In this document: piece after piece, positions 1 to 64,000 of the stretch | How positions within the stretch are numbered: the stretch's first letter is position 1 | Layout of the letters: each line of letters begins with the position of its first letter | Assembly (NCBI RefSeq): GCF_002300555.2 | Contig: NZ_NTHN02000010.1 | Span: 62,001 to 126,000, forward strand | DNA: 64,000 nucleotides | Reading direction: 5' to 3' | Source of the DNA: Alloyangia mangrovi | GTDB taxonomy: Bacteria; Pseudomonadota; Alphaproteobacteria; Rhodobacterales; Rhodobacteraceae | The notes under the pieces: model-generated | Told to the model about the DNA's origin: nothing | The model's database searches: none | What the model saw: the letters and a program-made list of their open reading frames with translations, nothing else | Program-made: the position numbers and the translations under genes

Positions 1-27
1 TTTGGTCAAGGTCATGGTATCAAACAT
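1..27 (-). CDS. Cytochrome c family protein, N-terminal fragment
   Basis: Only the first nine codons lie in the window; on the minus strand they read MFDTMTLTK and run off the left edge. This N-terminus matches, from memory, a membrane-anchored c-type cytochrome encoded divergently from pheA in many Rhodobacteraceae. The haem-binding part is not visible, so the call rests on the short N-terminus plus the neighbour. The 144 bases between the two start codons should hold both promoters. Confidence 0.5.
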
Positions 28-171
28 GTGTCGCGTGTCCTCCCCAGGTCGGGCGTCGAAAGATAACCGTCGATCAGTGGTCTACGGCTTCCCTTGGCGT
101 CTGGCAAGGTATACTAGCCGCGACCAAATGCCCACAAGCTGCAAGTGTTTCCAAAACGACGCGAGACTGAC

Positions 172-1005
172 ATGACCAACCGCATTGCCTTCCAGGGAGA
201 GCTTGGCGCCTATTCGCACCAGGCCTGCCGCGACGCCCGTCCGGACATGGAGGCACTGCCGTGCCGCACCTTTGAAGACGCGATCGAAGCGGTGCGCAGC
301 GGCGAGGCGGATCTGGCCATGCTGCCGGTCGAGAACTCGACCTATGGGCGCGTCGCCGACATCCACTCGCTGCTGCCGCACTCGGGTCTGAACATCGTCG
401 GCGAGGCCTTCGTCCGGGTGCACATCAACCTGCTGGCGCTGCCGGGCGTGCCGCTCGAGAAGATCGAGAAGGCGATGACCCACACCGTGCTGCTGGGCCA
501 GTGCCGCAAGTTCCTCTCCGAGCATGGCATCGCCCGGCTGACCGGCGCGGATACCGCCGGCTCGGCGCGGCAGGTGGCCGAGATGGGCAAGCCCGAGATC
601 GCCGCACTGGCCTCGGAGCTGGCAGGCGAGATCTACGGCCTCGACGTGCTGGCGCGGCACATCGAGGACCAGGGCAACAACACCACCCGCTTCCTCGTCA
701 TGTCGCCGCAGGCGAATCACGAGCGCCGCGGCGATCACGGCATGATGACCACCTTCGTATTCCAGGTGCGCAACATCCCCGCCGCGCTCTACAAGGCGAT
801 GGGCGGCTTCGCCACCAACGGCATCAACATGACCAAGCTGGAAAGCTACATGGTCGGCGGCTCCTTCACCGCGACGCAGTTCTACGCCGACATCGAGGGC
901 CATCCCGAGGATCCGGCGGTCAAGCGGGCGCTGGAGGAACTCGACTACTTCACCGAATACCTTGAAATCCTCGGGGTCTACCCGCGCGATCCGCGCCGCG
1001 ACTGA
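172..1005 (+). CDS. pheA: Prephenate dehydratase
   Basis: Converts prephenate to phenylpyruvate in phenylalanine biosynthesis. The 277-residue protein has the two-lobed catalytic domain (about residues 5-180), with the family's NTTRF motif near its end, followed by a C-terminal ACT domain (about 190-270) that normally binds phenylalanine for feedback inhibition. There is no chorismate mutase domain, so this is the monofunctional form. The ATG at 172 (MTNRIAFQGE) is preferred over an in-frame GTG at 145 because homologues begin there. It diverges from a cytochrome c gene and is followed 21 bases later by a small membrane-protein gene. Confidence 0.95.
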   Translation: MTNRIAFQGELGAYSHQACRDARPDMEALPCRTFEDAIEAVRSGEADLAMLPVENSTYGRVADIHSLLPHSGLNIVGEAFVRVHINLLALPGVPLEKIEKAMTHTVLLGQCRKFLSEHGIARLTGADTAGSARQVAEMGKPEIAALASELAGEIYGLDVLARHIEDQGNNTTRFLVMSPQANHERRGDHGMMTTFVFQVRNIPAALYKAMGGFATNGINMTKLESYMVGGSFTATQFYADIEGHPEDPAVKRALEELDYFTEYLEILGVYPRDPRRD

Positions 1006-1026
1006 TCCGGGGCAGGGGGAGGACCC

Positions 1027-1533
1027 ATGCAAGACAAGATGGACGACAAGATCCTGGCGCGCGCCTCGGCCACCGGGCCGCGGCGGGTGATCGGCGTCGG
1101 CACGATGGGCGGGCTCGGCCTGCTGCTGCTCTGGCTGGCGGTGACGCAGCCGCCGGCAAACCCGCTCTGGCTGGTGTTCCTGATCGTGCTCGGCGTGGCG
1201 GCGCTCTGGGTGGCGCAGCTCATGTGGCGCGTGACCTCGCGCGAGCTGCTGCTCACCGACGAGGCACTGAGCGACAGCTCGGGCGCGGTGATCGCCCGCA
1301 TCGCCGACGTGGTGAAGGTGGATCGCGGCGCCTTTGCGCTCAAGCCCTCGAACGGTTTTGCGCTGACCCTGAAGGCGCCGGGCAAGCGCGCCTGGTACCC
1401 GGGGCTCTGGTGGCGCACCGGGCGGCGGGTTGCCGTGGGCGGGGTGACTGCCGCGCGCGACACCAAGCCGATGGCCGACATCATCTCGGTGCTGATCATG
1501 CGCCGCGAGGGCGAGCTGCCGCCAGAGATGTGA
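1027..1533 (+). CDS. Two-helix membrane protein of unknown function
   Basis: A 168-residue protein with no family I can name. Two hydrophobic segments (about residues 22-40 and 45-65) suggest an inner-membrane hairpin. The remainder is a soluble, beta-rich, basic domain resembling small PH-like domains of bacterial membrane proteins, but that resemblance is inference only. A strong GGGGGAGG ribosome site precedes the ATG. It probably shares a transcript with pheA, 21 bases upstream, and is closed by the hairpin terminator at 1557-1585. Confidence 0.7.
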   Translation: MQDKMDDKILARASATGPRRVIGVGTMGGLGLLLLWLAVTQPPANPLWLVFLIVLGVAALWVAQLMWRVTSRELLLTDEALSDSSGAVIARIADVVKVDRGAFALKPSNGFALTLKAPGKRAWYPGLWWRTGRRVAVGGVTAARDTKPMADIISVLIMRREGELPPEM

Positions 1534-1556
1534 TCCCGGCGCGACCGCAAAAGCAG

Positions 1557-1585
1557 AAAGGCCGCAGCTGGTGCTGCGGCCTTTT
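1557..1585. terminator. Bidirectional rho-independent terminator
   Basis: AAAGGCCGCAGC pairs with GCTGCGGCCTTT around a TGGT loop and ends in TTTT on the plus strand, with a matching AAAAG on the other side. It lies between the convergent membrane-protein gene (plus) and the TadE-like gene (minus) and can serve both. Confidence 0.85.
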
Positions 1586-1612
1586 GCGTAGAGCGGTGGG
1601 CGCGGGCCGGGA

Positions 1613-2359
1613 TCAGCTGTCCCAGCTCGGCTCGTTGTTGTAGCTGCCGTCGGTGTTGTCGCAGTCGGTGGCGTTCTCGGCGTTGTTGTTGCACAGCGAG
1701 TTGCCCGCGGCATCCTGGTCGCCGTTGCCCCAGCCGTTGTTGCCGCTCTTGTTGTTGTACAGGAGCTGCGGCGCATAGCGCGGCTGGGTGAAGCTGTAGG
1801 CCTCGATCGGGAAGGCGGCGAGACCGACGTGGAACAGCGGGTAGTAGTCGTCCCAGGTCTCGACCAGGATCACCTGTGCGGCGTCGGCGAGGACCGGCAG
1901 GCGGTTGGTCATGCCGGTGAGGTCGCTGTCGGTCAGCGGGTCGGGATCGCCGCGCACGACGGACCATTCCACCGAGTATTTGTCCTTCTTCTCGGAGTAG
2001 CTGACCACGGTGATCCGCAGGTCGGTCTGATAGAGGTCGCCCTCGGCGAAGCCGGCGTTCTGACTTTCCTCGTCGTAGACCGCATCGCCGGTTCGGGTGA
2101 ACAGCTTCAGCAGCCTGTAGGCGTTGTCGATGTAGGTGTCGTCGATCTCGTCGGTTTCACGCGAAAGCGCATCGCCAATCACGTAGTTGGCCTTTTGGTT
2201 CACCGAGGCTTCGCGGAAGACGTCGAAATAAACCCAGCAGGCCGCGAAGATCACCACCAGCACCGGCAAGGTGATCATCGCCTCTATCGTCACGTTGCCG
2301 CGGGTGTCGCGGGCAAATCGGGCCAGATGAGAGGCAAGGGGATTCTTTTTGGTCATCAT
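1613..2359 (-). CDS. TadE/TadG-like pilus assembly protein with Asn-rich tail
   Basis: A minor-pseudopilin type protein of the Tad (tight adherence) family, about 248 residues. The N-terminus has the TadE pattern: a basic stretch, then RGNVTIEAMITLPVLVVIFA, i.e. a prepilin-like cleavage region with a conserved Glu and one transmembrane helix. The last 45-50 residues are low-complexity, rich in Asn, Gly and Asp with two Cys. The start is at tandem ATGs just after a GGAGTGAGG ribosome site. It is third in a minus-strand operon with 2371-2907 and 2904-4340. No Tad ATPase or secretin gene is in the window. Confidence 0.8.
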   Translation of the reverse strand: MMTKKNPLASHLARFARDTRGNVTIEAMITLPVLVVIFAACWVYFDVFREASVNQKANYVIGDALSRETDEIDDTYIDNAYRLLKLFTRTGDAVYDEESQNAGFAEGDLYQTDLRITVVSYSEKKDKYSVEWSVVRGDPDPLTDSDLTGMTNRLPVLADAAQVILVETWDDYYPLFHVGLAAFPIEAYSFTQPRYAPQLLYNNKSGNNGWGNGDQDAAGNSLCNNNAENATDCDNTDGSYNNEPSWDS

Positions 2360-2370
2360 GTCCTCACTCC

Positions 2371-2907
2371 TCACAGCGGTTCATGTACGAAGGCCGAGGT
2401 GGCCACCAACGCGGTGTAGCCCTCGTCGTCCGTGTACATCGACGAGGCCAGCGCCCCGGCGGGCGAGATCGGGCGGTACTTGAAGCAGGCGCGCAGCAGC
2501 ATGGTCTCATGCTCGCCACCGTTGACGAAATTGCGCATCGGCGTGACCGTGAGGTTGGTGTCGACGCAATCCGCTGCGGTCGACGGCGCAACCCAGTCGC
2601 GCATGTCGAGGCCGACCATCTCGAGCTGCAGCGTCTCGACGCAGCTGCCGAGGATCGGTGCCCGCTCGCAGATCATCTCCTTGAGCGAGCCCGCAGTATA
2701 AAGCGTCCCCGTGCCGAGCTTGACCTCGCGCACCGTCTCGTCGAGCGCGCGGTCCAGCGCGGTCTGGCGCATGGTTGCAAAGCCGGATTCGACACTGGCG
2801 ATGAGCAGGCCCACGAAGACCGGCGTCCAGAGCGCGAAGGGGATGATGGCCGAGCCGTTTTCGTCACGGCCGAAACGCCGCAGGGCGGATTTCACAGAGC
2901 CGATCAT
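2371..2907 (-). CDS. TadE-like pilus assembly protein
   Basis: A 178-residue TadE-family protein. Residues 9-35 show the hallmark: a charged RFGRDENGSA segment followed by a hydrophobic helix ending in ESG. The rest is periplasmic with four or more Cys that could form disulfides. Its ATG overlaps the stop of the upstream VWA-type gene (ATGA), and its stop lies about a dozen bases before the next TadE-like start, so the three genes are co-transcribed. Such proteins are thought to be minor pilins or pilus-assembly factors exported through the Tad machine. Confidence 0.85.
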   Translation of the reverse strand: MIGSVKSALRRFGRDENGSAIIPFALWTPVFVGLLIASVESGFATMRQTALDRALDETVREVKLGTGTLYTAGSLKEMICERAPILGSCVETLQLEMVGLDMRDWVAPSTAADCVDTNLTVTPMRNFVNGGEHETMLLRACFKYRPISPAGALASSMYTDDEGYTALVATSAFVHEPL

Positions 2908-4340
2908 TGGGTCAGCCTCAGCTGGTTGAGGGTTTGCGCGATGGTGGAGAAGGCTTCGCTGATCTCGGTGCCCTCGACGCGGAAGAAGTGCGAGGGCGAG
3001 GAAGCACAGTTCTGCATCACCTCGGCACCGTGATCCTCGACCTCGAAGCCGATGGCCCAGATGATGATCCCCTTGGCCTTGGCCGCGGAGCAGACGTTGT
3101 TCAGCAGCGAGTCACCGATGCTGGCGTTGTACTTCTGGTAGTAGAACGAGCTCTGCCTCGAGCGATCGACGTATTTCGCGAGGTAGTAGTTCAGGTTGTA
3201 GGTGTTCCACTGCGCGATTTCCGAAGGCGTGTCGTAGTGGCTGCTGCTGATCCGGAACGAGTTCTGGTTCTCGCCGTCGGTCATCAGCACCACGGTCTTC
3301 AACACGTCTGTGTCGTCGTAAGCGACCGGCCGGCCCTCGAAGACCGAGTCGACCTCGCCGTCGGAAATCAGCCCGCTGGTGATGTGCTGGGTCGAGGGGT
3401 CGAGCAGCGCGGCGCCCCATTTCATCCCTAGGAAGATCGAGGTGCCGGCGCGCGGCGTCAGCTTCTTGATCTGCGACTTGAGCGCGGTGGCGTCCTGGCT
3501 GAACGCGGTGATCCGCTCGTAATCGTAACGCGGGCAGACGGTGTCGGTCAGCGTGTTCTTGCCCGAGGAATAGTTCCACTGGAAGTGCTGCATCTGATCG
3601 TAGCTGATCGACGTGTCGAGCGCTGCCGAGGCAAAGGTCGAATTCGGGAACTCGAGGCAATGCGAGTAGCCGTGTTTCCAGTTCACCGGCAGGTAGCTCA
3701 GGATCGCCGGGCCGGCGTTGACCTGCTCGGAGTAGGGCACCAGCGAGATCGAGACCAGATCGTCACTCCCGCTGGTCAGCAGCGTGTCGATGAACTCGCC
3801 CGCGGCGGTCTTGAGGTTGTCCATCTTGCTGTTGTTGGCCATCGAGCCGGAGATATCGACGACAAGCGAGACTTCGACCTTGTTGAACCGTTCCGTGGCC
3901 TGGGCGTGCCCCGAGGCCGTGGTCGTGTCGATACCCAGCAGGCCGAGGAAGTTCGACGGCGCCTCGACGAAGCCGTCGGCAGTCACGATCCGGTAGTTGA
4001 GGCCCTCGTCCACATCGGACGAGACCAGCGCATCGCCGAGTCCCATCTTCGCCATGTAATCGGCGACGACGTCCTCGGGGTCGAGAATTTGATCAAGGTC
4101 CGCCGCGGCAAGCACCGCGCGGTCCAAAGTGTTCTGTACCTTTGTGCGATTCAGCTCGGTGAACACCATGTCCACACCAATTCCGCCAAACGCCATCATC
4201 ACCAACGAGGACACAAGCGCGAAGTAGGACATGCTGCCCCCTTCGTCACGGAGAAAGGCATCGCTGCCGCGCATCAGCGCCGTCAGCGAGACCCTGCCCC
4301 GGGCGCGAAATGCGCGCCAGCAAGCAGTCTGCTTTTCCAT
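2904..4340 (-). CDS. TadG-like protein with von Willebrand A domain
   Basis: A 478-residue protein combining a TadG-type N-terminus (transmembrane helix about residues 38-60) with a VWA domain. The metal-ion adhesion site signature DISGS is visible at about residues 162-166, and LMTDGEN follows further on as the third MIDAS strand. It is likely anchored in the inner membrane with the VWA domain in the periplasm. The ATG at 4340 (MEKQTACW) is preferred over the longer in-frame extension, which has shadow-like composition. First gene of the three-gene pilus operon; its promoter must lie in 4341-4694. Confidence 0.85.
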   Translation of the reverse strand: MEKQTACWRAFRARGRVSLTALMRGSDAFLRDEGGSMSYFALVSSLVMMAFGGIGVDMVFTELNRTKVQNTLDRAVLAAADLDQILDPEDVVADYMAKMGLGDALVSSDVDEGLNYRIVTADGFVEAPSNFLGLLGIDTTTASGHAQATERFNKVEVSLVVDISGSMANNSKMDNLKTAAGEFIDTLLTSGSDDLVSISLVPYSEQVNAGPAILSYLPVNWKHGYSHCLEFPNSTFASAALDTSISYDQMQHFQWNYSSGKNTLTDTVCPRYDYERITAFSQDATALKSQIKKLTPRAGTSIFLGMKWGAALLDPSTQHITSGLISDGEVDSVFEGRPVAYDDTDVLKTVVLMTDGENQNSFRISSSHYDTPSEIAQWNTYNLNYYLAKYVDRSRQSSFYYQKYNASIGDSLLNNVCSAAKAKGIIIWAIGFEVEDHGAEVMQNCASSPSHFFRVEGTEISEAFSTIAQTLNQLRLTQ

Positions 4341-4694
4341 GATATAAGATACCCTTTTCCCGACCACTGCTAACGCAAGGCCTTCAAGACTCACCACACT
4401 ACGAGGGAAACTATCGGCATCTTTAGTGGCTAAAATGCGGCTTATATCGCGGCGAAATTGGGATTTACGGCCCCGGGCCGGGGACAATACCAAGGACTCC
4501 CAAGAGGCCGGTTCCGGAGTCGGAACAATGCGTTGCCCGGCGGTTAGCAAACGGTTTCGCCGAGACGGGTTTTCGGTCAGAAAGGAGGGGCCGCCGTCTC
4601 TTGCTCCTCCGGACTGTCCGGCGCCGCGGCAGAAGACGGCTATCCGTGCCTCGGCGCGGACCGGCAAGCGTGCGTTCGGTCAGGAGGAGAACCA
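4341..4694. other. 354-base divergent intergenic region
   Basis: Separates the minus-strand Tad operon from the plus-strand dehydrogenase gene and should carry both promoters. The part nearest the Tad genes (about 4341-4460) is relatively AT-rich, with TATAAGATAC just upstream of the TadG start and CTTATATCG around 4440. Short overlapping ORFs here have no protein-like character. No repeat, RNA gene or clear operator was seen. Confidence 0.5.
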
Positions 4695-6131
4695 ATGAAC
4701 GTCTTACCATCCAACGAGCCGACATTCCGCCAGAGCGTCGACCTGATGTTCAACCGCGCCGTGGCGCTGATGGATCTGCCGCCGGGGCTGGAGGAGAAGA
4801 TCCGCGTCTGCAACGCCACCTACACCGTACGCTTCGGGGTGCGGCTGCGCGGCAAGATCGAGACCTTCACCGGCTACCGCTCGGTGCATTCCGAGCACAT
4901 GGAGCCGGTCAAGGGCGGCATCCGCTACGCCGCCGCGGTGAACCAGGACGAGGTCGAGGCGCTGGCCGCGCTGATGACCTACAAATGCGCGCTGGTCGAG
5001 GCGCCCTTCGGCGGTTCAAAGGGCGGGCTGCGGATCGATCCCACGCAATACGAGGAGCATGAGCTCGAACTGATCACCCGGCGCTTCGCCTACGAGCTGT
5101 GCAAGCGCGACCTGATCAATCCCAGCCAGAACGTGCCCGCGCCCGACATGGGCACCGGCGAGCGCGAGATGGCCTGGATCGCCGATCAATACGCGCGGAT
5201 GAACACCACCGACATCAACGCGCGCGCCTGCGTCACTGGCAAGCCGCTCAACGCCGGAGGCATCGCCGGGCGGGTCGAGGCGACAGGGCGCGGCGTGCAA
5301 TACGCCCTGCGCGAGTTCTTCCGTCACCCCGAGGATGTGGCGCAGGCCGGGCTCTCGGGCGGGCTCGCGGGCAAGCGGGTGATCGTGCAGGGTCTCGGCA
5401 ACGTCGGCTACCATGCCGCGCGCTTCCTGTCCGAGGAGGACGGGGCGATCATCACCGGCATCATCGAGCGCGACGGCGCGCTTCACGATCCCGAGGGGCT
5501 GAACGTCGAGGCGGTGAAGGATTGGATGACCCGCCACGGCGGGCTGGTGGACTATCCCGACGCCACCCACACCCGCGACGGCGGGGCGGTGCTGACCGAG
5601 GAATGCGACATCCTCATCCCCGCCGCGCTCGAGGGGGTGATCAACCTTACCAACGCCCACAAGGTGCAGGCCAGGTTGATCATCGAGGCCGCCAACGGGC
5701 CGATCACCGCGGGCGCGGACGACATCCTGCGCAGCCGCGGCACGGTGGTCATTCCCGACCTCTTCGCCAACGCCGGTGGGGTCACCGTCTCTTACTTCGA
5801 GTGGGTGAAGAACCTCAGCCACATACGCTTCGGACGGATGCAGCGCCGACAGGAAGAGGCGCGGCACCAACTGGTGGTGGACGAGCTCGAGCGACTCGAC
5901 ATCGCCATGGGGGATGCGTGGACGCTCGATCCGGCGTTCAAGGCGCGTTACCTGCGCGGCGCGGACGAGCTGGAACTGGTGCGCTCGGGGCTCGATGACA
6001 CGATGCGCACCGCCTACCAGTCGATGCGCGAGATCTGGCACGGGCGCGATGACGTCACCGATCTGCGCACCGCCGGGTTCATCGTCGCCATCGACCGGGT
6101 GGCGAAAAGCTACAAGGCCAAGGGTCTCTGA
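4695..6131 (+). CDS. Glu/Leu/Phe/Val family dehydrogenase (glutamate dehydrogenase)
   Basis: Probably an NAD(P)-dependent glutamate dehydrogenase interconverting glutamate and 2-oxoglutarate plus ammonia. The 478-residue protein shows the ELFV hallmarks: EPVKGGIRY (about 70-78), the lysine-containing APFGGSKGG (about 103-111), PAPDMGTGEREM (about 148-159), and a Rossmann fold with VIVQGLGNVGYHAA near residues 229-242. A GGAGGAG ribosome site sits just before the ATG. Substrate choice between glutamate and branched or aromatic amino acids cannot be fixed from sequence alone, though length and active-site context favour glutamate. Confidence 0.88.
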   Translation: MNVLPSNEPTFRQSVDLMFNRAVALMDLPPGLEEKIRVCNATYTVRFGVRLRGKIETFTGYRSVHSEHMEPVKGGIRYAAAVNQDEVEALAALMTYKCALVEAPFGGSKGGLRIDPTQYEEHELELITRRFAYELCKRDLINPSQNVPAPDMGTGEREMAWIADQYARMNTTDINARACVTGKPLNAGGIAGRVEATGRGVQYALREFFRHPEDVAQAGLSGGLAGKRVIVQGLGNVGYHAARFLSEEDGAIITGIIERDGALHDPEGLNVEAVKDWMTRHGGLVDYPDATHTRDGGAVLTEECDILIPAALEGVINLTNAHKVQARLIIEAANGPITAGADDILRSRGTVVIPDLFANAGGVTVSYFEWVKNLSHIRFGRMQRRQEEARHQLVVDELERLDIAMGDAWTLDPAFKARYLRGADELELVRSGLDDTMRTAYQSMREIWHGRDDVTDLRTAGFIVAIDRVAKSYKAKGL

Positions 6132-6185
6132 CCGCTGGGGCAGGGGTGTGGGGCGGCCGTGCCCCTTGCCGCACCGGGGCCGCGC

Positions 6186-7274
6186 CTAGCGCAGCCAGCG
6201 GTGCATCACGTCATTGCCGAGCGCGCGCGTCTCCACCAACCGGAAACGAGGCGCCTCGGCCAGCGCGTCGACGCCCATGGCGCCGACACCGGGCCGGCCC
6301 TCGGCGCCAAGCGCGAGGCCGGCGGTGAAGCCGACAAGCTCGTCGACGAGATCGGCGGCGAGCAAGGAGGCGGCGAGCTGACCGCCGCCCTCGCAGAACA
6401 CCCGCGTCAGTCCCTGCGCGCCGAGCGCCGAGAGCAGCGCTCCCGGATCGAGGCGCCCCGCGGTGACGCGGCTCTGGATCAGGGTCGCGCCGCAGCTCTT
6501 CCAGGCGCGTCGGGTCTCGGCGGCGGCATCGGAGCCATGCACAATCCACACCGGCACATCGCGCGCGGTCGAGGCCAGCCGGCTCATCAGCGGCACGTCG
6601 ATCAGCCGCGAGGCGATCACCCGTATCGGCTGGTGCACCTCGCCCCAGCCCCGCACGGTGAGCTCCGGGTCATCGGCCCGCGCGGTCCCCGCGCCGACCA
6701 TCACCGCGTCATGCGAGGCGCGCAGCCCATGCACGGCACGGCGCGCCTCGGGGCCGGTGATCCACCTGCTTTCGCCGGTGGCGGTGGCGATGCGCCCGTC
6801 GAAGCTGCTCGCCAGCTTCAGCGTCACCCAGGGGCGACCCTCCTCGGTCTTCAGGAAAAAGCCCGCATGATCGTGCATCGCCTCCTCGGCGAGCACGCCG
6901 GTGGTGACCTCGATGCCTGCCTTGCGCAGCATCTCGAAGCCCTGGCCCGAGACGCGCGGGTCGCTGTCGGCGATCGGCGCCACGACCCGCGCCACACCCG
7001 CCTTGATCAGCGCCGAGGCGCAGGGCGGGGTCTTGCCGGTGTGGGCGCAGGGCTCGAGCGTGACATAGGCGGTGGCGCCGCGGGCCTGCGGGCCGGCATC
7101 TGCCAGCGCCACGACCTCGGCATGGGGGCGGCCGCCGGGTTGGGTCCAGCCGCGGCCGACGATCCGGCCTTCCTTGACCAGCACGCAGCCCACGGCGGGG
7201 TTGGGCCAGCACTTGCCCATGCCCCGGCGCCCGAGGCGCAGGGCGTGGGCCATGTGGCGGGCATCCTCGGTCAC
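6186..7274 (-). CDS. ribD: Bifunctional riboflavin biosynthesis deaminase/reductase
   Basis: Catalyses the second and third steps of riboflavin synthesis from GTP. The N-terminal cytidine-deaminase-like domain (about 1-145) has the zinc ligands HAE (51-53) and PC...C (Cys76, Cys85). The C-terminal domain (about 150-362) is the NADPH-dependent reductase, with DGRIA and CEGGGQLAASL motifs. Length (362 residues) is normal. It lies directly downstream of nrdR on the same strand (31-base gap), a pairing common in alphaproteobacteria. Confidence 0.96.
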   Translation of the reverse strand: MTEDARHMAHALRLGRRGMGKCWPNPAVGCVLVKEGRIVGRGWTQPGGRPHAEVVALADAGPQARGATAYVTLEPCAHTGKTPPCASALIKAGVARVVAPIADSDPRVSGQGFEMLRKAGIEVTTGVLAEEAMHDHAGFFLKTEEGRPWVTLKLASSFDGRIATATGESRWITGPEARRAVHGLRASHDAVMVGAGTARADDPELTVRGWGEVHQPIRVIASRLIDVPLMSRLASTARDVPVWIVHGSDAAAETRRAWKSCGATLIQSRVTAGRLDPGALLSALGAQGLTRVFCEGGGQLAASLLAADLVDELVGFTAGLALGAEGRPGVGAMGVDALAEAPRFRLVETRALGNDVMHRWLR

Positions 7275-7305
7275 GCGGACATGCTCCCTTCTTGCCGGTT
7301 CGGGC

Positions 7306-7773
7306 TCACTTCTCGGCGTGGGTCCCCGGGCGCAGCTCGCTCACGAACTTGTCGAAATCGTCGGCTGCCTGGAAGTTCTTGTAGACGCTGGCAAAGCGCA
7401 CGTAGGCCACCGTGTCGATACGGGCGAGCGTCTCCATGACGATCTCACCGATCTGTTTCGACTGGATGTCGGTCTCGCCAAGGCTCTCTAGCCGCCGCAC
7501 GATGCCCGAGATCATCTGGTCCACGCGCTCCGGCTCGATCGGGCGTTTCTGCAGCGCGATGCGGATCGAACGCTCGAGCTTGTCGCGGTCGAAATCCTCG
7601 CGCCGTCCGCTGGTCTTGATCACCACGAGGTCGCGCAGTTGCACCCGCTCGTAGGTGGTGAACCGGCCGCCACAGGCGGGGCAAAAACGCCGACGACGGA
7701 TCGAGACATGGTCCTCTGCCGGGCGTGAATCCTTGACCTGGGTGTCGATATTTCCACAAAACGGGCAGCGCAT
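7306..7773 (-). CDS. nrdR: Transcriptional repressor NrdR
   Basis: Represses ribonucleotide reductase genes in response to bound ATP/dATP. The 155-residue protein opens with a zinc ribbon (CPFC at 3-6, CPAC at 31-34) and continues with an ATP-cone domain (about 49-139, with [16 protein letters not shown]). The ATG at 7773 (MRCPFCG) is chosen over an upstream TTG because the family begins there and a GGAAGG site precedes it. Upstream of ribD in a probable operon. Confidence 0.96.
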
Positions 7774-7949
7774 GCCTTCCCCCAATCACTTCGTTCCAAC
7801 GTGGGCATGAGGTTATCCCCCATTTATCCACAGCCACTATAGGGGAGCGCCCAGAAATTGGGTAGAGGTCAAATCGCCCCGCAAGATGAAGGGCGTAGAA
7901 ATTCCCGCGGACGGACAGAAAACGCTGTGAAAACGGCCTTGCCCGCGGT

Positions 7950-8369
7950 TCAGGCGCCGAGATGGGCCAAAATCTCGCGCCGGTGCGGCGCGCTGCGGTG
8001 CTCGAAAAGATAGATGCCCTGCCAGGTGCCGAGCCCAAGCTTTCCACCGGTGACCGGAACGGAGAGCGAGACCGGCAGCAGTGCCGCCTTGATATGCGCG
8101 GGCATGTCGTCCGGCCCCTCGTAGGTATGGGTGAGATAGCGCATCGAGGGATCGCTGCTCGGCGGCACCAGCCGGTGGAAGAACTCGGTCAGGTCGCTGC
8201 GCACCTCGGGATCGGCGTTCTCCTGAATGAGCAGCGAGGCCGAGGTGTGGCGGATGAAGAGCGTCAGCAAACCGTCCCCGGCACCCGACCCGCCGACCCA
8301 CCGCGCCACGTCACGGGTGACCTCGTAGAGGCCAGGGCCCCGCGTCTCGATGGTGAAGAGGGTCTGCAT
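7950..8369 (-). CDS. YjbQ/UPF0047 family protein
   Basis: A 139-residue protein of the YjbQ (UPF0047) family. Members have weak thiamine-phosphate synthase activity, but their real role is unsettled. The family core HTSASLLIQENADPEV (about 42-57) and the GTWQGIYLFEHR segment near the end are both present, with the histidines that line the metal site. Complete and of normal length. It stands alone between nrdR and a small exported-protein gene. Confidence 0.88.
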   Translation of the reverse strand: MQTLFTIETRGPGLYEVTRDVARWVGGSGAGDGLLTLFIRHTSASLLIQENADPEVRSDLTEFFHRLVPPSSDPSMRYLTHTYEGPDDMPAHIKAALLPVSLSVPVTGGKLGLGTWQGIYLFEHRSAPHRREILAHLGA

Positions 8370-8446
8370 CCGTGCGTCCGCCTTGCTCGCTGATCAAGAG
8401 CCTCAGGCGTAGCAAGCGGGGCGCGGGAGTGCCAGTGCCGAGCGCC

Positions 8447-8699
8447 TCAGACCGTGGAGACCACGCAGCGCACCTGCGGCAGATCCTCGGACGATTGGAA
8501 GAAGAGGGGGGGTGCCGTCGTCGGTTACGGCGGGCATGGAGGCGACCTGTTGCAGCGTCTCGCGGCACTCTGCCAGTTCGTGCGGCGCGACCTCGATCTC
8601 GATGACCGTGGCGGCGCCCGGGCTCAGCGCCTCGGTCGCGGCATAGGCGGCGACGGCGGTGCAGGTGGCGGCGGCAGTGAGCAGTGCGAGGCGTTTCAT
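8447..8699 (-). CDS. Small exported protein, frameshifted in a G7 run
   Basis: The N-terminus (MKRLALLTAAATCTAVAAYA) is a signal peptide. The reading frame as given drifts into arginine/leucine-rich shadow sequence after DDGTP. Reading the G7 run at 8506-8512 as G6 restores DDGTPLFFQSSEDLPQVRCV and a stop at 8447, giving an 83-residue protein with Cys45 and Cys78 that could form a disulfide. Function is unknown. The extra base is most likely a sequencing error, as at other G runs in this window. Confidence 0.6.
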
Positions 8700-8911
8700 C
8701 AAGGGTCTCCCTTACTGGTCAGCAAGTACTGGTCGGCAAGAAAACGCCGGTGCGTCGAAAATCGTTCCATATCCGCCGGGTGAGGGCTGATCGGCCCGCG
8801 CCGAGGCGCTGTTTCATGGGCGCCGGGGCGCTGCGCCCTATGTTCGAGCGCAGCCGCGCCGGGCCGCCGGCGCTCCGAGTTTCACGGCAATACCCTTCGA
8901 GAGGATTAATC

Positions 8912-9586
8912 ATGACCCGCAAGACGCTCTTCATCACCGGCGCCTCCTCGGGCATCGGCGCGCAGACCGCCCGTGCCGCGGTCGAGCGTGGCTGGAACGT
9001 CGGCCTCTTCGCCCGATCCGAGGACAAGATCGCCGAGCTGGAAAAGGAGCTCGGGGATTATGCGCTGGCGCTGCCGGGGGACGCGACTTCGCTGCAGGAG
9101 CAGGAGGCGGCGATGGCGAAGCTGGCGGCCCACTTCGGCGACGTGAACGCCGCCTTCGCCAATGCCGGCACGGGGCTGGCGCAATCGGGCACACGCAAGG
9201 GCGATCCGGCGGAATGGGAGGCGCTGGTGCGGCTCAACATCCTCGGGGTGCTCTGGACCGCGAAAGCGGCCTCGGCCTATTTCGTCAAGAACCGGGGCCA
9301 CCTTGTGCTGACCGGCTCGGCGGCGGGGCGGACGACCATCAAGGGCTCGGTCTACGGTGCCTCGAAATGGTTCGTGCACGGCTACGGCGGCAACCTCGCC
9401 GAGGAGTTCCGCGAGTGGGGCGCCCGGGTCACCGTGATCGCTCCGGGCATGGTGGACACGCCCTTCTTCGACGAGGCCAAGCCGGACAAGCTGAAACCCG
9501 AGGACATCGCGCGCTCGGTCATGTTCGCGCTGGAGGCCGACCCGCGCGCCAACGTCCGCGAGGTCTTCGTCATGCCGGTGAACTGA
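8912..9586 (+). CDS. Short-chain dehydrogenase/reductase
   Basis: A 224-residue classical SDR oxidoreductase, substrate unknown. The nucleotide-binding TGASSGIG motif is at about residues 9-16, NAG at about 79-81, and the catalytic Ser and YGASK (Tyr and Lys) at about 140-156. The ATG at 8912 follows a GAGGATT site and begins the fold exactly, so the longer in-frame extension to 8684 is rejected. It is not obviously part of an operon; a strong hairpin follows it. Confidence 0.88.
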   Translation: MTRKTLFITGASSGIGAQTARAAVERGWNVGLFARSEDKIAELEKELGDYALALPGDATSLQEQEAAMAKLAAHFGDVNAAFANAGTGLAQSGTRKGDPAEWEALVRLNILGVLWTAKAASAYFVKNRGHLVLTGSAAGRTTIKGSVYGASKWFVHGYGGNLAEEFREWGARVTVIAPGMVDTPFFDEAKPDKLKPEDIARSVMFALEADPRANVREVFVMPVN

Positions 9587-9594
9587 GGTCCCGC

Positions 9595-9625
9595 GCCGCG
9601 CCGCCTGCGGAACGGGCGGCGCGGC
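9595..9625. terminator. Strong GC hairpin after the SDR gene
   Basis: GCCGCGCCGCC pairs perfectly with GGCGGCGCGGC around a short loop, starting nine bases after the SDR stop. No T-tract follows, so termination efficiency is uncertain; it could also act as an mRNA 3'-end stabiliser. Confidence 0.5.
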
Positions 9626-9717
9626 AACGCGTGCTGCCGCGAGGTCACGCAAGGCTTTACAAGCGCAGGCCAAGTCGCTCAGGTGTGGGAGGTTTCCCCC
9701 AGTCGCGGACCTGATGA

Positions 9718-12700
9718 ATGGCGATTACGGCAAGTATCTACCACCTGACGCATTACAAGTACGACCGCCCGGTGTCGCTTGGGCCGCAGATCATCCGGCT
9801 GAGACCCGCGCCGCATTCGCGCACGCGGGTGATCTCGCATTCGCTGAAGATCTCGCCCGAGGGGCATTTCGTCAATCACCAGCAGGATCCCTATGGCAAC
9901 TGGCTGGCGCGCTTCGTCTTTCCCGAGCCGGTGACCGAGTTCAAGATCGAGGTCGACCTCGTCGCCGACATGACGGTCTACAACCCGTTCGACTTCTTCG
10001 TGGACGAAAGCGCCGAGGCGTTTCCCTTCGAGTACTCGCAGGACTTCTCCGAGGATCTGTCGATCTACCGCACCCCCGAGCAGGCCGGTCCGAGGCTGCA
10101 GGCCTATCTCGACACCATCGAGAAGAGCGCGCCGCGTACGGTGGATTTTCTCGTCGGGCTGAACGCGCGGCTCGAGAGGGATATCGGCTACATCGTCCGC
10201 ATGGAGCCCGGCGTGCAGACCCCCGAGGAGACGCTGCAACTGGCCAAGGGTTCCTGCCGCGACACCTCGTGGCTCTTGGTACAGATCCTGCGCCACCTCG
10301 GTTTCGCGGCGCGCTTCGTGTCGGGCTATCTCATCCAGCTCAAGCCCGACCTCGTCTCGCTCGACGGGCCGGCGGGCACGGATCACGATTTCACCGACCT
10401 GCATGCGTGGTGCGAAGTCTACATCCCCGGCGCCGGCTGGATCGGGCTCGATCCGACCTCGGGGCTGCTGACCGGCGAGAGCCACATCCCGCTCGCCGCC
10501 ACACCGCATTACCGCAACGCCGCGCCGATAGTCGGCGGCTACTCCGCGCCGCCAGACACGCAGACCGAGTTTGCCTTCGACATGCAGGTGCGCCGCGTCG
10601 CCGAGCACCCGCGCATCACCAAGCCGTTCTCGGACGAGGAATGGGAGGCGCTCGACGCGCTCGGCCATCAGGTCGATGCCGAGATCGCGGCACAGGACAT
10701 GCGGCTGACCATGGGCGGCGAGCCCACCTTTGTCTCGATCGACGATTTCGAGAGCGCCGAGTGGAACACCGCCGCCGTCGGCCCGCAGAAGCGCGCGCTT
10801 GCCGACCAGCTGATCCGCCGGTTGCGGACGCGCTTCGCGCCGGGTGGTTTCCTGCACTACGGGCAGGGCAAGTGGTACCCCGGCGAGACGCTGCCGCGCT
10901 GGACCTTCTCGCTCTACTGGCGGCGCGACGGCAAGCCGGTGTGGAAGAACCCCGATCTGGTGGCGAAGGAAACCGCCAAGGGCGCCGATGCCGCGCAGGC
11001 CGATGCCTTCCTGACCAAATTCGCCGAGACGCTGGGTCTGGATGGCGGCTACGTGCACCCGGCCTTCGAGGATCCGGCGGAATGGATCCTCAAGGAAGCC
11101 GACCTGCCGATGAACGTGACGCCGGAGGATTCCAAGCTCAAGGACCCCGAGACCCGCGCCCGCATCGCCCGCGTCTTCACCCGCGGGCTCGACGAGGCGG
11201 CGGGCTTCATCCTGCCGCTGCAGCGCTTGCAGTCCAAGGCGACAGGGCCGAAGTGGCGTTCGGAACATTGGAAGACCCGGCGCGGGCACCTGTTCCTCAT
11301 TCCCGGCGACAGCCCCGTCGGCTTCCGCCTGCCGCTCGGCGCGTTGCCCTATGTGCCGCCTTCGGCCTACCCCTATGTCTATCCGACCGACCCCAGCGTG
11401 CCGCAGACAGCGCTGCCGGACTTCCACGCGCTGCAGCAGGAGCGCCGCGCGCGCCTGATGGAGGAGTTGGAGCGCATCGCGACCGAGGAACGCGAGGCCA
11501 TGGCCGCGCTGCCCGAGGTCACGCCGGGCCACGACCAGCCTGTGAGCGAAGCGCGTGATGCCGGGCGCAGGCAGCGCATCATGGAGCAGGGCGTCGATCC
11601 GGCGGGAGGCGCGGTGCGCACCGCCATCGCCATCGAGCCGCGCGACGGGCGGCTCTGCCTCTTCATGCCGCCGGTGGAGTCGCTCGAGGATTACCTCGAC
11701 CTGCTCGCCGCCGCCGAGACCACCGCCGAGGAGCTGGGCCTGCCAATCCACATCGAGGGCTACACCCCGCCGCATGACGCCCGGCTCAACGTGATCCGCG
11801 TCGCGCCCGATCCGGGAGTTATCGAGGTCAACGTCCACCCGGCGCACAGCTGGGAAGACTGCAAGGCGATCACCAACGGCGTCTACGAGGAAGCCCGGCA
11901 ATGCCGCCTCGGCGCCGACAAGTTCATGATCGACGGGAAGCACACTGGCACCGGCGGCGGCAACCACGTGGTGGTGGGCGGCGAAACAACGCATGATAGC
12001 CCCTTCCTGCGCCGTCCTGACCTGATGCGCTCGATGATCCTGCACTGGCTGCGGCACCCTTCGCTCAGCTACCTGTTCTCGGGTCTCTTCATCGGCCCGA
12101 CCTCGCAGGCCCCGAGGATCGACGAGGCGCGGCACGACAGCCTCTACGAGCTGGAAATCGCGCTGGCGCATTTCCCGGCGCCGGGGCAGGGCGAGCCGCC
12201 GCTGCCGTGGCTGACCGACCGGCTGCTGCGCAACATGCTGATCGACGTCACCGGCAACACCCATCGGGCCGAGATCTGCATCGACAAGCTCTATTCGCCC
12301 GACGGGCCGACCGGGCGGCTCGGCCTCGTCGAGTTCCGCGGTTTCGAGATGCCGCCCGACGCCAAGATGAGCCTTGCCCAGCAGGTGCTGATCCGGGCGC
12401 TGTTGGCGCGGTTCTGGAAATCCCCCATCCAGGGCAAGCCCGTGCGCTGGGGCACCACGCTGCACGACCGCTTCATGCTGCCGCATTTCGTCTGGCAGGA
12501 TTTCCTCGACGTGCTTCGCGACCTCGGCGATCACGGCTTCACCTTCCGCCCCGAGTGGTACGAGGCGCAGCGCGAGTTCCGCTTCCCCTTCGCCGGCGAG
12601 GTCGACTACGACGGCGTCCACCTCGAGCTGCGGCAGGCGCTCGAGCCCTGGCACGTGCTGGGCGAGCGCGGCGCGATCGGCGGCACGGTGCGTTACACCG

Positions 12701-13132
12701 ACAGCTCGGTCGAGCGCATGCAGGTGCAACTGACCGCCACCGAGCCGGGGCGCTACATCGTCGCCTGCAATGGCCGCGCCGTGCCGATGGCCGAGACCGG
12801 TGCCTCCGGCGTCAGGGTCGGGGGGGGTGCGCTTCAAGGCCTGGCAACCCGCCGAGGCGCTGCATCCGACGCTGCCCGTGAATGCGCCGCTGACCTTCGA
12901 CATCTTCGACACATGGACCGGCCGAGCCTTGGGCGGCTGCCGGTATCACGTGGCGCATCCGGGCGGGCGCAACTACGACACCTTCCCGGTCAACACCAAC
13001 GAGGCCGACGCGCGCCGGCTTGCCCGCTTCGAGAAACTCGGGCACACCCCGGGCAGCTACTGGCCCGCGCCCGAGACACCGCATCCGGAGTTCCCGATGA
13101 CGCTCGACCTGCGCCGCCTGCCGGGGATCTGA
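9718..13132 (+). CDS. Transglutaminase-like/DUF2126 protein, frameshifted in a G8 run
   Basis: A very large protein (about 1137 residues once restored). The N-terminus is a bacterial transglutaminase-like domain with its triad in KGSCRDTSW (Cys180), LHAWCEVY (His229) and LDPTSG (Asp245). The rest is DUF2126. At 12820-12827 a G8 run breaks the frame; G7 restores a C-terminus ([14 protein letters not shown] onward) that ends at 13132. In this superfamily such proteins are predicted to act with ATP-grasp and alpha-E proteins as a peptide ligase/peptidase system of unknown product. The next gene follows within 5 bases, so the cluster is an operon. Confidence 0.88.
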
Positions 13133-13136
13133 TGCC

Positions 13137-15541
13137 TTGGAGGCGGAGACGACACGCCCGCTGCCGGAGACGGTGGCCAAGTTCCTGCAAGGCTACAGCC
13201 CGCCACCGGGCGTGGCCGACGAGCTCTTGCGCCCCGATGGCAGCCTCCGCCCCGCCTGGCGGCCTCTGATCCGCCACCTCGCGGCGCAGAGCGCCGAGAC
13301 CCGCGCCCGCGCCTTTGCCCGGGGCGACCAGTATCTGCACGACACCGGGGTCTATTTCCGCCAGCACACCGGCGAGGGCTCGACCGAGCGCAGCTGGCCG
13401 CTGAGCCATGTGCCGGTGGTGATCTCGGGCCGCGAATGGGCCAAGCTCTCGGAGGGTATCGTGCAGCGCGCCGAGCTGCTCGAGCGGGTCATGGCCGATC
13501 TCTACGGGCCGGGCGATCTGGTGAAGCAGGGCTACCTGCCCGCAGACCTGGTGGCGCGCAACCCCGAGTGGCTGCGGCCCATCGTCGGCGTGCAGCCGCG
13601 CTCGGGGCATTTCCTGCATTTCCTCGCCTTCGAGATCGGCCGCTCGCCGGACGGCTCGTGGCTGGTGCTGGGCGATCGCACGCAGGCCCCCTCCGGCTCG
13701 GGCTTCGCGCTGGAGAACCGCATTGCGACGGGGCGGGTGTTCCACGACCTCTTCCCCAAGGCCAATGTCGAGCGGCTGGCGGGCTTTTTCCGCAGCTTCC
13801 GCGACGCGCTGATCGGGCTGCGCGCCGAGGATGGCAGCCGGGTCGCGATCCTCACCCCGGGCCAGCACACCGACACCTATTATGAGCACGCCTACATCGC
13901 CCGCTACCTCGGCTTCATGCTGCTGGAATGCGAGGATCTGGCGGTGCGGAGCGGTCAGCTCAAGGTGCGCACCGTGGCCGGGGACGAGCCCGTGTCGGTG
14001 CTTTGGCGCCGCCTCGACTCGCGCTTCGCCGACCCGCTGGAGCTGGATGAAAGCTCGGCCCTCGGCACGCCGGGCATGGTCTCGGCGTTGCGCGCGGGGG
14101 CGATCACCATGGTCAACTGCCTCGGCTCCGGCGCGCTGGAGTCGCGGGCGCTCATGGCCTTCCTGCCGCGCATCTGCGAGGCGCTGACCGGCGAGTCGCT
14201 GAAGCTGCCGAACATCGCCACATGGTGGTGCGGCCAGCCCTCGGAGCGCGCCTACGTGCGCGACAACCTGCACCGCATGCTGATCGGCCCGGCGCAATCG
14301 ACCAAGCTGCCCTTCGACATCGACGCCGGCACCGCGCTCGGTGGGCGGTTCCGGGGCTCGGCGCATGGCTCGGTGACCGACTGGCTCGAGCGCGAGGGCG
14401 ACACGCTGGTGGGCCAGGAGGCGGTGACGCTCTCGACCACCCCCGCCATGGTCGGAGACCGGCTGGTGCCGCGCCCCATGGTGGTCCGGGTCTTTGCCGC
14501 GCGCACGCCGCAGGGCTGGACGGTGATGCCCGGTGGCTATGCCCGCATCGGTCGCAGCGGCGATCCCACGGCGCTGGCGATGCAGGCGGGCGGCTCGGTG
14601 GCCGACGTCTGGATCACCTCGGAGGCGCCGGTCGCCAGCGAGACGCTCGCGCGCGCGACAAGGGGCCTTTCCTGCGCCGCCAGCCGGGGCTGCTGCCGGC
14701 GCGGGCGGCGGACAACCTCTTCTGGCTCGGGCGCTATGTCGAGCGGGCCGAGAACGGTGTGCGGCAGATCCGCGCCTACCACCTGCGTCTCGAGGATTAC
14801 GGCCCCGATGCGCTGCCGCTGGTGGAAAGCCTCGCCCGCTTTCTCGCGGGCTACGGGCTCGATCCGTCCGAAGAGCCGGTGCCGCCCGGCCTTCTGCAGC
14901 TCTTCGACGTCTCGCGCGGCTGCGCGGCCAAGGTGCGCGACCGCTTCTCCACCGATGGCTGGAGCGCGCTTTCCGATCTTGCCGCCACGGCCCGCGAGGT
15001 CTCCGAGGGCTGCCACCCCGGCGACGATGCCGCCCGGGCCATGAGTCTCTTGCTGCGCCGCATCGCCGGCTTCTCGGGCCTCGTGCACGAGAACATGTTC
15101 CGCTTTCTCGGTTGGCGTTTCCTGACCGTCGGCCGGGCGCTGGAGCGGGCCGACCAGATGGCCGCCTTCCTTGCCGCCTTCACCGACCGGGCCACCCCGA
15201 CAGGCGGGCTCGACCTGGCGGTCGAGGTCGGCGACAGCGCCATGACCCACCGCCGCCGCTACTCGGTCGAGACCTCGCGCGAGACGGTGATCGACCTTCT
15301 GGCGCTCGACGCGGGCAACCCGCGCTCGCTGCTCTTCCAGCTCGACGTGCTGATGGCCGAGGAGGCGCGGCTGCGCCCGGCGGGCAGCAGTGGCCTGCCC
15401 GAGGCCGGGCGGCGCATCCTGCTGCTGCGCACCGCGCTCGCCGTCGCCGCCCCCGAAGAGATCACCCCCGCCCGCCTGCGCGGCTTCCGCGCCGACCTCG
15501 CGGCGATCTCCCATGCGCTCACCGCGCAATACCTGAGCTGA
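13137..15541 (+). CDS. Circularly permuted ATP-grasp / alpha-E fusion, frameshifted in a CG run
   Basis: The first part (about 500 residues) is the DUF404/DUF407 circularly permuted type 2 ATP-grasp domain, a predicted carboxylate-amine ligase. The second part (from ADNLFWLGRYVERAE on) is the helical alpha-E domain (DUF403). The frame changes near 14648-14657, in a run of alternating C and G; removing one CG unit joins ETLAR to DKGPF and gives one fused protein of about 800 residues. The apparent start is TTG 13137, since no in-frame ATG precedes the conserved region. Central gene of the transglutaminase / ATP-grasp cluster. Confidence 0.85.
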
Positions 15542-15556
15542 CCGCGGAGCCGCCCC

Positions 15557-16435
15557 ATGTCCCAGCTCTACGACATCTCGCTGCGGATCACCTATGAATA
15601 CGTCCATCCCGCCGGGGCCAGCCGCACGCTCCTGCGCATGCTGCCGCGCGCCCTGCCGGGGCAGGAGCTGCTGTCGGGGGCGGTGAGCGCCGATCCTGCC
15701 CCGACCTGGCGCCGCGACGGGATAGATTTCTTTGGCAATCCCACCTGCGAGATGGCCCATGACATGCCGCTGAGCGAGATCGCCTTCGCCTTCTCGGGCC
15801 GGGTGCGCAAGGCGCGGCCCGTGGCCGGGCTCGACCTCTCGGGCGGGCTCGGCACGCTGGCGCAGGAGCTTGCCGCAGTGCGCAGCATCGGGCCCGAAAG
15901 CCCGCATCACTTCCTCGGTGCCTCGCCGCGGCTTCCCGCCGCGCCCGAGATCGCCGCCTTCGCGCGGGACACCCTGCGCCCCGCCATGTCGGTGCGCGCG
16001 GCCATCGAGGCGATCAGCCACCGGCTCCATGCCGAGTTCGCCTTCGATCCCGAGGCCACCGAGGTCACCACCACGGCGATCGAGGCCTTCCGCGCCCGCC
16101 GCGGCGTCTGCCAGGACATCTCCCACGTGATGATCACCGCGCTGCGCAGCCTCGGCATCCCGGCGGGCTACGTCTCGGGGTTCCTGCGTACCCTGCCGCC
16201 CGAGGGCCAGCCGCGGCTCGAGGGGGCCGACGCCATGCACGCCTGGGTTCGCGCCTGGTGCGGGGCCGAGCTGGGCTGGGTCGAGGTTGACCCCACCAAC
16301 GACATGTTCGCCGGCGCCGATCACGTCACCGTCGCCTATGGGCGCGACTATTCCGATGTGGCCCCGACCCGGGGCTCGCTGCGCTCGGAGGGCGGCCATG
16401 TGACGACGCATCAGGTGGACGTCGTTCCCGTCTGA
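15557..16435 (+). CDS. Transglutaminase family protein
   Basis: A 292-residue protein with the bacterial transglutaminase N-terminal domain (about 1-100) and a transglutaminase-like cysteine peptidase core. The triad is visible in RRGVCQDISH (Cys185), DAMHAWVRAW (His228) and VEVDPTND (Asp245). In related clusters this protein pairs with ATP-grasp/alpha-E partners, as here, where it starts 15 bases after that gene. It is distinct from the large DUF2126-bearing transglutaminase at the head of the cluster. Substrate unknown. Confidence 0.9.
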   Translation: MSQLYDISLRITYEYVHPAGASRTLLRMLPRALPGQELLSGAVSADPAPTWRRDGIDFFGNPTCEMAHDMPLSEIAFAFSGRVRKARPVAGLDLSGGLGTLAQELAAVRSIGPESPHHFLGASPRLPAAPEIAAFARDTLRPAMSVRAAIEAISHRLHAEFAFDPEATEVTTTAIEAFRARRGVCQDISHVMITALRSLGIPAGYVSGFLRTLPPEGQPRLEGADAMHAWVRAWCGAELGWVEVDPTNDMFAGADHVTVAYGRDYSDVAPTRGSLRSEGGHVTTHQVDVVPV

Positions 16436-16519
16436 GACTCTGATAGAGCCCGCGCCGCCGTTGACGTTTGCTCAACCTCTTCGGCGCATGCTGCCGCGAG
16501 GGGCGCGAAGGGGCAGGCG

Positions 16520-17509
16520 ATGCGGCGGATCGACGAGAAACTGGCGAAGATCGCGCAGGGGCGCTACGGGCCGCGCGATTTCATCCTGACCTTCTGCAAG
16601 GATGCCGATCTCCTGTGCGGCTGTTCCGCCGCCGGTCGCGATGAAAACGGCCGGCTGCGCAACGCGCCGGCCTACCGCGCCGACATGCGCCGGGTGATCG
16701 AAAGCGATTTGGCCGACATCGTGCTCAGTTCCCTGTCCAACGCCGAGGTCTTCAGCGAGGAGGGGATCTACGCCCGCTCCAATGTCACCCCCGCCGTGCG
16801 CCTGACCGACAACACCGATATCTGGCTGGTGCGCGGCGGGCGCTACGCGCAATTCCCGGCCATGCCCTTCCGCAGCTCGCGGCTGGAAAACGTCCGCCCG
16901 GTGGCCAACCTCGGCCTCTACGCGCTCGGCTTCTACAACGACATCGACATCGATCATGCCACGCTGCGGGCCTATGCCGAGTTCCGCCAGGTCGCCGCCT
17001 CGGTGGGGCTGCGCCACTTCCTGCGCGTCGCCGACCCGCCGATCCCCGTCGACACCGGCACCGAGGAATATGGCGCCTATCGCAACGACGTGCTGACCCG
17101 CAGCCTCGCCGGGGTCGCCAGCAAGGAGCGCCCGCTCTTCGTCGAGGTCGGCTACCATGGTCCCCGCGCGATGGAGGAACTGGCCGACTGGGATCCTACG
17201 CGGGTCATCTTCGGACTCACCGGCTGCAAGCAGGGAACCACCCGCGACTGCCTCGAACGGCTGGCGCAGGGCGAGCGCTACGGCGCGCGCACCGCCAGCT
17301 TCAGCCGGCTGGACTTCCCCTGCGAGGAGCCGGTGCTGATGATGCGTGCCATGCGCCGCGTGGTGCGCGAGGGCATGAGCTCGCGCGAGGCGGTGCAGGC
17401 CTATCACGCCGACCTCGAGGTTGCGGGGCTGCCACCGATCCGGCCCCTGCAGGAGGACATGGAGCTGACCGTGCCCCTGCTCAGCCGCAACCACAGCCGC
17501 GCCGCCTGA
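16520..17509 (+). CDS. Unrecognised protein, possible TIM-barrel enzyme
   Basis: A 329-residue soluble protein I cannot assign. An early Cys cluster (FCKDADLLCGCSAAG, about residues 25-39) and further Cys near 243, 249 and 273 stand out. Alternating strand/helix segments such as LADIVLSSLSN and TRVIFGLTGC suggest an alpha/beta barrel, loosely like DeoC/LacD-type aldolases; that is inference. There is no signal peptide. It follows the amidoligase-type cluster after an 84-base gap on the same strand, so a functional link is possible but unproven. Confidence 0.6.
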   Translation: MRRIDEKLAKIAQGRYGPRDFILTFCKDADLLCGCSAAGRDENGRLRNAPAYRADMRRVIESDLADIVLSSLSNAEVFSEEGIYARSNVTPAVRLTDNTDIWLVRGGRYAQFPAMPFRSSRLENVRPVANLGLYALGFYNDIDIDHATLRAYAEFRQVAASVGLRHFLRVADPPIPVDTGTEEYGAYRNDVLTRSLAGVASKERPLFVEVGYHGPRAMEELADWDPTRVIFGLTGCKQGTTRDCLERLAQGERYGARTASFSRLDFPCEEPVLMMRAMRRVVREGMSSREAVQAYHADLEVAGLPPIRPLQEDMELTVPLLSRNHSRAA

Positions 17510-17629
17510 GCGCCGCCCGGACGCGATCCGTTCCGGTTCGCGGCCTCGATCTCATACCGCCGCAGCGCTTTCCGCTTTCCCCTCCCGCCGGCTTTCTCCA
17601 GAAGGGGGCACGGCAGGAAAGGGTGCGTC

Positions 17630-18391
17630 ATGGAAGATGGGAGCGGGTTCTGGATCGCGGCGGCTCTGGCGACCTTCTGCGTCGGCGCCTCGAAGGGCGG
17701 CATGCCGGTGATCGCCATGCTGGGCGTGCCGATGCTGGCGCTCTTCATCTCTCCCGCCGCTGCCGCCGGGCTGCTCCTGCCCATGTACATCCTGTCGGAT
17801 GTCTACGCGATCTGGCTGTTCCGCCGCAATTTCTCGCCCCGCAACCTCAAGATCCTGATCCCCGCCGCCGCCGTCGGCATCCTGCTGGCCTTCTTCTGCA
17901 TCTCGCGGGTGCCGCCCGAGATCGGCAAGCTGATCGTCGCGCTGGTCGGGCTCTACTACCTCGGTGACACGCTGCGCAAATGGCTGGTGCGGGACCATGC
18001 GGCGCGGCCCGCCGACGTGCCGCGCGGGCTGTTCTGGGGCGCGCTCTCGGGTTTCACCAGCTACATCTCCCACGCCGGCGGCCCGCCGTTCCAGGCCTAC
18101 ACCCTGCCGCAGATGATGCCCAAGATGACTTATGTGGGCACCCAGGCCATCGTCTTCGCCTGCATCAACTGGATGAAACTGCCGCCCTACATCGTCGCCG
18201 GGCAGGTGACATGGGACAGCCTGCAGCGCATGGCCATGCTCGCGCCCGTGGCGCTCTTCGGCGCTTGGTCCGGCCAGCGGCTGGTGCGCTGGCTGCCCGA
18301 GCGGCTCTTCTTCGGCGTGGTGCGCGCGGCACTGGGCCTGCTCAGCCTGCGCCTTCTCTGGGAGGTCGCCCGCGCTTGGGGCTGGCTCTGA
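17630..18391 (+). CDS. Sulfite exporter TauE/SafE family permease
   Basis: A 253-residue integral membrane protein of the TauE/SafE (DUF81) family, with about seven or eight hydrophobic helices in two halves. The family's glycine/proline-rich signatures GASKGGMPVIA (about 19-29) and SYISHAGGPPFQAYTLPQ (about 145-162) are at corresponding places in each half. Members export sulfite, sulfoacetate or other organic anions; the substrate here cannot be told. A copy of the palindromic repeat follows 19 bases after the stop. Confidence 0.88.
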   Translation: MEDGSGFWIAAALATFCVGASKGGMPVIAMLGVPMLALFISPAAAAGLLLPMYILSDVYAIWLFRRNFSPRNLKILIPAAAVGILLAFFCISRVPPEIGKLIVALVGLYYLGDTLRKWLVRDHAARPADVPRGLFWGALSGFTSYISHAGGPPFQAYTLPQMMPKMTYVGTQAIVFACINWMKLPPYIVAGQVTWDSLQRMAMLAPVALFGAWSGQRLVRWLPERLFFGVVRAALGLLSLRLLWEVARAWGWL

Positions 18392-18409
18392 CCGGGCACT
18401 ATCCCGGCT

Positions 18410-18470
18410 TCTTCTAGGCGCAAATATCCCGGGGGAGCCGCGCGCAGCGCGGCGGGGGCAGAGCCCCTTT
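18410..18470 (+). repeat. Dispersed palindromic repeat, copy 1
   Basis: Reads CTTCTAGG, a variable triplet, AAATATCCCGGGGGAG, a hairpin (CCGCGCGCAGCGCGG) and a second hairpin (GGGGGCAGAGCCCC). The same architecture recurs at 39155-39217 (inverted), 53790-53848 and 57080-57140 (inverted). This copy follows the TauE/SafE gene. Confidence 0.85.
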
Positions 18471-18573
18471 CTGAAAACGCCGCAACACGCGGAGCGCCGA
18501 ATCCTGCGGGCTCCCGCGCTTGCACGCCGCAGGGGCGGGCGGTAACACCGAAGCTGCAATTCACGGAGGGCGC

Positions 18574-19467
18574 ATGGCCAAAGCTGACTGGATCGCGGTG
18601 GACTGGGGCACGTCGAACTTGCGCCTTTGGCGTATGGCGGCGGATGGCACGGTGCTGGACCGCGCCGAGAGCGACGCTGGCATGGGCCGCCTTTCGCCCG
18701 AGGACTTCGAGCCGACCCTGCTGGGGCTGCTGCCCGACCTCGACGCCGAGACACCGGTGATCATCTGCGGCATGGCCGGGGCCCGGCAGGGCTGGGCCGA
18801 GGCGCCCTACGTCAAGACCCCCTGCGCCCCGCCCGGGCTCGCCGAGGCGATCACCGTGCCGACGCGCGACCCGCGCCTCGAGGTGCGCATCCTGCCCGGT
18901 GTGGCGCAGGACCGCCCCGCCGACGTGATGCGCGGCGAGGAGACGCAGGTCTCGGGCTTCCTTGCGCTCAACCCGCGCTTCGACGGGGTGATCTGCCTGC
19001 CCGGCACGCACAGCAAGTGGGTGCATGTGAGCGCCGGCGAGATCGTCTCCTTCCGCAGCTTCATGACCGGCGAGATCTTCGAGCTGCTGAGCCGGAAGTC
19101 GGTGCTGCGGCACGGGCTTGGTGGCGGCTGGGACGACGCCAGTTTTGCCGAGGGCGTGGATCAGGCCATGGGCCGTCCCGCCGCGTTCGCCGCCGAGCTC
19201 TTTACCCTGCGCGCCGAGGGGCTGCTGCATGGGTTGACCCCGGAGAAGGCCACCGCGCGGCTCTCGGGCCTGCTGATCGGCATGGAGCTGGCGGCGGCGA
19301 AACCCTACTGGCTGGGACAGAGCGTGGCGCTGCTCGGGGCCTCGAAGCTGGTGTCGCACTACCGCAGCGCGCTCGAGACGCTGGCGGTGCCGGTGGTGAT
19401 CGCCGACGCCGAACGCATGACGCTGGAAGGGCTGAAGGCGGCCCGCAAGACGGAGAAGACCGAATGA
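18574..19467 (+). CDS. dgoK: 2-dehydro-3-deoxygalactonokinase
   Basis: Phosphorylates 2-dehydro-3-deoxy-galactonate in the De Ley-Doudoroff galactose pathway. The 297-residue protein begins with the sugar-kinase phosphate motif DWGTSNLRLWR (about 9-19), followed by GMAGARQGW (about 68-76) and the CLPGTHSKWV segment (about 143-152). A GGAGGG site precedes the ATG. Its stop overlaps the start of dgoA (ATGA), so the two are translated together. No galactonate dehydratase or sugar transporter is nearby. Confidence 0.92.
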   Translation: MAKADWIAVDWGTSNLRLWRMAADGTVLDRAESDAGMGRLSPEDFEPTLLGLLPDLDAETPVIICGMAGARQGWAEAPYVKTPCAPPGLAEAITVPTRDPRLEVRILPGVAQDRPADVMRGEETQVSGFLALNPRFDGVICLPGTHSKWVHVSAGEIVSFRSFMTGEIFELLSRKSVLRHGLGGGWDDASFAEGVDQAMGRPAAFAAELFTLRAEGLLHGLTPEKATARLSGLLIGMELAAAKPYWLGQSVALLGASKLVSHYRSALETLAVPVVIADAERMTLEGLKAARKTEKTE

Positions 19468-20084
19468 CCCGCGAGATCATCGCCATCCTGCGCGGCCTCA
19501 CCCCCGAGGAGGCGCCCGCCGTCACCGAGGCGCTGATCGGCGCCGGCATCACCAAGATCGAGGTGCCGCTGAACTCGCCGCGCCCTTTCGATTCCATTGC
19601 CAAGATGGTGCAGGGCTTCGGCACCGATGCGATCATCGGCGCGGGCACGGTGCTCGCCCCCGAGGAGGTGCTGCGCCTGCAGCAGATCGGTGCACGCATG
19701 GTGGTCTCGCCCGACATGAACCAGCGGGTGATCATGGCCACGAAGAAAGCTGGAATGCTCAGCTACCCCGGCGTGCTGACCCCGACCGAGGCCTTCACCG
19801 CACTGCGCACCGGCGCCGACGGGCTGAAGTTCTTCCCCGCCTCGCTGGTCGGACCCGAGGGCGTGAAGGCAATGAAGGCGGTGTTGCCCGAGGGCACGGC
19901 GACCTATGCGGTGGGTGGCGTGAGCGCGGGCAACATGGGCGCGTGGCTGGCGGCGGGCGTCACCGGCTTCGGCATTGGTACCTGGCTCTACAAGCCGGGC
20001 CGCAGCCTCGAAGAGGTGACCTCCCGGGCCCGCGAGGTGGTCGCCGCCTATGACGTCGCGGCGGAAACGGAACTGGCGGGCTGA
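19464..20084 (+). CDS. dgoA: 2-dehydro-3-deoxy-6-phosphogalactonate aldolase
   Basis: Cleaves the product of DgoK to pyruvate and glyceraldehyde-3-phosphate. The 206-residue class I aldolase belongs to the KDPG/KDPGal family: the ILRG motif (about residues 8-11), the Glu in TKIEVPL (about 33-36), GAGTVL (about 60-65), and the Schiff-base lysine in GLKFFPA (about 123-129). Pairing with dgoK is what favours the galactonate over the gluconate isomer. Confidence 0.92.
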   Translation: MTREIIAILRGLTPEEAPAVTEALIGAGITKIEVPLNSPRPFDSIAKMVQGFGTDAIIGAGTVLAPEEVLRLQQIGARMVVSPDMNQRVIMATKKAGMLSYPGVLTPTEAFTALRTGADGLKFFPASLVGPEGVKAMKAVLPEGTATYAVGGVSAGNMGAWLAAGVTGFGIGTWLYKPGRSLEEVTSRAREVVAAYDVAAETELAG

Positions 20085-20136
20085 GCCTCGGCGCGCTACC
20101 TTTCCCGCCACAGGGGGCAAGGGAAGGGCGCGCGCC

Positions 20137-20634
20137 ATGAGCCGAACCGAGGCTGACCAGACCACGCAACCGGGTGACGACGTGATCCGCCCCGGTGAGA
20201 CCGCGCTCGAGCTGTCCCCCGCGCAGGACGCGCAGCTGCGCTTCATCGGCTGCATCCGGACCCCCTTTGCCACCCGGCGCGATTGTCCCCGGCAGGGCGA
20301 TCTCGATGGTCCGGAGTGCCGCATCGAAATCGACCCCGAGTGGGCACCCGCGCTCGAGGGCATCGAGCGGGCCGAGCGAATTCAGGTGCTCTACTGGCTC
20401 GACCGCGCCCGGCGTGACCTGCTCACCCAGAGTCCGCACGGTGGTGGCACGCGCGGCACCTTCGCGCTGCGCTCGCCGGTGCGGCCCAACCCGATCGGAA
20501 TTTCCTCGGTCCGGCTGGTCCGGCGCGAGGGCGCGGTGCTGGTGGTCCAGGGCCTTGATTGCGTTGATGGCACCCCGCTTCTGGACCTCAAGCCGGACCT
20601 TTGCGAGCACCGTGGACGCCCCAAGGATGGCTGA
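20137..20634 (+). CDS. TrmO/TsaA-type tRNA methyltransferase
   Basis: A 165-residue protein of the YaeB/TsaA (TrmO) family, which uses S-adenosylmethionine to N6-methylate threonylcarbamoyladenosine at tRNA position 37. Seen motifs are the early GCIRTPF, the central LYWLDRA, and RSPVRPNPIGISSVRL (about 110-125), which carries the conserved RPNPIG. The C-terminus DGTPLLDLKPDL is typical. The protein is short and lacks the extra C-terminal domain of the E. coli enzyme. Start chosen at 20137. Confidence 0.88.
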   Translation: MSRTEADQTTQPGDDVIRPGETALELSPAQDAQLRFIGCIRTPFATRRDCPRQGDLDGPECRIEIDPEWAPALEGIERAERIQVLYWLDRARRDLLTQSPHGGGTRGTFALRSPVRPNPIGISSVRLVRREGAVLVVQGLDCVDGTPLLDLKPDLCEHRGRPKDG

Positions 20635-20814
20635 TTCACTATCGTCTAAACTTTGTGCAACTACGAGATTCTTGCCGCGTCTCTGTGCGTCTAGCTTGCG
20701 CGCTGCGGGCGAGATCCTGTCTCGCGCCGCCCCGCTTCTTGTCGTCCGCCGCGCCCTGGCAGAGGGTCCGCGAGGCAAGCGGAGGACAGGCCCATTCCCT
20801 ATGACCAGCCCCAG

Positions 20815-21643
20815 ATGAGCGCGCCGGCGGCCTCCCGGGGGGGCGATCGCCGCACAGCGTGCGCGCGGGCGTGCCCGGCTGGCTGCGCGGCGGCGCGGAA
20901 CGGCGAGCGTCATCGGTGATCTGCACATGTCCGGCAGCTCCAAGCTGCTGTTTCCGCGCGGTTTGGACGCGCTTCAGGCGGTCTATCTCAACAGCTCGGG
21001 CGGGGTGACCGGGGGCGATGCCTTCGACATCGCCGCTACCGCGCGCGAGGGCGCGCATCTGGCGATCACCACGCAGGCTGCCGATCGGGTCTATCGCGCG
21101 CTGCCCGGCGAGACCGGGCGGGTGGAGACCCGGCTGGTGCTGGAGGAGGGCGCAAGGCTCGACTGGCTGCCGCAGGAGACGATCCTCTTCGACGGTGCGG
21201 CGCTCGACCGGAGGCTCTCGGTCGAGATGGCCGGGGACGCGCGGCTGCTGCTCTGCGAGCCGCTGATCTTCGGCCGCGCGGCGATGGGCGAGAGCATCAC
21301 CGACCTGCGCCACGCCGACCGCATCGACATCACCCGGGCCGGGCGGCTGGTCTGGTCCGACCGGCTGCGTCTTGTCGGCGATGCCGCCGCCTGCCTTGCC
21401 GATCCGGCCATCGCCGAGGGCGCGCGCGCCATGGCAACCGTCGTGCTCGCAGCGCCCGGCGCGGCGGCGCAGGTCGCGGCGCTGCGCGGGATGCTGCCCG
21501 AAACGGGCGGCGTCTCGGCGCTCGATCCCGACCTTCTCGTGCTGCGCCTGCTCGCCATTGACGGGTTCGAACTGCGCCGTCACCTTTGCCCCGTACTGCG
21601 GCGCCTTTCGGGCGCCGAACTCCCAAGACCCTGGATGATCTGA
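20815..21643 (+). CDS. ureD: Urease accessory protein UreD, frameshifted in a G7 run
   Basis: UreD (UreH) forms the UreDFG complex that loads nickel into apo-urease. The unbroken part (from [12 protein letters not shown] onward) shows [12 protein letters not shown] and the characteristic [11 protein letters not shown]. The start is misplaced by a G7 run at 20837-20843: read as G6, an ORF from the ATG at 20815 runs straight into [11 protein letters not shown], supplying the missing N-terminal 38 residues. First gene of the urease locus; the stop lies two bases before ureA. Confidence 0.9.
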
Positions 21644-21645
21644 CC

Positions 21646-21948
21646 ATGCAACTGACCCCCCGCGAAAAGGACAAGCTTCTGGTGGCCATGGCCGCCGAGG
21701 TGGCCCGCAAGCGCCTCGCGCGCGGCGTGAAGCTGAACTACCCCGAGGCCGTGGCGCTGATCACCGACGCGGTGGTCGAGGGTGCCCGCGACGGCCGCTC
21801 CGTTGCCGAGATGATGGAAGCGGGCGCGCAGGTCATCACCGCCGAGCAATGCATGGAGGGGATCCCCGAGATGGTGCACGAGGTGCAGGTCGAGGCCACC
21901 TTCCCGGACGGAACCAAGCTGGTGACCGTGCATAATCCCATTCGGTAA
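21646..21948 (+). CDS. ureA: Urease subunit gamma
   Basis: A 100-residue structural subunit of urease, complete and of standard length. Typical sequence includes [18 protein letters not shown] at the start, [11 protein letters not shown], and the C-terminal [14 protein letters not shown]. It is encoded two bases after ureD and needs UreB and UreC to form the (abc)3 enzyme. Confidence 0.97.
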
Positions 21949-22007
21949 AGCCGGGTTCTCCGGAACCTCCGGGGCGAAGAGACACTTTAGAGACCACAGG
22001 TGAGACG

Positions 22008-22175
22008 ATGAAATACCTCCTTCCGATCATGGCCCTGCCGCTCGCGACCCCGGCTTTCGCGCATTCCGGCGCGCATCTGCACCCGCATGGCGCCGAGACC
22101 TGGCTGACCGTCGTGGCGGTGCTGGGCGTCGCGGCCTACGCCGGCTGGCGCATGTACGGCGGCGGCCGCAAATGA
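22008..22175 (+). CDS. Small His-containing membrane protein between ureA and ureB
   Basis: A 55-residue ORF. A signal-like N-terminus ([18 protein letters not shown]) is followed by a histidine-rich stretch ([12 protein letters not shown]), a hydrophobic helix (about 34-47) and a short positive tail. Its stop overlaps the ureB start (ATGA), arguing that it is truly translated with the urease operon. His ligands next to a membrane helix suggest metal (nickel) binding near the membrane; this is inference. I know no named family. Confidence 0.65.
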
Positions 22176-22477
22176 TCCCGGGCGAGGTCATCCCCGCCCC
22201 GGGCGATCTGGTGCTCAACGCGGACCGCGAGGCGATCACCCTGATGGTCGCCAACACCGGTGACCGCCCGGTGCAGGTCGGCTCGCACTACCATTTCGCC
22301 GAGACCAACCCGGCGCTCGACTTCGACCGCGCCGCGGCGCGCGGGCTGCGGCTCGACATCGCGGCGGGCACCGCCGTGCGCTTCGAGCCCGGCCAGCGCC
22401 GCGAGGTGCAGCTCATCCCCTTCTCGGGGGAACGCAAGATCTACGGCTTCAACCAGAAGGTCATGGGGGCACTCTGA
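22172..22477 (+). CDS. ureB: Urease subunit beta
   Basis: A 101-residue structural subunit with the expected MIPGEV start, [16 protein letters not shown] (about 34-49) and the [14 protein letters not shown] end. The start overlaps the stop of the small ORF at 22008. Unfused to UreA, as usual in alphaproteobacteria. Confidence 0.97.
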
Positions 22478-22509
22478 GGTCTCCGCTTCCAGCGAAAGGG
22501 ACGGCAAGC

Positions 22510-22839
22510 ATGTTCGAAGCATTCACGGCACTGACAGGCAGCATGATGCGGCTGGGTTTCTTGGGCGCCGAGGCGCAGAGCGTGGTCGCCCTGCGGATGC
22601 TGGGCTTCGCCGGCATGTGGTCCGTCCCCTCGTCCGAGGCTTACAGGATGACCGCCGAGAAGGGACCCGCCTTCATGCAGGCCTGGTGGCAGGCGAGCAC
22701 GGCGATGATGCGCGGCGCGCCGGCGCCGGTGGTGATCAACGCCTTTTCCCGGCCGCTGGAAGTGAAAGCCCGCCGCAACCGCAAGCGGCTGAGTCGGCGC
22801 GGGCCGCAGTTCCGCCCCGGCCAGCGCTCGGGCTGGTAG
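22510..22839 (+). CDS. Hypothetical protein in urease locus
   Basis: A 109-residue protein with no recognised domain. The first half is Ala/Met/Gly-rich and amphipathic to hydrophobic (TGSMMRLGFLGAEAQSVVAL), the tail is strongly basic (KARRNRKRLSRR near residues 85-96). It starts 33 bases after ureB and resembles in style the next ORF (22867): both begin with a short helical segment containing ML.G....AQ. It may be phasin-like or membrane-associated. Seen in the Rhodobacteraceae urease context as I recall it, but function is unknown. Confidence 0.6.
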   Translation: MFEAFTALTGSMMRLGFLGAEAQSVVALRMLGFAGMWSVPSSEAYRMTAEKGPAFMQAWWQASTAMMRGAPAPVVINAFSRPLEVKARRNRKRLSRRGPQFRPGQRSGW

Positions 22840-22866
22840 GCGCGGTCAGGGCAGGGGGGGCGCGCG

Positions 22867-23079
22867 ATGGTCTTCATGACACCCTTCGACTGGGCGGCGC
22901 TGATGCTGCGCGGCACGAGCCAGATGTTCGCGGCGCAGGCGCAGATGACCGAGGCTTTTCTGGCCTATGGCCGCAGGCAGGGCGCGGTCATGCCGACCAC
23001 TGGCGCAACCGTGCTGCCCTTCGTGCGCCCGGCGCCGGTGGTGACGATGGGCATTTGCGGCCCGGCGCGGGCAAAGTGA
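22867..23079 (+). CDS. Small hypothetical protein in urease locus
   Basis: A 70-residue ORF following the previous gene by 27 bases, with a G-rich ribosome site. Its sequence (LMLRGTSQMFAAQAQMTEAF) predicts one amphipathic helix followed by a Pro/Val-rich tail. No domain recognised. Similar helix style to 22510-22839 suggests a related small-protein pair. Confidence 0.5.
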   Translation: MVFMTPFDWAALMLRGTSQMFAAQAQMTEAFLAYGRRQGAVMPTTGATVLPFVRPAPVVTMGICGPARAK

Positions 23080-23172
23080 GGGGCCACAGTGCACCGCGCA
23101 CCCTCCCTATATGCCGTTCCGGCCCGGCCCGCACCGGCGCGCCAGTGGCTGGCACGCCGGATCCCCTATGCT

Positions 23173-24015
23173 TCAGGCGTCGGGCAGCGGCGGCAGGCTG
23201 CGCAGGTAGAGCACGATAGCGTCGAGATCGCCCTCGGTCATATGCGCGAAATAGCCGTAGGGCATGGGCGGCATCATCGCCGAGCCGTCGGGCCGCGTGC
23301 CGGTGGTGATGATCTTCTTCAGATCGTCGTCGCTGTAGCCCGCCAGACCGTCCTCGGAGCTGGTGAGATTGGGCGCGGTGACGCTGCCCCAGGGGCCGTG
23401 AAACTCGAAGCCGCCCTGACCGAGGTGCTCGGGATCGGTCATCGGACCCTTGTCGCTCATCGGCGAATGGCACTCCATGCAATGGCTGACGGCGTTGGCG
23501 AGGTATTGGCCGTATTCGACTGTCACACCGCGCTCGGGCGGGGTGACGCTCTCTACTGGCGGGCCGTAGGCCGGGGGCAGGGGGATGTTGTAGACCGAGT
23601 CCGGCACCTTGTTGTCGACCGCCGGCAGCGTGCGCAGGAAGGCGACGATCGAGGCCAGATCGTCATCGCCGAGACCGCGGTACATGATGATGGGCATGGG
23701 CGGTCCGATCACCGAGCCATCGGGCAGGATTCCCTCGCGGATCGCATGCGCCAGTTCCGCGTCGCTCCAGTCCGCGACCTCTCCTCCCGGGGTGATATTG
23801 GGGGCGTAGGCGGTGAACATGGGGTTGTCCTCGACGAGGCGGCCGCCGAGCTCCTTGCTCATGTCGAAGCCGGCCTCGCCAAAGGGCGTGTGGCAATTGC
23901 CGCAGCCGGCCGGACCCCTGACCAGATATTCGCCGCGGGTCACATCCCCCGCGGCCGTCGCCGCTCCGGCGCCGAGCGCCAAGAGCGAAAGTCCCGTAAT
24001 CGTCGACCTGTACAT
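23173..24015 (-). CDS. Dihaem c-type cytochrome
   Basis: A 280-residue exported protein: the signal peptide (about 1-20) ends at ATAAGD, then come two cytochrome c domains with haem motifs CGNCH (about 37-41) and CMECH (about 180-184). Each domain ends in a Met-containing loop (PPMPIIMY, PPMPYGY) that supplies the sixth ligand. It resembles cytochromes that serve alcohol/aldehyde dehydrogenases. It sits on the opposite strand in the middle of the urease locus, so it looks like an insertion unrelated to urease. Confidence 0.85.
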   Translation of the reverse strand: MYRSTITGLSLLALGAGAATAAGDVTRGEYLVRGPAGCGNCHTPFGEAGFDMSKELGGRLVEDNPMFTAYAPNITPGGEVADWSDAELAHAIREGILPDGSVIGPPMPIIMYRGLGDDDLASIVAFLRTLPAVDNKVPDSVYNIPLPPAYGPPVESVTPPERGVTVEYGQYLANAVSHCMECHSPMSDKGPMTDPEHLGQGGFEFHGPWGSVTAPNLTSSEDGLAGYSDDDLKKIITTGTRPDGSAMMPPMPYGYFAHMTEGDLDAIVLYLRSLPPLPDA

Positions 24016-24052
24016 TTCAATCTCCGTGCTGATGCGCTGGCTGGGAGGGAAA

Positions 24053-24472
24053 ATGGACGTCTCTAGAGTAAAGCGGACGGTACTCCCGTTCGATAAACGC
24101 ACAAAGAAAATTCGCATGGTCGGTCTTGCATGTTTGGCCGCGCCCGCGCTGCTTCTGGCCGATCCGGCCCGCGCTGCCTGCAGCGATGCCGCCACCACGG
24201 TCGAGATGCGCGAATGCCGTGGCGAGGAATACGAGGCTGCCGACGCCGAGCTCAACGCGGTCTACGGCCAGCTCAAGGCTGCCGCCTCCGACGACGTGAT
24301 GGCCCAGGTCCGCACCGCGCAGCGCGCCTGGATCCCGTTCCGCGACGCCGCCTGCCTGGCCGAGGCCGCCCCCTACGAGGGCGGCTCGATCCAGCCGCTG
24401 ATCCACGTGAGCTGCCTGACCCGATTAACCCAGCGCCGCAGCGAAGACCTGCGCGCGCTCTTGCCGAACTGA
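24053..24472 (+). CDS. LprI-like (DUF1311) exported protein
   Basis: A 139-residue secreted protein with the DUF1311/LprI domain: a signal peptide ending ADPARA, then [13 protein letters not shown], the ELNAVYGQL core, [11 protein letters not shown] and a closing Cys-containing [12 protein letters not shown]. Four Cys probably form two disulfides. LprI is a lysozyme inhibitor in mycobacteria, but most family members are uncharacterised. The GTG/ATG choice is open: ATG 24053 has a GGAGGG site and gives a charged n-region, ATG 24116 would give a shorter signal. It lies 20 bases upstream of ureC. Confidence 0.75.
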
Positions 24473-24492
24473 CCAACCCGAGGACGATCCGA

Positions 24493-26232
<1,740 letters not shown>

Positions 26233-26684
26233 GCCGCGCAGGCCGTCCGACTTGGGCATCTAAGGAAAGGTGCCGGTCCGTTTCAGCGGGCCGGCGTCTT
26301 GGCATTCAGAGGTGAGTCGCAGGGCCGTCCACGGCGCCCGAGGCCTGAACCAGGCGCATGTCGTGGCACGGTGGCGCGTGCCGAGAGACGCCCGGAAATT
26401 CGGCAGCGTCCCCTCTCATGCATGGCAGCCTGTGGCTAAACGACGTATCTCACAGGGTTTTTCCGGAGAATTCTTCTCAAAGCGCCGCTGATTTGAGCGC
26501 CTAATAATTTTGCTAAACCAGATGTGCCCGCTGGGTAATATAATTATCTGTGATCTCTGCGTGTCTGGGGAGCCAGCTATGCACATGCAGCATTTGTTGT
26601 TCCCGGGTGCGTGACCTATCTTGGGTGTCAAGGGAGGAAACCAAAACCAACGCAACGAACTCAAACGCTAGGATAGGTTTCCAA
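26233..26684. other. 452-base gene-free region upstream of the DUF1127 gene
   Basis: Between ureC and the DUF1127 gene no convincing protein is seen. The right half (about 26440-26680) is clearly AT-richer than its surroundings, with TAATAATTTTGCTAAACC and TAATATAATTATC tracts, and holds a GGGAGGAAACC site just before the gene. It probably contains the promoter and a long 5' leader, possibly a regulatory RNA; no known family recognised. Confidence 0.5.
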
Positions 26685-26903
26685 ATGGCATTTCTGACTG
26701 CATCCGCACGCACCGAACAGGCACCGTTCTTCTCGCGCTTCTTCGCCGCCATCGGCAACGGCCTCGTCGCCATGGGTGAAGCAAACCCGCGTCTGCGCAA
26801 GATCGAAGCCCTGCAGCGCCTGTCGGACGAGCAACTCGCCGAGCGCGGCATCCGTCGCGAAGACATCGCGCGTCACGTCTTCCAGGACGTCTTCTACCTC
26901 TGA
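26685..26903 (+). CDS. DUF1127 domain protein
   Basis: A 72-residue protein whose C-terminal half (from RLRKIEALQRLSDEQLAERG to REDIARHVF) is a DUF1127 motif, the YjiS-like domain. Small proteins of this family in other alphaproteobacteria affect phosphate and carbon metabolism or RNA turnover; the role here is unknown. The upstream region is AT-rich with a good ribosome site, and a terminator hairpin follows at 26943. It sits alone inside the urease locus. Confidence 0.8.
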   Translation: MAFLTASARTEQAPFFSRFFAAIGNGLVAMGEANPRLRKIEALQRLSDEQLAERGIRREDIARHVFQDVFYL

Positions 26904-26942
26904 GTTCCCAACGCGGCGCTTGTGCTGCAGAACTCGGCACGC

Positions 26943-26985
26943 CAAGGCCACGCCCCGGTGATCCCGGCGCGTGGCCTTGCCTTTT
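26943..26985 (+). terminator. Rho-independent terminator after DUF1127 gene
   Basis: CAAGGCCACGC pairs with GCGTGGCCTTG across a short GC loop and is followed by CTTTT. It should end the DUF1127 transcript just before ureE. Confidence 0.85.
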
Positions 26986-27040
26986 CCGGCGGTTGGTCCG
27001 AGGGTGCTGGCGCAATCCAGACGATCCCGGAGCCTTCCCC

Positions 27041-27652
27041 ATGACAGCCCCCTCGACCAGCCTGTCCGTGTCCCACGAGATTGCCCGCAAGGGTTCTTGC
27101 CACGAGACGACCCTGAGCGTGACGCTCAGCTACGAGGACCGCTTCCTGCGCCGCAAGGTGCTGAAGAGCGACCAGGGCGAGAGCTTCCTCGTCGATCTCG
27201 CGCATACCGAAAGCCTCGACCAGGGCGACGCCTTCGTGCTGACTGACGGCCGCGCGGTGCGCGTCGAGGCCGCCGCCGAGCCGCTGCTCGCGGTAAGCGG
27301 GGACGAATTGCCGCGCCTCGCCTGGCACATCGGCAACCGCCACACCCCCTGCCAGATCGAGGCAACGCGGCTGCTGATCCAGCGCGACCACGTGATCCGC
27401 AACATGCTCGCCCATGTCGGCGCGACGGTGGAGGAGGTGCTTGAGCCCTTCACTCCCGAGGGCGGCGCCTATGGCCATGGCCGCACCCATGGCCACGATC
27501 ATTCGCATTCCCACGGTCCCGAAGCGCAGGCGCACAGCCACTCGCATGCGCACAGCCATGCCCATGGTCACGACCACGATCATGCGCACGACCACGATCA
27601 CACCCATTCGCACTCCCATTCCCACGGTCCCGCGCACACGCATGACCACTGA
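27041..27652 (+). CDS. ureE: Urease accessory protein UreE with long His-rich tail
   Basis: A nickel-delivery metallochaperone, 203 residues. The N-terminal and C-terminal UreE domains (about 10-140) show the usual NRHTPCQIE and RDHVIRNMLAHVGATV segments. The last 63 residues are a His-rich tail with 25 His, alternating mainly with Ser, Ala, Asp and Gly, which is expected to bind several nickel ions. The tail is longer than in many homologues. The last 11 bases overlap the ureF start. Confidence 0.93.
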   Translation: MTAPSTSLSVSHEIARKGSCHETTLSVTLSYEDRFLRRKVLKSDQGESFLVDLAHTESLDQGDAFVLTDGRAVRVEAAAEPLLAVSGDELPRLAWHIGNRHTPCQIEATRLLIQRDHVIRNMLAHVGATVEEVLEPFTPEGGAYGHGRTHGHDHSHSHGPEAQAHSHSHAHSHAHGHDHDHAHDHDHTHSHSHSHGPAHTHDH

Positions 27653-28277
27653 TCCGCTGCTGACGCTGCACCAGCTCTTCTCGCCTTCCTTCCCGGTGGG
27701 CGCCTTTGCCTATTCGCACGGGCTCGAGACGCTGGTGCAGGAGGGGCGCGTCACCACCGCCGCGCAGCTGCAGGGCTGGCTCGAGGCGGTGCTGCGCCAC
27801 GGCGCGGGCTGGAGCGATGCGGTGCTGCTGGCACATGTGGCGCGGGGCGCCGACGCCGCCGAACTGGCGGAACTGGCTACGGCGCTGACGCCGTCGGCGG
27901 AGCGGAGGCTCGAGACCGTCAAGCAGGGCGAGGCCTTTGCGGGCACGGTGCGCGACCTCTGGCAGGTTGACATCCTGCCCGCCCCCTATTCCGTCGCGGT
28001 GGGGCAGGCGGTGCGCGCGCTCGAGCTGCCGCTGCTGACCGCGCTGCAGCTCTACCTGCTGGCCTTCGCCTCGAACCTTGCCGCCGCCGGGATCCGCCTC
28101 ATCCCGCTCGGTCAGACCGAGGGGCAGGGGGTGATCCGCGCGCTCTCGCCGCTCTGTGAGGCGCTCGCGGCTCAGGCGATAGGCGCGTCGCTCGACGAGA
28201 TCGGCACCTTCTCCCCGCTCTCGGACATTGCCAGCCAGCGCCACGAGGCGCTCTATTCCCGCATCTTCAGATCCTGA
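27642..28277 (+). CDS. ureF: Urease accessory protein UreF
   Basis: UreF forms the UreD-UreF-UreG activation complex and controls GTP hydrolysis by UreG. The 211-residue all-helical protein shows the family pattern [17 protein letters not shown] (about 11-27) and the C-terminal [22 protein letters not shown]. It starts inside the ureE coding end, in a different frame. Complete. Confidence 0.95.
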
Positions 28278-28294
28278 CACCTGACGGAGACGAC

Positions 28295-28927
28295 ATGACT
28301 TCCCCCAACGGACCCCTCCGCGTCGGCCTCGGCGGCCCCGTGGGCGCCGGCAAGACCACCCTCACCGCGGCGCTCGCCCGTGCCCTGCGCGACCGGCTGT
28401 CGATGGCCGTGGTGACCAATGACATCTACACACGCGAGGACGCCGAGGAGCTGATGCGCCAGCAGATCCTGCCGCTCGACCGCATCAAGGGTGTCGAGAC
28501 AGGCGGCTGCCCGCATACGGCGATCCGCGAGGATGCGTCGATCAACCTCGCCGCCATTGCCGAACTGAACGAGACTTTCCCCGACCTCGACCTGATCCTG
28601 ATCGAGAGCGGCGGCGACAACCTCTCGGCCACCTTCTCGCCCGAGCTGGCCGACGTGACGATCTACGTGATCGACACCGCCGCGGGCGAGGAAATCCCGC
28701 GCAAGGGTGGCCCGGCGATCACCAAGTCGGACATCCTCGTGATCAACAAGACCGACCTCGCGCCCTATGTGGGTGCCTCGCTCGAGGTGATGGAGCGCGA
28801 CGCCACGCGGATGCGCGCGGGCAAGCCCTTCGTCTTCGCGCAGGTCAAGCACGGCAAGGGCGTCGACGAGATCGTCTCGCTGCTGGCCAAGATCGGCGGG
28901 CTGCCGCTGCCGGAGGCGGTGTCATGA
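28295..28927 (+). CDS. ureG: Urease accessory GTPase UreG
   Basis: A 210-residue SIMIBI-class GTPase that drives nickel insertion. The P-loop [10 protein letters not shown] is at residues 10-19, the metal-binding Cys-Pro-His motif in [13 protein letters not shown], and NKTD is present near 150 as the guanine-specific motif. It follows ureF by 17 bases and overlaps the next gene by ATGA. The cluster therefore has all of UreD, E, F and G. Confidence 0.97.
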
Positions 28928-29895
28928 GCCGCATCGTCATCCTCGGCGTCGGGGCGGTCGGCGGCACGCTGGCGGTCAAGCTGACCCTTGCCGGGCAGGA
29001 GGTGCTGGGCATCGCGCGCGGTGCGCAGCTCGAGGCGCTCCGCAGCGGCGGGCTGACCCTGCTGACGCCCGAGGGTGCGCTGCAGGCCGGCTTCCCCTGC
29101 GTGGCCAGCCCCGCCGAGGCGCAGCTGCGCGCGGACGACGTGATCTTCCTTTGCGTGAAGACCCAGCACACCGAGGCCGCGCTCATGCAGCTGCGCGACG
29201 CGGGGCTGCGGGACCAGCACGTCTTCTGCTTCCAGAACGGCGTCGAGAACGAGCGGCTGGCATTGCGCTACTTCCCCAACGTGCACGGCGTGACGGTGAT
29301 GTTGCCCGCCGATTTCGTGCAGCCGGGCGAGGTGGTCTGCTACGGCGCCCCCTGTATCGGCTCGTTCGATGTCGGGCGGTATCCCTCGGGCTGCGACGCT
29401 GCGGATTCCGCGCTCGTGGCGTGTCTGGAGGCGGCGGGCTTCCCCTCGGCCACGCGCGCGGCGGTGATGGATCGCAAATACGGCAAGCTGCTGATGAACC
29501 TCGGCAATATCGTAGGTGCGGCGCTTGGCGAAGGGGTCGACAGCAAGACGGTTGTCGCCGCTCTCAAGGCCGAGGCCGAGGCGGTCTTTGCCAGCGCGGG
29601 TATCGCCTGGTCCGACCCCGCCGAGGACGACGACAAACGCGCGGCCCAACTGAAGATCGTCGAGGTGCCGGGGGTGACCCGGGTCGGCAGCTCCACGGCG
29701 CAGAGCCTCGCGCGCGGGGCCGGCTCGGTCGAGACCGACTACCTGAACGGCGAAGTCTCGCTGCTGGGCCGGCTGCACGGCGTGGCCACCCCGGGGAACG
29801 ACTGGTTCACCGCGCTCGCCGCCCGGCTGGTGCGCGAAGGCGCCGTGCCGGGTGCGGTGACGCTGGCCGAGGTCGAGACCGCGCTGGGGCTCTGA
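28924..29895 (+). CDS. Ketopantoate reductase (PanE/ApbA) family protein
   Basis: A 323-residue NADPH-dependent reductase of the 2-dehydropantoate 2-reductase family. The N-terminal Rossmann motif GVGAVGG is at about residues 8-14, and the catalytic lysine lies in [13 protein letters not shown] (about 181-193). Whether it really makes pantoate or reduces another 2-keto acid cannot be decided. It starts within the ureG stop (ATGA), so it is co-transcribed with the urease accessory genes, and is followed by a hairpin. Confidence 0.85.
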
Positions 29896-29918
29896 ACCGA
29901 CGCAGACTGCCTCAAGTG

Positions 29919-29943
29919 AGCGCCCCGGGACGCCGGGGCGCTT
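29919..29943 (+). terminator. Terminator-like hairpin after the PanE-like gene
   Basis: AGCGCCCCGG pairs with CCGGGGCGCT with a 4-base loop, 24 bases after the stop; only CTTGT follows, so the T-tract is weak. It probably closes the ureE-F-G transcript. Confidence 0.65.
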
Positions 29944-30036
29944 GTCGCTTCCGGCCCCTTGGTGCGCCTGCGCGCACGACGGCGTAGCCCATATTTCACT
30001 TGACCGCACGTGATCTTGACGACATTTCTGCCAGTC

Positions 30037-30135
30037 ATGTTTGGGAACCCAACCCTCTTTGATCGACGCCGACGCCGCAGCTCCCTGCGGCGGCTCTTCG
30101 GGCTGCGCGTCGATCAGCGTTCCTTGGCGCGGTAG
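30037..30135 (+). CDS. Putative arginine-rich leader peptide upstream of argC paralogue
   Basis: A 32-residue ORF (ATG 30037 to TAG 30135). Ten residues are Arg: five consecutively at positions 10-14 (codons CGA CGC CGA CGC CGC), then 18, 19, 24, 28 and 32. CGA is probably a rare codon here. A 10-bp perfect stem pairs 30060-30069 with 30107-30116, enclosing a second stem 30074-30080/30085-30091, so a ribosome stalled in the Arg run would open both. A terminator follows at 30188. By analogy with his/trp/leu leaders this is an attenuator. No clear Shine-Dalgarno site precedes the ATG, so translation is unproven. Confidence 0.6.
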   Translation: MFGNPTLFDRRRRRSSLRRLFGLRVDQRSLAR

Positions 30136-30187
30136 CCCCACCAGGCAGATACCGCCCGCCGGAGCCCCTCCGACCCGCGTTCCTGAA

Positions 30188-30217
30188 CCCCCGCAGCCCT
30201 CGGCTCCGGGGGCTTTT
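30188..30217 (+). terminator. Candidate attenuator terminator upstream of argC paralogue
   Basis: CCCCCG pairs with CGGGGG, continuing inside as AGCC/GGCT with a three-base loop, followed by CTTTT. It lies between the Arg-rich leader ORF and the ArgC-like start. Segment 30159-30166 (CCGGAGCC) is complementary to 30202-30209 (GGCTCCGG), a possible antiterminator. A hairpin pairing 30126-30134 with 30150-30160 overlaps the leader stop codon. Confidence 0.75.
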
Positions 30218-30244
30218 GTATTCCGCACTCTGGAAGGACACAGC

Positions 30245-31219
30245 ATGAGCATTCGTACCGGCATTGTCGGCATCAGCGGTTTCGGCGGTGGCGAGGCGCT
30301 GCGCCTGATCGCGAGCCACCCGTCATTCGACCTTGTCTACGCGGCGGGCGAAGGTAGCGCCGGCAGCCGTCTCGTAGACCGCTTCCCCGGCGTTCCGCAG
30401 GCGCTCGCCGGGCTGGTTATCGAGAAATGGGATCCTGAGGCGCTGCCCGATCTTGACCTGCTGTTCGCATCGCTGCCCACGGGCGCCTCGGCCGAGGCGC
30501 TGGCGGCAGTCCCCGAGCGGGTCAAGATCGTCGACATCGGCGGGGACCACCGCTACGCGCCGGGGTGGATTTATGGCCTTGCCGACGTCTGGCCGGAGCA
30601 GATCAGGGGGCGCAGCCGGGTGGCCAACCCCGGCTGTTTTCCGGCTGCGACGCTAAACGCGCTGGCGCCGCTGCTGGCGACCGGGCTGATCGCGCCGGGC
30701 AATATCGTGATCGACGCCAAGACTGGCATCTCCGGGGCAGGCCGGGGCGGCGGTGGCAGCTTCGGCTACGCCCAGAGCAACGAGAACCTGCAGCCCTACG
30801 GCCTGTTGAAACACGTCCACATGCCCGAGATGGTGACGACGATCGAGCGGCTCGGCGCCGGCAGCGCCGCCGGGCTGGTGTTCACGCCCCATCTCGTACC
30901 GATGACACGCGGCGTGCTGGTCACCATCTACTGCCGCGGCAGCGCCACCACGGAGCAATGCATGGAGGCGGCCCGGAACTTCTACGCCGAGCGCCCCTTC
31001 GTGCGGGTCACCGACCGGCCGCCGCAGACGAAGTGGGCGACCGGTTCGAACCTGTCTTTCGTCAGCTACGCGGCGGATCCACAGCGCGATCTGGTGATTG
31101 CGATGGGAGCGGTCGACAATCTCGGCAAGGGGGCCGCCGGTCACGCGGTGCAGAATGCGAACCTGATTTTCGGGCTGCCGGAAACCGCTGGGTTGGAGGG
31201 GGCACCCGTCTGGCCATGA
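30245..31219 (+). CDS. argC: N-acetyl-gamma-glutamyl-phosphate reductase-like protein
   Basis: A 324-residue ArgC-family NADP-dependent reductase, acting on N-acetylglutamyl phosphate in arginine synthesis if canonical. The catalytic Cys is in VANPGCFPAATLNAL (about 125-139). The usual HRHxPE motif reads HVHMPEM here, losing the Arg, so this may be a paralogue with altered substrate. Most Rhodobacteraceae carry another argC next to rpsI as I recall. The ATG at 30245 follows a GGAAGG site; the longer frame upstream is leader sequence. Confidence 0.8.
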   Translation: MSIRTGIVGISGFGGGEALRLIASHPSFDLVYAAGEGSAGSRLVDRFPGVPQALAGLVIEKWDPEALPDLDLLFASLPTGASAEALAAVPERVKIVDIGGDHRYAPGWIYGLADVWPEQIRGRSRVANPGCFPAATLNALAPLLATGLIAPGNIVIDAKTGISGAGRGGGGSFGYAQSNENLQPYGLLKHVHMPEMVTTIERLGAGSAAGLVFTPHLVPMTRGVLVTIYCRGSATTEQCMEAARNFYAERPFVRVTDRPPQTKWATGSNLSFVSYAADPQRDLVIAMGAVDNLGKGAAGHAVQNANLIFGLPETAGLEGAPVWP

Positions 31220-31269
31220 GGGAAGGCGTCGCGGAACGCGACAGATCCTATGTCATTCGCCGAAATGCA

Positions 31270-31291
31270 AAGGGCCCCACAAGGGGCCCTT
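31270..31291. terminator. Bidirectional terminator between argC and tamB
   Basis: AAGGGCCCC pairs with GGGGCCCTT around ACAA. Placed between the convergent argC-like gene (plus) and tamB (minus), with A and T flanks on both sides, it can end both transcripts. Confidence 0.75.
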
Positions 31292-31315
31292 CGTCTATCG
31301 CGGGAAACGCGCGCC

Positions 31316-34300
31316 TTAGTAGTCGTGCTCGTAATAGATGCCGATGGTGCTGTCGCCCTCCGAGGTCACGCTGCCCTTGGCCTTGAGGCTGGGGGTGATC
31401 TTGATGTTGAGGTTGACCGCGCTGCCGCCGCCGGAGTCGACCTCGACGTCGGTGTAGATGTCCTCCGAGATGTACTTGCCGAGCCGCAGCCCCGCTTGGC
31501 CCTCGTCGTTGGTCGTCACGTCGAGATCGTCCAGCCCGAGGTTCTTTCTCAGCCCGTCCACCGCGCCAGAGCCGCGCCCGGCGAGCGTGTTGACCGCCGC
31601 TGCGATCTGCAGCGCCTGGAAGCCCGAGATCTCGGTGAGGTCGCGGCCGAAGAGCAGCAGCGCCAGCACCTCTTCCTCGGGGCGTGAGGGATCCGAGGTG
31701 AACTCGACGTCGGGCTCGGTGGCAAGCCCGGTGATGCTGACGGTCACCGTGGTGCTTTCGACTTCCGACGTGGCCGCGATGTCCAGCGTCGGGATGAACT
31801 CGCCGGTGAGCGCCATGGTTGCGCGATCCAGCGTGAGCCGCTGGCCGAGGATGTCGAGCCGGCCGCGGATCAGGTCGAAGCGCCCCTGCGGGATCACGTC
31901 GGTGGAGCTGCCGGTGATGCGCAGCGCGCCGCCGAGCTCCATGTCGAGGCCACGGCCACGCACGAAGATCTGCTGAGGCGCCCGGATCACCAGGTCGAGC
32001 GGCAGCGAGTAGGCCGAGCCGCTGCTTTGCTTCTCATCGTCGACTATCCCGGCGCGGATCCGGGTTACATGCGAGCCGAAGGGCTCGGAGACATGGGTCA
32101 GCACGAATCCATGGCTGCCCGGCCCGAGCCCGGTTTCGGGGATACGGATTTCGGCGTTGTCGATGAGGATATCGCCGCCGATCGCCGGGCCGGTGAGCAG
32201 CGGCCCCGAGATCGTCACGTTGCCGCCGAGCTGCACCTGGTAGAGCCGCCGGTCCTCGAGCACGAGGTTGTCGAGCGCGATGCTGAGGTTGGCGGGGAAG
32301 TCGCCGCTCATGCCAATGGTGCCATCGACGTTGATCCGCCCGCCGGTGGCCAGCGCCGTCGAGGCGGTCAGGTTGGTCTGCCCGCCAGAGATATTGGCGT
32401 TGAGGTTGAGCCCGGTGAACTCGAGCCCGGCGGTGGGCACGATGACCCGCGCGCCATTGACCGTGACGTTGCCGGACAGGGAGTTCAGCGCCAGCGGCCC
32501 GTTCAGCCGCATGTCGAAATTCGCCATGCCGGACATCAGGTTGGGCGAGGCGACCTGGTTGGCCAGTTCCAGCGGCGCGTTTCCGGTGATCGCCACGTTG
32601 GCGCTGCCGAAGTCCTGCGCGATGCTGCCCGAGACCTGCGCCCTCGTGCCGCCGGGGGCGGTGAGGTTGCTCTGCACCTGGTACTGCCCGCCGTTCTGGG
32701 TCAGCGTGCCTTCGGCGGTGGCGCGGCCCGGAAGCTGGGGAACCAGAAGTCCCAGATCACGCAGCGCCACGTTGTAGGTGATGCTGCTGTCACCGGCGCC
32801 ATAGGTGCCATTGGCGGTGGCGGTGATCTCGCGCGTCTGCACCTCGAGCTGCTGCACGGTCAGCGCACCGTCCGCATCGCGGCTCAGTTGCACCACGGCG
32901 CTGCCGTCGCCGCCGACCAGCTGGTCGACGGTGGGGATGCCGAGCGCAAGCGCGCGGGTGTCGAGCCGCCCGTCCGCCGAGAGACTGCCGTCCTCGAGGT
33001 TGTAGGCGACATTGCCATCGAAATTCACCCCGCCCGAGAGCGGCTGGCCGACCAGCGGTGCATAGGCGCCCAAAGAGGCGACCGAGGCGGTGCCGTCGAA
33101 GCCCACCGCACCGAGCTTGCCGCCGCCGAGTTTCTCGGCGGTGACGCGGCCCTGCGCGCTGGCCTCGCCCGGGCCGGAGCCGGTGAAGTCGAGTTGATAG
33201 GCGCTGTCGCTCTCCTGCAGCGTGCCCCTGAGCTGGGCACCGCCGGTGACGCCGGGCTGGATCAGCGACATGTCGGGAAGCGAGATGTCGAAGCTGGCGT
33301 TGCTGAGCCCGCTCTCGGCCGAGGGCTCCTTGCCGAGCAGCGCGGCGGTGTAGACGTCGCCCGTCGCGGTGACCTTGATGGCCTGGCCATTCACGTCGAG
33401 CTGGCGGATCTGCACAAGATCGCCGTCATAGGCGACCGAGGCGTCGAGATCGACCGTGCCGGTCAGCAGCCCGTCGACCTGCGCGATGCCGGTCCCGAGA
33501 TCGCGGGTGGTGCCGTCGAGCACTGCGTCGGCGGCGCCGGTGGCCATGTCGTAGGAGACATCGGCGGTCAGGTTCAGCCCGCCTGCCAGAGGTCTGCCTG
33601 CGAGCGGCTCGTAGATCGACAGGTCCGAGGCGGCGACATCGCCGTCGAAGGTGACCGTGCCGAGGCTGCCGTCGGCGAGTTTCTCGGCGCTGGCCTTGCC
33701 GGTGATGCGGACATCGCCCGGGGCCGAGGCGTCGAGGTCGAGGAGGTAGGCATTGCCTTCCTCCTTCAGCGTGCCGGTGACATGCGCGGGGCCGGTGATC
33801 TCAGGTTGAATCAGCGACATGTCGGGCAGGGAGATGTCGAAGCTGGCGTTGCTCTGGCCCGCGCCCGACGTGGGTGTGCCGCCGAGCAGGGCGGCGGTAT
33901 AGACCTCGCCCTCGGCCGAGACCTGCACCGCCTGACCGTTCACCGTGAGCTGGCGGATCTGCGCCAGATCGCCGTCGTAGGCCACCGAGGCATCGAGATC
34001 GACGGTGCCGGTGAGTAGCCCGTCCACCTGCGCGATGCCGGTTTCGACGTTGTTCAAGGTGCCGTCCAGCACGGCGTCGATGGCGCCACCGTCGAGCGTG
34101 TAGGTGACGTCGGTCTTGAGATCGACGCCGCCCGCCAGCGGTTTTCCGGCAAGCGGGGCATAGGCCGCGAGGTCCTGTGCCGCCGCATCGCCCTCGAAGC
34201 GGATGGTGCCGATGGCACCGCCTTCGAGCTTGGTCGCGGTGACCAGACCGTCAAGGTCGGTGCCGCCGGGCGCGCTGCCCTCGATGTCGAGATGATAGGC

Positions 34301-36184
34301 CTCGGGGGTCTCGTCGAGCGTGCCGGAGACTTGTACAGCGCCCGAGAGCCCGTCCTGCACCCTAGAGACGTCCGGGATCGAGATGTCGAAGGTGCCGGTG
34401 CTGCCGCCGGTCTGCAGCTTGGCCTCGGCGACCGCCTTGATCCCTTCGCCCGAGAGATCGAGGCGGCGCAATTCGGTGCCTTCCTCGTTGCGCACGGCCG
34501 AGGCGAAAAGCTCGATCTGACCCTCGAGCAGGCCGTCTGCCTGCGGGATGCCGGTCTTCAAGTCCAGCGTGCGGCCCTGCGCGGTGATATCGAAGCGGCC
34601 TGCGACCGGCTCTACCGAGCCCTTCACCGCAAGATCGGCATCGCCTCCCAACTCGCGCTTGGCAAGGCCCGAGAAACGGCTGATGTCCGCGGCCTTCACG
34701 CTGAGATCGGGCTCGATGATGATGTTGCCGCTGTTGCCGAGGCCGGAGAAGGTCACGTCTCCGGCGAGCGAGACCCCCGCGCCGCCGAAATCGATCTGGC
34801 GCAGGTAGAGCGGATCACCCGCCTGCCAATCGATCTGCATCACGCCCTTCAGCTCCTCGCCCGCGGCGTCGGCCATGGAGGCGTCGGCGAAGTCGAGCCC
34901 CGAGGCGTCGAAGGTGAGCTGCGCCTCGACCCCGCCGGGCAGGGACGCGCCGGAGCTGCGGCGGATGGTGCCGCGTCCGGCGATGTCGGCCCGTTCTATG
35001 GACATGTCGGGCCGGTCGATGCCCTCGGCCACCACGTCGAGACTGAAAGCCTCGCCCTGCGATGCGTCGAAATCGAGCGTCAGCGTGGCGGTGTCGACCA
35101 TGGTCACGTCGCCGGACATGGCGAGCCGCACCGGGCTGCCGTCGTCCGAGGCGATCTTGCCGTCGATCTGCATCAGCTCGGGCCAGCCGTCGGCACCAAT
35201 GCGGGCGGTGCCGGTGAGCGCGACCATGGCGGTCTGCAGGTCCAGCTTTTCCAGATCGAGCGTGCCGTCCGAGCCCTGCAGGCCCGAGACCTGCAGGCTC
35301 TGCTCGGGGCCGAAGAAGTCGCGGTGTTCCTCTGGCAGCAGCGGGCGCAGATCGCCCGACAGATCGGCGGAAAACTGGCGCCCGGCCTCGGAGCTGCCCT
35401 TCAGCGTGACCTGGCCGCCGAGCCGTTCCTCGCCGTCGGTGGCGAGTTGCAGGTCGGCGGTGAAATCGTCGAGCACGCCGTCGCCCTTAACCGTGAGCGC
35501 CAGCGAGGGCGCTCCGGGCAGGCCGAGCTTGGTGCCGACGATGCCGCCGCTCTCCTCTTCGAGCGCGAGGTCGATGTTCAGTGTGCCGCTTTCGTTGGCA
35601 TAACTGCCCGCGAGGGTCAGCGAATCCTGCGGCCCGTCCAGGCGATTCACCGAGATGTCGGCATTGCCCTCGCCATCCGCGAGCTTGGCCGAGCCCTCGA
35701 CCTCTAGCGCGATCTCCTCGCCCATCAGCGGGGCGCCCAGCTCGACCCGGGCGATCTTCAGCGCGCCGACGTCAACCGAGACCGGAAGGTCGGGCAGCGC
35801 GAAATCACCCGAGGCCTCGGGGGCAGGGGCCTCGCCCTCGGTGACCGGGGCGCGGGCTATCGCGAGCCGCTCGGCGCTCAGCTCGTTGACCACCAGCGCG
35901 CCGCGCAGAAGCGCCGTGCGGCGCCAGTTCAACTTGGCATTCTCCAGCGTGAGCCAGACGCCCTCGGAATCCGAGATGGTCATCCGCTCCAGCGTCGCCT
36001 CGGAGCTCAGTGCACCGCGAAAGCCGATGATGCGCACGTCGCGCCCGGCGCCCGAGAGGGAATCCTCGATCAACCGTTCAAGAAAGCCGCCGCTGTCCTC
36101 GTCTTCCTCCTGCGCCAGCGCAGGCGGCGCCGCCAGAAAGAGCGGCAGGAGCAGCAACATGAAAAATCGCTTGAGAAGGGTCAA
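31316..36184 (-). CDS. tamB: Translocation and assembly module protein TamB
   Basis: A 1622-residue inner-membrane anchored protein that forms a beta-helical groove across the periplasm, thought to carry lipids or assist outer-membrane protein assembly with TamA. A signal-anchor (about 2-25) is followed by repeated beta-rich segments and the C-terminal DUF490/TamB domain, ending in a beta-signal-like IGIYYEHDY. Repeated blocks (for example QVDGLLTGTVDLDASVAYDG occurs twice) indicate internal duplication. The start is a TTG overlapping the tamA stop (TTGA); an ATG at 36160 is the alternative. Confidence 0.93.
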   Translation of the reverse strand: MTLLKRFFMLLLLPLFLAAPPALAQEEDEDSGGFLERLIEDSLSGAGRDVRIIGFRGALSSEATLERMTISDSEGVWLTLENAKLNWRRTALLRGALVVNELSAERLAIARAPVTEGEAPAPEASGDFALPDLPVSVDVGALKIARVELGAPLMGEEIALEVEGSAKLADGEGNADISVNRLDGPQDSLTLAGSYANESGTLNIDLALEEESGGIVGTKLGLPGAPSLALTVKGDGVLDDFTADLQLATDGEERLGGQVTLKGSSEAGRQFSADLSGDLRPLLPEEHRDFFGPEQSLQVSGLQGSDGTLDLEKLDLQTAMVALTGTARIGADGWPELMQIDGKIASDDGSPVRLAMSGDVTMVDTATLTLDFDASQGEAFSLDVVAEGIDRPDMSIERADIAGRGTIRRSSGASLPGGVEAQLTFDASGLDFADASMADAAGEELKGVMQIDWQAGDPLYLRQIDFGGAGVSLAGDVTFSGLGNSGNIIIEPDLSVKAADISRFSGLAKRELGGDADLAVKGSVEPVAGRFDITAQGRTLDLKTGIPQADGLLEGQIELFASAVRNEEGTELRRLDLSGEGIKAVAEAKLQTGGSTGTFDISIPDVSRVQDGLSGAVQVSGTLDETPEAYHLDIEGSAPGGTDLDGLVTATKLEGGAIGTIRFEGDAAAQDLAAYAPLAGKPLAGGVDLKTDVTYTLDGGAIDAVLDGTLNNVETGIAQVDGLLTGTVDLDASVAYDGDLAQIRQLTVNGQAVQVSAEGEVYTAALLGGTPTSGAGQSNASFDISLPDMSLIQPEITGPAHVTGTLKEEGNAYLLDLDASAPGDVRITGKASAEKLADGSLGTVTFDGDVAASDLSIYEPLAGRPLAGGLNLTADVSYDMATGAADAVLDGTTRDLGTGIAQVDGLLTGTVDLDASVAYDGDLVQIRQLDVNGQAIKVTATGDVYTAALLGKEPSAESGLSNASFDISLPDMSLIQPGVTGGAQLRGTLQESDSAYQLDFTGSGPGEASAQGRVTAEKLGGGKLGAVGFDGTASVASLGAYAPLVGQPLSGGVNFDGNVAYNLEDGSLSADGRLDTRALALGIPTVDQLVGGDGSAVVQLSRDADGALTVQQLEVQTREITATANGTYGAGDSSITYNVALRDLGLLVPQLPGRATAEGTLTQNGGQYQVQSNLTAPGGTRAQVSGSIAQDFGSANVAITGNAPLELANQVASPNLMSGMANFDMRLNGPLALNSLSGNVTVNGARVIVPTAGLEFTGLNLNANISGGQTNLTASTALATGGRINVDGTIGMSGDFPANLSIALDNLVLEDRRLYQVQLGGNVTISGPLLTGPAIGGDILIDNAEIRIPETGLGPGSHGFVLTHVSEPFGSHVTRIRAGIVDDEKQSSGSAYSLPLDLVIRAPQQIFVRGRGLDMELGGALRITGSSTDVIPQGRFDLIRGRLDILGQRLTLDRATMALTGEFIPTLDIAATSEVESTTVTVSITGLATEPDVEFTSDPSRPEEEVLALLLFGRDLTEISGFQALQIAAAVNTLAGRGSGAVDGLRKNLGLDDLDVTTNDEGQAGLRLGKYISEDIYTDVEVDSGGGSAVNLNIKITPSLKAKGSVTSEGDSTIGIYYEHDY

Positions 36185-38001
36185 AACGCCTGTCCTATCC
36201 CGAGGTAAATCTGAACGCCGTCGCCGGTGTCGCCGCCGGCGGGCATGGCGACGTCGAAGCGCAGCGGGCCGATGCCCGTCTTGTAGCGCACGCCGAGACC
36301 AGCGCCGGCGTGCCATTCGCCGTCATCGCCGCCCGGGGTGCTGTCGCGCCCGACGTAGCCCGCGTCATAGAAGACCACTGCGCCGAGGCTTTCGCCGATA
36401 TCCTGCCGGAACTCGGCCGAGAGGCCCGCGAAGCTGCGGCCGCCGATGGTGTCGCCGTCGCCGAGGTCGATGGCCAGCGACTGGTAGGGCTGACCGCGGA
36501 CGGTACCGGCGCCGCCGGAGTAGAAGAGGTAATCGGGCGGGGTTTCGTCGATGTCGGGGCCGACGACCGAGCCCAGCATCACCCGCCCGGCCAGCACCGA
36601 GCGCTCGCGTGCGCCAAGCGCGAGGTAGCCGCGGAAATCACCGTAGAGCCGCGCGCCGTTGGGATCGTCGCGCAGGTTCAGGAAGGGCGTCGCCTCGGCC
36701 AGCATGTAAAAGCCGTGCCTCGGGTCGAACTCGTTGTCGCGGCGGTCGTATTCGGCCTTCATCGGCAGGGTCAGCAGCTCGAAGGTGCGCTCGCCGAGGT
36801 CGTCCGTGGTTTCGGAATAGAGATAGCCGACGCCGATCTCGGTATAGAGATGGTCGGTGAGCTGGCGGGTGATGCCGAGGGTCAGCTCGATGCTGTCGAG
36901 ATCGTAGTTCGGTTCCTGCAGGTGCTGCAGCTCGGTCTCGAAGTAGCCGTTGGTCTCCGGTCCGATGACGGCGGGGACGTCGAGCCGCCCGGTGAGCGTG
37001 TAATCGAGCGTATCGGCCTGATCGGTGATGTCGGTGATCGAGGCATCGAAGCGCAGCCGTTCGGCACCGCCGAGGATGTTGCGGTGCAGCCAGTAGCCGG
37101 TGAGCGACAGGCCCTCGAGCGAGCTGATCTCGGCGCCTGCGCCAACGCGGCGCGGCTTGGAGTCGACGACCTGCAGCGTGTAGTCGAGCGTGCCGTCGGC
37201 GTTGGGAACATCCTTTTCGCGCAGGGTGACCGTGGCGAAGGTGCCGGTGCGGGTGAGCCGGTCGACCGCGTCATTGACCTCTTGGGGGTCGTAGATCTCT
37301 CCGGTGGGCAGCCCGGCGATACGGCGTCGGGCGCTGCCGCGCACGTCGCTCTTGCCTACGTTCAGCAGCTTGCCGAAGCGCAGCCGCGGGCCGGTGGTGA
37401 CGCCGAGGTCGACATCGACGTAGCGGCTCACGTGGTTGGCGGTGACATCCTCTCGGGTCAACTCGGCCTTGGGGTAGCCGGCGTTGCGCCAGCCGTCGAC
37501 GGCCGCCTGCGCGGCGCTGCTGATGGTGCTGGCACGGGCGCGGTCGCGGGTCTTGAAGTCCGAGGGCAGCTCGGTCCCCGGGGCCAGCGGTGCCACGCTG
37601 GTGCGCCCGAAGCGGAAGCTGGGGCCGCGCTTGACCAGCACGTCGACCCGGTTCACCGATTGCGGCGTGGTGAGCAGCGGGATGTCCGCCGCCTCGCGCC
37701 CGTCGATGCGGATCGAGACCTCGGGCCCGTAGTAGCCGTTGGAATAGAGCGTCTCGACGATGATTCCGTAGTCCTGCAGCGCCGCGGCAAGCACGTCCGG
37801 CCCCTCGGTCTTGCCGTCGGTCTTGGCCCGCACCAGCGCCGAATAGGTGGTGATCTGGTCCTGGATGTCCTGGTCGAGCTCCGGAAATGCGAAGCTGAGC
37901 GTTTCGAAGGCTGAGGCCGGCAGGGCGGCGAGGCTCAGGGCGAGGCTCAGGGAAATAAACGTGTGCCGAGGGCGCAATGAACTGTCCTTTCTCGAAACCA
38001 T
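36181..38001 (-). CDS. tamA: Autotransporter assembly factor TamA (Omp85 family)
   Basis: A 606-residue outer-membrane protein. A signal peptide (about 1-31) ending ALPASA is followed by POTRA domains (about 35-280) and a 16-strand beta-barrel. The conserved lid-lock motif GTVRGQPYQS is in the barrel, and the protein ends in a terminal aromatic residue (IGQAF), as barrel proteins do. It acts with TamB, whose start overlaps its stop. Diverges from the epimerase gene across a 217-base region. Confidence 0.93.
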   Translation of the reverse strand: MVSRKDSSLRPRHTFISLSLALSLAALPASAFETLSFAFPELDQDIQDQITTYSALVRAKTDGKTEGPDVLAAALQDYGIIVETLYSNGYYGPEVSIRIDGREAADIPLLTTPQSVNRVDVLVKRGPSFRFGRTSVAPLAPGTELPSDFKTRDRARASTISSAAQAAVDGWRNAGYPKAELTREDVTANHVSRYVDVDLGVTTGPRLRFGKLLNVGKSDVRGSARRRIAGLPTGEIYDPQEVNDAVDRLTRTGTFATVTLREKDVPNADGTLDYTLQVVDSKPRRVGAGAEISSLEGLSLTGYWLHRNILGGAERLRFDASITDITDQADTLDYTLTGRLDVPAVIGPETNGYFETELQHLQEPNYDLDSIELTLGITRQLTDHLYTEIGVGYLYSETTDDLGERTFELLTLPMKAEYDRRDNEFDPRHGFYMLAEATPFLNLRDDPNGARLYGDFRGYLALGARERSVLAGRVMLGSVVGPDIDETPPDYLFYSGGAGTVRGQPYQSLAIDLGDGDTIGGRSFAGLSAEFRQDIGESLGAVVFYDAGYVGRDSTPGGDDGEWHAGAGLGVRYKTGIGPLRFDVAMPAGGDTGDGVQIYLGIGQAF

Positions 38002-38089
38002 GCGGACACCTTAACGCAGCGGAAGTGCTGCGGCTAGGCGCAGCGGCAATAAGGTCAGCGTTCCGGGTGATTTAGCGCTCATGGTTGAC

Positions 38090-38119
38090 GGGGCGACCGC
38101 TGACCCGCGCGGTCGCCCC
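38090..38119. other. Perfect 11-bp inverted repeat in divergent region
   Basis: GGGGCGACCGC and GCGGTCGCCCC flank an 8-base loop, between tamA (minus) and the epimerase gene (plus). There is no T-tract; possible operator or structured leader. Confidence 0.4.
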
Positions 38120-38218
38120 GCGGTGGCGCGGAAATGCCGCGTCACGGCTTGCCGTAGTGTCGCCGCGGCACTATCCCGAAAGGGAGGCGGATTGGTTGAA
38201 AATGGCAGGGGCACAAAG

Positions 38219-39130
38219 ATGGCGACGCAGACCTATGTGACCGGATGCGCCGGCGTGCTCGGCTTCGAGATCCTGCGCGCGCTCGACGCGGCGGGCCTGC
38301 CGGTCACCGGCATCTCCCGCAGCGCGCTGCCCGAAGGGTCGCCGGCCCTGCCGCATGTGCGGGTGAGCGACGCGCTGCACCCGGGCTGGCTGGCGCCGGG
38401 CGACGCGGCGGCCACGATCGTACATTGCGCGGGCCTGTCGGACGCGCGGCGGCGCTTCGGATCGATCGGTGAGTTGGCGCAGGAGATCACCCTGCCTCAG
38501 ACAGATTTCGTCGAGGCGCTGGCGGCGCGCGGCTGGCGCGGGCACTTTGTCTACCTGTCGACCGCGGCGGTTTACGGCGACACCGAGGATCTGCCGATCC
38601 CCGAGAACCGCGAGCCGCAACCCAAGGGCTATTACGCGCTGCACAAGCTGGCAATGGAGGAGGCGCTGCTGTTCCTCGCCGCGCAGCACGGTTTTCGCCT
38701 GACGATCCTGCGGCTCGGCAACCCCTACGGCACGGCGATGCCGGGACGCGAGCGCGGGGTGATGCGGCTGCTGCTGGATGCGCTGGCTGGCGGCGCCCCC
38801 TTCACCGTCTATGGCAGCGGCGAGACCTCGCGTGATTACCTGCACATGGATGACTTTTGCGACGCGGTGGCGCGGGTGGTGACGACTCCGCTGCCGGGGC
38901 CGGTGACCCGGCTCAACCTCGGCGCGGGGGAGGGCTGTTCGCTGAACGCGCTCATCGCGAAGATGGAGAGGGCGACCGGGCGGCAGCTCAATCTCGTGAG
39001 CGAGCCCTCGGCGCTGGAGGTCAAATCGAGCGTGCTGGATATCTCGCGCGCGCGGCGTGTGCTGGACTGGGCACCGCGGGTGTCGCTGGACGACGGGCTG
39101 GCGCGCATGGTCGCGGACTACGGGATGTAG
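38219..39130 (+). CDS. NAD-dependent epimerase/dehydratase
   Basis: A 303-residue extended SDR acting on nucleotide sugars. The N-terminal Rossmann motif is TGCAGVLG (about 7-14), the catalytic triad has Ser/Thr in YLSTAAVYG and YYALHK (Tyr and Lys). LGNPYG (about 162-167) and SRDYLHMDD (about 202-210) are typical of the UDP-sugar epimerase group. The substrate is not clear, and no capsule or LPS genes are next door. The ATG at 38219 is preferred; a TTG at 38192 has a better GGGAGG site. Confidence 0.85.
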   Translation: MATQTYVTGCAGVLGFEILRALDAAGLPVTGISRSALPEGSPALPHVRVSDALHPGWLAPGDAAATIVHCAGLSDARRRFGSIGELAQEITLPQTDFVEALAARGWRGHFVYLSTAAVYGDTEDLPIPENREPQPKGYYALHKLAMEEALLFLAAQHGFRLTILRLGNPYGTAMPGRERGVMRLLLDALAGGAPFTVYGSGETSRDYLHMDDFCDAVARVVTTPLPGPVTRLNLGAGEGCSLNALIAKMERATGRQLNLVSEPSALEVKSSVLDISRARRVLDWAPRVSLDDGLARMVADYGM

Positions 39131-39154
39131 GGGCGCACTGGGGAAGGCCGCGAA

Positions 39155-39217
39155 GGGGGGGCTCTGCCCCCGCCGCGCTGCGCGCGACTCCCCCGGGATA
39201 TTTGGACCTAGAAGAAA
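39155..39217 (-). repeat. Dispersed palindromic repeat, copy 2
   Basis: Reverse orientation relative to copy 1. Contains GGGGGCTCTGCCCCC, CCGCGCTGCGCGCG, CTCCCCCGGGATATTT and ends in CTAGAAG. It lies just downstream of the epimerase gene. Confidence 0.85.
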
Positions 39218-39249
39218 GGGCGTCGCCGGGGGTGCTGGGTCGCAATGGG

Positions 39250-39275
39250 AAACGCCGCCCAGGAGGGCGGCGTTT
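39250..39275. terminator. Hairpin terminator between epimerase and HlyU-like gene
   Basis: AAACGCCGCCC pairs perfectly with GGGCGGCGTTT around a 4-base loop. It can serve the minus-strand HlyU-like gene and, with the T-run on the plus strand, the epimerase gene. Confidence 0.75.
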
Positions 39276-39303
39276 CGCAGTCAGGGCAGTCAGGGGGCGG
39301 GGC

Positions 39304-39588
39304 TCAGCCGAAGAGCCGGGCGCCCTGCTCGTCGATCATCTGCCTGGCCTTGCGGATCGAGGCCTCGACAGCCTCGCCGTGGTCGCGGATGACGTCGGCG
39401 CGGATCAGCTCGTGCACCTTGGTCTCGCCGTTCACCTCGCCCTCGATGCGGGCGGCGATGCGGAACTGACCGTCTGCCGGCTGCGGCGCGGGGAAGATGC
39501 GGAAGCCGTTGTATTCGACGGCTTCCACCTGCGGTTCTGTCTTGGCGGGGCCGGGGCCACCGCCGAAGAGCCGAGACCAGAAGGACAT
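39304..39588 (-). CDS. HlyU-family protein
   Basis: A 94-residue small acidic protein matching the HlyU family (PF10115 type), here without a helix-turn-helix. Features seen: an N-terminal MSFWSRLFGGG, VEYNGFRIFPAPQP and FRIAARIEGEVNGE in the middle, and EASIRKARQMIDEQG at the end. The Vibrio HlyU name is misleading; function in alphaproteobacteria is unknown. It lies 16 bases downstream of rpoD on the same strand. Confidence 0.8.
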   Translation of the reverse strand: MSFWSRLFGGGPGPAKTEPQVEAVEYNGFRIFPAPQPADGQFRIAARIEGEVNGETKVHELIRADVIRDHGEAVEASIRKARQMIDEQGARLFG

Positions 39589-39604
39589 GAGCGTTCCCCC
39601 GCGC

Positions 39605-41600
<1,996 letters not shown>

Positions 41601-41741
41601 GAAGTGCTCCGTCAAAGGGAGGGGCCGGTTCTGGCCGGCACTCGCGCAAGTGAAGTGATTCGATTTTGCGAATCATGGGGGGAATCGTTTGATTCGGCCA
41701 CCCGTCTACCGGTTTTTCCTCCAGTTTCCCTAAATGGCCAT

Positions 41742-43739
41742 CTAGTTCTGACCCTTGGAAAAGCGAATCTGCTGTAGCAGCGCGTCGAAGGCGCTGCGTT
41801 CTTCCTTGTCCATGCGGGCACCATTGGCGCCCACGTCGAATTCCACGTCATCCTCCGAGCGGTTCATCACCGCCTGGTTGCGTGCCTGTGCTGCCTGACC
41901 CAGGCGCCAGGTAAGGGCTTCGTCCGCAAGGCTTTCCATATCCTCCAAAGCCTCGGCGAGTTCGGCCACGAGCCCGGCCTGAGCGGCGATCTTCGCGAAC
42001 TCCTCGGCCACCGTGAGGCGGGCGAGCTCGGTGTCACCGAAATGTCGCAGGCAGGGTACGACAGCCACATGGCGTGCCGCGAGCAGGGAATCAAGGGCCT
42101 CGGGGCCGATTCTCTGCATTGCCTCGTCCTGCAGCGCCTCGGGGTCGTCGGTGATGCCCGACAGCAGCAGGCTGCGCAGCGCCGCGTGGGACGGATCCCG
42201 GCAGGGCAGGGTTTCCAGCGGTCCCTCGAATTCCGCCATCAGCGCCGGGTAGCGCAGCAGCACTGCAAGGATGACATCCTCGCGCAGGCGGGTGGTGCCT
42301 TCCTCGCCGGCGGCGACCAGCAGCGATGACTTGGCCGAGGCGCTCGGCGCGATGGGAACCGCCTGGCCCCATTTCTGTGTGCGCTTGCCACTGCGGAACG
42401 GGCTGTACTGGCCGGAGCCGCCGGAAAACCCGCTGCCGCTGTTGCCGCCGCGCTTGCCGCGGAAGAGCTGCCAGCGGAGGTCCTTGATCTCGTCGCCGTA
42501 GTGGCGGCGCAGATCGGGGTGCTGGACGCGCTTGATCGCGGCGCGCAGCGTGGCGTCGAGCGCGGCCTTGCGCTCGGGGCTGTCGAAGACCTTGCCCTCG
42601 GTCTCGCGCCGCCAGAGCAGCTGCACCATGGGCAGCGCCTGGTCGAGCACTGCCTTCACCGCCTGCGGCCCCTTGGCGCGCAGCAGGTCATCGGGATCCT
42701 GCCCCTCGGGCATGACGGCAAAGCGCAGCCCCTTGCCGGGCACCAGCAGCGGCAGGGCAAGATCGATCACCCGGTAGGCGGCGCGCAGCCCGGCCTTGTC
42801 GCCGTCGAGGGCGATCACCGGCTCGTCGGCGATGCGCCACAGCAGGGCGAGCTGGTGCTCGGTCACCGCCGTGCCGAGCGGCGCGACCGAGGCCTCGAAG
42901 CCGGCCTCGCTGAGCGCGATCACGTCCATGTAGCCTTCGGCGACGATCAGCGGCTGGCCCTTGCCTGCCGCCTCGCGCGCGGGCGCGTGGTTGTAGAGGT
43001 TGCGGCCCTTGTCGAAGAGCTCGGTCTCGGGCGAGTTGAGGTATTTGGCGTTGTCGCGCGGGTCCATCGCCCGCCCGCCGAAGGCGATGGCGCGGCCGCG
43101 GCCGTCGCGGATCGGGAACATGATGCGGTTGCGGAAGACGTCATAGGGCGCGCGGCCCTTATCCGAGGGCTTGGCCAGCCCGGCACCGAGGATCAGCTCC
43201 TCGGCCACGCCCTGTCCGCGCAGGTGATCCCAAAGGCCCTGCCACCCGGCGGGCGCGAAGCCCAGCTCGAAGCGGTCCTGCACGTCCTGCTTGAGGCCGC
43301 GCCGCTCGAGATAGCCGCGCGCCTCGGAGGCTGCGCCGGTGCGCAGCTGCATCCGGAAGAAACGCAGCGCCTGTTCCATCACCTCGGCGAGCTGGCTGCG
43401 GCGGTCGGCCTTCTGCGCCGCCTGCGGATCGCGCGCGGGCATCGGCATGCCGGCCTCGCGGGCGAGGATCTCGACGGCTTCCATGAAGTCGACGTTCTCG
43501 CTCTCGCGGATGAAGGAAATAGCATCGCCTTTCGCGTGACAGCCGAAGCAGTAGTAGAATCCCTTGCGGTCATCGACGTGGAAGGAGGCCGACTTTTCCT
43601 GGTGGAACGGGCAGGGCGCCCACATGTCGCCCTTGGCCTGGTTCGATTTCCGACTGTCCCACATGACCTTGCGGCCCACGACCTGCGAAAGGCTCGTGCG
43701 CGTGCGCAACTCGTCGAGGAAACCGGGTGGAAGACTCAT
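41742..43739 (-). CDS. dnaG: DNA primase
   Basis: Synthesises RNA primers for replication. The 665-residue protein has an N-terminal CHC2 zinc finger (Cys43, His46, Cys64, Cys67), the catalytic core with IVAEGYMDVIAL (TOPRIM Glu) and ALDGDKAG (Asp), and a helical C-terminal DnaB-interacting domain. The ATG at 43739 (MSLPPGFLDELR) is the family start. It precedes rpoD in the usual macromolecular-synthesis order, with no rpsU. Confidence 0.97.
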   Translation of the reverse strand: MSLPPGFLDELRTRTSLSQVVGRKVMWDSRKSNQAKGDMWAPCPFHQEKSASFHVDDRKGFYYCFGCHAKGDAISFIRESENVDFMEAVEILAREAGMPMPARDPQAAQKADRRSQLAEVMEQALRFFRMQLRTGAASEARGYLERRGLKQDVQDRFELGFAPAGWQGLWDHLRGQGVAEELILGAGLAKPSDKGRAPYDVFRNRIMFPIRDGRGRAIAFGGRAMDPRDNAKYLNSPETELFDKGRNLYNHAPAREAAGKGQPLIVAEGYMDVIALSEAGFEASVAPLGTAVTEHQLALLWRIADEPVIALDGDKAGLRAAYRVIDLALPLLVPGKGLRFAVMPEGQDPDDLLRAKGPQAVKAVLDQALPMVQLLWRRETEGKVFDSPERKAALDATLRAAIKRVQHPDLRRHYGDEIKDLRWQLFRGKRGGNSGSGFSGGSGQYSPFRSGKRTQKWGQAVPIAPSASAKSSLLVAAGEEGTTRLREDVILAVLLRYPALMAEFEGPLETLPCRDPSHAALRSLLLSGITDDPEALQDEAMQRIGPEALDSLLAARHVAVVPCLRHFGDTELARLTVAEEFAKIAAQAGLVAELAEALEDMESLADEALTWRLGQAAQARNQAVMNRSEDDVEFDVGANGARMDKEERSAFDALLQQIRFSKGQN

Positions 43740-43867
43740 GCTCGGAGTATCAATGCACAACGGGGCCGAGTCCATGCGACTCGACCCGGGATTTCATCAT
43801 TCGTTGCGGATAGCGGACTCCGGCGCCGCGCGGAAGCTCGACGTCGGTGCCTTTCAGGTCTGCGCGC

Positions 43868-44149
43868 TCACTGCGCGAGGCACTCCTGCTCCCACTTCCG
43901 GCCCACATCGAGGGTCAGATCCTTCTCGGGCAGGCCGTAGATCCATTGCGCCAGAGAGGCGCCGGTGTCGCGGTCGAGCGCCCGGCGCAGTTCGCGCTCG
44001 GTCCGCTTGAGGGGAATTCCGTCCTTACGCGCCTGCACCGCTTCCATGACCATCTTGGCCGAGGTCTCGCAGCGTGCCGCCTTCTCACTTTGCGCGGAGA
44101 GAGGCGTGGCAGCGGCAAGCACCAGCCCGAGTACAACAAGGTTCCGCAT
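43868..44149 (-). CDS. Small exported protein of unknown function
   Basis: A 93-residue protein with a signal peptide (MRNLVVLGLVLAAATPLSAQ) and a basic mature domain containing two Cys near each end, which could pair. ATG 44149 is chosen because AGGAG precedes it by a normal spacing; an in-frame ATG three codons upstream abuts the site. No domain recognised. It diverges from the RHH/CHAD operon and follows dnaG. Confidence 0.65.
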   Translation of the reverse strand: MRNLVVLGLVLAAATPLSAQSEKAARCETSAKMVMEAVQARKDGIPLKRTERELRRALDRDTGASLAQWIYGLPEKDLTLDVGRKWEQECLAQ

Positions 44150-44219
44150 GGTCTGCATCTCCTTCGTCAGCCATGGCAACTATCTAAGGTCTCTTGGCGG
44201 GGCTGTCATCCACAGGCCG

Positions 44220-44237
44220 CTGTTCGTTCACGAACAG
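44220..44237. promoter_or_regulatory. 18-bp palindrome upstream of the RHH/CHAD operon
   Basis: CTGTTCGT and ACGAACAG are perfect inverted repeats separated by TC, in the region between the divergent small exported-protein gene and the operon. A plausible operator for a dimeric regulator. Confidence 0.45.
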
Positions 44238-44295
44238 ATGAGCGGTCAGCGCCCGGTGTCTTTAGGGAAAACCGCATTGCAGGAGGTGCATGCCG

Positions 44296-44315
44296 ATGAC
44301 ATCATGACGTCATGA
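44296..44315. promoter_or_regulatory. Tandem ATGAC(A/G)TC repeats before the RHH gene
   Basis: Two tandem eight-base repeats, ATGACATC and ATGACGTC, followed by ATGA, end 18 bases before the RHH start. ATGACGTCAT is itself a perfect palindrome. Ribbon-helix-helix proteins bind such tandem sites, so autoregulation is likely. Confidence 0.45.
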
Positions 44316-44333
44316 AAGACGAAGGTGCGCGGC

Positions 44334-44531
44334 ATGGCGAAGGTCAAACTGTCCAAGAACAGGGAAGCAGAGGAGGGTGGCGATGAGAAGAAGAACACCT
44401 CCCTCCGGCTCAGTGGTAAGACGCTGAAGGCGCTCAAGATGCGCGCGATCGAAGAGGATACGAGCGTGCAGAAGATCGTCGAGACACTGATCGAGGACTA
44501 CCTCCGCAAGCGCAGAAAGAAGGCACGATGA
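44334..44531 (+). CDS. Ribbon-helix-helix-like DNA-binding protein
   Basis: A 65-residue basic protein. After a charged start, TSLRLSGKTLKALKMRAIEE fits the strand-helix pattern of the MetJ/Arc ribbon-helix-helix fold, followed by a second helix (VQKIVETLIEDYLRKRR). RHH proteins such as ParG and Omega accompany ParA ATPases as partition partners and repressors, and a ParA gene lies two genes downstream. The stop overlaps the CHAD start (ATGA). Assignment by pattern only. Confidence 0.7.
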   Translation: MAKVKLSKNREAEEGGDEKKNTSLRLSGKTLKALKMRAIEEDTSVQKIVETLIEDYLRKRRKKAR

Positions 44532-46049
44532 GCCCCGGGGAGCCGTCACTCTATTTCCTGCCGGAAACGGCGCTGGAACAGCTGATGGAGGCGTCCGCCG
44601 GCGGGCTTGTCCCGCGGTTGGTCTGGCAGGAGGGCAGCAGCCCCTTCCAGGTTCGCGACAGCTTCGATCAGGGACTGCGCGGTTCCGGCAGGTTGCTGAT
44701 CGAGGCGGAAGATCGGGTCGAGCTGCTGCGGCCCGAGGGCGCGCCGCTGGTGCAGCCCGGCACCCCGGGAGGGCGTTTCGTCACCGACCTCCCGGAGGGG
44801 CCGGTGAAGGACGCGCTTTCAGACCTATCGCCGCTGCGCTGCCTGCTGCCGGTGGGCGCGGGCACGTTGCGGCGGGGGACGCTCTCGCTGCTCGATGACG
44901 AGGGCAAGACTCAGGCGCGCGCGCTGCTGTTCGAGCTGGCGGCGACCGAGGGCGGCACGGCGCTGGGGCTGCAGGTGCAGGGGTTGCGTGGCTACGACAA
45001 GGCGCTGCTGCGGCTGCGGGGCATGGTCGAGGATGCGGGGGGGGGCCGCGCTCGGCGACTGCGCACTTTATACAGAGCTCTTCCCGGGGCGGAGCGACTA
45101 CAGCCCCAAGCCGGTGGTGCCGCTGGACCGCGAAACCAGGGCCTTTGACGCGGCGAGCGACATCATCGCCGCCTACCTGCCGGTGGCGCGGGCCAACGAG
45201 GCCGGGGTGATCGCCGATGACGACACCGAGTTCCTGCACGACTACCGCATCGCGCTGCGCAAGATCCGCTCGGTGCTGAGCCTGTTCAGGGATGTCTACG
45301 ATCCAGAGCTGACCGCCGAGCTGAAGGCGCGGTTCTCGGCCCTCATGACATCCACCGGTCGGCTGCGGGATCTCGATGTCTACCTGCTGGAACGGGGTGG
45401 CTTCTACGCCATGGTGCCCGCCAGCCTGCATGGCGGGCTGGACCGGATGTTCGCGCTTTTCGCCGAGGAGCGGACGGAGGAGCACCAATCGCTTGCAGCA
45501 CACCTGCGCAGCGCCGCCTATCGCAAGGAGATCAAGGCGCTTAGCAAGCTCTTCGACAAGCGCAAGAAGCTGGCGCGGGGGGCAAGGGCCGATCTTCCGG
45601 CCTATCCCTTTGCCTGCAAGCTGATCTGGAAACGCTACCGCAGGATCTGCGCCATTGCCGAGGCCATCGACGAGGGCACGCCCGACCACGAGGTCCACGA
45701 GCTGCGCATCCACTGCAAGAAGCTGCGCTACCTCATGGAGTTCTTTGCGCCGCTCTTCCCGGGGAAGCCCTTCAAGCAGATCATCAAACCGCTGAAGAAG
45801 CTGCAGGACAACCTCGGCCTCTTCAACGATTACTCGGTGCAGCAGGAGAGCCTGCAGGCCTTCCTCGGGCGTCTCGAGGGTGCCACGCCGGGCAACCTGC
45901 AAATCGCCCAGAGCGTCGGCGCGCTTGTCCTCGTGCTGCACGAGCGCCAGCTGGCCGAGCGCGCCCGGGTTGTGGGCAGCTTCGCCGCCTTCAACAGCGA
46001 CGAGACCCGCCAGACCTTCCGCGACCTGTTCCACGGGGGAAAAGAATGA
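44528..46049 (+). CDS. CHAD domain protein, frameshifted in a G9 run
   Basis: The C-terminal ~300 residues form a CHAD domain, a histidine-rich helical domain that binds polyphosphate: FLHDYRIALRKIRSVLSLF and EVHELRIHCKKLRYLMEFF carry the paired conserved His/Arg/Lys. The N-terminal ~170 residues resemble a degenerate CYTH fold (inference). The frame breaks in the G9 run 45037-45045; G8 restores a 506-residue protein. Both ends overlap neighbours by ATGA. Likely localises to polyphosphate granules. Confidence 0.87.
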
Positions 46050-46798
46050 AGATCATCGCCTGCTATTCCAACAAGGGTGGCGTGGGGAAGACCGCGACCT
46101 CCGTCAATCTCGCCTATGCGCTTGCGCAGGGCGGGCGGCGGGTGCTGCTCTGCGATCTCGACCCGCAGGGCGCCTCGGGGTTCTATTTCCGGGTGAAGCC
46201 GTCGAAGAAGCTGACCGAGACGCGTTTCTTCGATGACGTGGCGCGTTTCACCAAGGCGATCCGCGGCAGCGATTTCGACAATCTCGACATCCTGCCCGCC
46301 AACATGACCTTCCGCGACTTCGACGTCTTCCTGGCGCGGATGCGCAACTCGCGCTCGCGGCTGAAAAAGGCGCTGAAGGCGGTGAAGGGGGATTACGACG
46401 TGATCCTGCTCGATTGCCCGCCGAACATCTCGACGCTGTCGGAGAATGTCTTTCGTGCCTCCGATGCCATCGTCGTGCCGGTGATCCCCACGACGCTTTC
46501 GCAACGCACCTTCGAGCAGCTCAAGGGGTTCTTCCGCGAGCACGACCTGCCGGCAAAGAAGCTGCACGGCTTCTTTTCCATGGCGCAGGGGGTGAAATCG
46601 TTGCACGGCGAGACGATGGACGAGATGCGCCGCGAGCATGGCAAGCGCCTGCTGAAGGCGTCGATCCCCTTCACATCGGACGTCGAGCGCATGGGGGTGC
46701 ATCGCGCGCCGGTCATGGTCTCGGCGCCCTCGAGCGTCGCAAGCACCGCCTATGTCGCGCTGCATGACGAGCTTGTTGCCCGGGTGTTCGGCAAATGA
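46046..46798 (+). CDS. ParA-family ATPase
   Basis: A 250-residue ParA/MinD-type ATPase with the deviant Walker A KGGVGKT (10-16, with the signature Lys at 10), Walker A' in LLCDLDPQG, and Walker B in VILLDCPP. It lacks an N-terminal HTH, so it is a small ParA like those that position cellular cargo (McdA, ParC-type). It starts inside the CHAD stop and its own stop overlaps the CYTH start. Not the chromosomal parA, which normally pairs with parB. Confidence 0.9.
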   Translation: MKIIACYSNKGGVGKTATSVNLAYALAQGGRRVLLCDLDPQGASGFYFRVKPSKKLTETRFFDDVARFTKAIRGSDFDNLDILPANMTFRDFDVFLARMRNSRSRLKKALKAVKGDYDVILLDCPPNISTLSENVFRASDAIVVPVIPTTLSQRTFEQLKGFFREHDLPAKKLHGFFSMAQGVKSLHGETMDEMRREHGKRLLKASIPFTSDVERMGVHRAPVMVSAPSSVASTAYVALHDELVARVFGK

Positions 46799-47268
46799 GC
46801 GGTGGGGTGGAGATCGAGCGCAAGTTCCTCGTCGCCCGCCTGCCGGTGCTGGAGGGGCTGAAGGCGAAGCCGGTGCGGCAGGGCTATGTGACGCTCAAGG
46901 GCGATTCCATCGAGCTGCGCCTGCGCGAAAAGGGTGGGGCGTATTTCCTGACGCTGAAGTCCGAGGGCGGGCTGGCGCGGATGGAGCGCGAGATCGAGAT
47001 CGATCGCGCCCAGTTCGAGGAACTCTGGCCGGCCACCGGAGGGCGGGTGGTCGAAAAGACCCGCTATGTGGGGGCGCTGGCGGACGGCACGACCTTCGAG
47101 CTCGACGTCTTCGCCGGCGCGTTGGCGCCGCTGGTGATGGTCGAAGTGGAGTTCGATACGGTCGAGGCGGCCTTGGTCTTCATACCGCCGGACTGGTTCG
47201 GCGCGGATGTGACCGAGGATCGCCGCTACAGGAATCGCGCCCTCGCCGACGACGGGGTGCCGCGCTGA
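46795..47268 (+). CDS. CYTH domain protein (inorganic triphosphatase-like)
   Basis: A 157-residue CYTH domain protein with the signature ExExK motif in VEIERKF (Glu6, Glu8, Lys10), followed by the tunnel-forming strands IELRLREKGG, YFLTLKSEG and EREIEID. CYTH proteins hydrolyse triphosphates, including inorganic triphosphate, or cyclise ATP; short standalone forms in bacteria are usually triphosphatases. Genetically coupled to ParA (ATGA) and CHAD, a phosphate-polymer theme. Confidence 0.9.
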   Translation: MSGGVEIERKFLVARLPVLEGLKAKPVRQGYVTLKGDSIELRLREKGGAYFLTLKSEGGLARMEREIEIDRAQFEELWPATGGRVVEKTRYVGALADGTTFELDVFAGALAPLVMVEVEFDTVEAALVFIPPDWFGADVTEDRRYRNRALADDGVPR

Positions 47269-47651
47269 GCTGGGTGACGTGAGGTTCGCCTCTCGCGGCA
47301 CGCCCGGGCGACTCGCGGGAGGCGTTTTGCGCCTCGGGGAATCGCGGAGTCGGGTCGCCGCGTAGCGACTCGTTTGCGAGCCGGAATTGGGTGACGCAGG
47401 GGCCGCTTCGCGAGGGTCGGAAAGCGGCCTCGATCCGGGGTCTTTGGGGTGCCCCGACGGCAGCTCTGCGCGCGCTGCCGGAAGGCGCTCGGAGCGTCCG
47501 GGCGACGGTCTGCACTAGGGCCCTGATTTACAGGGACAGGCGCACGCAGATCCCGGCGCGATCACGCGGAAACCCATGTACCGGGTCAAAAAAACGCCAA
47601 CGACCGCCGGGGGCGGTTTGTCGTGAAGTCTAGCAATTTCAGGGGTTTAAG
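47269..47651. other. 383-base GC-rich intergenic region
   Basis: Between the CYTH gene and tRNA-Thr. No believable gene is seen. It contains stem-forming stretches (GGAGGCG/CGCCTC near 47320-47340) and two TGGGTGACG segments about 120 bases apart. The part near the tRNA is less GC-rich. It may hold the operon terminator or an unrecognised structured RNA. Confidence 0.4.
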
Positions 47652-47726
<75 letters not shown>

Positions 47727-47861
47727 GCCGGTTCGCCTTTCGAAGCGTCCGCGCTAGGTTGCGTCGGTGTGCCTCGTGGCGTGGCGCGGTGTCTAAGGGC
47801 AAACGCCGAGGGGTGCAAGCGCAATCTGGACGGTTTTTTGCCTCTCAAGTAAAGAAAGTTC

Positions 47862-48035
47862 ATGGAGCCGAAAAACAGCCCCCGAATTTCCCCCGCGCAG
47901 GAGCGCGAAACCCGTCTAAAAGCCGCGCTGAAGGCGAATCTCGCCCGGCGCAAGGCGCAGGCCAAGGCGCGCAACGTAGCGTCAACAGAAGAAAACAAGC
48001 CCGAAGACGGGCCGAGCAGTGAAAAGGACAGTTAA
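47862..48035 (+). CDS. Small basic protein upstream of murA
   Basis: A 57-residue highly charged, probably disordered or helical ORF. Its core ([18 protein letters not shown]) matches, from memory, a small ORF conserved upstream of murA in Rhodobacteraceae. Its TAA stop overlaps the murA ATG (TAATG), supporting translation. Function unknown. Confidence 0.65.
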
Positions 48036-49306
48036 TGGATTCGATCGTCGTCACGGGCAACGGCCCGCTTTCGGGACAGATTCCGATCGCCGGGGCGAAG
48101 AACGCCTGCCTCACGCTGATGCCGGCGACGCTGCTGTCCGACCAGCCGCTCACCCTCACCAACGCGCCGCGCCTGTCGGACATCCGCACCATGACGCTGC
48201 TTCTGCAGTCGCTCGGCGCCGAGGTGCAGGCGCTGCACGACGGGCAGGTGCTGGCTATGTCGAGCCACGCGCTGACCTCGACCCGCGCCGATTATGACAT
48301 CGTGCGCAAGATGCGCGCCTCGATCCTCGTGCTCGGCCCGCTGCTGGCGCGCTTCGGCCATGCCGAGGTCTCGCTGCCCGGCGGCTGTGCCATCGGCGCG
48401 CGCCCCGTGGACCTGCACCTCAAGGCGCTCGAGGCTATGGGCGCCGAGCTCGACCTGCGCGAGGGCTATGTGCATGCCAAGGCGCCCTCGGGCGGGCTCA
48501 AGGGCGGCATTGTCGAGTTCCCCTTCGCCTCGGTCGGCGCCACCGAGAACGCGCTGATGGCCGCAACACTGGCCAAGGGCACCACGGTGATCAGGAACGC
48601 CGCGCGCGAGCCCGAGATCGTCGACCTGGCGCAGTGCCTGCGCAAGATGGGCGCGCAGATCGAGGGCGAGGGCAGCTCGACCATCGAGATCCAGGGCGTC
48701 GAGACGCTGGGCGGCGCGACCCACCGGGTGGTCACCGACCGCATCGAACTCGGCACCTACATGCTTGCCCCGGCGATCTGCGGCGGCGAGGTGGAATGCC
48801 TCGGCGGCACGATCGCGCTGGTCGAGAGTTTCTGCGCGAAGCTCGACGAGGCGGGCATCTCGGTCGAGGAAACCCCGACCGGCCTCAAGGTGGCGCGCAA
48901 GAACGGCCGGGTGAAGGCCGTGGACGTGACCACCGAGCCCTTCCCGGGCTTCCCGACCGACCTGCAGGCACAGATGATGGCGCTGCTCTGCACCGCCGAG
49001 GGCGAGAGCGTGCTGGAAGAGAAGATCTTCGAGAACCGGTTCATGCACGCCCCCGAGCTGCTGCGCATGGGCGCCAGGATCGACGTGCACGGCGGCACCG
49101 CGCGGGTCACCGGGGTCAGCAAGCTGAAGGGGGCGCCGGTTATGGCCACCGATCTGCGGGCCTCGGTCTCGCTGATCCTCGCGGGCCTAGCCGCAGAGGG
49201 CGAAACCGTGGTAAGCCGTGTGTATCATCTGGACCGCGGCTACGAGCACGTGGTCCGCAAGCTGCGCGGCGTGGGCGCCAAGATCGAACGGGTGAAGGGC
49301 GAGTGA
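48035..49306 (+). CDS. murA: UDP-N-acetylglucosamine 1-carboxyvinyltransferase
   Basis: First committed step of peptidoglycan synthesis, transferring enolpyruvate from PEP to UDP-GlcNAc. The 423-residue protein has the fosfomycin-targeted Cys118 in [16 protein letters not shown] and the [12 protein letters not shown] segment. The start overlaps the small basic ORF, and its stop overlaps the DUF2948 start. Confidence 0.97.
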
Positions 49307-49770
49307 CCGAAGACGCAAGATTCGAGGACGCGGGCGGGCAGCCGCTCAATCTCGGGGCGATGGATCCCGAGGATCTGCAGGTGCTCTCGGCGCTGGTGCA
49401 GGATGCAGTGCTGACCGTGGCCGACGTGGCCTGGGAAAAGCGCCACCAGCGGCTGGCGCTGCTGATCAACCGGCTGCGCCGCGAGGACGGGCAGCATGTC
49501 TCTCCGCCCGAACGGGTCCGGTCGCTGCTGGTGATCGAGAACGTGCTGAAGGTCGGGGCGCAGGGCATCGATCCCGGTGAGAAGGACACGGTGCTGTCGC
49601 TGCTCGCGGTGAATTTCGAGCCCGGGGCAGAGGGCAGCGGCCACGTCGAGCTGACCTTCGCCGGCGACGGCGCGCTGCGGGCCGAGGTCGAAGCGCTTGA
49701 GCTGCGGCTCAAGGATGTGACCCGGCCCTACACCGCGATCTCGGGTCAGGTGCCGGACCACGGCGCCTGA
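49303..49770 (+). CDS. DUF2948 family protein
   Basis: A 155-residue protein of a family restricted mostly to alphaproteobacteria, unknown function. The start is a GTG overlapping the murA stop. Features seen: [21 protein letters not shown] early and [20 protein letters not shown] near the end. Its fixed place after murA (and often before hisD) suggests a cell-envelope or house-keeping role. A terminator follows at 49806. Confidence 0.88.
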
Positions 49771-49805
49771 TCGCGGCGCGGGGCGCCACGAGCGATAGCC
49801 ATAGG

Positions 49806-49845
49806 AGACGCGGGCGAAGGCGAGACCTCGCGCCCGCGTCTTTCA
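49806..49845. terminator. Terminator after the murA operon
   Basis: AGACGCGGGCG pairs with CGCCCGCGTCT, followed by TTCATTT on the plus strand. Lies between the DUF2948 gene and the convergent small cytochrome gene. Confidence 0.8.
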
Positions 49846-49860
49846 TTTGCCGGACGGTGC

Positions 49861-50259
49861 CTATTGCGCCTGCAGCGACTCGACGTATTCCGCCAGCGCC
49901 AGGATGCGCCCGCGGGTGACGATCTCGCTCGCGTAGGCACCGATCTCGCCGGAAAGGTCCTCCTTGAAGCGCGCGCCCCACACCGGCATCGGCCCGCCGT
50001 GGCCGCGCGTGCCCGCGCGCCCGTCGATGGTCTGGATCACCTTGAGCAGCGGAAAAGCCCCGTCGTTCTGAGCGCTGATCTGGGTCAGATCCGCGGGGGT
50101 GACGGTCAGGAACTCGGCCAGCGGCCCGTCACCGGCGCCGCCTTCGCCGTGGCAGGTCGCGCAGGCGTTCATGTATTCGGTCATGCCCGCTTCCTGGGCC
50201 TGGGCGGCCGCCGCGAGGCAGATGGGGAGCAGAATCACCCCTATCGCTCTGAATTTCAT
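49861..50259 (-). CDS. Small soluble cytochrome c
   Basis: A 132-residue exported monohaem cytochrome: a signal peptide (about 1-21, ending AQAQ), then CATCHGEGG with one haem site and a Met-containing PMPVWG as the likely axial ligand. An electron carrier of class I type in the periplasm; partner unknown. Start at ATG 50259 after an AGGAGG site; the in-frame extension upstream is rejected. Diverges from hisD. Confidence 0.85.
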   Translation of the reverse strand: MKFRAIGVILLPICLAAAAQAQEAGMTEYMNACATCHGEGGAGDGPLAEFLTVTPADLTQISAQNDGAFPLLKVIQTIDGRAGTRGHGGPMPVWGARFKEDLSGEIGAYASEIVTRGRILALAEYVESLQAQ

Positions 50260-50443
50260 AATGTCCTCCTCGAAATGTGCCGGCATCCTCCCATGCCGGT
50301 TCAAAGATATTCAGCCGCCGACATATGTCTGTCACTGATCCATATCATACCGCGCGCCGGGACTGCCTTCGCGCTGCGGCCGTCTCAAGGCTTGAGCCGC
50401 GCTGCGCTTCTCTCTAAGCAATGCCGCGACAAGGAGACCGCCC

Positions 50444-51745
50444 ATGCCCGTCTTTCTCGACACGACCGATCCGGATTTCGAGCTGGAGTTCGCCCAGCTG
50501 CTCAGCGCCAAGCGCGAGGACAGCCCCGATGTGGATGACATCGTCGCGGGCATCATCGCCGATGTGCGCGCGCGCGGTGACGCGGCGGTGCTCGAGCTGA
50601 CGGCAAAGTTCGACCGGCTCGAGCTCGAGGCGGCGGGGCTGCGCTTCACGCCCGAGGAGATCGACGCCTATTGCGCGCAGGTGCCCGAGGCCGAGCGCGC
50701 CGCGCTCGAGACTGCGGCCGAGCGGATCCGCGCCTACCACGTGCGGCAGATGCCCGAGGATGCGCAATGGACCGACCCCGATGGCGCGACCCTCGGCTGG
50801 CGCTGGACCCCGGTCTCCGCCGCCGGTCTCTACGTGCCGGGCGGTCTGGCGAGCTATCCCTCCTCGGTGCTGATGAACGCCATTCCCGCCAAGGTGGCCG
50901 GGGTGGAGCGGCTCTGCATCGCCGTGCCGACCCCCGATGGCATCGCCAACCCGCTGGTGCTGCTGGCGGCGCGCATCGCCGGGGTCGACGAGATCTACCG
51001 TATCGGCGGGGCGCAGGCGATCGCCGCGCTCGCCTATGGCACCGAGAGCATCGCCCCGGTGGACAAGATCACCGGCCCGGGCAACGCCTTTGTCGCCGCC
51101 GCCAAGCGGCGGGTCTTCGGCAAGGTCGGCATCGACATGATCGCCGGCCCGTCCGAGATCCTCGTCATCGCGGATGGCGACAACGATCCCGAGTTCATCG
51201 CCCTCGACCTGCTCAGCCAGGCCGAGCACGACGAGAGCGCCCAGTCGATCCTGATCACCCCCGATGCCGGCTTCGCCCAGAAGGTGGCCGACGAGGTTGC
51301 CCGGCAACTCGAGGTGCTGGAGCGCCGCGGCATCGCCGGCGCCAGCTGGCGCGATTTCGGCGCGGTGATCATCACCCGCGATCTGGACGAGGCGGCGGCG
51401 CTGTCGAACCGCGTCGCGCCCGAGCACCTCGAACTCTGCGTCGCCGAGCCCGAGGCGCTGTCCGAGAAGATCCGCCACGCCGGTGCGATCTTCCTCGGCC
51501 AATGGACCCCCGAGGCGATCGGTGATTACGTCGGCGGGCCGAACCACGTGCTGCCCACCGCGCGCTCGGCGCGTTTCTCCTCGGGTCTGTCGGTGCTCGA
51601 CTTCGTCAAGCGCACCACGCTGGCCAAGATGTCGCCCGAGGCGCTGCGCGCCATCGGTCCCGCTGCCGAGGTGCTGGCCAGCTCGGAAAGCCTGCAGGCG
51701 CACGGCCTGTCGGTGAGCGCGCGGCTGCGCAAGCTCAACGGCTGA
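50444..51745 (+). CDS. hisD: Histidinol dehydrogenase
   Basis: Catalyses the last two steps of histidine synthesis, NAD- and zinc-dependent. The 433-residue protein shows YVPGGLASYPSSVLMNAIPA, TGPGNAFVAAAKR, the zinc ligand region QAEHDESAQS, and GPNHVLPTARSARFSSGLSV near the C-terminus. First gene of a run (UPF0262, phosphatase) on the plus strand. No other his genes in the window. Confidence 0.97.
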   Translation: MPVFLDTTDPDFELEFAQLLSAKREDSPDVDDIVAGIIADVRARGDAAVLELTAKFDRLELEAAGLRFTPEEIDAYCAQVPEAERAALETAAERIRAYHVRQMPEDAQWTDPDGATLGWRWTPVSAAGLYVPGGLASYPSSVLMNAIPAKVAGVERLCIAVPTPDGIANPLVLLAARIAGVDEIYRIGGAQAIAALAYGTESIAPVDKITGPGNAFVAAAKRRVFGKVGIDMIAGPSEILVIADGDNDPEFIALDLLSQAEHDESAQSILITPDAGFAQKVADEVARQLEVLERRGIAGASWRDFGAVIITRDLDEAAALSNRVAPEHLELCVAEPEALSEKIRHAGAIFLGQWTPEAIGDYVGGPNHVLPTARSARFSSGLSVLDFVKRTTLAKMSPEALRAIGPAAEVLASSESLQAHGLSVSARLRKLNG

Positions 51746-51854
51746 TCGTCCGGGGGCAGGGGCGTCGCGGTCTCGGGCCCATGAGTCGCAAGTCGCATTG
51801 CCCCATCCCCGCGCATTGGCTACAGATTCCGGAGCCGCAGCCGAGGACGCGCCC

Positions 51855-52334
51855 ATGAGCACCATCGCCCGCATCGAGCTTGACGACGCCAACCTGCCGC
51901 CTCCAACCCCGGAGATCGAGCAGGAGCGTCGCGTCGCGATGTTCGACCTCATGGAGGACAACAGCTTCAGCCTGCCGGCGCGCAACGGCCGCGACGTGCC
52001 CGCCGGCCCCTATGCACTCGGCCTGTCGATCCGCGACAAGCGGCTGGTCTTCGATATCACCACCGAGGGCGGCGATCCGGCGGCCGAGTTCCATCTCTCG
52101 CTCGCGCCGTTCCGGCAGGTGGTGAAGGACTACTTCCAGATCTGCAAAAGCTACTTCGATGCGGTGAAGAGCGCCGCGCCGAGCCAGATCGAAACCATCG
52201 ACATGGCCCGCCGCGGCATCCACAACGAGGGCGCGCGCATCCTGCAGGAACGGCTCGAGGGCAAGGCCGAGGTCGACATAGACACCGCGCGGCGCCTCTT
52301 CACCCTCATCTGCGTGCTGCATTTCGGGGGCTGA
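51855..52334 (+). CDS. UPF0262 family protein
   Basis: A 159-residue protein of UPF0262, typical of Rhodobacteraceae and other alphaproteobacteria. Seen: MSTIARIELDD, RRVAMFDLMEDNSF, and the C-terminal IHNEGARILQERL with DTARRLFTLICVLHFGG. Function unknown. It sits between hisD and a phosphatase, as in related genomes. Confidence 0.9.
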   Translation: MSTIARIELDDANLPPPTPEIEQERRVAMFDLMEDNSFSLPARNGRDVPAGPYALGLSIRDKRLVFDITTEGGDPAAEFHLSLAPFRQVVKDYFQICKSYFDAVKSAAPSQIETIDMARRGIHNEGARILQERLEGKAEVDIDTARRLFTLICVLHFGG

Positions 52335-52338
52335 CCGC

Positions 52339-52785
52339 GTGCCGAAGCTGCCGCAATCGGTGCTCTTCTGCTGCGATCACAACGCGGTGCGCTCGCCCAT
52401 GGCGGAGGGCATCATGAAAAAGCTCTACGGGCAGGGCACCTACGTGCAGTCCGTCGGCGTGGTGAACGACCTCGAGATCGACGGCTTCGCAATCGCCGTC
52501 TGCCAGGAGATCGGCGTCGAGCTCTCGCGCCACCGTTCGCGCAGCTTCGAGGAGCTCGAGGAGATGGGCGAGGCCCTGTCGGGGTTCGATCTCATCGTCG
52601 CCATGTCGCCCGCCTCGCAGCGCGCCGCGCTGGATCTGACCCGCTTCTTCCACCTGACGGTGGAATACTGGCCGATCATGGATCCCACGGGGCTCGGCGA
52701 GACCCGAGAAACCAAGCTCAACGCCTACCGCCAGACCCGCGACCAGATTTACGACAAGCTCAAGACCCGATGGGGAGACACATGA
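52339..52785 (+). CDS. Low molecular weight protein-tyrosine-phosphatase family protein
   Basis: A 148-residue phosphatase/arsenate-reductase-like protein starting with GTG. The active-site C(X)5R loop is CDHNAVRS (Cys12, Arg18), with the general acid in MDPTG (about residue 114). Dephosphorylates protein tyrosines or small phosphates; target unknown. Its last 4 bases overlap the SnoaL-like start. Confidence 0.87.
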   Translation: MPKLPQSVLFCCDHNAVRSPMAEGIMKKLYGQGTYVQSVGVVNDLEIDGFAIAVCQEIGVELSRHRSRSFEELEEMGEALSGFDLIVAMSPASQRAALDLTRFFHLTVEYWPIMDPTGLGETRETKLNAYRQTRDQIYDKLKTRWGDT

Positions 52786-53180
52786 CGGCCACCGAAACGA
52801 TCCAAGCCTATTTCGCCGCCTTCAACGCCAAGGACACCGAGGGCATGCTCGAGCTGCTCTCGGCGGACATCGCCCATCACGTGAACGAGGGGCAGATCCG
52901 CTCGGGCAAGACCAAGTTCGCCGAGTTCTGCGCCCACATGTCCCACTGCTACGACGAAAACCTGACCGACTTGGTGATCTTCGAGGCCGAGGGCGGCACC
53001 CGCGCCGCCGCCGAGTTCACGGTGAACGGCACTTACCTGCGCACCGACGCCGGCCTTCCCGAGGCGAAGGGCCAGACATACCACCTGCCCGCGGGCTCCT
53101 TCTTCTCGCTCGAGAACGGCAAGATCACCCGGGTCGTCACCTACTACAATCTCGCCGACTGGATCCGGCAGGTCTCGTGA
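52782..53180 (+). CDS. SnoaL-like / ketosteroid isomerase-related protein
   Basis: A 132-residue NTF2-fold protein. The pattern IQAYFAAFNAKDTEGMLELL, DIAHHVNEGQIRSG and ITRVVTYYNLADW is that of the ketosteroid isomerase / SnoaL group. Small hydrophobic pocket enzymes or binding proteins; substrate unknown. Both ends overlap neighbours (ATGA upstream, GTGA downstream), placing it in the same transcript. Confidence 0.82.
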   Translation: MTATETIQAYFAAFNAKDTEGMLELLSADIAHHVNEGQIRSGKTKFAEFCAHMSHCYDENLTDLVIFEAEGGTRAAAEFTVNGTYLRTDAGLPEAKGQTYHLPAGSFFSLENGKITRVVTYYNLADWIRQVS

Positions 53181-53785
53181 CCACGGTGACCGAGGTACGC
53201 GTACTGACCGGCGCGGCGCTGGATTCGGCGCTCGATGACGTGGCGCGGCTGCGCATCGCGGTGTTCCGCGACTGGCCCTATCTCTATGACGGAGATCTGG
53301 GATACGAGCGGCGCTACCTCGAAAGCTACCGCACCAGTGCCGGGGCGGTGCTGGTCGGTGCCTTCGAGGGGAAGCGCCTCGTCGGTGCCGCCACCGGCAC
53401 GCCGATGGAGGATCACGCCGAGGATTTCGCCGCGCCCTTCGTCGCCACCGGGCTCGCGCTGGCCGACATCTTCTACTGCGCCGAGTCGGTGCTGCTGCCC
53501 GAGGCCCGCGGGCAGGGCGTCGGCCATCGCTTCTTCGAGGCGCGCGAGAAACACGCCCGCGCCCTCGGCCGCCGCTACAGCGCCTTCTGCGCCGTGCAAC
53601 GCCCGGCCGATCACCCTTTGCGCCCGGCCGCCTACACCCCGCTCGATCCGTTCTGGCGCAAGCGCGGCTATGCGCCGCTCGAGGGGGTCATCGCCCGGTT
53701 CCGCTGGCGCGATGTGGATCAGGACGCGCAGACCGACCACGCCCTGCAATTCTGGCTCCGCGACCTTGCCAAGGACGCCGCCTGA
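53177..53785 (+). CDS. GNAT family N-acetyltransferase
   Basis: A 202-residue acetyltransferase. The acetyl-CoA binding motif is in LLPEARGQGVGHRFFEARE (about 112-130). The start is GTG, overlapping the SnoaL-like stop. Substrate unknown. A repeat copy follows 4 bases after the stop. Confidence 0.85.
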   Translation: MTTVTEVRVLTGAALDSALDDVARLRIAVFRDWPYLYDGDLGYERRYLESYRTSAGAVLVGAFEGKRLVGAATGTPMEDHAEDFAAPFVATGLALADIFYCAESVLLPEARGQGVGHRFFEAREKHARALGRRYSAFCAVQRPADHPLRPAAYTPLDPFWRKRGYAPLEGVIARFRWRDVDQDAQTDHALQFWLRDLAKDAA

Positions 53786-53789
53786 GCAA

Positions 53790-53848
53790 TTCTTCTAGGG
53801 ACAAATATCCCGGGGGAGTCCGCGCAGCGGACGGGGGCAGAGCCCCCT
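53790..53848 (+). repeat. Dispersed palindromic repeat, copy 3
   Basis: CTTCTAGG...AAATATCCCGGGGGAG, then hairpins TCCGCGCAGCGGA and GGGGGCAGAGCCCCC. The inner hairpin differs from copy 1 by compensating changes, so base pairing is conserved although the sequence differs. Confidence 0.85.
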
Positions 53849-53921
53849 CTTGCCTGAACGCGCGCCCGTGGCGCGCAGGGGCAGCGCCTGCAGAACTCCT
53901 AGCCAGCCAAGGACACCACGC

Positions 53922-54806
53922 ATGAAGATCGCCACCGCCGCCTACCCTATGGACTTCCTCGAGGACTGGGACGCCTATGCCGCCAAGATCGAGACCTGGG
54001 TCTCCGAGGCGGCGGGGCAGGGCGCCGAGCTCATGGTCTTCCCCGAGTACGGCTCGATGGAGATCGCGACGCTGGCGGGCCGTGCCGCTGCTGGCGATCT
54101 TGAGGCCTCGCTGCACGCCGTCTCCGAGCGCATGCCGCAGGTGGACGCGCTGCATTCGGACCTCGCGGGCAAGTACAGGGCCCATATCCTCGCCGCCTCC
54201 GCCCCGGTCTTCGACGACGCAATCGGCCCGCGCCCGGTCAACCGCGCGCGCTTTTTCGCGCCCGGCGGCGGCATGGAGTTCCAGGACAAGCAGATCATGA
54301 CCCGCTTCGAGCGCGAGGACTGGCACGTGGTGGGCGGCGCGCCGCTGCATCTCTTCGACACGGCACTCGGCAAGATCGGCATCCTCATCTGCTACGACAG
54401 CGAGTACCCGCTGCTCGGCCGGGCGCTGCGCGACGCCGAGCTCCTGCTCGTGCCCTCCTGTACCGAGGCGCTGGCGGGCTATTCCCGGGTGCGCATCGGT
54501 GCCATGGCGCGCGCACTCGAGCAGCAGTGCGTTGCGGTAATGTCCTCGACCGTCGGCAGCTGCGACTGGTCCGAGGCGGTGGACACCAACATGGGCATGG
54601 GCGGCGTCTTCTGCCCGCCCGACACGGGCTTTCCTGCCACCGGGGTGATCGCCGAGGGCCAGCTCGGCCAGCCCGGCTGGACCTACGCCGAGGTTGACCT
54701 TGACGCCGTCGCCCGGGTCCGTAACCATGGTGTCGTGCTGAACCGCAGCCACTGGGACGATCAGTCCGGCCGCGACGGCCCCGTGACCCTGCGGGCGCTG
54801 CGCTAG
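53922..54806 (+). CDS. Carbon-nitrogen hydrolase (nitrilase superfamily)
   Basis: A 294-residue amidase-type enzyme with the Glu-Lys-Cys triad: Glu42 in VFPEYG, Lys123 in QDKQIM, and Cys157 in ICYDSEYP. Members hydrolyse amides such as omega-amides or carbamoyl compounds; substrate not predictable. It lies in the same direction as the GNAT and SnoaL-like genes but is separated from them by a repeat copy. Confidence 0.88.
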   Translation: MKIATAAYPMDFLEDWDAYAAKIETWVSEAAGQGAELMVFPEYGSMEIATLAGRAAAGDLEASLHAVSERMPQVDALHSDLAGKYRAHILAASAPVFDDAIGPRPVNRARFFAPGGGMEFQDKQIMTRFEREDWHVVGGAPLHLFDTALGKIGILICYDSEYPLLGRALRDAELLLVPSCTEALAGYSRVRIGAMARALEQQCVAVMSSTVGSCDWSEAVDTNMGMGGVFCPPDTGFPATGVIAEGQLGQPGWTYAEVDLDAVARVRNHGVVLNRSHWDDQSGRDGPVTLRALR

Positions 54807-54837
54807 AGCCTATTCCCGACAATCTGCAATTGTGGTC

Positions 54838-54866
54838 TTGAAAATTGTGCCGTTTGGGCGCATATG
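54838..54866 (+). promoter_or_regulatory. Candidate infA promoter
   Basis: TTGAAA (54838-54843), a 17-base spacer, then CATATG (54861-54866) fit a sigma-70 -35/-10 layout with a weak -10. It is about 50 bases upstream of the infA start. Confidence 0.5.
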
Positions 54867-54914
54867 CATCCGCGTTCCGCGAAAGTCAGCGGAACTGCAT
54901 TTTCAGGAGAAAGC

Positions 54915-55133
54915 ATGGCCAAGGAAGATACGCTCGAATTTCCCGGTGTCGTGAAGGAACTCCTGCCCAACGCGACGTTTCGGGTCGAGCTTGAGAACGG
55001 CCATGAGATCATCGCGCACACGGCAGGCAAGATGCGGAAAAACCGCATCCGGGTTCTTGCCGGCGACAAGGTTCAGGTGGAAATGACGCCCTATGATCTG
55101 ACCAAGGGCCGGATCAACTACCGCTTCAAGTAA
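54915..55133 (+). CDS. infA: Translation initiation factor IF-1
   Basis: A 72-residue OB-fold protein that binds the ribosomal A site during initiation. The sequence [20 protein letters not shown] and [19 protein letters not shown] is nearly invariant. It has a good AGGAG site. Next is maf, 67 bases downstream. Confidence 0.98.
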
Positions 55134-55199
55134 TTCCGCATGACCCGGAATCTCATGGCGGATCCCGCGTTCCCTGATATGGACACGGGAGGTCCGCGC

Positions 55200-55778
55200 A
55201 TGAAACTCGTCCTCGGCTCCGGTTCGCCCCGGCGGCGCGACCTGCTCGCGCAGCTCGGCGTGGTGCCGGGCGACATCCGCCCGCCCGACATCGACGAAGA
55301 CCCGATGCCGGGCGAGCTGCCACGCCCCTACTGCGTGCGGCTCGCGCGCGAGAAGGCGCAGGCGATTCCCTCCGCAGATGACGAGATCGTGCTCGCTGCC
55401 GACACCACCGTCGCGCTCGGGCGCCGTATCCTCGGCAAGCCCCGCGACGCGGGCGAGGCCGCGGAGTTTCTCACCAAGCTCTCCGGTCGTCGCCACAGGG
55501 TGATCACCGCCGTCGCGGTGCGCCGTGGCGGGCGCCTCTGGGAGCGGGACGTCGTCACCCAGGTGCAGATGAAGAACCTCTCCAACGAGGAGCTCAACGC
55601 CTACCTCGCCTCGGGCGACTGGCAGGGCAAGGCCGGGGGCTACGGCATCCAGGGCCTCGCCGGGGCGTTCATCCCGTGGATCAACGGCAGCTTCACCTCG
55701 GTCGTCGGCCTGCCGCTGGCCGAGACCGCGAACCTGCTGCTCGCGGCGGGCTACCCGCTGTACAAACCCGCAGACTGA
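55200..55778 (+). CDS. maf: Maf-like nucleotide pyrophosphatase
   Basis: A 192-residue house-cleaning nucleotide pyrophosphatase of the Maf family. The motifs [12 protein letters not shown] (about 5-16) and [18 protein letters not shown] (about 64-81) are the conserved substrate-binding elements, and [10 protein letters not shown] is near the end. The exact nucleotide (dTTP/UTP or modified) is not clear. ATG 55200 is preferred over 55140 as the fold begins there. Confidence 0.9.
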
Positions 55779-55793
55779 CCAAAGGGGCCTCGC

Positions 55794-56837
55794 ATGAAGG
55801 GACGCACCATCGCGCTCGACCACCTCGGCGAGGCGGAAGCCGCCGCGCTGATCGTCGACGGCAAGCTCGAGGACCTGCTGATCGAGAGCGATCACGCGCG
55901 CCCGGGCACCATCTACCGCGGCATTGCGCAGCGCCCGATGAAGGGGCAGGGCGGCATGTTCCTCGACACGCCCGAGGGCTCGGCCTTCCTACGGCAGGTC
56001 AAGGGGCTCGCGCCCGGCCAGCCGCTGATCGTGCAGGTCACCGGTTTTGCCGAACCCGGCAAGGCGATCCCGGTCACCACCCGCATCCTCTTCAAGTCGC
56101 GCTACGCCATCGTCACCCCCGGTGCGCCGGGGCTCAATATCTCGCGCCGGATCAAGGACGAGGATGTTCGCGAGCGCCTGCTGGAGGTCGCCCACGAGGT
56201 TATGCCAGGCGCCAAGGAAGCCGAGAACGGGTTGATCCTGCGCTCCTCCTGCGCCGAGGGCGACCTCGATGATATCGCCGAGGACATCGCCGCCATGGCC
56301 CAGCTCTGCGAGCAGGTGATGGGGGATGTATCGGGAAAGGCCGAGCTGCTGGTCGAGGGCGACGGGCCGCACGCGCTGGCGTGGCGCGAATGGGAAGACG
56401 CCGACGTGGACGCCGAGCCCGGTGCCTTCGAGCGCCACGACGTGCACGAGATGATCGCCGCCCTGCAGCGCCCGCATGTACCGCTGCCCGGGGGCGGGTC
56501 GATGAGCGTCGAGCCCACCCGCGCGCTGGTCGCGGTCGACGTCAACACCGGCGGCGACACCTCGCCGGCGGCGGGGCTCAAGGCCAATATCGCCGCCCTG
56601 CGCGAGCTGCCCCGGCAGCTGCGTCTGCGCGGCCTTGGCGGGCAGGTCATCGTCGATCCCGCGCCGATCCCGAAGAAGGAGCGTCGCCAGCTCGAGACCG
56701 TGCTGCGCGCGGCGCTCAAGACCGATGCCACCGAAACCATCCTCGCGGGCTGGACCCAGCTGGGGCTCATGGAGCTGCAGCGCAAGCGCGAGCGCGTGCC
56801 GCTGAGCGAGGTGCTGAAACCTGGGATGCTGCCATGA
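55794..56837 (+). CDS. Short ribonuclease E/G family protein
   Basis: A 347-residue RNase E/G homologue with a degraded S1-like N-terminal part (about 38-95) and the catalytic DNase I-like domain with VAVDVNTGGD and VIVDPAPIPKKERRQLE. It lacks the Zn-link cysteines and the long scaffold of RNase E. It probably co-exists with a full-length RNase E elsewhere. Its stop overlaps yacG. Located between maf and yacG, a common alphaproteobacterial order. Confidence 0.88.
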   Translation: MKGRTIALDHLGEAEAAALIVDGKLEDLLIESDHARPGTIYRGIAQRPMKGQGGMFLDTPEGSAFLRQVKGLAPGQPLIVQVTGFAEPGKAIPVTTRILFKSRYAIVTPGAPGLNISRRIKDEDVRERLLEVAHEVMPGAKEAENGLILRSSCAEGDLDDIAEDIAAMAQLCEQVMGDVSGKAELLVEGDGPHALAWREWEDADVDAEPGAFERHDVHEMIAALQRPHVPLPGGGSMSVEPTRALVAVDVNTGGDTSPAAGLKANIAALRELPRQLRLRGLGGQVIVDPAPIPKKERRQLETVLRAALKTDATETILAGWTQLGLMELQRKRERVPLSEVLKPGMLP

Positions 56838-57022
56838 GCTGTCCGATCTGCGCCAAGCCGACCGACGAGAAGTACCGCCCCTTTTGCTCGAAGCGCTGCG
56901 CCGATGTCGATCTGGCGAAGTGGATGTCGGGCAGCTACGCCGTGCCCTCCGAGGATCCACAGGACGTCGAAGAGGCGATCGAGCTCGCCGAGCGCGAACG
57001 CGCCAAGCAGACGCGGCACTGA
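56834..57022 (+). CDS. yacG: DNA gyrase inhibitor YacG
   Basis: A 62-residue zinc-ribbon protein with the four ligands CPIC (3-6) and CSKRC (18-22). It binds gyrase in E. coli and inhibits it. The start overlaps the stop of the RNase E/G gene (ATGA). Followed by a repeat copy. Confidence 0.93.
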   Translation: MSCPICAKPTDEKYRPFCSKRCADVDLAKWMSGSYAVPSEDPQDVEEAIELAERERAKQTRH

Positions 57023-57079
57023 CCCGGCGCGGGCGGAGGATCTGCCCCTGCGGCTCACAGAGCGGCGAAACCGGATGCA

Positions 57080-57140
57080 GGGGGCGCTGCCCCCGCCGCG
57101 CTGCGCGCGCCTCCCCCGGGATATTTTTGCCCAGAAGAAA
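57080..57140 (-). repeat. Dispersed palindromic repeat, copy 4
   Basis: Inverted orientation: GGGGGCGCTGCCCCC, CCGCGCTGCGCGCG, CTCCCCCGGGATATTT and CAGAAG. Situated after yacG. Differs from copy 2 in the loop of the first hairpin. Confidence 0.85.
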
Positions 57141-57214
57141 CGCAGGGCAGGTCGCGGGGGCGGCGAGGACTATTGCCTGTTGCAGCGGCGCGGGACATCG
57201 CTAACGTCCGGCGC

Positions 57215-57952
57215 ATGACTGACACGACCTCCTATCCCCTGCTGCGCACCGCCGGCATCGACGGCATGCTGGTGAGCTTCGGCGCCCGGCTCGGCGAAGC
57301 CGCCAACCGTGCCGCGCTGGCCTTCCGTGCATCGCTCGAACGCGAAAGCTGGGAGGGGGTGGAGGAGATTTCCTCTTCGCTGGTCTCGGCCTATCTGCGC
57401 TTCGATCCACTGGCGCTGGACCACGCCACGCTCGAGGCGCGGCTGCGCGCGCTCATGGCGTCGCGCGATTGGCTGCAGGCGGAACTGCCGCATGGGCGGC
57501 GACTGCACCGAATTCCCACCGTTTATGGCGGCAGCCTCGCGCCGCAGCTCGCCGAGGCGGCGCAGGTGGCGGGGATGTCCGAGGCCGAGGCGGTGGCCTC
57601 GCTCAGCTCGGCGCGGGTGCGTGTGACGGCGCTCGGCTTCGCGCCCGGCCAGCCCTATCTGGGCGAGCTGCCCGAGGTCTGGAACATCCCGCGCCAGCAG
57701 GCGCTCACCCCGCGCGTGCCGCAGGGGGCGCTGGTGCTGGCGATCCGGCAATTTGTCATCTTCTCGGTGACCGCGCCGACCGGCTGGCGACACGTCGGCC
57801 AGACCGCGGCGCCGCTGTTCCGGCTGGGGGCCGAGCGCCCCTTCCTGCTGGCGCCGGGCGACGAGGTGGAATTCCCGCAGGTCTCGGAGGAGGTCTTTGC
57901 CCGGATGCAAGCCGATCCCGACGGCGGGGCGAGCTGGGAGGCAATGCCATGA
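57215..57952 (+). CDS. pxpB: 5-oxoprolinase subunit PxpB
   Basis: A 245-residue KipI/PxpB-family protein; with PxpC and PxpA it forms the ATP-dependent 5-oxoprolinase that opens pyroglutamate to glutamate. Features include PHGRRLHRIPTVYGG, GFAPGQPYLGELP and a C-terminal GWRHVGQT. It overlaps pxpC by ATGA. ATG 57215 (MTDTTSYPLL) chosen. Confidence 0.9.
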   Translation: MTDTTSYPLLRTAGIDGMLVSFGARLGEAANRAALAFRASLERESWEGVEEISSSLVSAYLRFDPLALDHATLEARLRALMASRDWLQAELPHGRRLHRIPTVYGGSLAPQLAEAAQVAGMSEAEAVASLSSARVRVTALGFAPGQPYLGELPEVWNIPRQQALTPRVPQGALVLAIRQFVIFSVTAPTGWRHVGQTAAPLFRLGAERPFLLAPGDEVEFPQVSEEVFARMQADPDGGASWEAMP

Positions 57953-58975
57953 CCGGGACCCTGCGCCGCGAGCTGATCGTGCATCGCGCCGGGCCGGCGG
58001 TGACCGTGCAGGACGGCGGGCGTCCGGGGTGGATCGCTTACGGGCTGTCGCGCGGCGGCGCCATGGACCGCATGGCGCTGGCCGAGGCCGCGGCGCTGCT
58101 CGGGCAGGGCGAGAGCGCGGCGCTGGAGATGGCCGGCATTGGCGGGCGTTTCGAGGCCGGCTGCGACCTGCGCATCGCCCTGACCGGCGCGCCGATGCGG
58201 GCCAGCATCGACGGATCGCCGGTGACCTGGCACGCCTGTCACGCCCTGCCGAAGGGCGCGGTGCTGGAGATCGGGCCGCTGCAGGCCGGGGCCTATGGGT
58301 ATCTTTCGGTGGGCGGGGGGCTAATGCCCGAGGAGATTCTCGGCGCGGTCTCAGCCCATCTCACGGCCGGGCTCGGGCGGGCGGTCGAGGCTGGCGACCG
58401 CATTCCCGTGGGCGCCGACCGGGGCGGCGCCGTGGCGCGGCGTCTGGCGGTCGCCGACCGCTTCTCGGGCGGCGTGCTGCGCGTGGTCGAGAGCCTGCAG
58501 ACCCGGCTCTTCCCCGACGCGCAGCGCGCCCGTCTCGAAACCACCCGCTTCACCCGCGACGCCCGTGCCAACCGCATGGGCGCGAAGGTGGTGCCCGACG
58601 GCGCGCCTTTCGGCGTCGAGGGCGGGCTCTCGGTGGTCTCGGAGATCATCACCCCCGGCGACATCCAGGTGACCGGCGACGGCGCGCCCTTCGTGCTGCT
58701 GGCCGAATGCCAGACGACGGGGGGGCTATCCGCGCATCGCCACGGTCATTCCCGCCGACCTGCCGCGCATCGCGCAGGCGCCCGCCGGGGCAGAGCTGCG
58801 CTTCCGCTTCGTGTCGATGGAGGAAGCGCTGGCGGCCGAGGCCGCCTATCGCACGACGCTGAAAGAGCTGCCGCGCCGGGTCGAGCCGCTGGTGCGGCAC
58901 CCAGCCGACGTGCCGGACCTTCTGGGCTACAAGCTGGTCAGCGGGTTTTCCAACGGCGAACATCACGATCACTAG
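57949..58975 (+). CDS. pxpC: 5-oxoprolinase subunit PxpC, frameshifted in a G7 run
   Basis: A biotin-dependent carboxyltransferase-type (KipA/PxpC) protein. VQDGGRPGWIAYGLSRGGAMD (about 17-37) and MAGIGGRFEAGCDLRIALTG are typical. The frame breaks at the G7 run 58719-58725; six G restores the C-terminus (YPRIATVIPADLPRIAQAP) to a stop at 58975, about 341 residues in all. It overlaps pxpB by four bases. Confidence 0.88.
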
Positions 58976-59002
58976 ACACGACAGGCAAAAGGGGAGCGCA
59001 GG

Positions 59003-59779
59003 ATGACCAGCGTCGATCTCAACGCGGATATGGGTGAAAGCTTTGGCCCCTGGGTCATGGGGCAGGACGCGGCGCTGCTGGAGGTGATCACCTCGGCCAA
59101 TATCGCCTGTGGCTTCCATGCCAGCGATCCCGATGTCATGGCAGCGACGATGAAGCTTGCCGTCGACAACGGCACCGGCATCGGCGCGCATCCGGGCTTT
59201 CCGGACCTGCAGGGCTTTGGCCGGCGGCGGATGCAACTCTCCCCGGCCAGCCTGCGCAACCTGACCGCCTACCAGCTCGGTGCCGCTCAGGCGATGGCGG
59301 GCATGGCCGGCGGCAAGGTGCGGCACCTCAAGCTGCACGGCGCGCTGGCCAACATGTGCGCCGAGGACAAGGCCATGGCGCTGGCCGCCTACGAGGGCGC
59401 GCTCTCGGTCGATCCCGAGATCATCGTCATGGTGCTGGCGGCGACGCAGCAGCAGGCGGCAGTCGAGGAACTGGGCTGCCGCTGGGCGGGGGAAATCTTT
59501 GCCGACCGCGCCTATAACGACGACGCGACGCTGGTGGACCGCTCGCTGCCGGGCGCGGTGATCCACGATGCCGAGCTGGCTGCCGCGCGCATGGTCAGGA
59601 TGGTGCAGGCCGGGGCGATCCTCACCGAGAGCGGCAAGCACATCCCGGCGGCGGTGGATACGATCTGCCTGCATGGCGACGGCAAGACGGCGCTGCAGAT
59701 CGCCCGCGCGGTGCGCGCGGCGCTCGAAGGCGCGGGCGTGACGCTGGAGGTCTTCCCGGGGCGCACCGGCGGCGTCTGA
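59003..59779 (+). CDS. pxpA: 5-oxoprolinase subunit PxpA
   Basis: A 258-residue LamB/YcsF family protein, TIM-barrel-like catalytic subunit of 5-oxoprolinase. Seen: VDLNADMGESFGPW (4-17), ANIACGFHASDP with the metal-binding His, and IGAHPGFPD. Follows pxpC with a 27-base gap, giving the full B-C-A set. Confidence 0.94.
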   Translation: MTSVDLNADMGESFGPWVMGQDAALLEVITSANIACGFHASDPDVMAATMKLAVDNGTGIGAHPGFPDLQGFGRRRMQLSPASLRNLTAYQLGAAQAMAGMAGGKVRHLKLHGALANMCAEDKAMALAAYEGALSVDPEIIVMVLAATQQQAAVEELGCRWAGEIFADRAYNDDATLVDRSLPGAVIHDAELAAARMVRMVQAGAILTESGKHIPAAVDTICLHGDGKTALQIARAVRAALEGAGVTLEVFPGRTGGV

Positions 59780-59812
59780 GCGGGCGGCGTCTGAGCGCCG
59801 GGGACGTCCGGC

Positions 59813-60844
59813 TCAGCCCTTGACCCAATAGGCCGAGAAATACCCCTGCTCGCGCGGCAGCCCGAGGGCCTTGAACCGGACCTTGGCGGCGCGGACGACG
59901 GATTTCTCGGCGGCGACCCAGACGAACTGGCTGTCCTCGATGCCGGTGACCTCGTCCAGCGCGGCGGTGAGCCCGCCGCCGTGGTCCCGGGGGATCCACC
60001 GCAGGTCCATGCCTTCTGGCAGGGTCAGCGCGGGGCGGTCGTGCTCGGAGGCGGTCTCGAGGAGCACCGTGCCGCGTCGGCCTGCCGGCGACTGCTCGAG
60101 GATGCGCCGGATGGCGGGCAGGGCGGTCTCGTCCCCGGCCAGCAGGATGTGTGCCGCCTCGGGGAAATCACCGCCGCCCGGCCCCATCACGCCCACGGTC
60201 TCGCCCGGCGCCGCGCGCCGCGCCCAGTCGGTGGTGCGCCCGCCCTCATGCTCGAAGATGTCGAAGGCAAAACGCCCCGCCTCGGCGTCGAGCCAGACAA
60301 AGGTATAGGCCGCCCGGTGCAACGCGCAGGCGCCGTCGGGCCAGATGGTGCGGCCCTGTTCGGTCAGTTCGGGCCAGCGTGGGCTGGTCCCCTCGGGTGG
60401 CAGCAGCAGCGAGAAATGCATGCCGCCCTGCTGCAGGGCTGCGATGCCCTCGCAGGCCATCTCGATCCGCAGGAAGTTCGGCGTGATCCGCCGCGTGCCG
60501 AGCACCGTGGCAAGGTGGAAATTCGGCGGGGTGCGGGCGGCGTCGACGCCGCTCCAGGCCATGCGCGCGCTGGCCTCGGGCAAGGCCACATCGAGGAAGT
60601 AGATCACGCTCTCTCGGCATTGATGCAGGGGCACCTCGCCCTCGGCGGCGATCTGCACGGCGAAGCCGGCGTGGTCGAGCTTCAGGTCGATCTCGGCCTG
60701 GGCGTAGCGGGCGGTCAGCTGCTGTCCGCTTTGCTGCAGTGGGATTCCGTATTCCTCGAGCTGCGCGCGCAGGCGGGTGACGAAACCCTCGGGCACGGGA
60801 CCGTCGAAGCGGCTGGCAGAGATGGATCGGTCGGTCAGAGCCAT
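59813..60844 (-). CDS. Siderophore-interacting protein with DUF2218 N-terminus
   Basis: A 343-residue FAD-dependent ferric-siderophore reductase. The N-terminal ~95 residues are a DUF2218 domain; the rest is the SIP FAD/NAD(P) fold, with ITPNFLRIEMAC, GVMGPGGGDFP and LLAGDETALPAI visible. It frees iron in the cytoplasm after siderophore import. Last gene of the minus-strand siderophore operon, 14 bases after the ABC ATPase. Confidence 0.88.
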   Translation of the reverse strand: MALTDRSISASRFDGPVPEGFVTRLRAQLEEYGIPLQQSGQQLTARYAQAEIDLKLDHAGFAVQIAAEGEVPLHQCRESVIYFLDVALPEASARMAWSGVDAARTPPNFHLATVLGTRRITPNFLRIEMACEGIAALQQGGMHFSLLLPPEGTSPRWPELTEQGRTIWPDGACALHRAAYTFVWLDAEAGRFAFDIFEHEGGRTTDWARRAAPGETVGVMGPGGGDFPEAAHILLAGDETALPAIRRILEQSPAGRRGTVLLETASEHDRPALTLPEGMDLRWIPRDHGGGLTAALDEVTGIEDSQFVWVAAEKSVVRAAKVRFKALGLPREQGYFSAYWVKG

Positions 60845-60858
60845 GGGGTGCCTCTTGC

Positions 60859-61659
60859 TCAGAGCGGGATGATCATCGGCGTGCCGGTCACCGGGTCGGG
60901 ATCGACGCGGGCGGCAAGGCCGAAGGCAATGTGCAGGTGGGCGGGCGTCAGCACCTCCCAGGGGGTGCCGGTGGCCACGAGCCCGTCGCGACCCAGCAGC
61001 ACCAGCCGGTCGGAGAAGCGCGCGGCGAGGTTGAGGTCGTGCAGCACCGAGACCACCGTCAGCCCGGCCTCGCGGTTGCGGCGGCGCAGCAGCGCCAGCA
61101 CGTCGATCTGGTGGACGAGGTCGAGGTAGGTTGTCGGCTCGTCGAGCAGCAGGAGCGGCGCCGATTGCGCCAGCACCAGCGCGATCCACGCCCGCTGGCG
61201 CTGGCCGCCGGAAAGCTCGCCGATGGGGCGGTCGGAAAATTCGGTCATCTGCACGGCGGCAAGCGCCTCGGCGCAGGCCGCGGCGTCCTCGTCGCGCCAG
61301 GGGGTGAAGAGGCCCCGCCATGGCGTGCGGCCGCGCTTGACGAGGTCGGCGACGGTGATCCCCTCGGGGGCGATGGGGCTCTGCGGCAGGATCGCCAACT
61401 CGCGGGCCAGCGCGCGGGTGTCGAGGCGGTGGATGTCCTCGCCGTCGAGCAGGACGCGCCCGGCGGAGGGCGCGAGCAGCCGCGCCATGGCGCGCAGCAG
61501 TGTCGACTTGCCGCAGCCGTTGGGGCCGAGGATCGCGGTCATCTCGCCGCGCGGCAGCGCGAGCGACAGCTCCGAGATCACCGGGCGCTCGGCGTAGCCC
61601 AGCGAGAGGCGCTCGGCTTGGAGGCCGCTTTCGGGGCCGGTCCGCAGATCGAGGGTCAT
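60859..61659 (-). CDS. Siderophore ABC transporter ATP-binding protein
   Basis: A 266-residue FepC/FhuC-like ATPase. Walker A is GPNGCGKST (45-53), the signature is LSGGQRQRAWIALVLAQ, and Walker B is LLLLDEPTTYLDLVHQ. It energises uptake of ferric siderophore with the two permeases upstream, whose stop overlaps its start (ATGA). Confidence 0.93.
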   Translation of the reverse strand: MTLDLRTGPESGLQAERLSLGYAERPVISELSLALPRGEMTAILGPNGCGKSTLLRAMARLLAPSAGRVLLDGEDIHRLDTRALARELAILPQSPIAPEGITVADLVKRGRTPWRGLFTPWRDEDAAACAEALAAVQMTEFSDRPIGELSGGQRQRAWIALVLAQSAPLLLLDEPTTYLDLVHQIDVLALLRRRNREAGLTVVSVLHDLNLAARFSDRLVLLGRDGLVATGTPWEVLTPAHLHIAFGLAARVDPDPVTGTPMIIPL

Positions 61660-62632
61660 AGCTCGCCTTTCTCCATTTCGCGCGACAGGCGCCAGAGCAG
61701 GTAGGGGGCACCCAGAAGGCCGGTCATCACCCCGGCGGGCAGCTGGATGCCCGGCAGCGCCGCGCGGGCGGCAAGGTCGGACACCACCAGCACCAGCGCG
61801 CCGGTGCCGGCGGCGGAGAGCATCCGCCCCGGGAGCCGCCGCGCCCGGGTGATCCGCGCGCCAAGAGGGCCGGACATCAGCGCGATGAAGGCACCGGACC
61901 GGCCACCGCCACGCCCGCCGCCGCCAGCAGCACAGCAGTTCCCGCGAGTGCCATGCGCGCCCGCCCGACGCGCAGCCCGAGCCCGGCTGCGAGGTCTTCG
62001 CCCAGCTCCAGCGCCGCGAGGCGGCGCAGCTGCGCCAGCGCCAGCGCGGCGAGCAGGGCGCCGATCCCCCAGACCTGCGCGACGTGGCTCCAGTCGCGCG
62101 CCGCCAGCGAGCCGGTGAGCCAGCGCTGCGCCTCGGCGGCCTGCGAGTGCGGCAGCAGGGTCAGCAGGAAGCTCGACAACGCCGAGGCGATGAAGCCGAT
62201 GCCGAGGCCGACGAGGATCATCGTCAACGGCGGCGTCGCATGGCCCCTGCGCTGCGAGAGCAGCGCGACCAGCAACGCCGCGACCAGCCCGCCACCCGCG
62301 GCCAGCAGCGGCGGCGGCAGGGTAAGGCCGAGGGCGATGGCGGCGATGATCGTCAGTCCGGCGCCGGCGGTGAAGCCCATGATGTCGGGTGCCGCCAGCG
62401 GATTGCGGAAGAGCGCCTGGAAAAGCGCGCCCGACAGGCCCAGCACCGCTCCGGCGCCGAGCGCGGTCATCACCCGCGGGCCGCGGATCGTGCCCAGCAC
62501 CAGCGCGCCGGGACCCTCGCCGGTGCTCAGCCCCTGCCAAAGCAGGGTGGGGCTCAGCCGGACCGGCCCCAGCATCAGCGCCGCAAGCGTCGCGGCGAGC
62601 AGCAGCAGGCAGAGGGCAAGCGCGCGTCTCAT
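61656..62632 (-). CDS. Siderophore ABC permease (FecCD family), frameshifted
   Basis: A FecCD/BtuC-type permease, about 325 residues restored, with about ten helices. Motif: GALFQALFRNPLAAPDIMGFTAGA. The frame is lost near 61890-61897: adding one G to GGTGCC gives AGPVAFIALMSGPLGARI and continues to the end (LLWRLSREMEKGEL). ATGA overlap with the ATPase gene and with the other permease. Unlike the other breaks, one base is missing here. Confidence 0.87.
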
Positions 62633-63616
62633 GCGGTGGCCCCGGGGCGCAGGCGGCGGGCCACCCAGAGGAACACCGGCCCGCCGATCAGCGCCGTCAT
62701 GATCCCAGCGCGGACCTCGGCGGGCGGCATGACCACCCGGCCCAGCGTGTCGGCGAAAAGAAGGAGAGCCGCGCCCAGCAGGGCTGAGGCCAGCAGCTCG
62801 CGGCGCAGCGCGTGGCCCGCAACGAGGCGGGCAAGCGGCGGCACCATCAGCCCGAGGAAGGCGATCGGTCCGGCGACCGCCACGGCGGCGCCGGTGCAGA
62901 GCGTGACCACGGCCAGCCGCCGCCGGCCCGCACCCGGCGCGGCTTGGTCCGAGCCCGCGCGACAGGGCCGAGCCGAGCGAGAGCGCCTCGATCTGCGGCG
63001 CGACGGCCAGCGCGAAGACACCCCCGGCGCCGGCGATCAATGCCATTTCCAGGAGCGGGCGGCTGGCGGCTTGGGTCAGCGAGCCTGCAACCCAGAAGCG
63101 GAACATGTCGAGCGTGTCCTGCCGGATCAGAACGATGGCGGTGACCAGCGACAGCAGCAGCGCGTTCAGCGCCGCCCCCGCCAGCGTCAGCCGAACCGGT
63201 CCCACGTCGCCGCGCAGTCCGCCGCCCAGGATGAACACCAGCGCCGAGGCCAGCGCCGCTCCGGGGAAGGTGAGCAGCGCCACCGAGGCTGCGTCCGAGG
63301 TGCCCAGCACCGTCGCCCCGATCAGCAGCGCAAAGGCGGCGCCCGAATTCACCCCGAGGATGCCCGGGTCAGCGAGCGGGTTGCGGGTCATCACCTGCAT
63401 GACGGTGCCCGCGATGCCGAGCGCGCCGCCCGCGATCAGCCCCGCCGCGAGCCGCGGCAGGCGGATCGCCATCAGGGTCACGTGATCGGCGTTGGTCGGA
63501 TCGTAGGCGCGCAGGGCCTCCAGCGCCACGGCGGGAGTCACCGGTCGCGCGCCCACCGAGAGGGCGAGACCCAGCGCCAGCGCCAGCAGCGCGAGAAGGC
63601 CGAGCAGCCGGAGCAT
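62629..63616 (-). CDS. Siderophore ABC permease (FecCD family), frameshifted
   Basis: The first permease of the operon, about 328 residues restored. It has the family GTVMQVMTRNPLADPGILGV segment early and AVAGPIAFLGLMVPPLARL late. The two halves lie in different frames joined near 62945-62960; removing one C from the CCC at 62954-62956 restores the frame. Start ATG 63616 overlaps the stop of the binding-protein gene. Confidence 0.87.
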
Positions 63617-64000
63617 CAGAGCAGGCCAGCCTCTTTGGCACTCGGCACCACCGTCGCCGGATCGCCGTCGACGGCGGCGGCGATCTCGGGCTCCAACCGC
63701 TCCAGCGCATAGGGCATCGACAGCACGCTGCCGAAGGAGAGCGCGCCCGAGAGCAGCGCATCGCAGAAGGCCTCGCGCCCCTCGGTGTAGGCGCGCAGGG
63801 TGCGGCGCATGGCGAGGGCGGCGAGATCGTCTGTCTCGCCGCCGCCGGATATCCACAGCAGGAGGTTGGCGTCGATGGGCGAGAGGTCCTCGGGCGAGAG
63901 CGCGGTGTAGAAACCGTCGGAGCCCTGCATCTGCGTCAGCGGCTCGGGCAGGTGGAAGCCCATCTCGCGCAGTACCTGCGCCCGACTGTCGCCGCCGAGG
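63616..64000 (-). CDS. Iron-siderophore periplasmic binding protein, C-terminal part
   Basis: The last 128 residues or so of a FepB/FhuD-type substrate-binding protein, running off the right edge. The visible part, starting GGDSRAQVLREMGFHLP and including ANLLLWISGGGE, is the C-lobe. First in the minus-strand order before the permeases, with ATGA overlap. The signal peptide lies outside the window. Confidence 0.82.
   Translation of the reverse strand, partial: LGGDSRAQVLREMGFHLPEPLTQMQGSDGFYTALSPEDLSPIDANLLLWISGGGETDDLAALAMRRTLRAYTEGREAFCDALLSGALSFGSVLSMPYALERLEPEIAAAVDGDPATVVPSAKEAGLL

Follow-up and report, generated by a model that had tools for sequence, protein, structure and literature searches.

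The four genes at 44334-47268 of the window (the whole 64,000-nucleotide stretch of Alloyangia mangrovi DNA analysed) are best explained as a polyphosphate-granule operon that occurs in many genomic settings and whose own ParA ATPase would space the granules. A probability of about 0.58 is given to this reading, which is drawn from sequence and gene order. The genes encode a predicted ribbon-helix-helix (RHH) protein, a CHAD protein, a ParA-family ATPase and a CYTH enzyme, and each adjoining pair overlaps by ATGA. The original prediction of four ATGA-joined genes holds for the genes and their junctions; the reading frame of the CHAD gene is interrupted. Features of the locus:

44297..44312, + strand: TGACATCATGACGTCA, candidate RHH operator, 21 bp upstream of the RHH start codon.
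44334..44531, + strand: RHH gene; 65 aa, lysine-rich disordered N-tail and putative ribbon-helix-helix core.
44528..45148, + strand: CHAD gene, first part; predicted degenerate TTM (CYTH-like) domain, fold from the intact relative L133.
45037..45045, + strand: G9 run; point of the reading-frame shift (assembly error or real).
45048..46049, + strand: CHAD gene, second part; long-type CHAD polyphosphate-binding domain, Pfam 215 bits, gene stop at 46047-46049.
46046..46798, + strand: ParA-family ATPase; 250 aa, KGGVGKT and CDLDPQG.
46795..47268, + strand: CYTH/TTM enzyme; 157 aa, EIERK motif, near relative of NeuTTM.

Pfam matches above cut-offs are AAA_31 for ParA (8.4e-41), CHAD (1.6e-63) and CYTH (2.5e-7). 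The promoter scan of the locus gave no sigma-70 match, and terminators were no better than chance. A defence system was rejected: PADLOC has no match for RHH, CYTH or the CHAD C-part, and gives for ParA three weak families that match mostly at the ATP site. Toxin-antitoxin was rejected; RHH antitoxin profiles match weakly and no toxin is present among the four genes by Pfam. Island insertion at tRNA was dropped, tRNA genes being present in just 4 of 60 loci scanned, with only L133 and L151 having one immediately after the cassette.

The cassette recurs in alpha-, beta- and gammaproteobacteria and in Desulfobulbia and is a real, widespread unit. ParA is found at 1e-30 in 21 of 295 family genomes, the window's own included; two of the 21, with 34% identity and other neighbours, resemble chromosomal ParA by eye. 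CHAD precedes ParA in all 18 other family holders (one contig cut), with CYTH behind ParA in 11/18 and RHH ahead of CHAD in 5/18. RpoD, DnaG, MurA and HisD of the window are absent from all 18 family stretches (5.6-10.7 kb). Searching named genomes with the CHAD alignment gave 584 relatives, of which the best 80 were analysed. Among these best 80, ParA follows CHAD in 73 (in L193 cut within ParA), same-strand CYTH is present in 56, RHH in 35 and all four genes in 28. The genes are a conserved unit in both samples, which share several genomes. The best 80 of 584 comprise Rhodobacterales, Brucellaceae, Cohaesibacter, Alcaligenaceae, Nitrosomonas, Colwellia and other gammaproteobacteria, and Desulfobulbia. 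CHAD occurs in 202 of 398 phylum genomes. ParA stands beside none of 40 other (background) CHAD genes (0/40), which were hand-picked down a ranked list with known-linked ones left out and are not a random sample. One weak ParA fragment (1e-7) lies about 1.2 kb off in background locus L254, and the study's own CHAD profile found nothing in L262. The distances of ParA, CHAD and CYTH are correlated with one another (r 0.82-0.86, 51 loci), for which vertical descent alone would suffice.

The CHAD gene product is, by structure modelling, a predicted degenerate TTM domain fused to a CHAD domain, intact in relatives. Its first 172 codons form the separate N-terminal domain. The earlier assignment as a CHAD protein was right for the CHAD domain, leaving the N-terminal TTM domain unnamed and passing over the frameshift. 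The nearest solved relative of the C-part is Chlorobium tepidum CHAD (CtCHAD; 3e0s/6qv7, about 5e-52). The structure of CtCHAD with polyphosphate is reported as solved, and changes at H253, R256, R260, R296, R418 and Y419 as lowering polyphosphate binding (PMC6537752). By our mapping from the alignment these residues are H64, R67, R71, R107, R227 and Y228 of the window's C-part. They are invariant in 16/16 aligned sequences (chosen from 24), and the polyphosphate-binding columns, shifted by 173, are invariant in 39/39 sequences of a second alignment. With all six mutation-proven residues kept, the predicted polyphosphate-binding type agrees with the alignments; homology and residue conservation support a CHAD domain that would bind polyphosphate at the granule surface. 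The link of the cassette to polyphosphate is very strong.

The structure model of the intact L133 TTM-CHAD protein (39 sequences, mean pLDDT 92) fits CtCHAD-polyphosphate 6qva in its C-part (TM 0.94 by target). Its N-part resembles thiamine triphosphatase and other TTM proteins (probability 1.00, best E 3e-4), with TM just about 0.4-0.5 by target; ygiF was matched over the full length, with poor superposition. ExExK is absent from the first 60 residues of the N-part in 79 relatives (0/79), so that the N-part is probably not an active TTM enzyme. CHAD phosins and Escherichia coli ygiF share the TTM-CHAD architecture; the cassette protein differs from them by a TTM part without ExExK, by linkage to ParA and, often, by a separate CYTH enzyme. 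A basic disordered N-terminus is named as a feature of ParA partners (PMC10241942). The CHAD N-terminus, unlike that of known ParA partners, is not basic (median net charge -1, positive in 35/79), which was counted against granule positioning.

ParA is of canonical type. K10-T16, D37, D39 and D123, that is the deviant Walker A xKGGxGK[T/S] and the Walker A'/B aspartates, are invariant in 13/13 aligned sequences. By our reading no MinD-like C-terminal helix is common to the aligned ParA sequences. ParA is the most constrained of the genes in comparison with L133 of Alloyangia pacifica (dN 0.018, dS 0.293, dN/dS about 0.06). PDB matches are 8ray (1e-23) and McdA 6noo (9e-8). ParA-family ATPases are often encoded near cargo genes, and the assignment of cargo to ParA proteins makes use of gene neighbourhood (PMC10241942). 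Here the ParA gene adjoins the gene of a cargo-associated protein, CHAD, and one group of ParA proteins gains a likely cargo, polyphosphate granules. The phylum scan found ParA at 1e-45 in 68 of 398 genomes. Besides the two family genomes there were 67 places, of which 60 loci were fetched; CHAD stands next to ParA in 5/60 and other neighbours in most, so the same ParA type also serves elsewhere. These other neighbours were counted against granule positioning.

Loss of ParA is paired with change in the TTM domain. On the unrooted CHAD tree (79 rows) absence of ParA requires six changes, all six forced by well-supported branches, which are read here as losses; the unrooted count also allows gains. 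The 72 ParA-linked proteins have 73 columns with at least 97% conservation, 57 of which are unchanged in the seven ParA-less ones. Only K127 (4/7), R154 (6/7) and Y156 (7/7) are altered in at least four ParA-less proteins, and all three lie in the TTM domain; Y156 is present in 72/72 proteins with ParA and in 0/7 without. Divergence of the TTM part of the seven is matched by 0, 0, 0, 1, 1, 4 and 13 of the 72. That of the CHAD part is less marked, matched by 0, 0, 2, 15, 17, 18 and 29; the difference of N-part minus C-part divergence has p 0.03. RHH is present in 0/7 ParA-less loci (p 0.016). Profile scores of the N-part were set aside, since the profile derives from ParA-linked rows. From the paired loss, ParA and the TTM domain are read as functionally tied. 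RGY near the domain junction was considered as a docking motif specific for ParA and rejected, since background TTM-CHAD proteins that lack ParA have it too. The ParA-less L161 evolves no faster than its own tree sisters in either part. Both observations, and the faster divergence of ParA-less proteins in the CHAD domain too, were counted against granule positioning.

In the proposed mechanism the CHAD domain would hold polyphosphate at the granule surface. ParA-ATP would reside on the nucleoid until it meets the CHAD protein on a granule, with the degenerate TTM domain of CHAD as the most likely contact site, and would then be released. Granules would thereby be kept apart and divided between daughter cells, in the way known for plasmids and carboxysomes. 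CYTH would clear tripolyphosphate from polyphosphate turnover, an activity published for the Nitrosomonas europaea member and expected here by homology. RHH would repress the operon via TGACGTCA, and its basic disordered tail, where present, may stimulate ParA by contact. We infer granule attachment in this organism, a ParA gradient, positioning and repression. Chances are about even that the cassette is the first ATP-driven machine for positioning and inheritance of polyphosphate granules, self-contained and horizontally mobile, with a catalytically dead, possibly phosphate-sensing TTM domain on CHAD as the ParA partner and with an autorepressed RHH. The cassette suggests that placement and partition of polyphosphate granules may be an active process in bacteria.

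The best-surviving alternative, although unlikely, takes ParA as a regulator or assembly ATPase of polyphosphate metabolism, a BcsQ-like, ATP-responsive switch of a complex of CHAD, CYTH and polyphosphate kinase. Gene linkage supports it equally with positioning. Orphan ParAs are reported from metabolic operons (PMC9178275), and the ygiF CHAD domain is reported to stimulate its attached TTM enzyme (PMC6537752). The canonical ParA motifs, the absence of a shared MinD-like C-terminal helix and the strongest constraint of the genes weigh against it, but each is still compatible with a regulatory role.

RHH is, very probably, a DNA-binding autorepressor, as judged from operator association and fold model. 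Pfam matches it below cut-off only (Antitox_RHH, 4.2e-4). The structure model (27 sequences) has a disordered start, with pLDDT below 50 at residues 1-3 and 5-16, and two helices; the strand is unassigned in the monomer model. Foldseek finds chains of CopG, CopASO and MatP (probability 0.85-0.93), and Arc also, with a best E of only 0.39 and no match at 0.001 or better. TGACGTCA occurs within 400 bp before CHAD in 29 of 35 RHH loci versus 3 of 44 loci without RHH (Fisher 3e-12, related genomes counted singly); the loci are drawn from the best 80 of 584 named, and L147, whose contig starts inside CHAD, is left out. Outside these upstream regions, the loci (814 kb) contain the word TGACGTCA 7 times. 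When all 256 eight-base palindromes are compared, the runner-up is present in 3/35 RHH loci. Several RHH loci without exact TGACGTCA have near matches. The word is often doubled as TGACATCATGACGTCA, in the window also. All five family RHH loci carry the operator word; at least three of their genomes also belong to the 80. The 5.5 Mb genome has one exact place of TGACATCATGACGTCA and one with two mismatches, by which a many-site DNA binder was rejected. The association and the single exact site make autorepression the most likely role. The pairing of RHH with TGACGTCA is a new finding here.

RHH is optional. The gene is present in 35 of the best 80 of 584 named loci and was not found in 45 (one contig-cut). 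Whole-genome searches gave no RHH match in 13 of 19 CHAD-ParA holder genomes, one of them 75% complete. RHH therefore cannot be the required ParA partner; of the predicted DNA-binding partner or repressor, the repressor is retained. The RHH tails carry a net positive charge in 25 of 27 aligned sequences, like those of known ParA partners, so RHH may also touch ParA.

An improbable alternative takes RHH and ParA as a type Ib partition module of a plasmid or island, akin to ParFG or delta-omega, that acquired polyphosphate genes. The modelled RHH fold probably matches, and small ParA, RHH with a basic disordered tail and a repeated upstream site are shared with type Ib; tail and site presumably resemble type Ib par and were counted for the module. 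Six Paracoccus plasmid records carry CHAD of the cassette type; in the two examined, ATPase and CYTH follow CHAD, and one of these records is annotated hypothetical-CHAD-AAA ATPase-(hypothetical)-CYTH-NUDIX. In type Ib ParABS, however, RHH is required with ParA, whereas in the cassette RHH is missing from the loci and holder genomes counted above while CHAD-ParA stays. The genome has one exact operator, the constant neighbour of ParA is CHAD, and two copies in the family are found in contigs as long as 4.08 and 4.15 Mb.

The CHAD frame of the window breaks at 45037-45045, where nine consecutive G make up the window's longest G/C run, and the out-of-frame first part ends at the stop 45146-45148. 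One open frame covers N- and C-part in 79 of 80 relatives (best 80 of 584 named); in the remaining one, L147, both CHAD parts have the same frame, cut by the contig. Behind the frameshift CHAD has dN 0.076, dS 0.387 and dN/dS about 0.20 against Alloyangia pacifica; since this piece is under purifying selection, the frameshift is either an assembly error, a phase switch or of recent date. Decay of the window's operon, with a pseudogene here and functional copies in relatives only, is the least probable reading: CHAD is frameshifted in the window and other lineages are without RHH and without ParA, but both this ratio and that of ParA are low, the genome is a draft assembly in 169 contigs, and a nine-G run is a usual site of assembly error or phase switch.

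Among known systems, one of the closest to granule positioning by the cassette would be McdAB of carboxysomes, in which a ParA-family ATPase (McdA) is likewise encoded beside a cargo-associated protein. McdAB differs in its small McdB, where the cassette has TTM-CHAD as candidate adaptor, and in its cargo, the carboxysome instead of the putative polyphosphate granule; it is a positioning system, whereas the cassette is known here from genes, and 8ray fits ParA better than McdA 6noo. From type Ib systems the cassette is distinguished by optional RHH, a single exact site and the constant neighbour CHAD. AlgP of Pseudomonas aeruginosa, described for even spacing of polyphosphate granules, is alike in granule organisation; it differs as a histone H1-like DNA-binding protein, and the word ParA is absent from the text drawn on (PMC9239181). 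A 2025 review, in the sections used, gives the proteins positioning Caulobacter polyphosphate granules as unidentified, leaves energy use for granule localisation open and has AlgP as the sole polyphosphate entry of its table (PMC13052382). ParA-driven polyphosphate positioning was not found described in the literature searched, with bioRxiv and most subscription journals outside its reach. The original claim that no such system is described is accordingly upheld for the mechanism; it fails for the neighbourhood, since parA-CHAD-ppk is recorded in Acidithiobacillus (PMC10892726, PMC6416229). There, by published gene names, folD-ppk-parA-CHAD places parA beside CHAD and PPK1; ParA is termed a plasmid partition protein (PMC10892726), the operon is tied to cAMP signalling, metabolism and cell division (PMC6416229), and in the parts of both papers used the cluster is recorded without a positioning role. 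Operon carriers include named isolates of Ruegeria, Paracoccus and Nitrosomonas europaea. The operon thus names a concrete ATPase, adaptor and enzyme in named isolates, which makes the granule-positioning question directly testable.

CYTH matches 2fbl (NE1496, which we take to be NeuTTM) at 7.8e-58, and its EIERK is the ExExK motif. ExExK is present in 53 of 56 CYTH neighbours (loci from the best 80 of 584 named CHAD relatives). CYTH of the Nitrosomonas europaea operon (L151) is identical to 2fbl over 151 residues. NeuTTM is reported as a specific tripolyphosphatase (PMC3440374). As its near relative, CYTH is probably the polyphosphate-related enzyme it was predicted to be, and the cassette gives NeuTTM a genomic context.

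Other polyphosphate genes are found near the cassette in few loci. PPK1 is near it in 5/80 (best 80 of 584 named): in three Desulfobulbia loci (L199, L202, L210) as the adjoining gene, in two Colwellia loci (L170, L189) some genes further downstream. PPK1 is also near 2/40 background CHAD genes, so its adjacency speaks of CHAD in general. PPK2, searched with four queries (two of them, L217 and L220, judged sound by eye), is near none of the best 80 of 584 cassette loci and near 4/40 background CHAD genes. On these counts kinase neighbours were rejected as a mark of the cassette. PPK2 is present in 19/19 holder genomes. PPK1 is rarer in holders (11/19) than in compared non-holders (23/24), a weak comparison because 24 of 276 non-holders were taken by list order; it was counted against granule positioning. 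PPX is near the cassette in L170 and L189 (2/80, best 80 of 584), with a weaker match in L193. A same-strand NUDIX gene follows in 9/80 loci (best 80 of 584).

A PPK1 match is absent from 8 of the 19 family genomes holding the CHAD-ParA cassette, versus only 1 of the 24 compared non-holders, which were taken by list order. Three or four PPK2 matches per genome are present in the eight holders without a PPK1 match.

Downstream of the cassette, the window and Alloyangia pacifica (L133) have the same tRNA gene:
window 47652-47726, tRNA-Thr(GGT) gene
L133 7598-7672, tRNA-Thr(GGT) gene
The cassette site therefore seems common to both. The downstream gene in Nitrosomonas europaea (L151) is tRNA-Arg, not tRNA-Thr(GGT).

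The CHAD gene of the window contains a homopolymeric run:
window 45037-45045, G9 run with CHAD-gene frameshift
This run could be a phase-variable tract, because the frameshift would turn CHAD off. ParA, if translationally coupled to CHAD, would perhaps be switched off as well.

A small NUDIX protein is encoded by a recurrent fifth cassette gene, present in 9 of 80 loci (the best 80 of 584 CHAD relatives). Examples of this gene are in Colwellia (L170), in Desulfobulbia (L199) and at L033:
L170 6167-6544, small NUDIX gene
L199 6261-6668, small NUDIX gene
L033 6241-6645, small NUDIX gene

CHAD genes also occur without ParA. Outside the 80-locus set, CHAD is followed by CYTH at L240 (G499); this arrangement is an intermediate form. 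On Thiodictyon plasmid pTs417 (L270), a related CHAD gene has pstS and further genes for solute-binding proteins in its vicinity.

Many of 60 ParA relatives sampled from the phylum (L073-L132) have other neighbours in place of CHAD: a conserved gene, truA-like by eye, at 27 loci, and a repeat-rich protein at 26.
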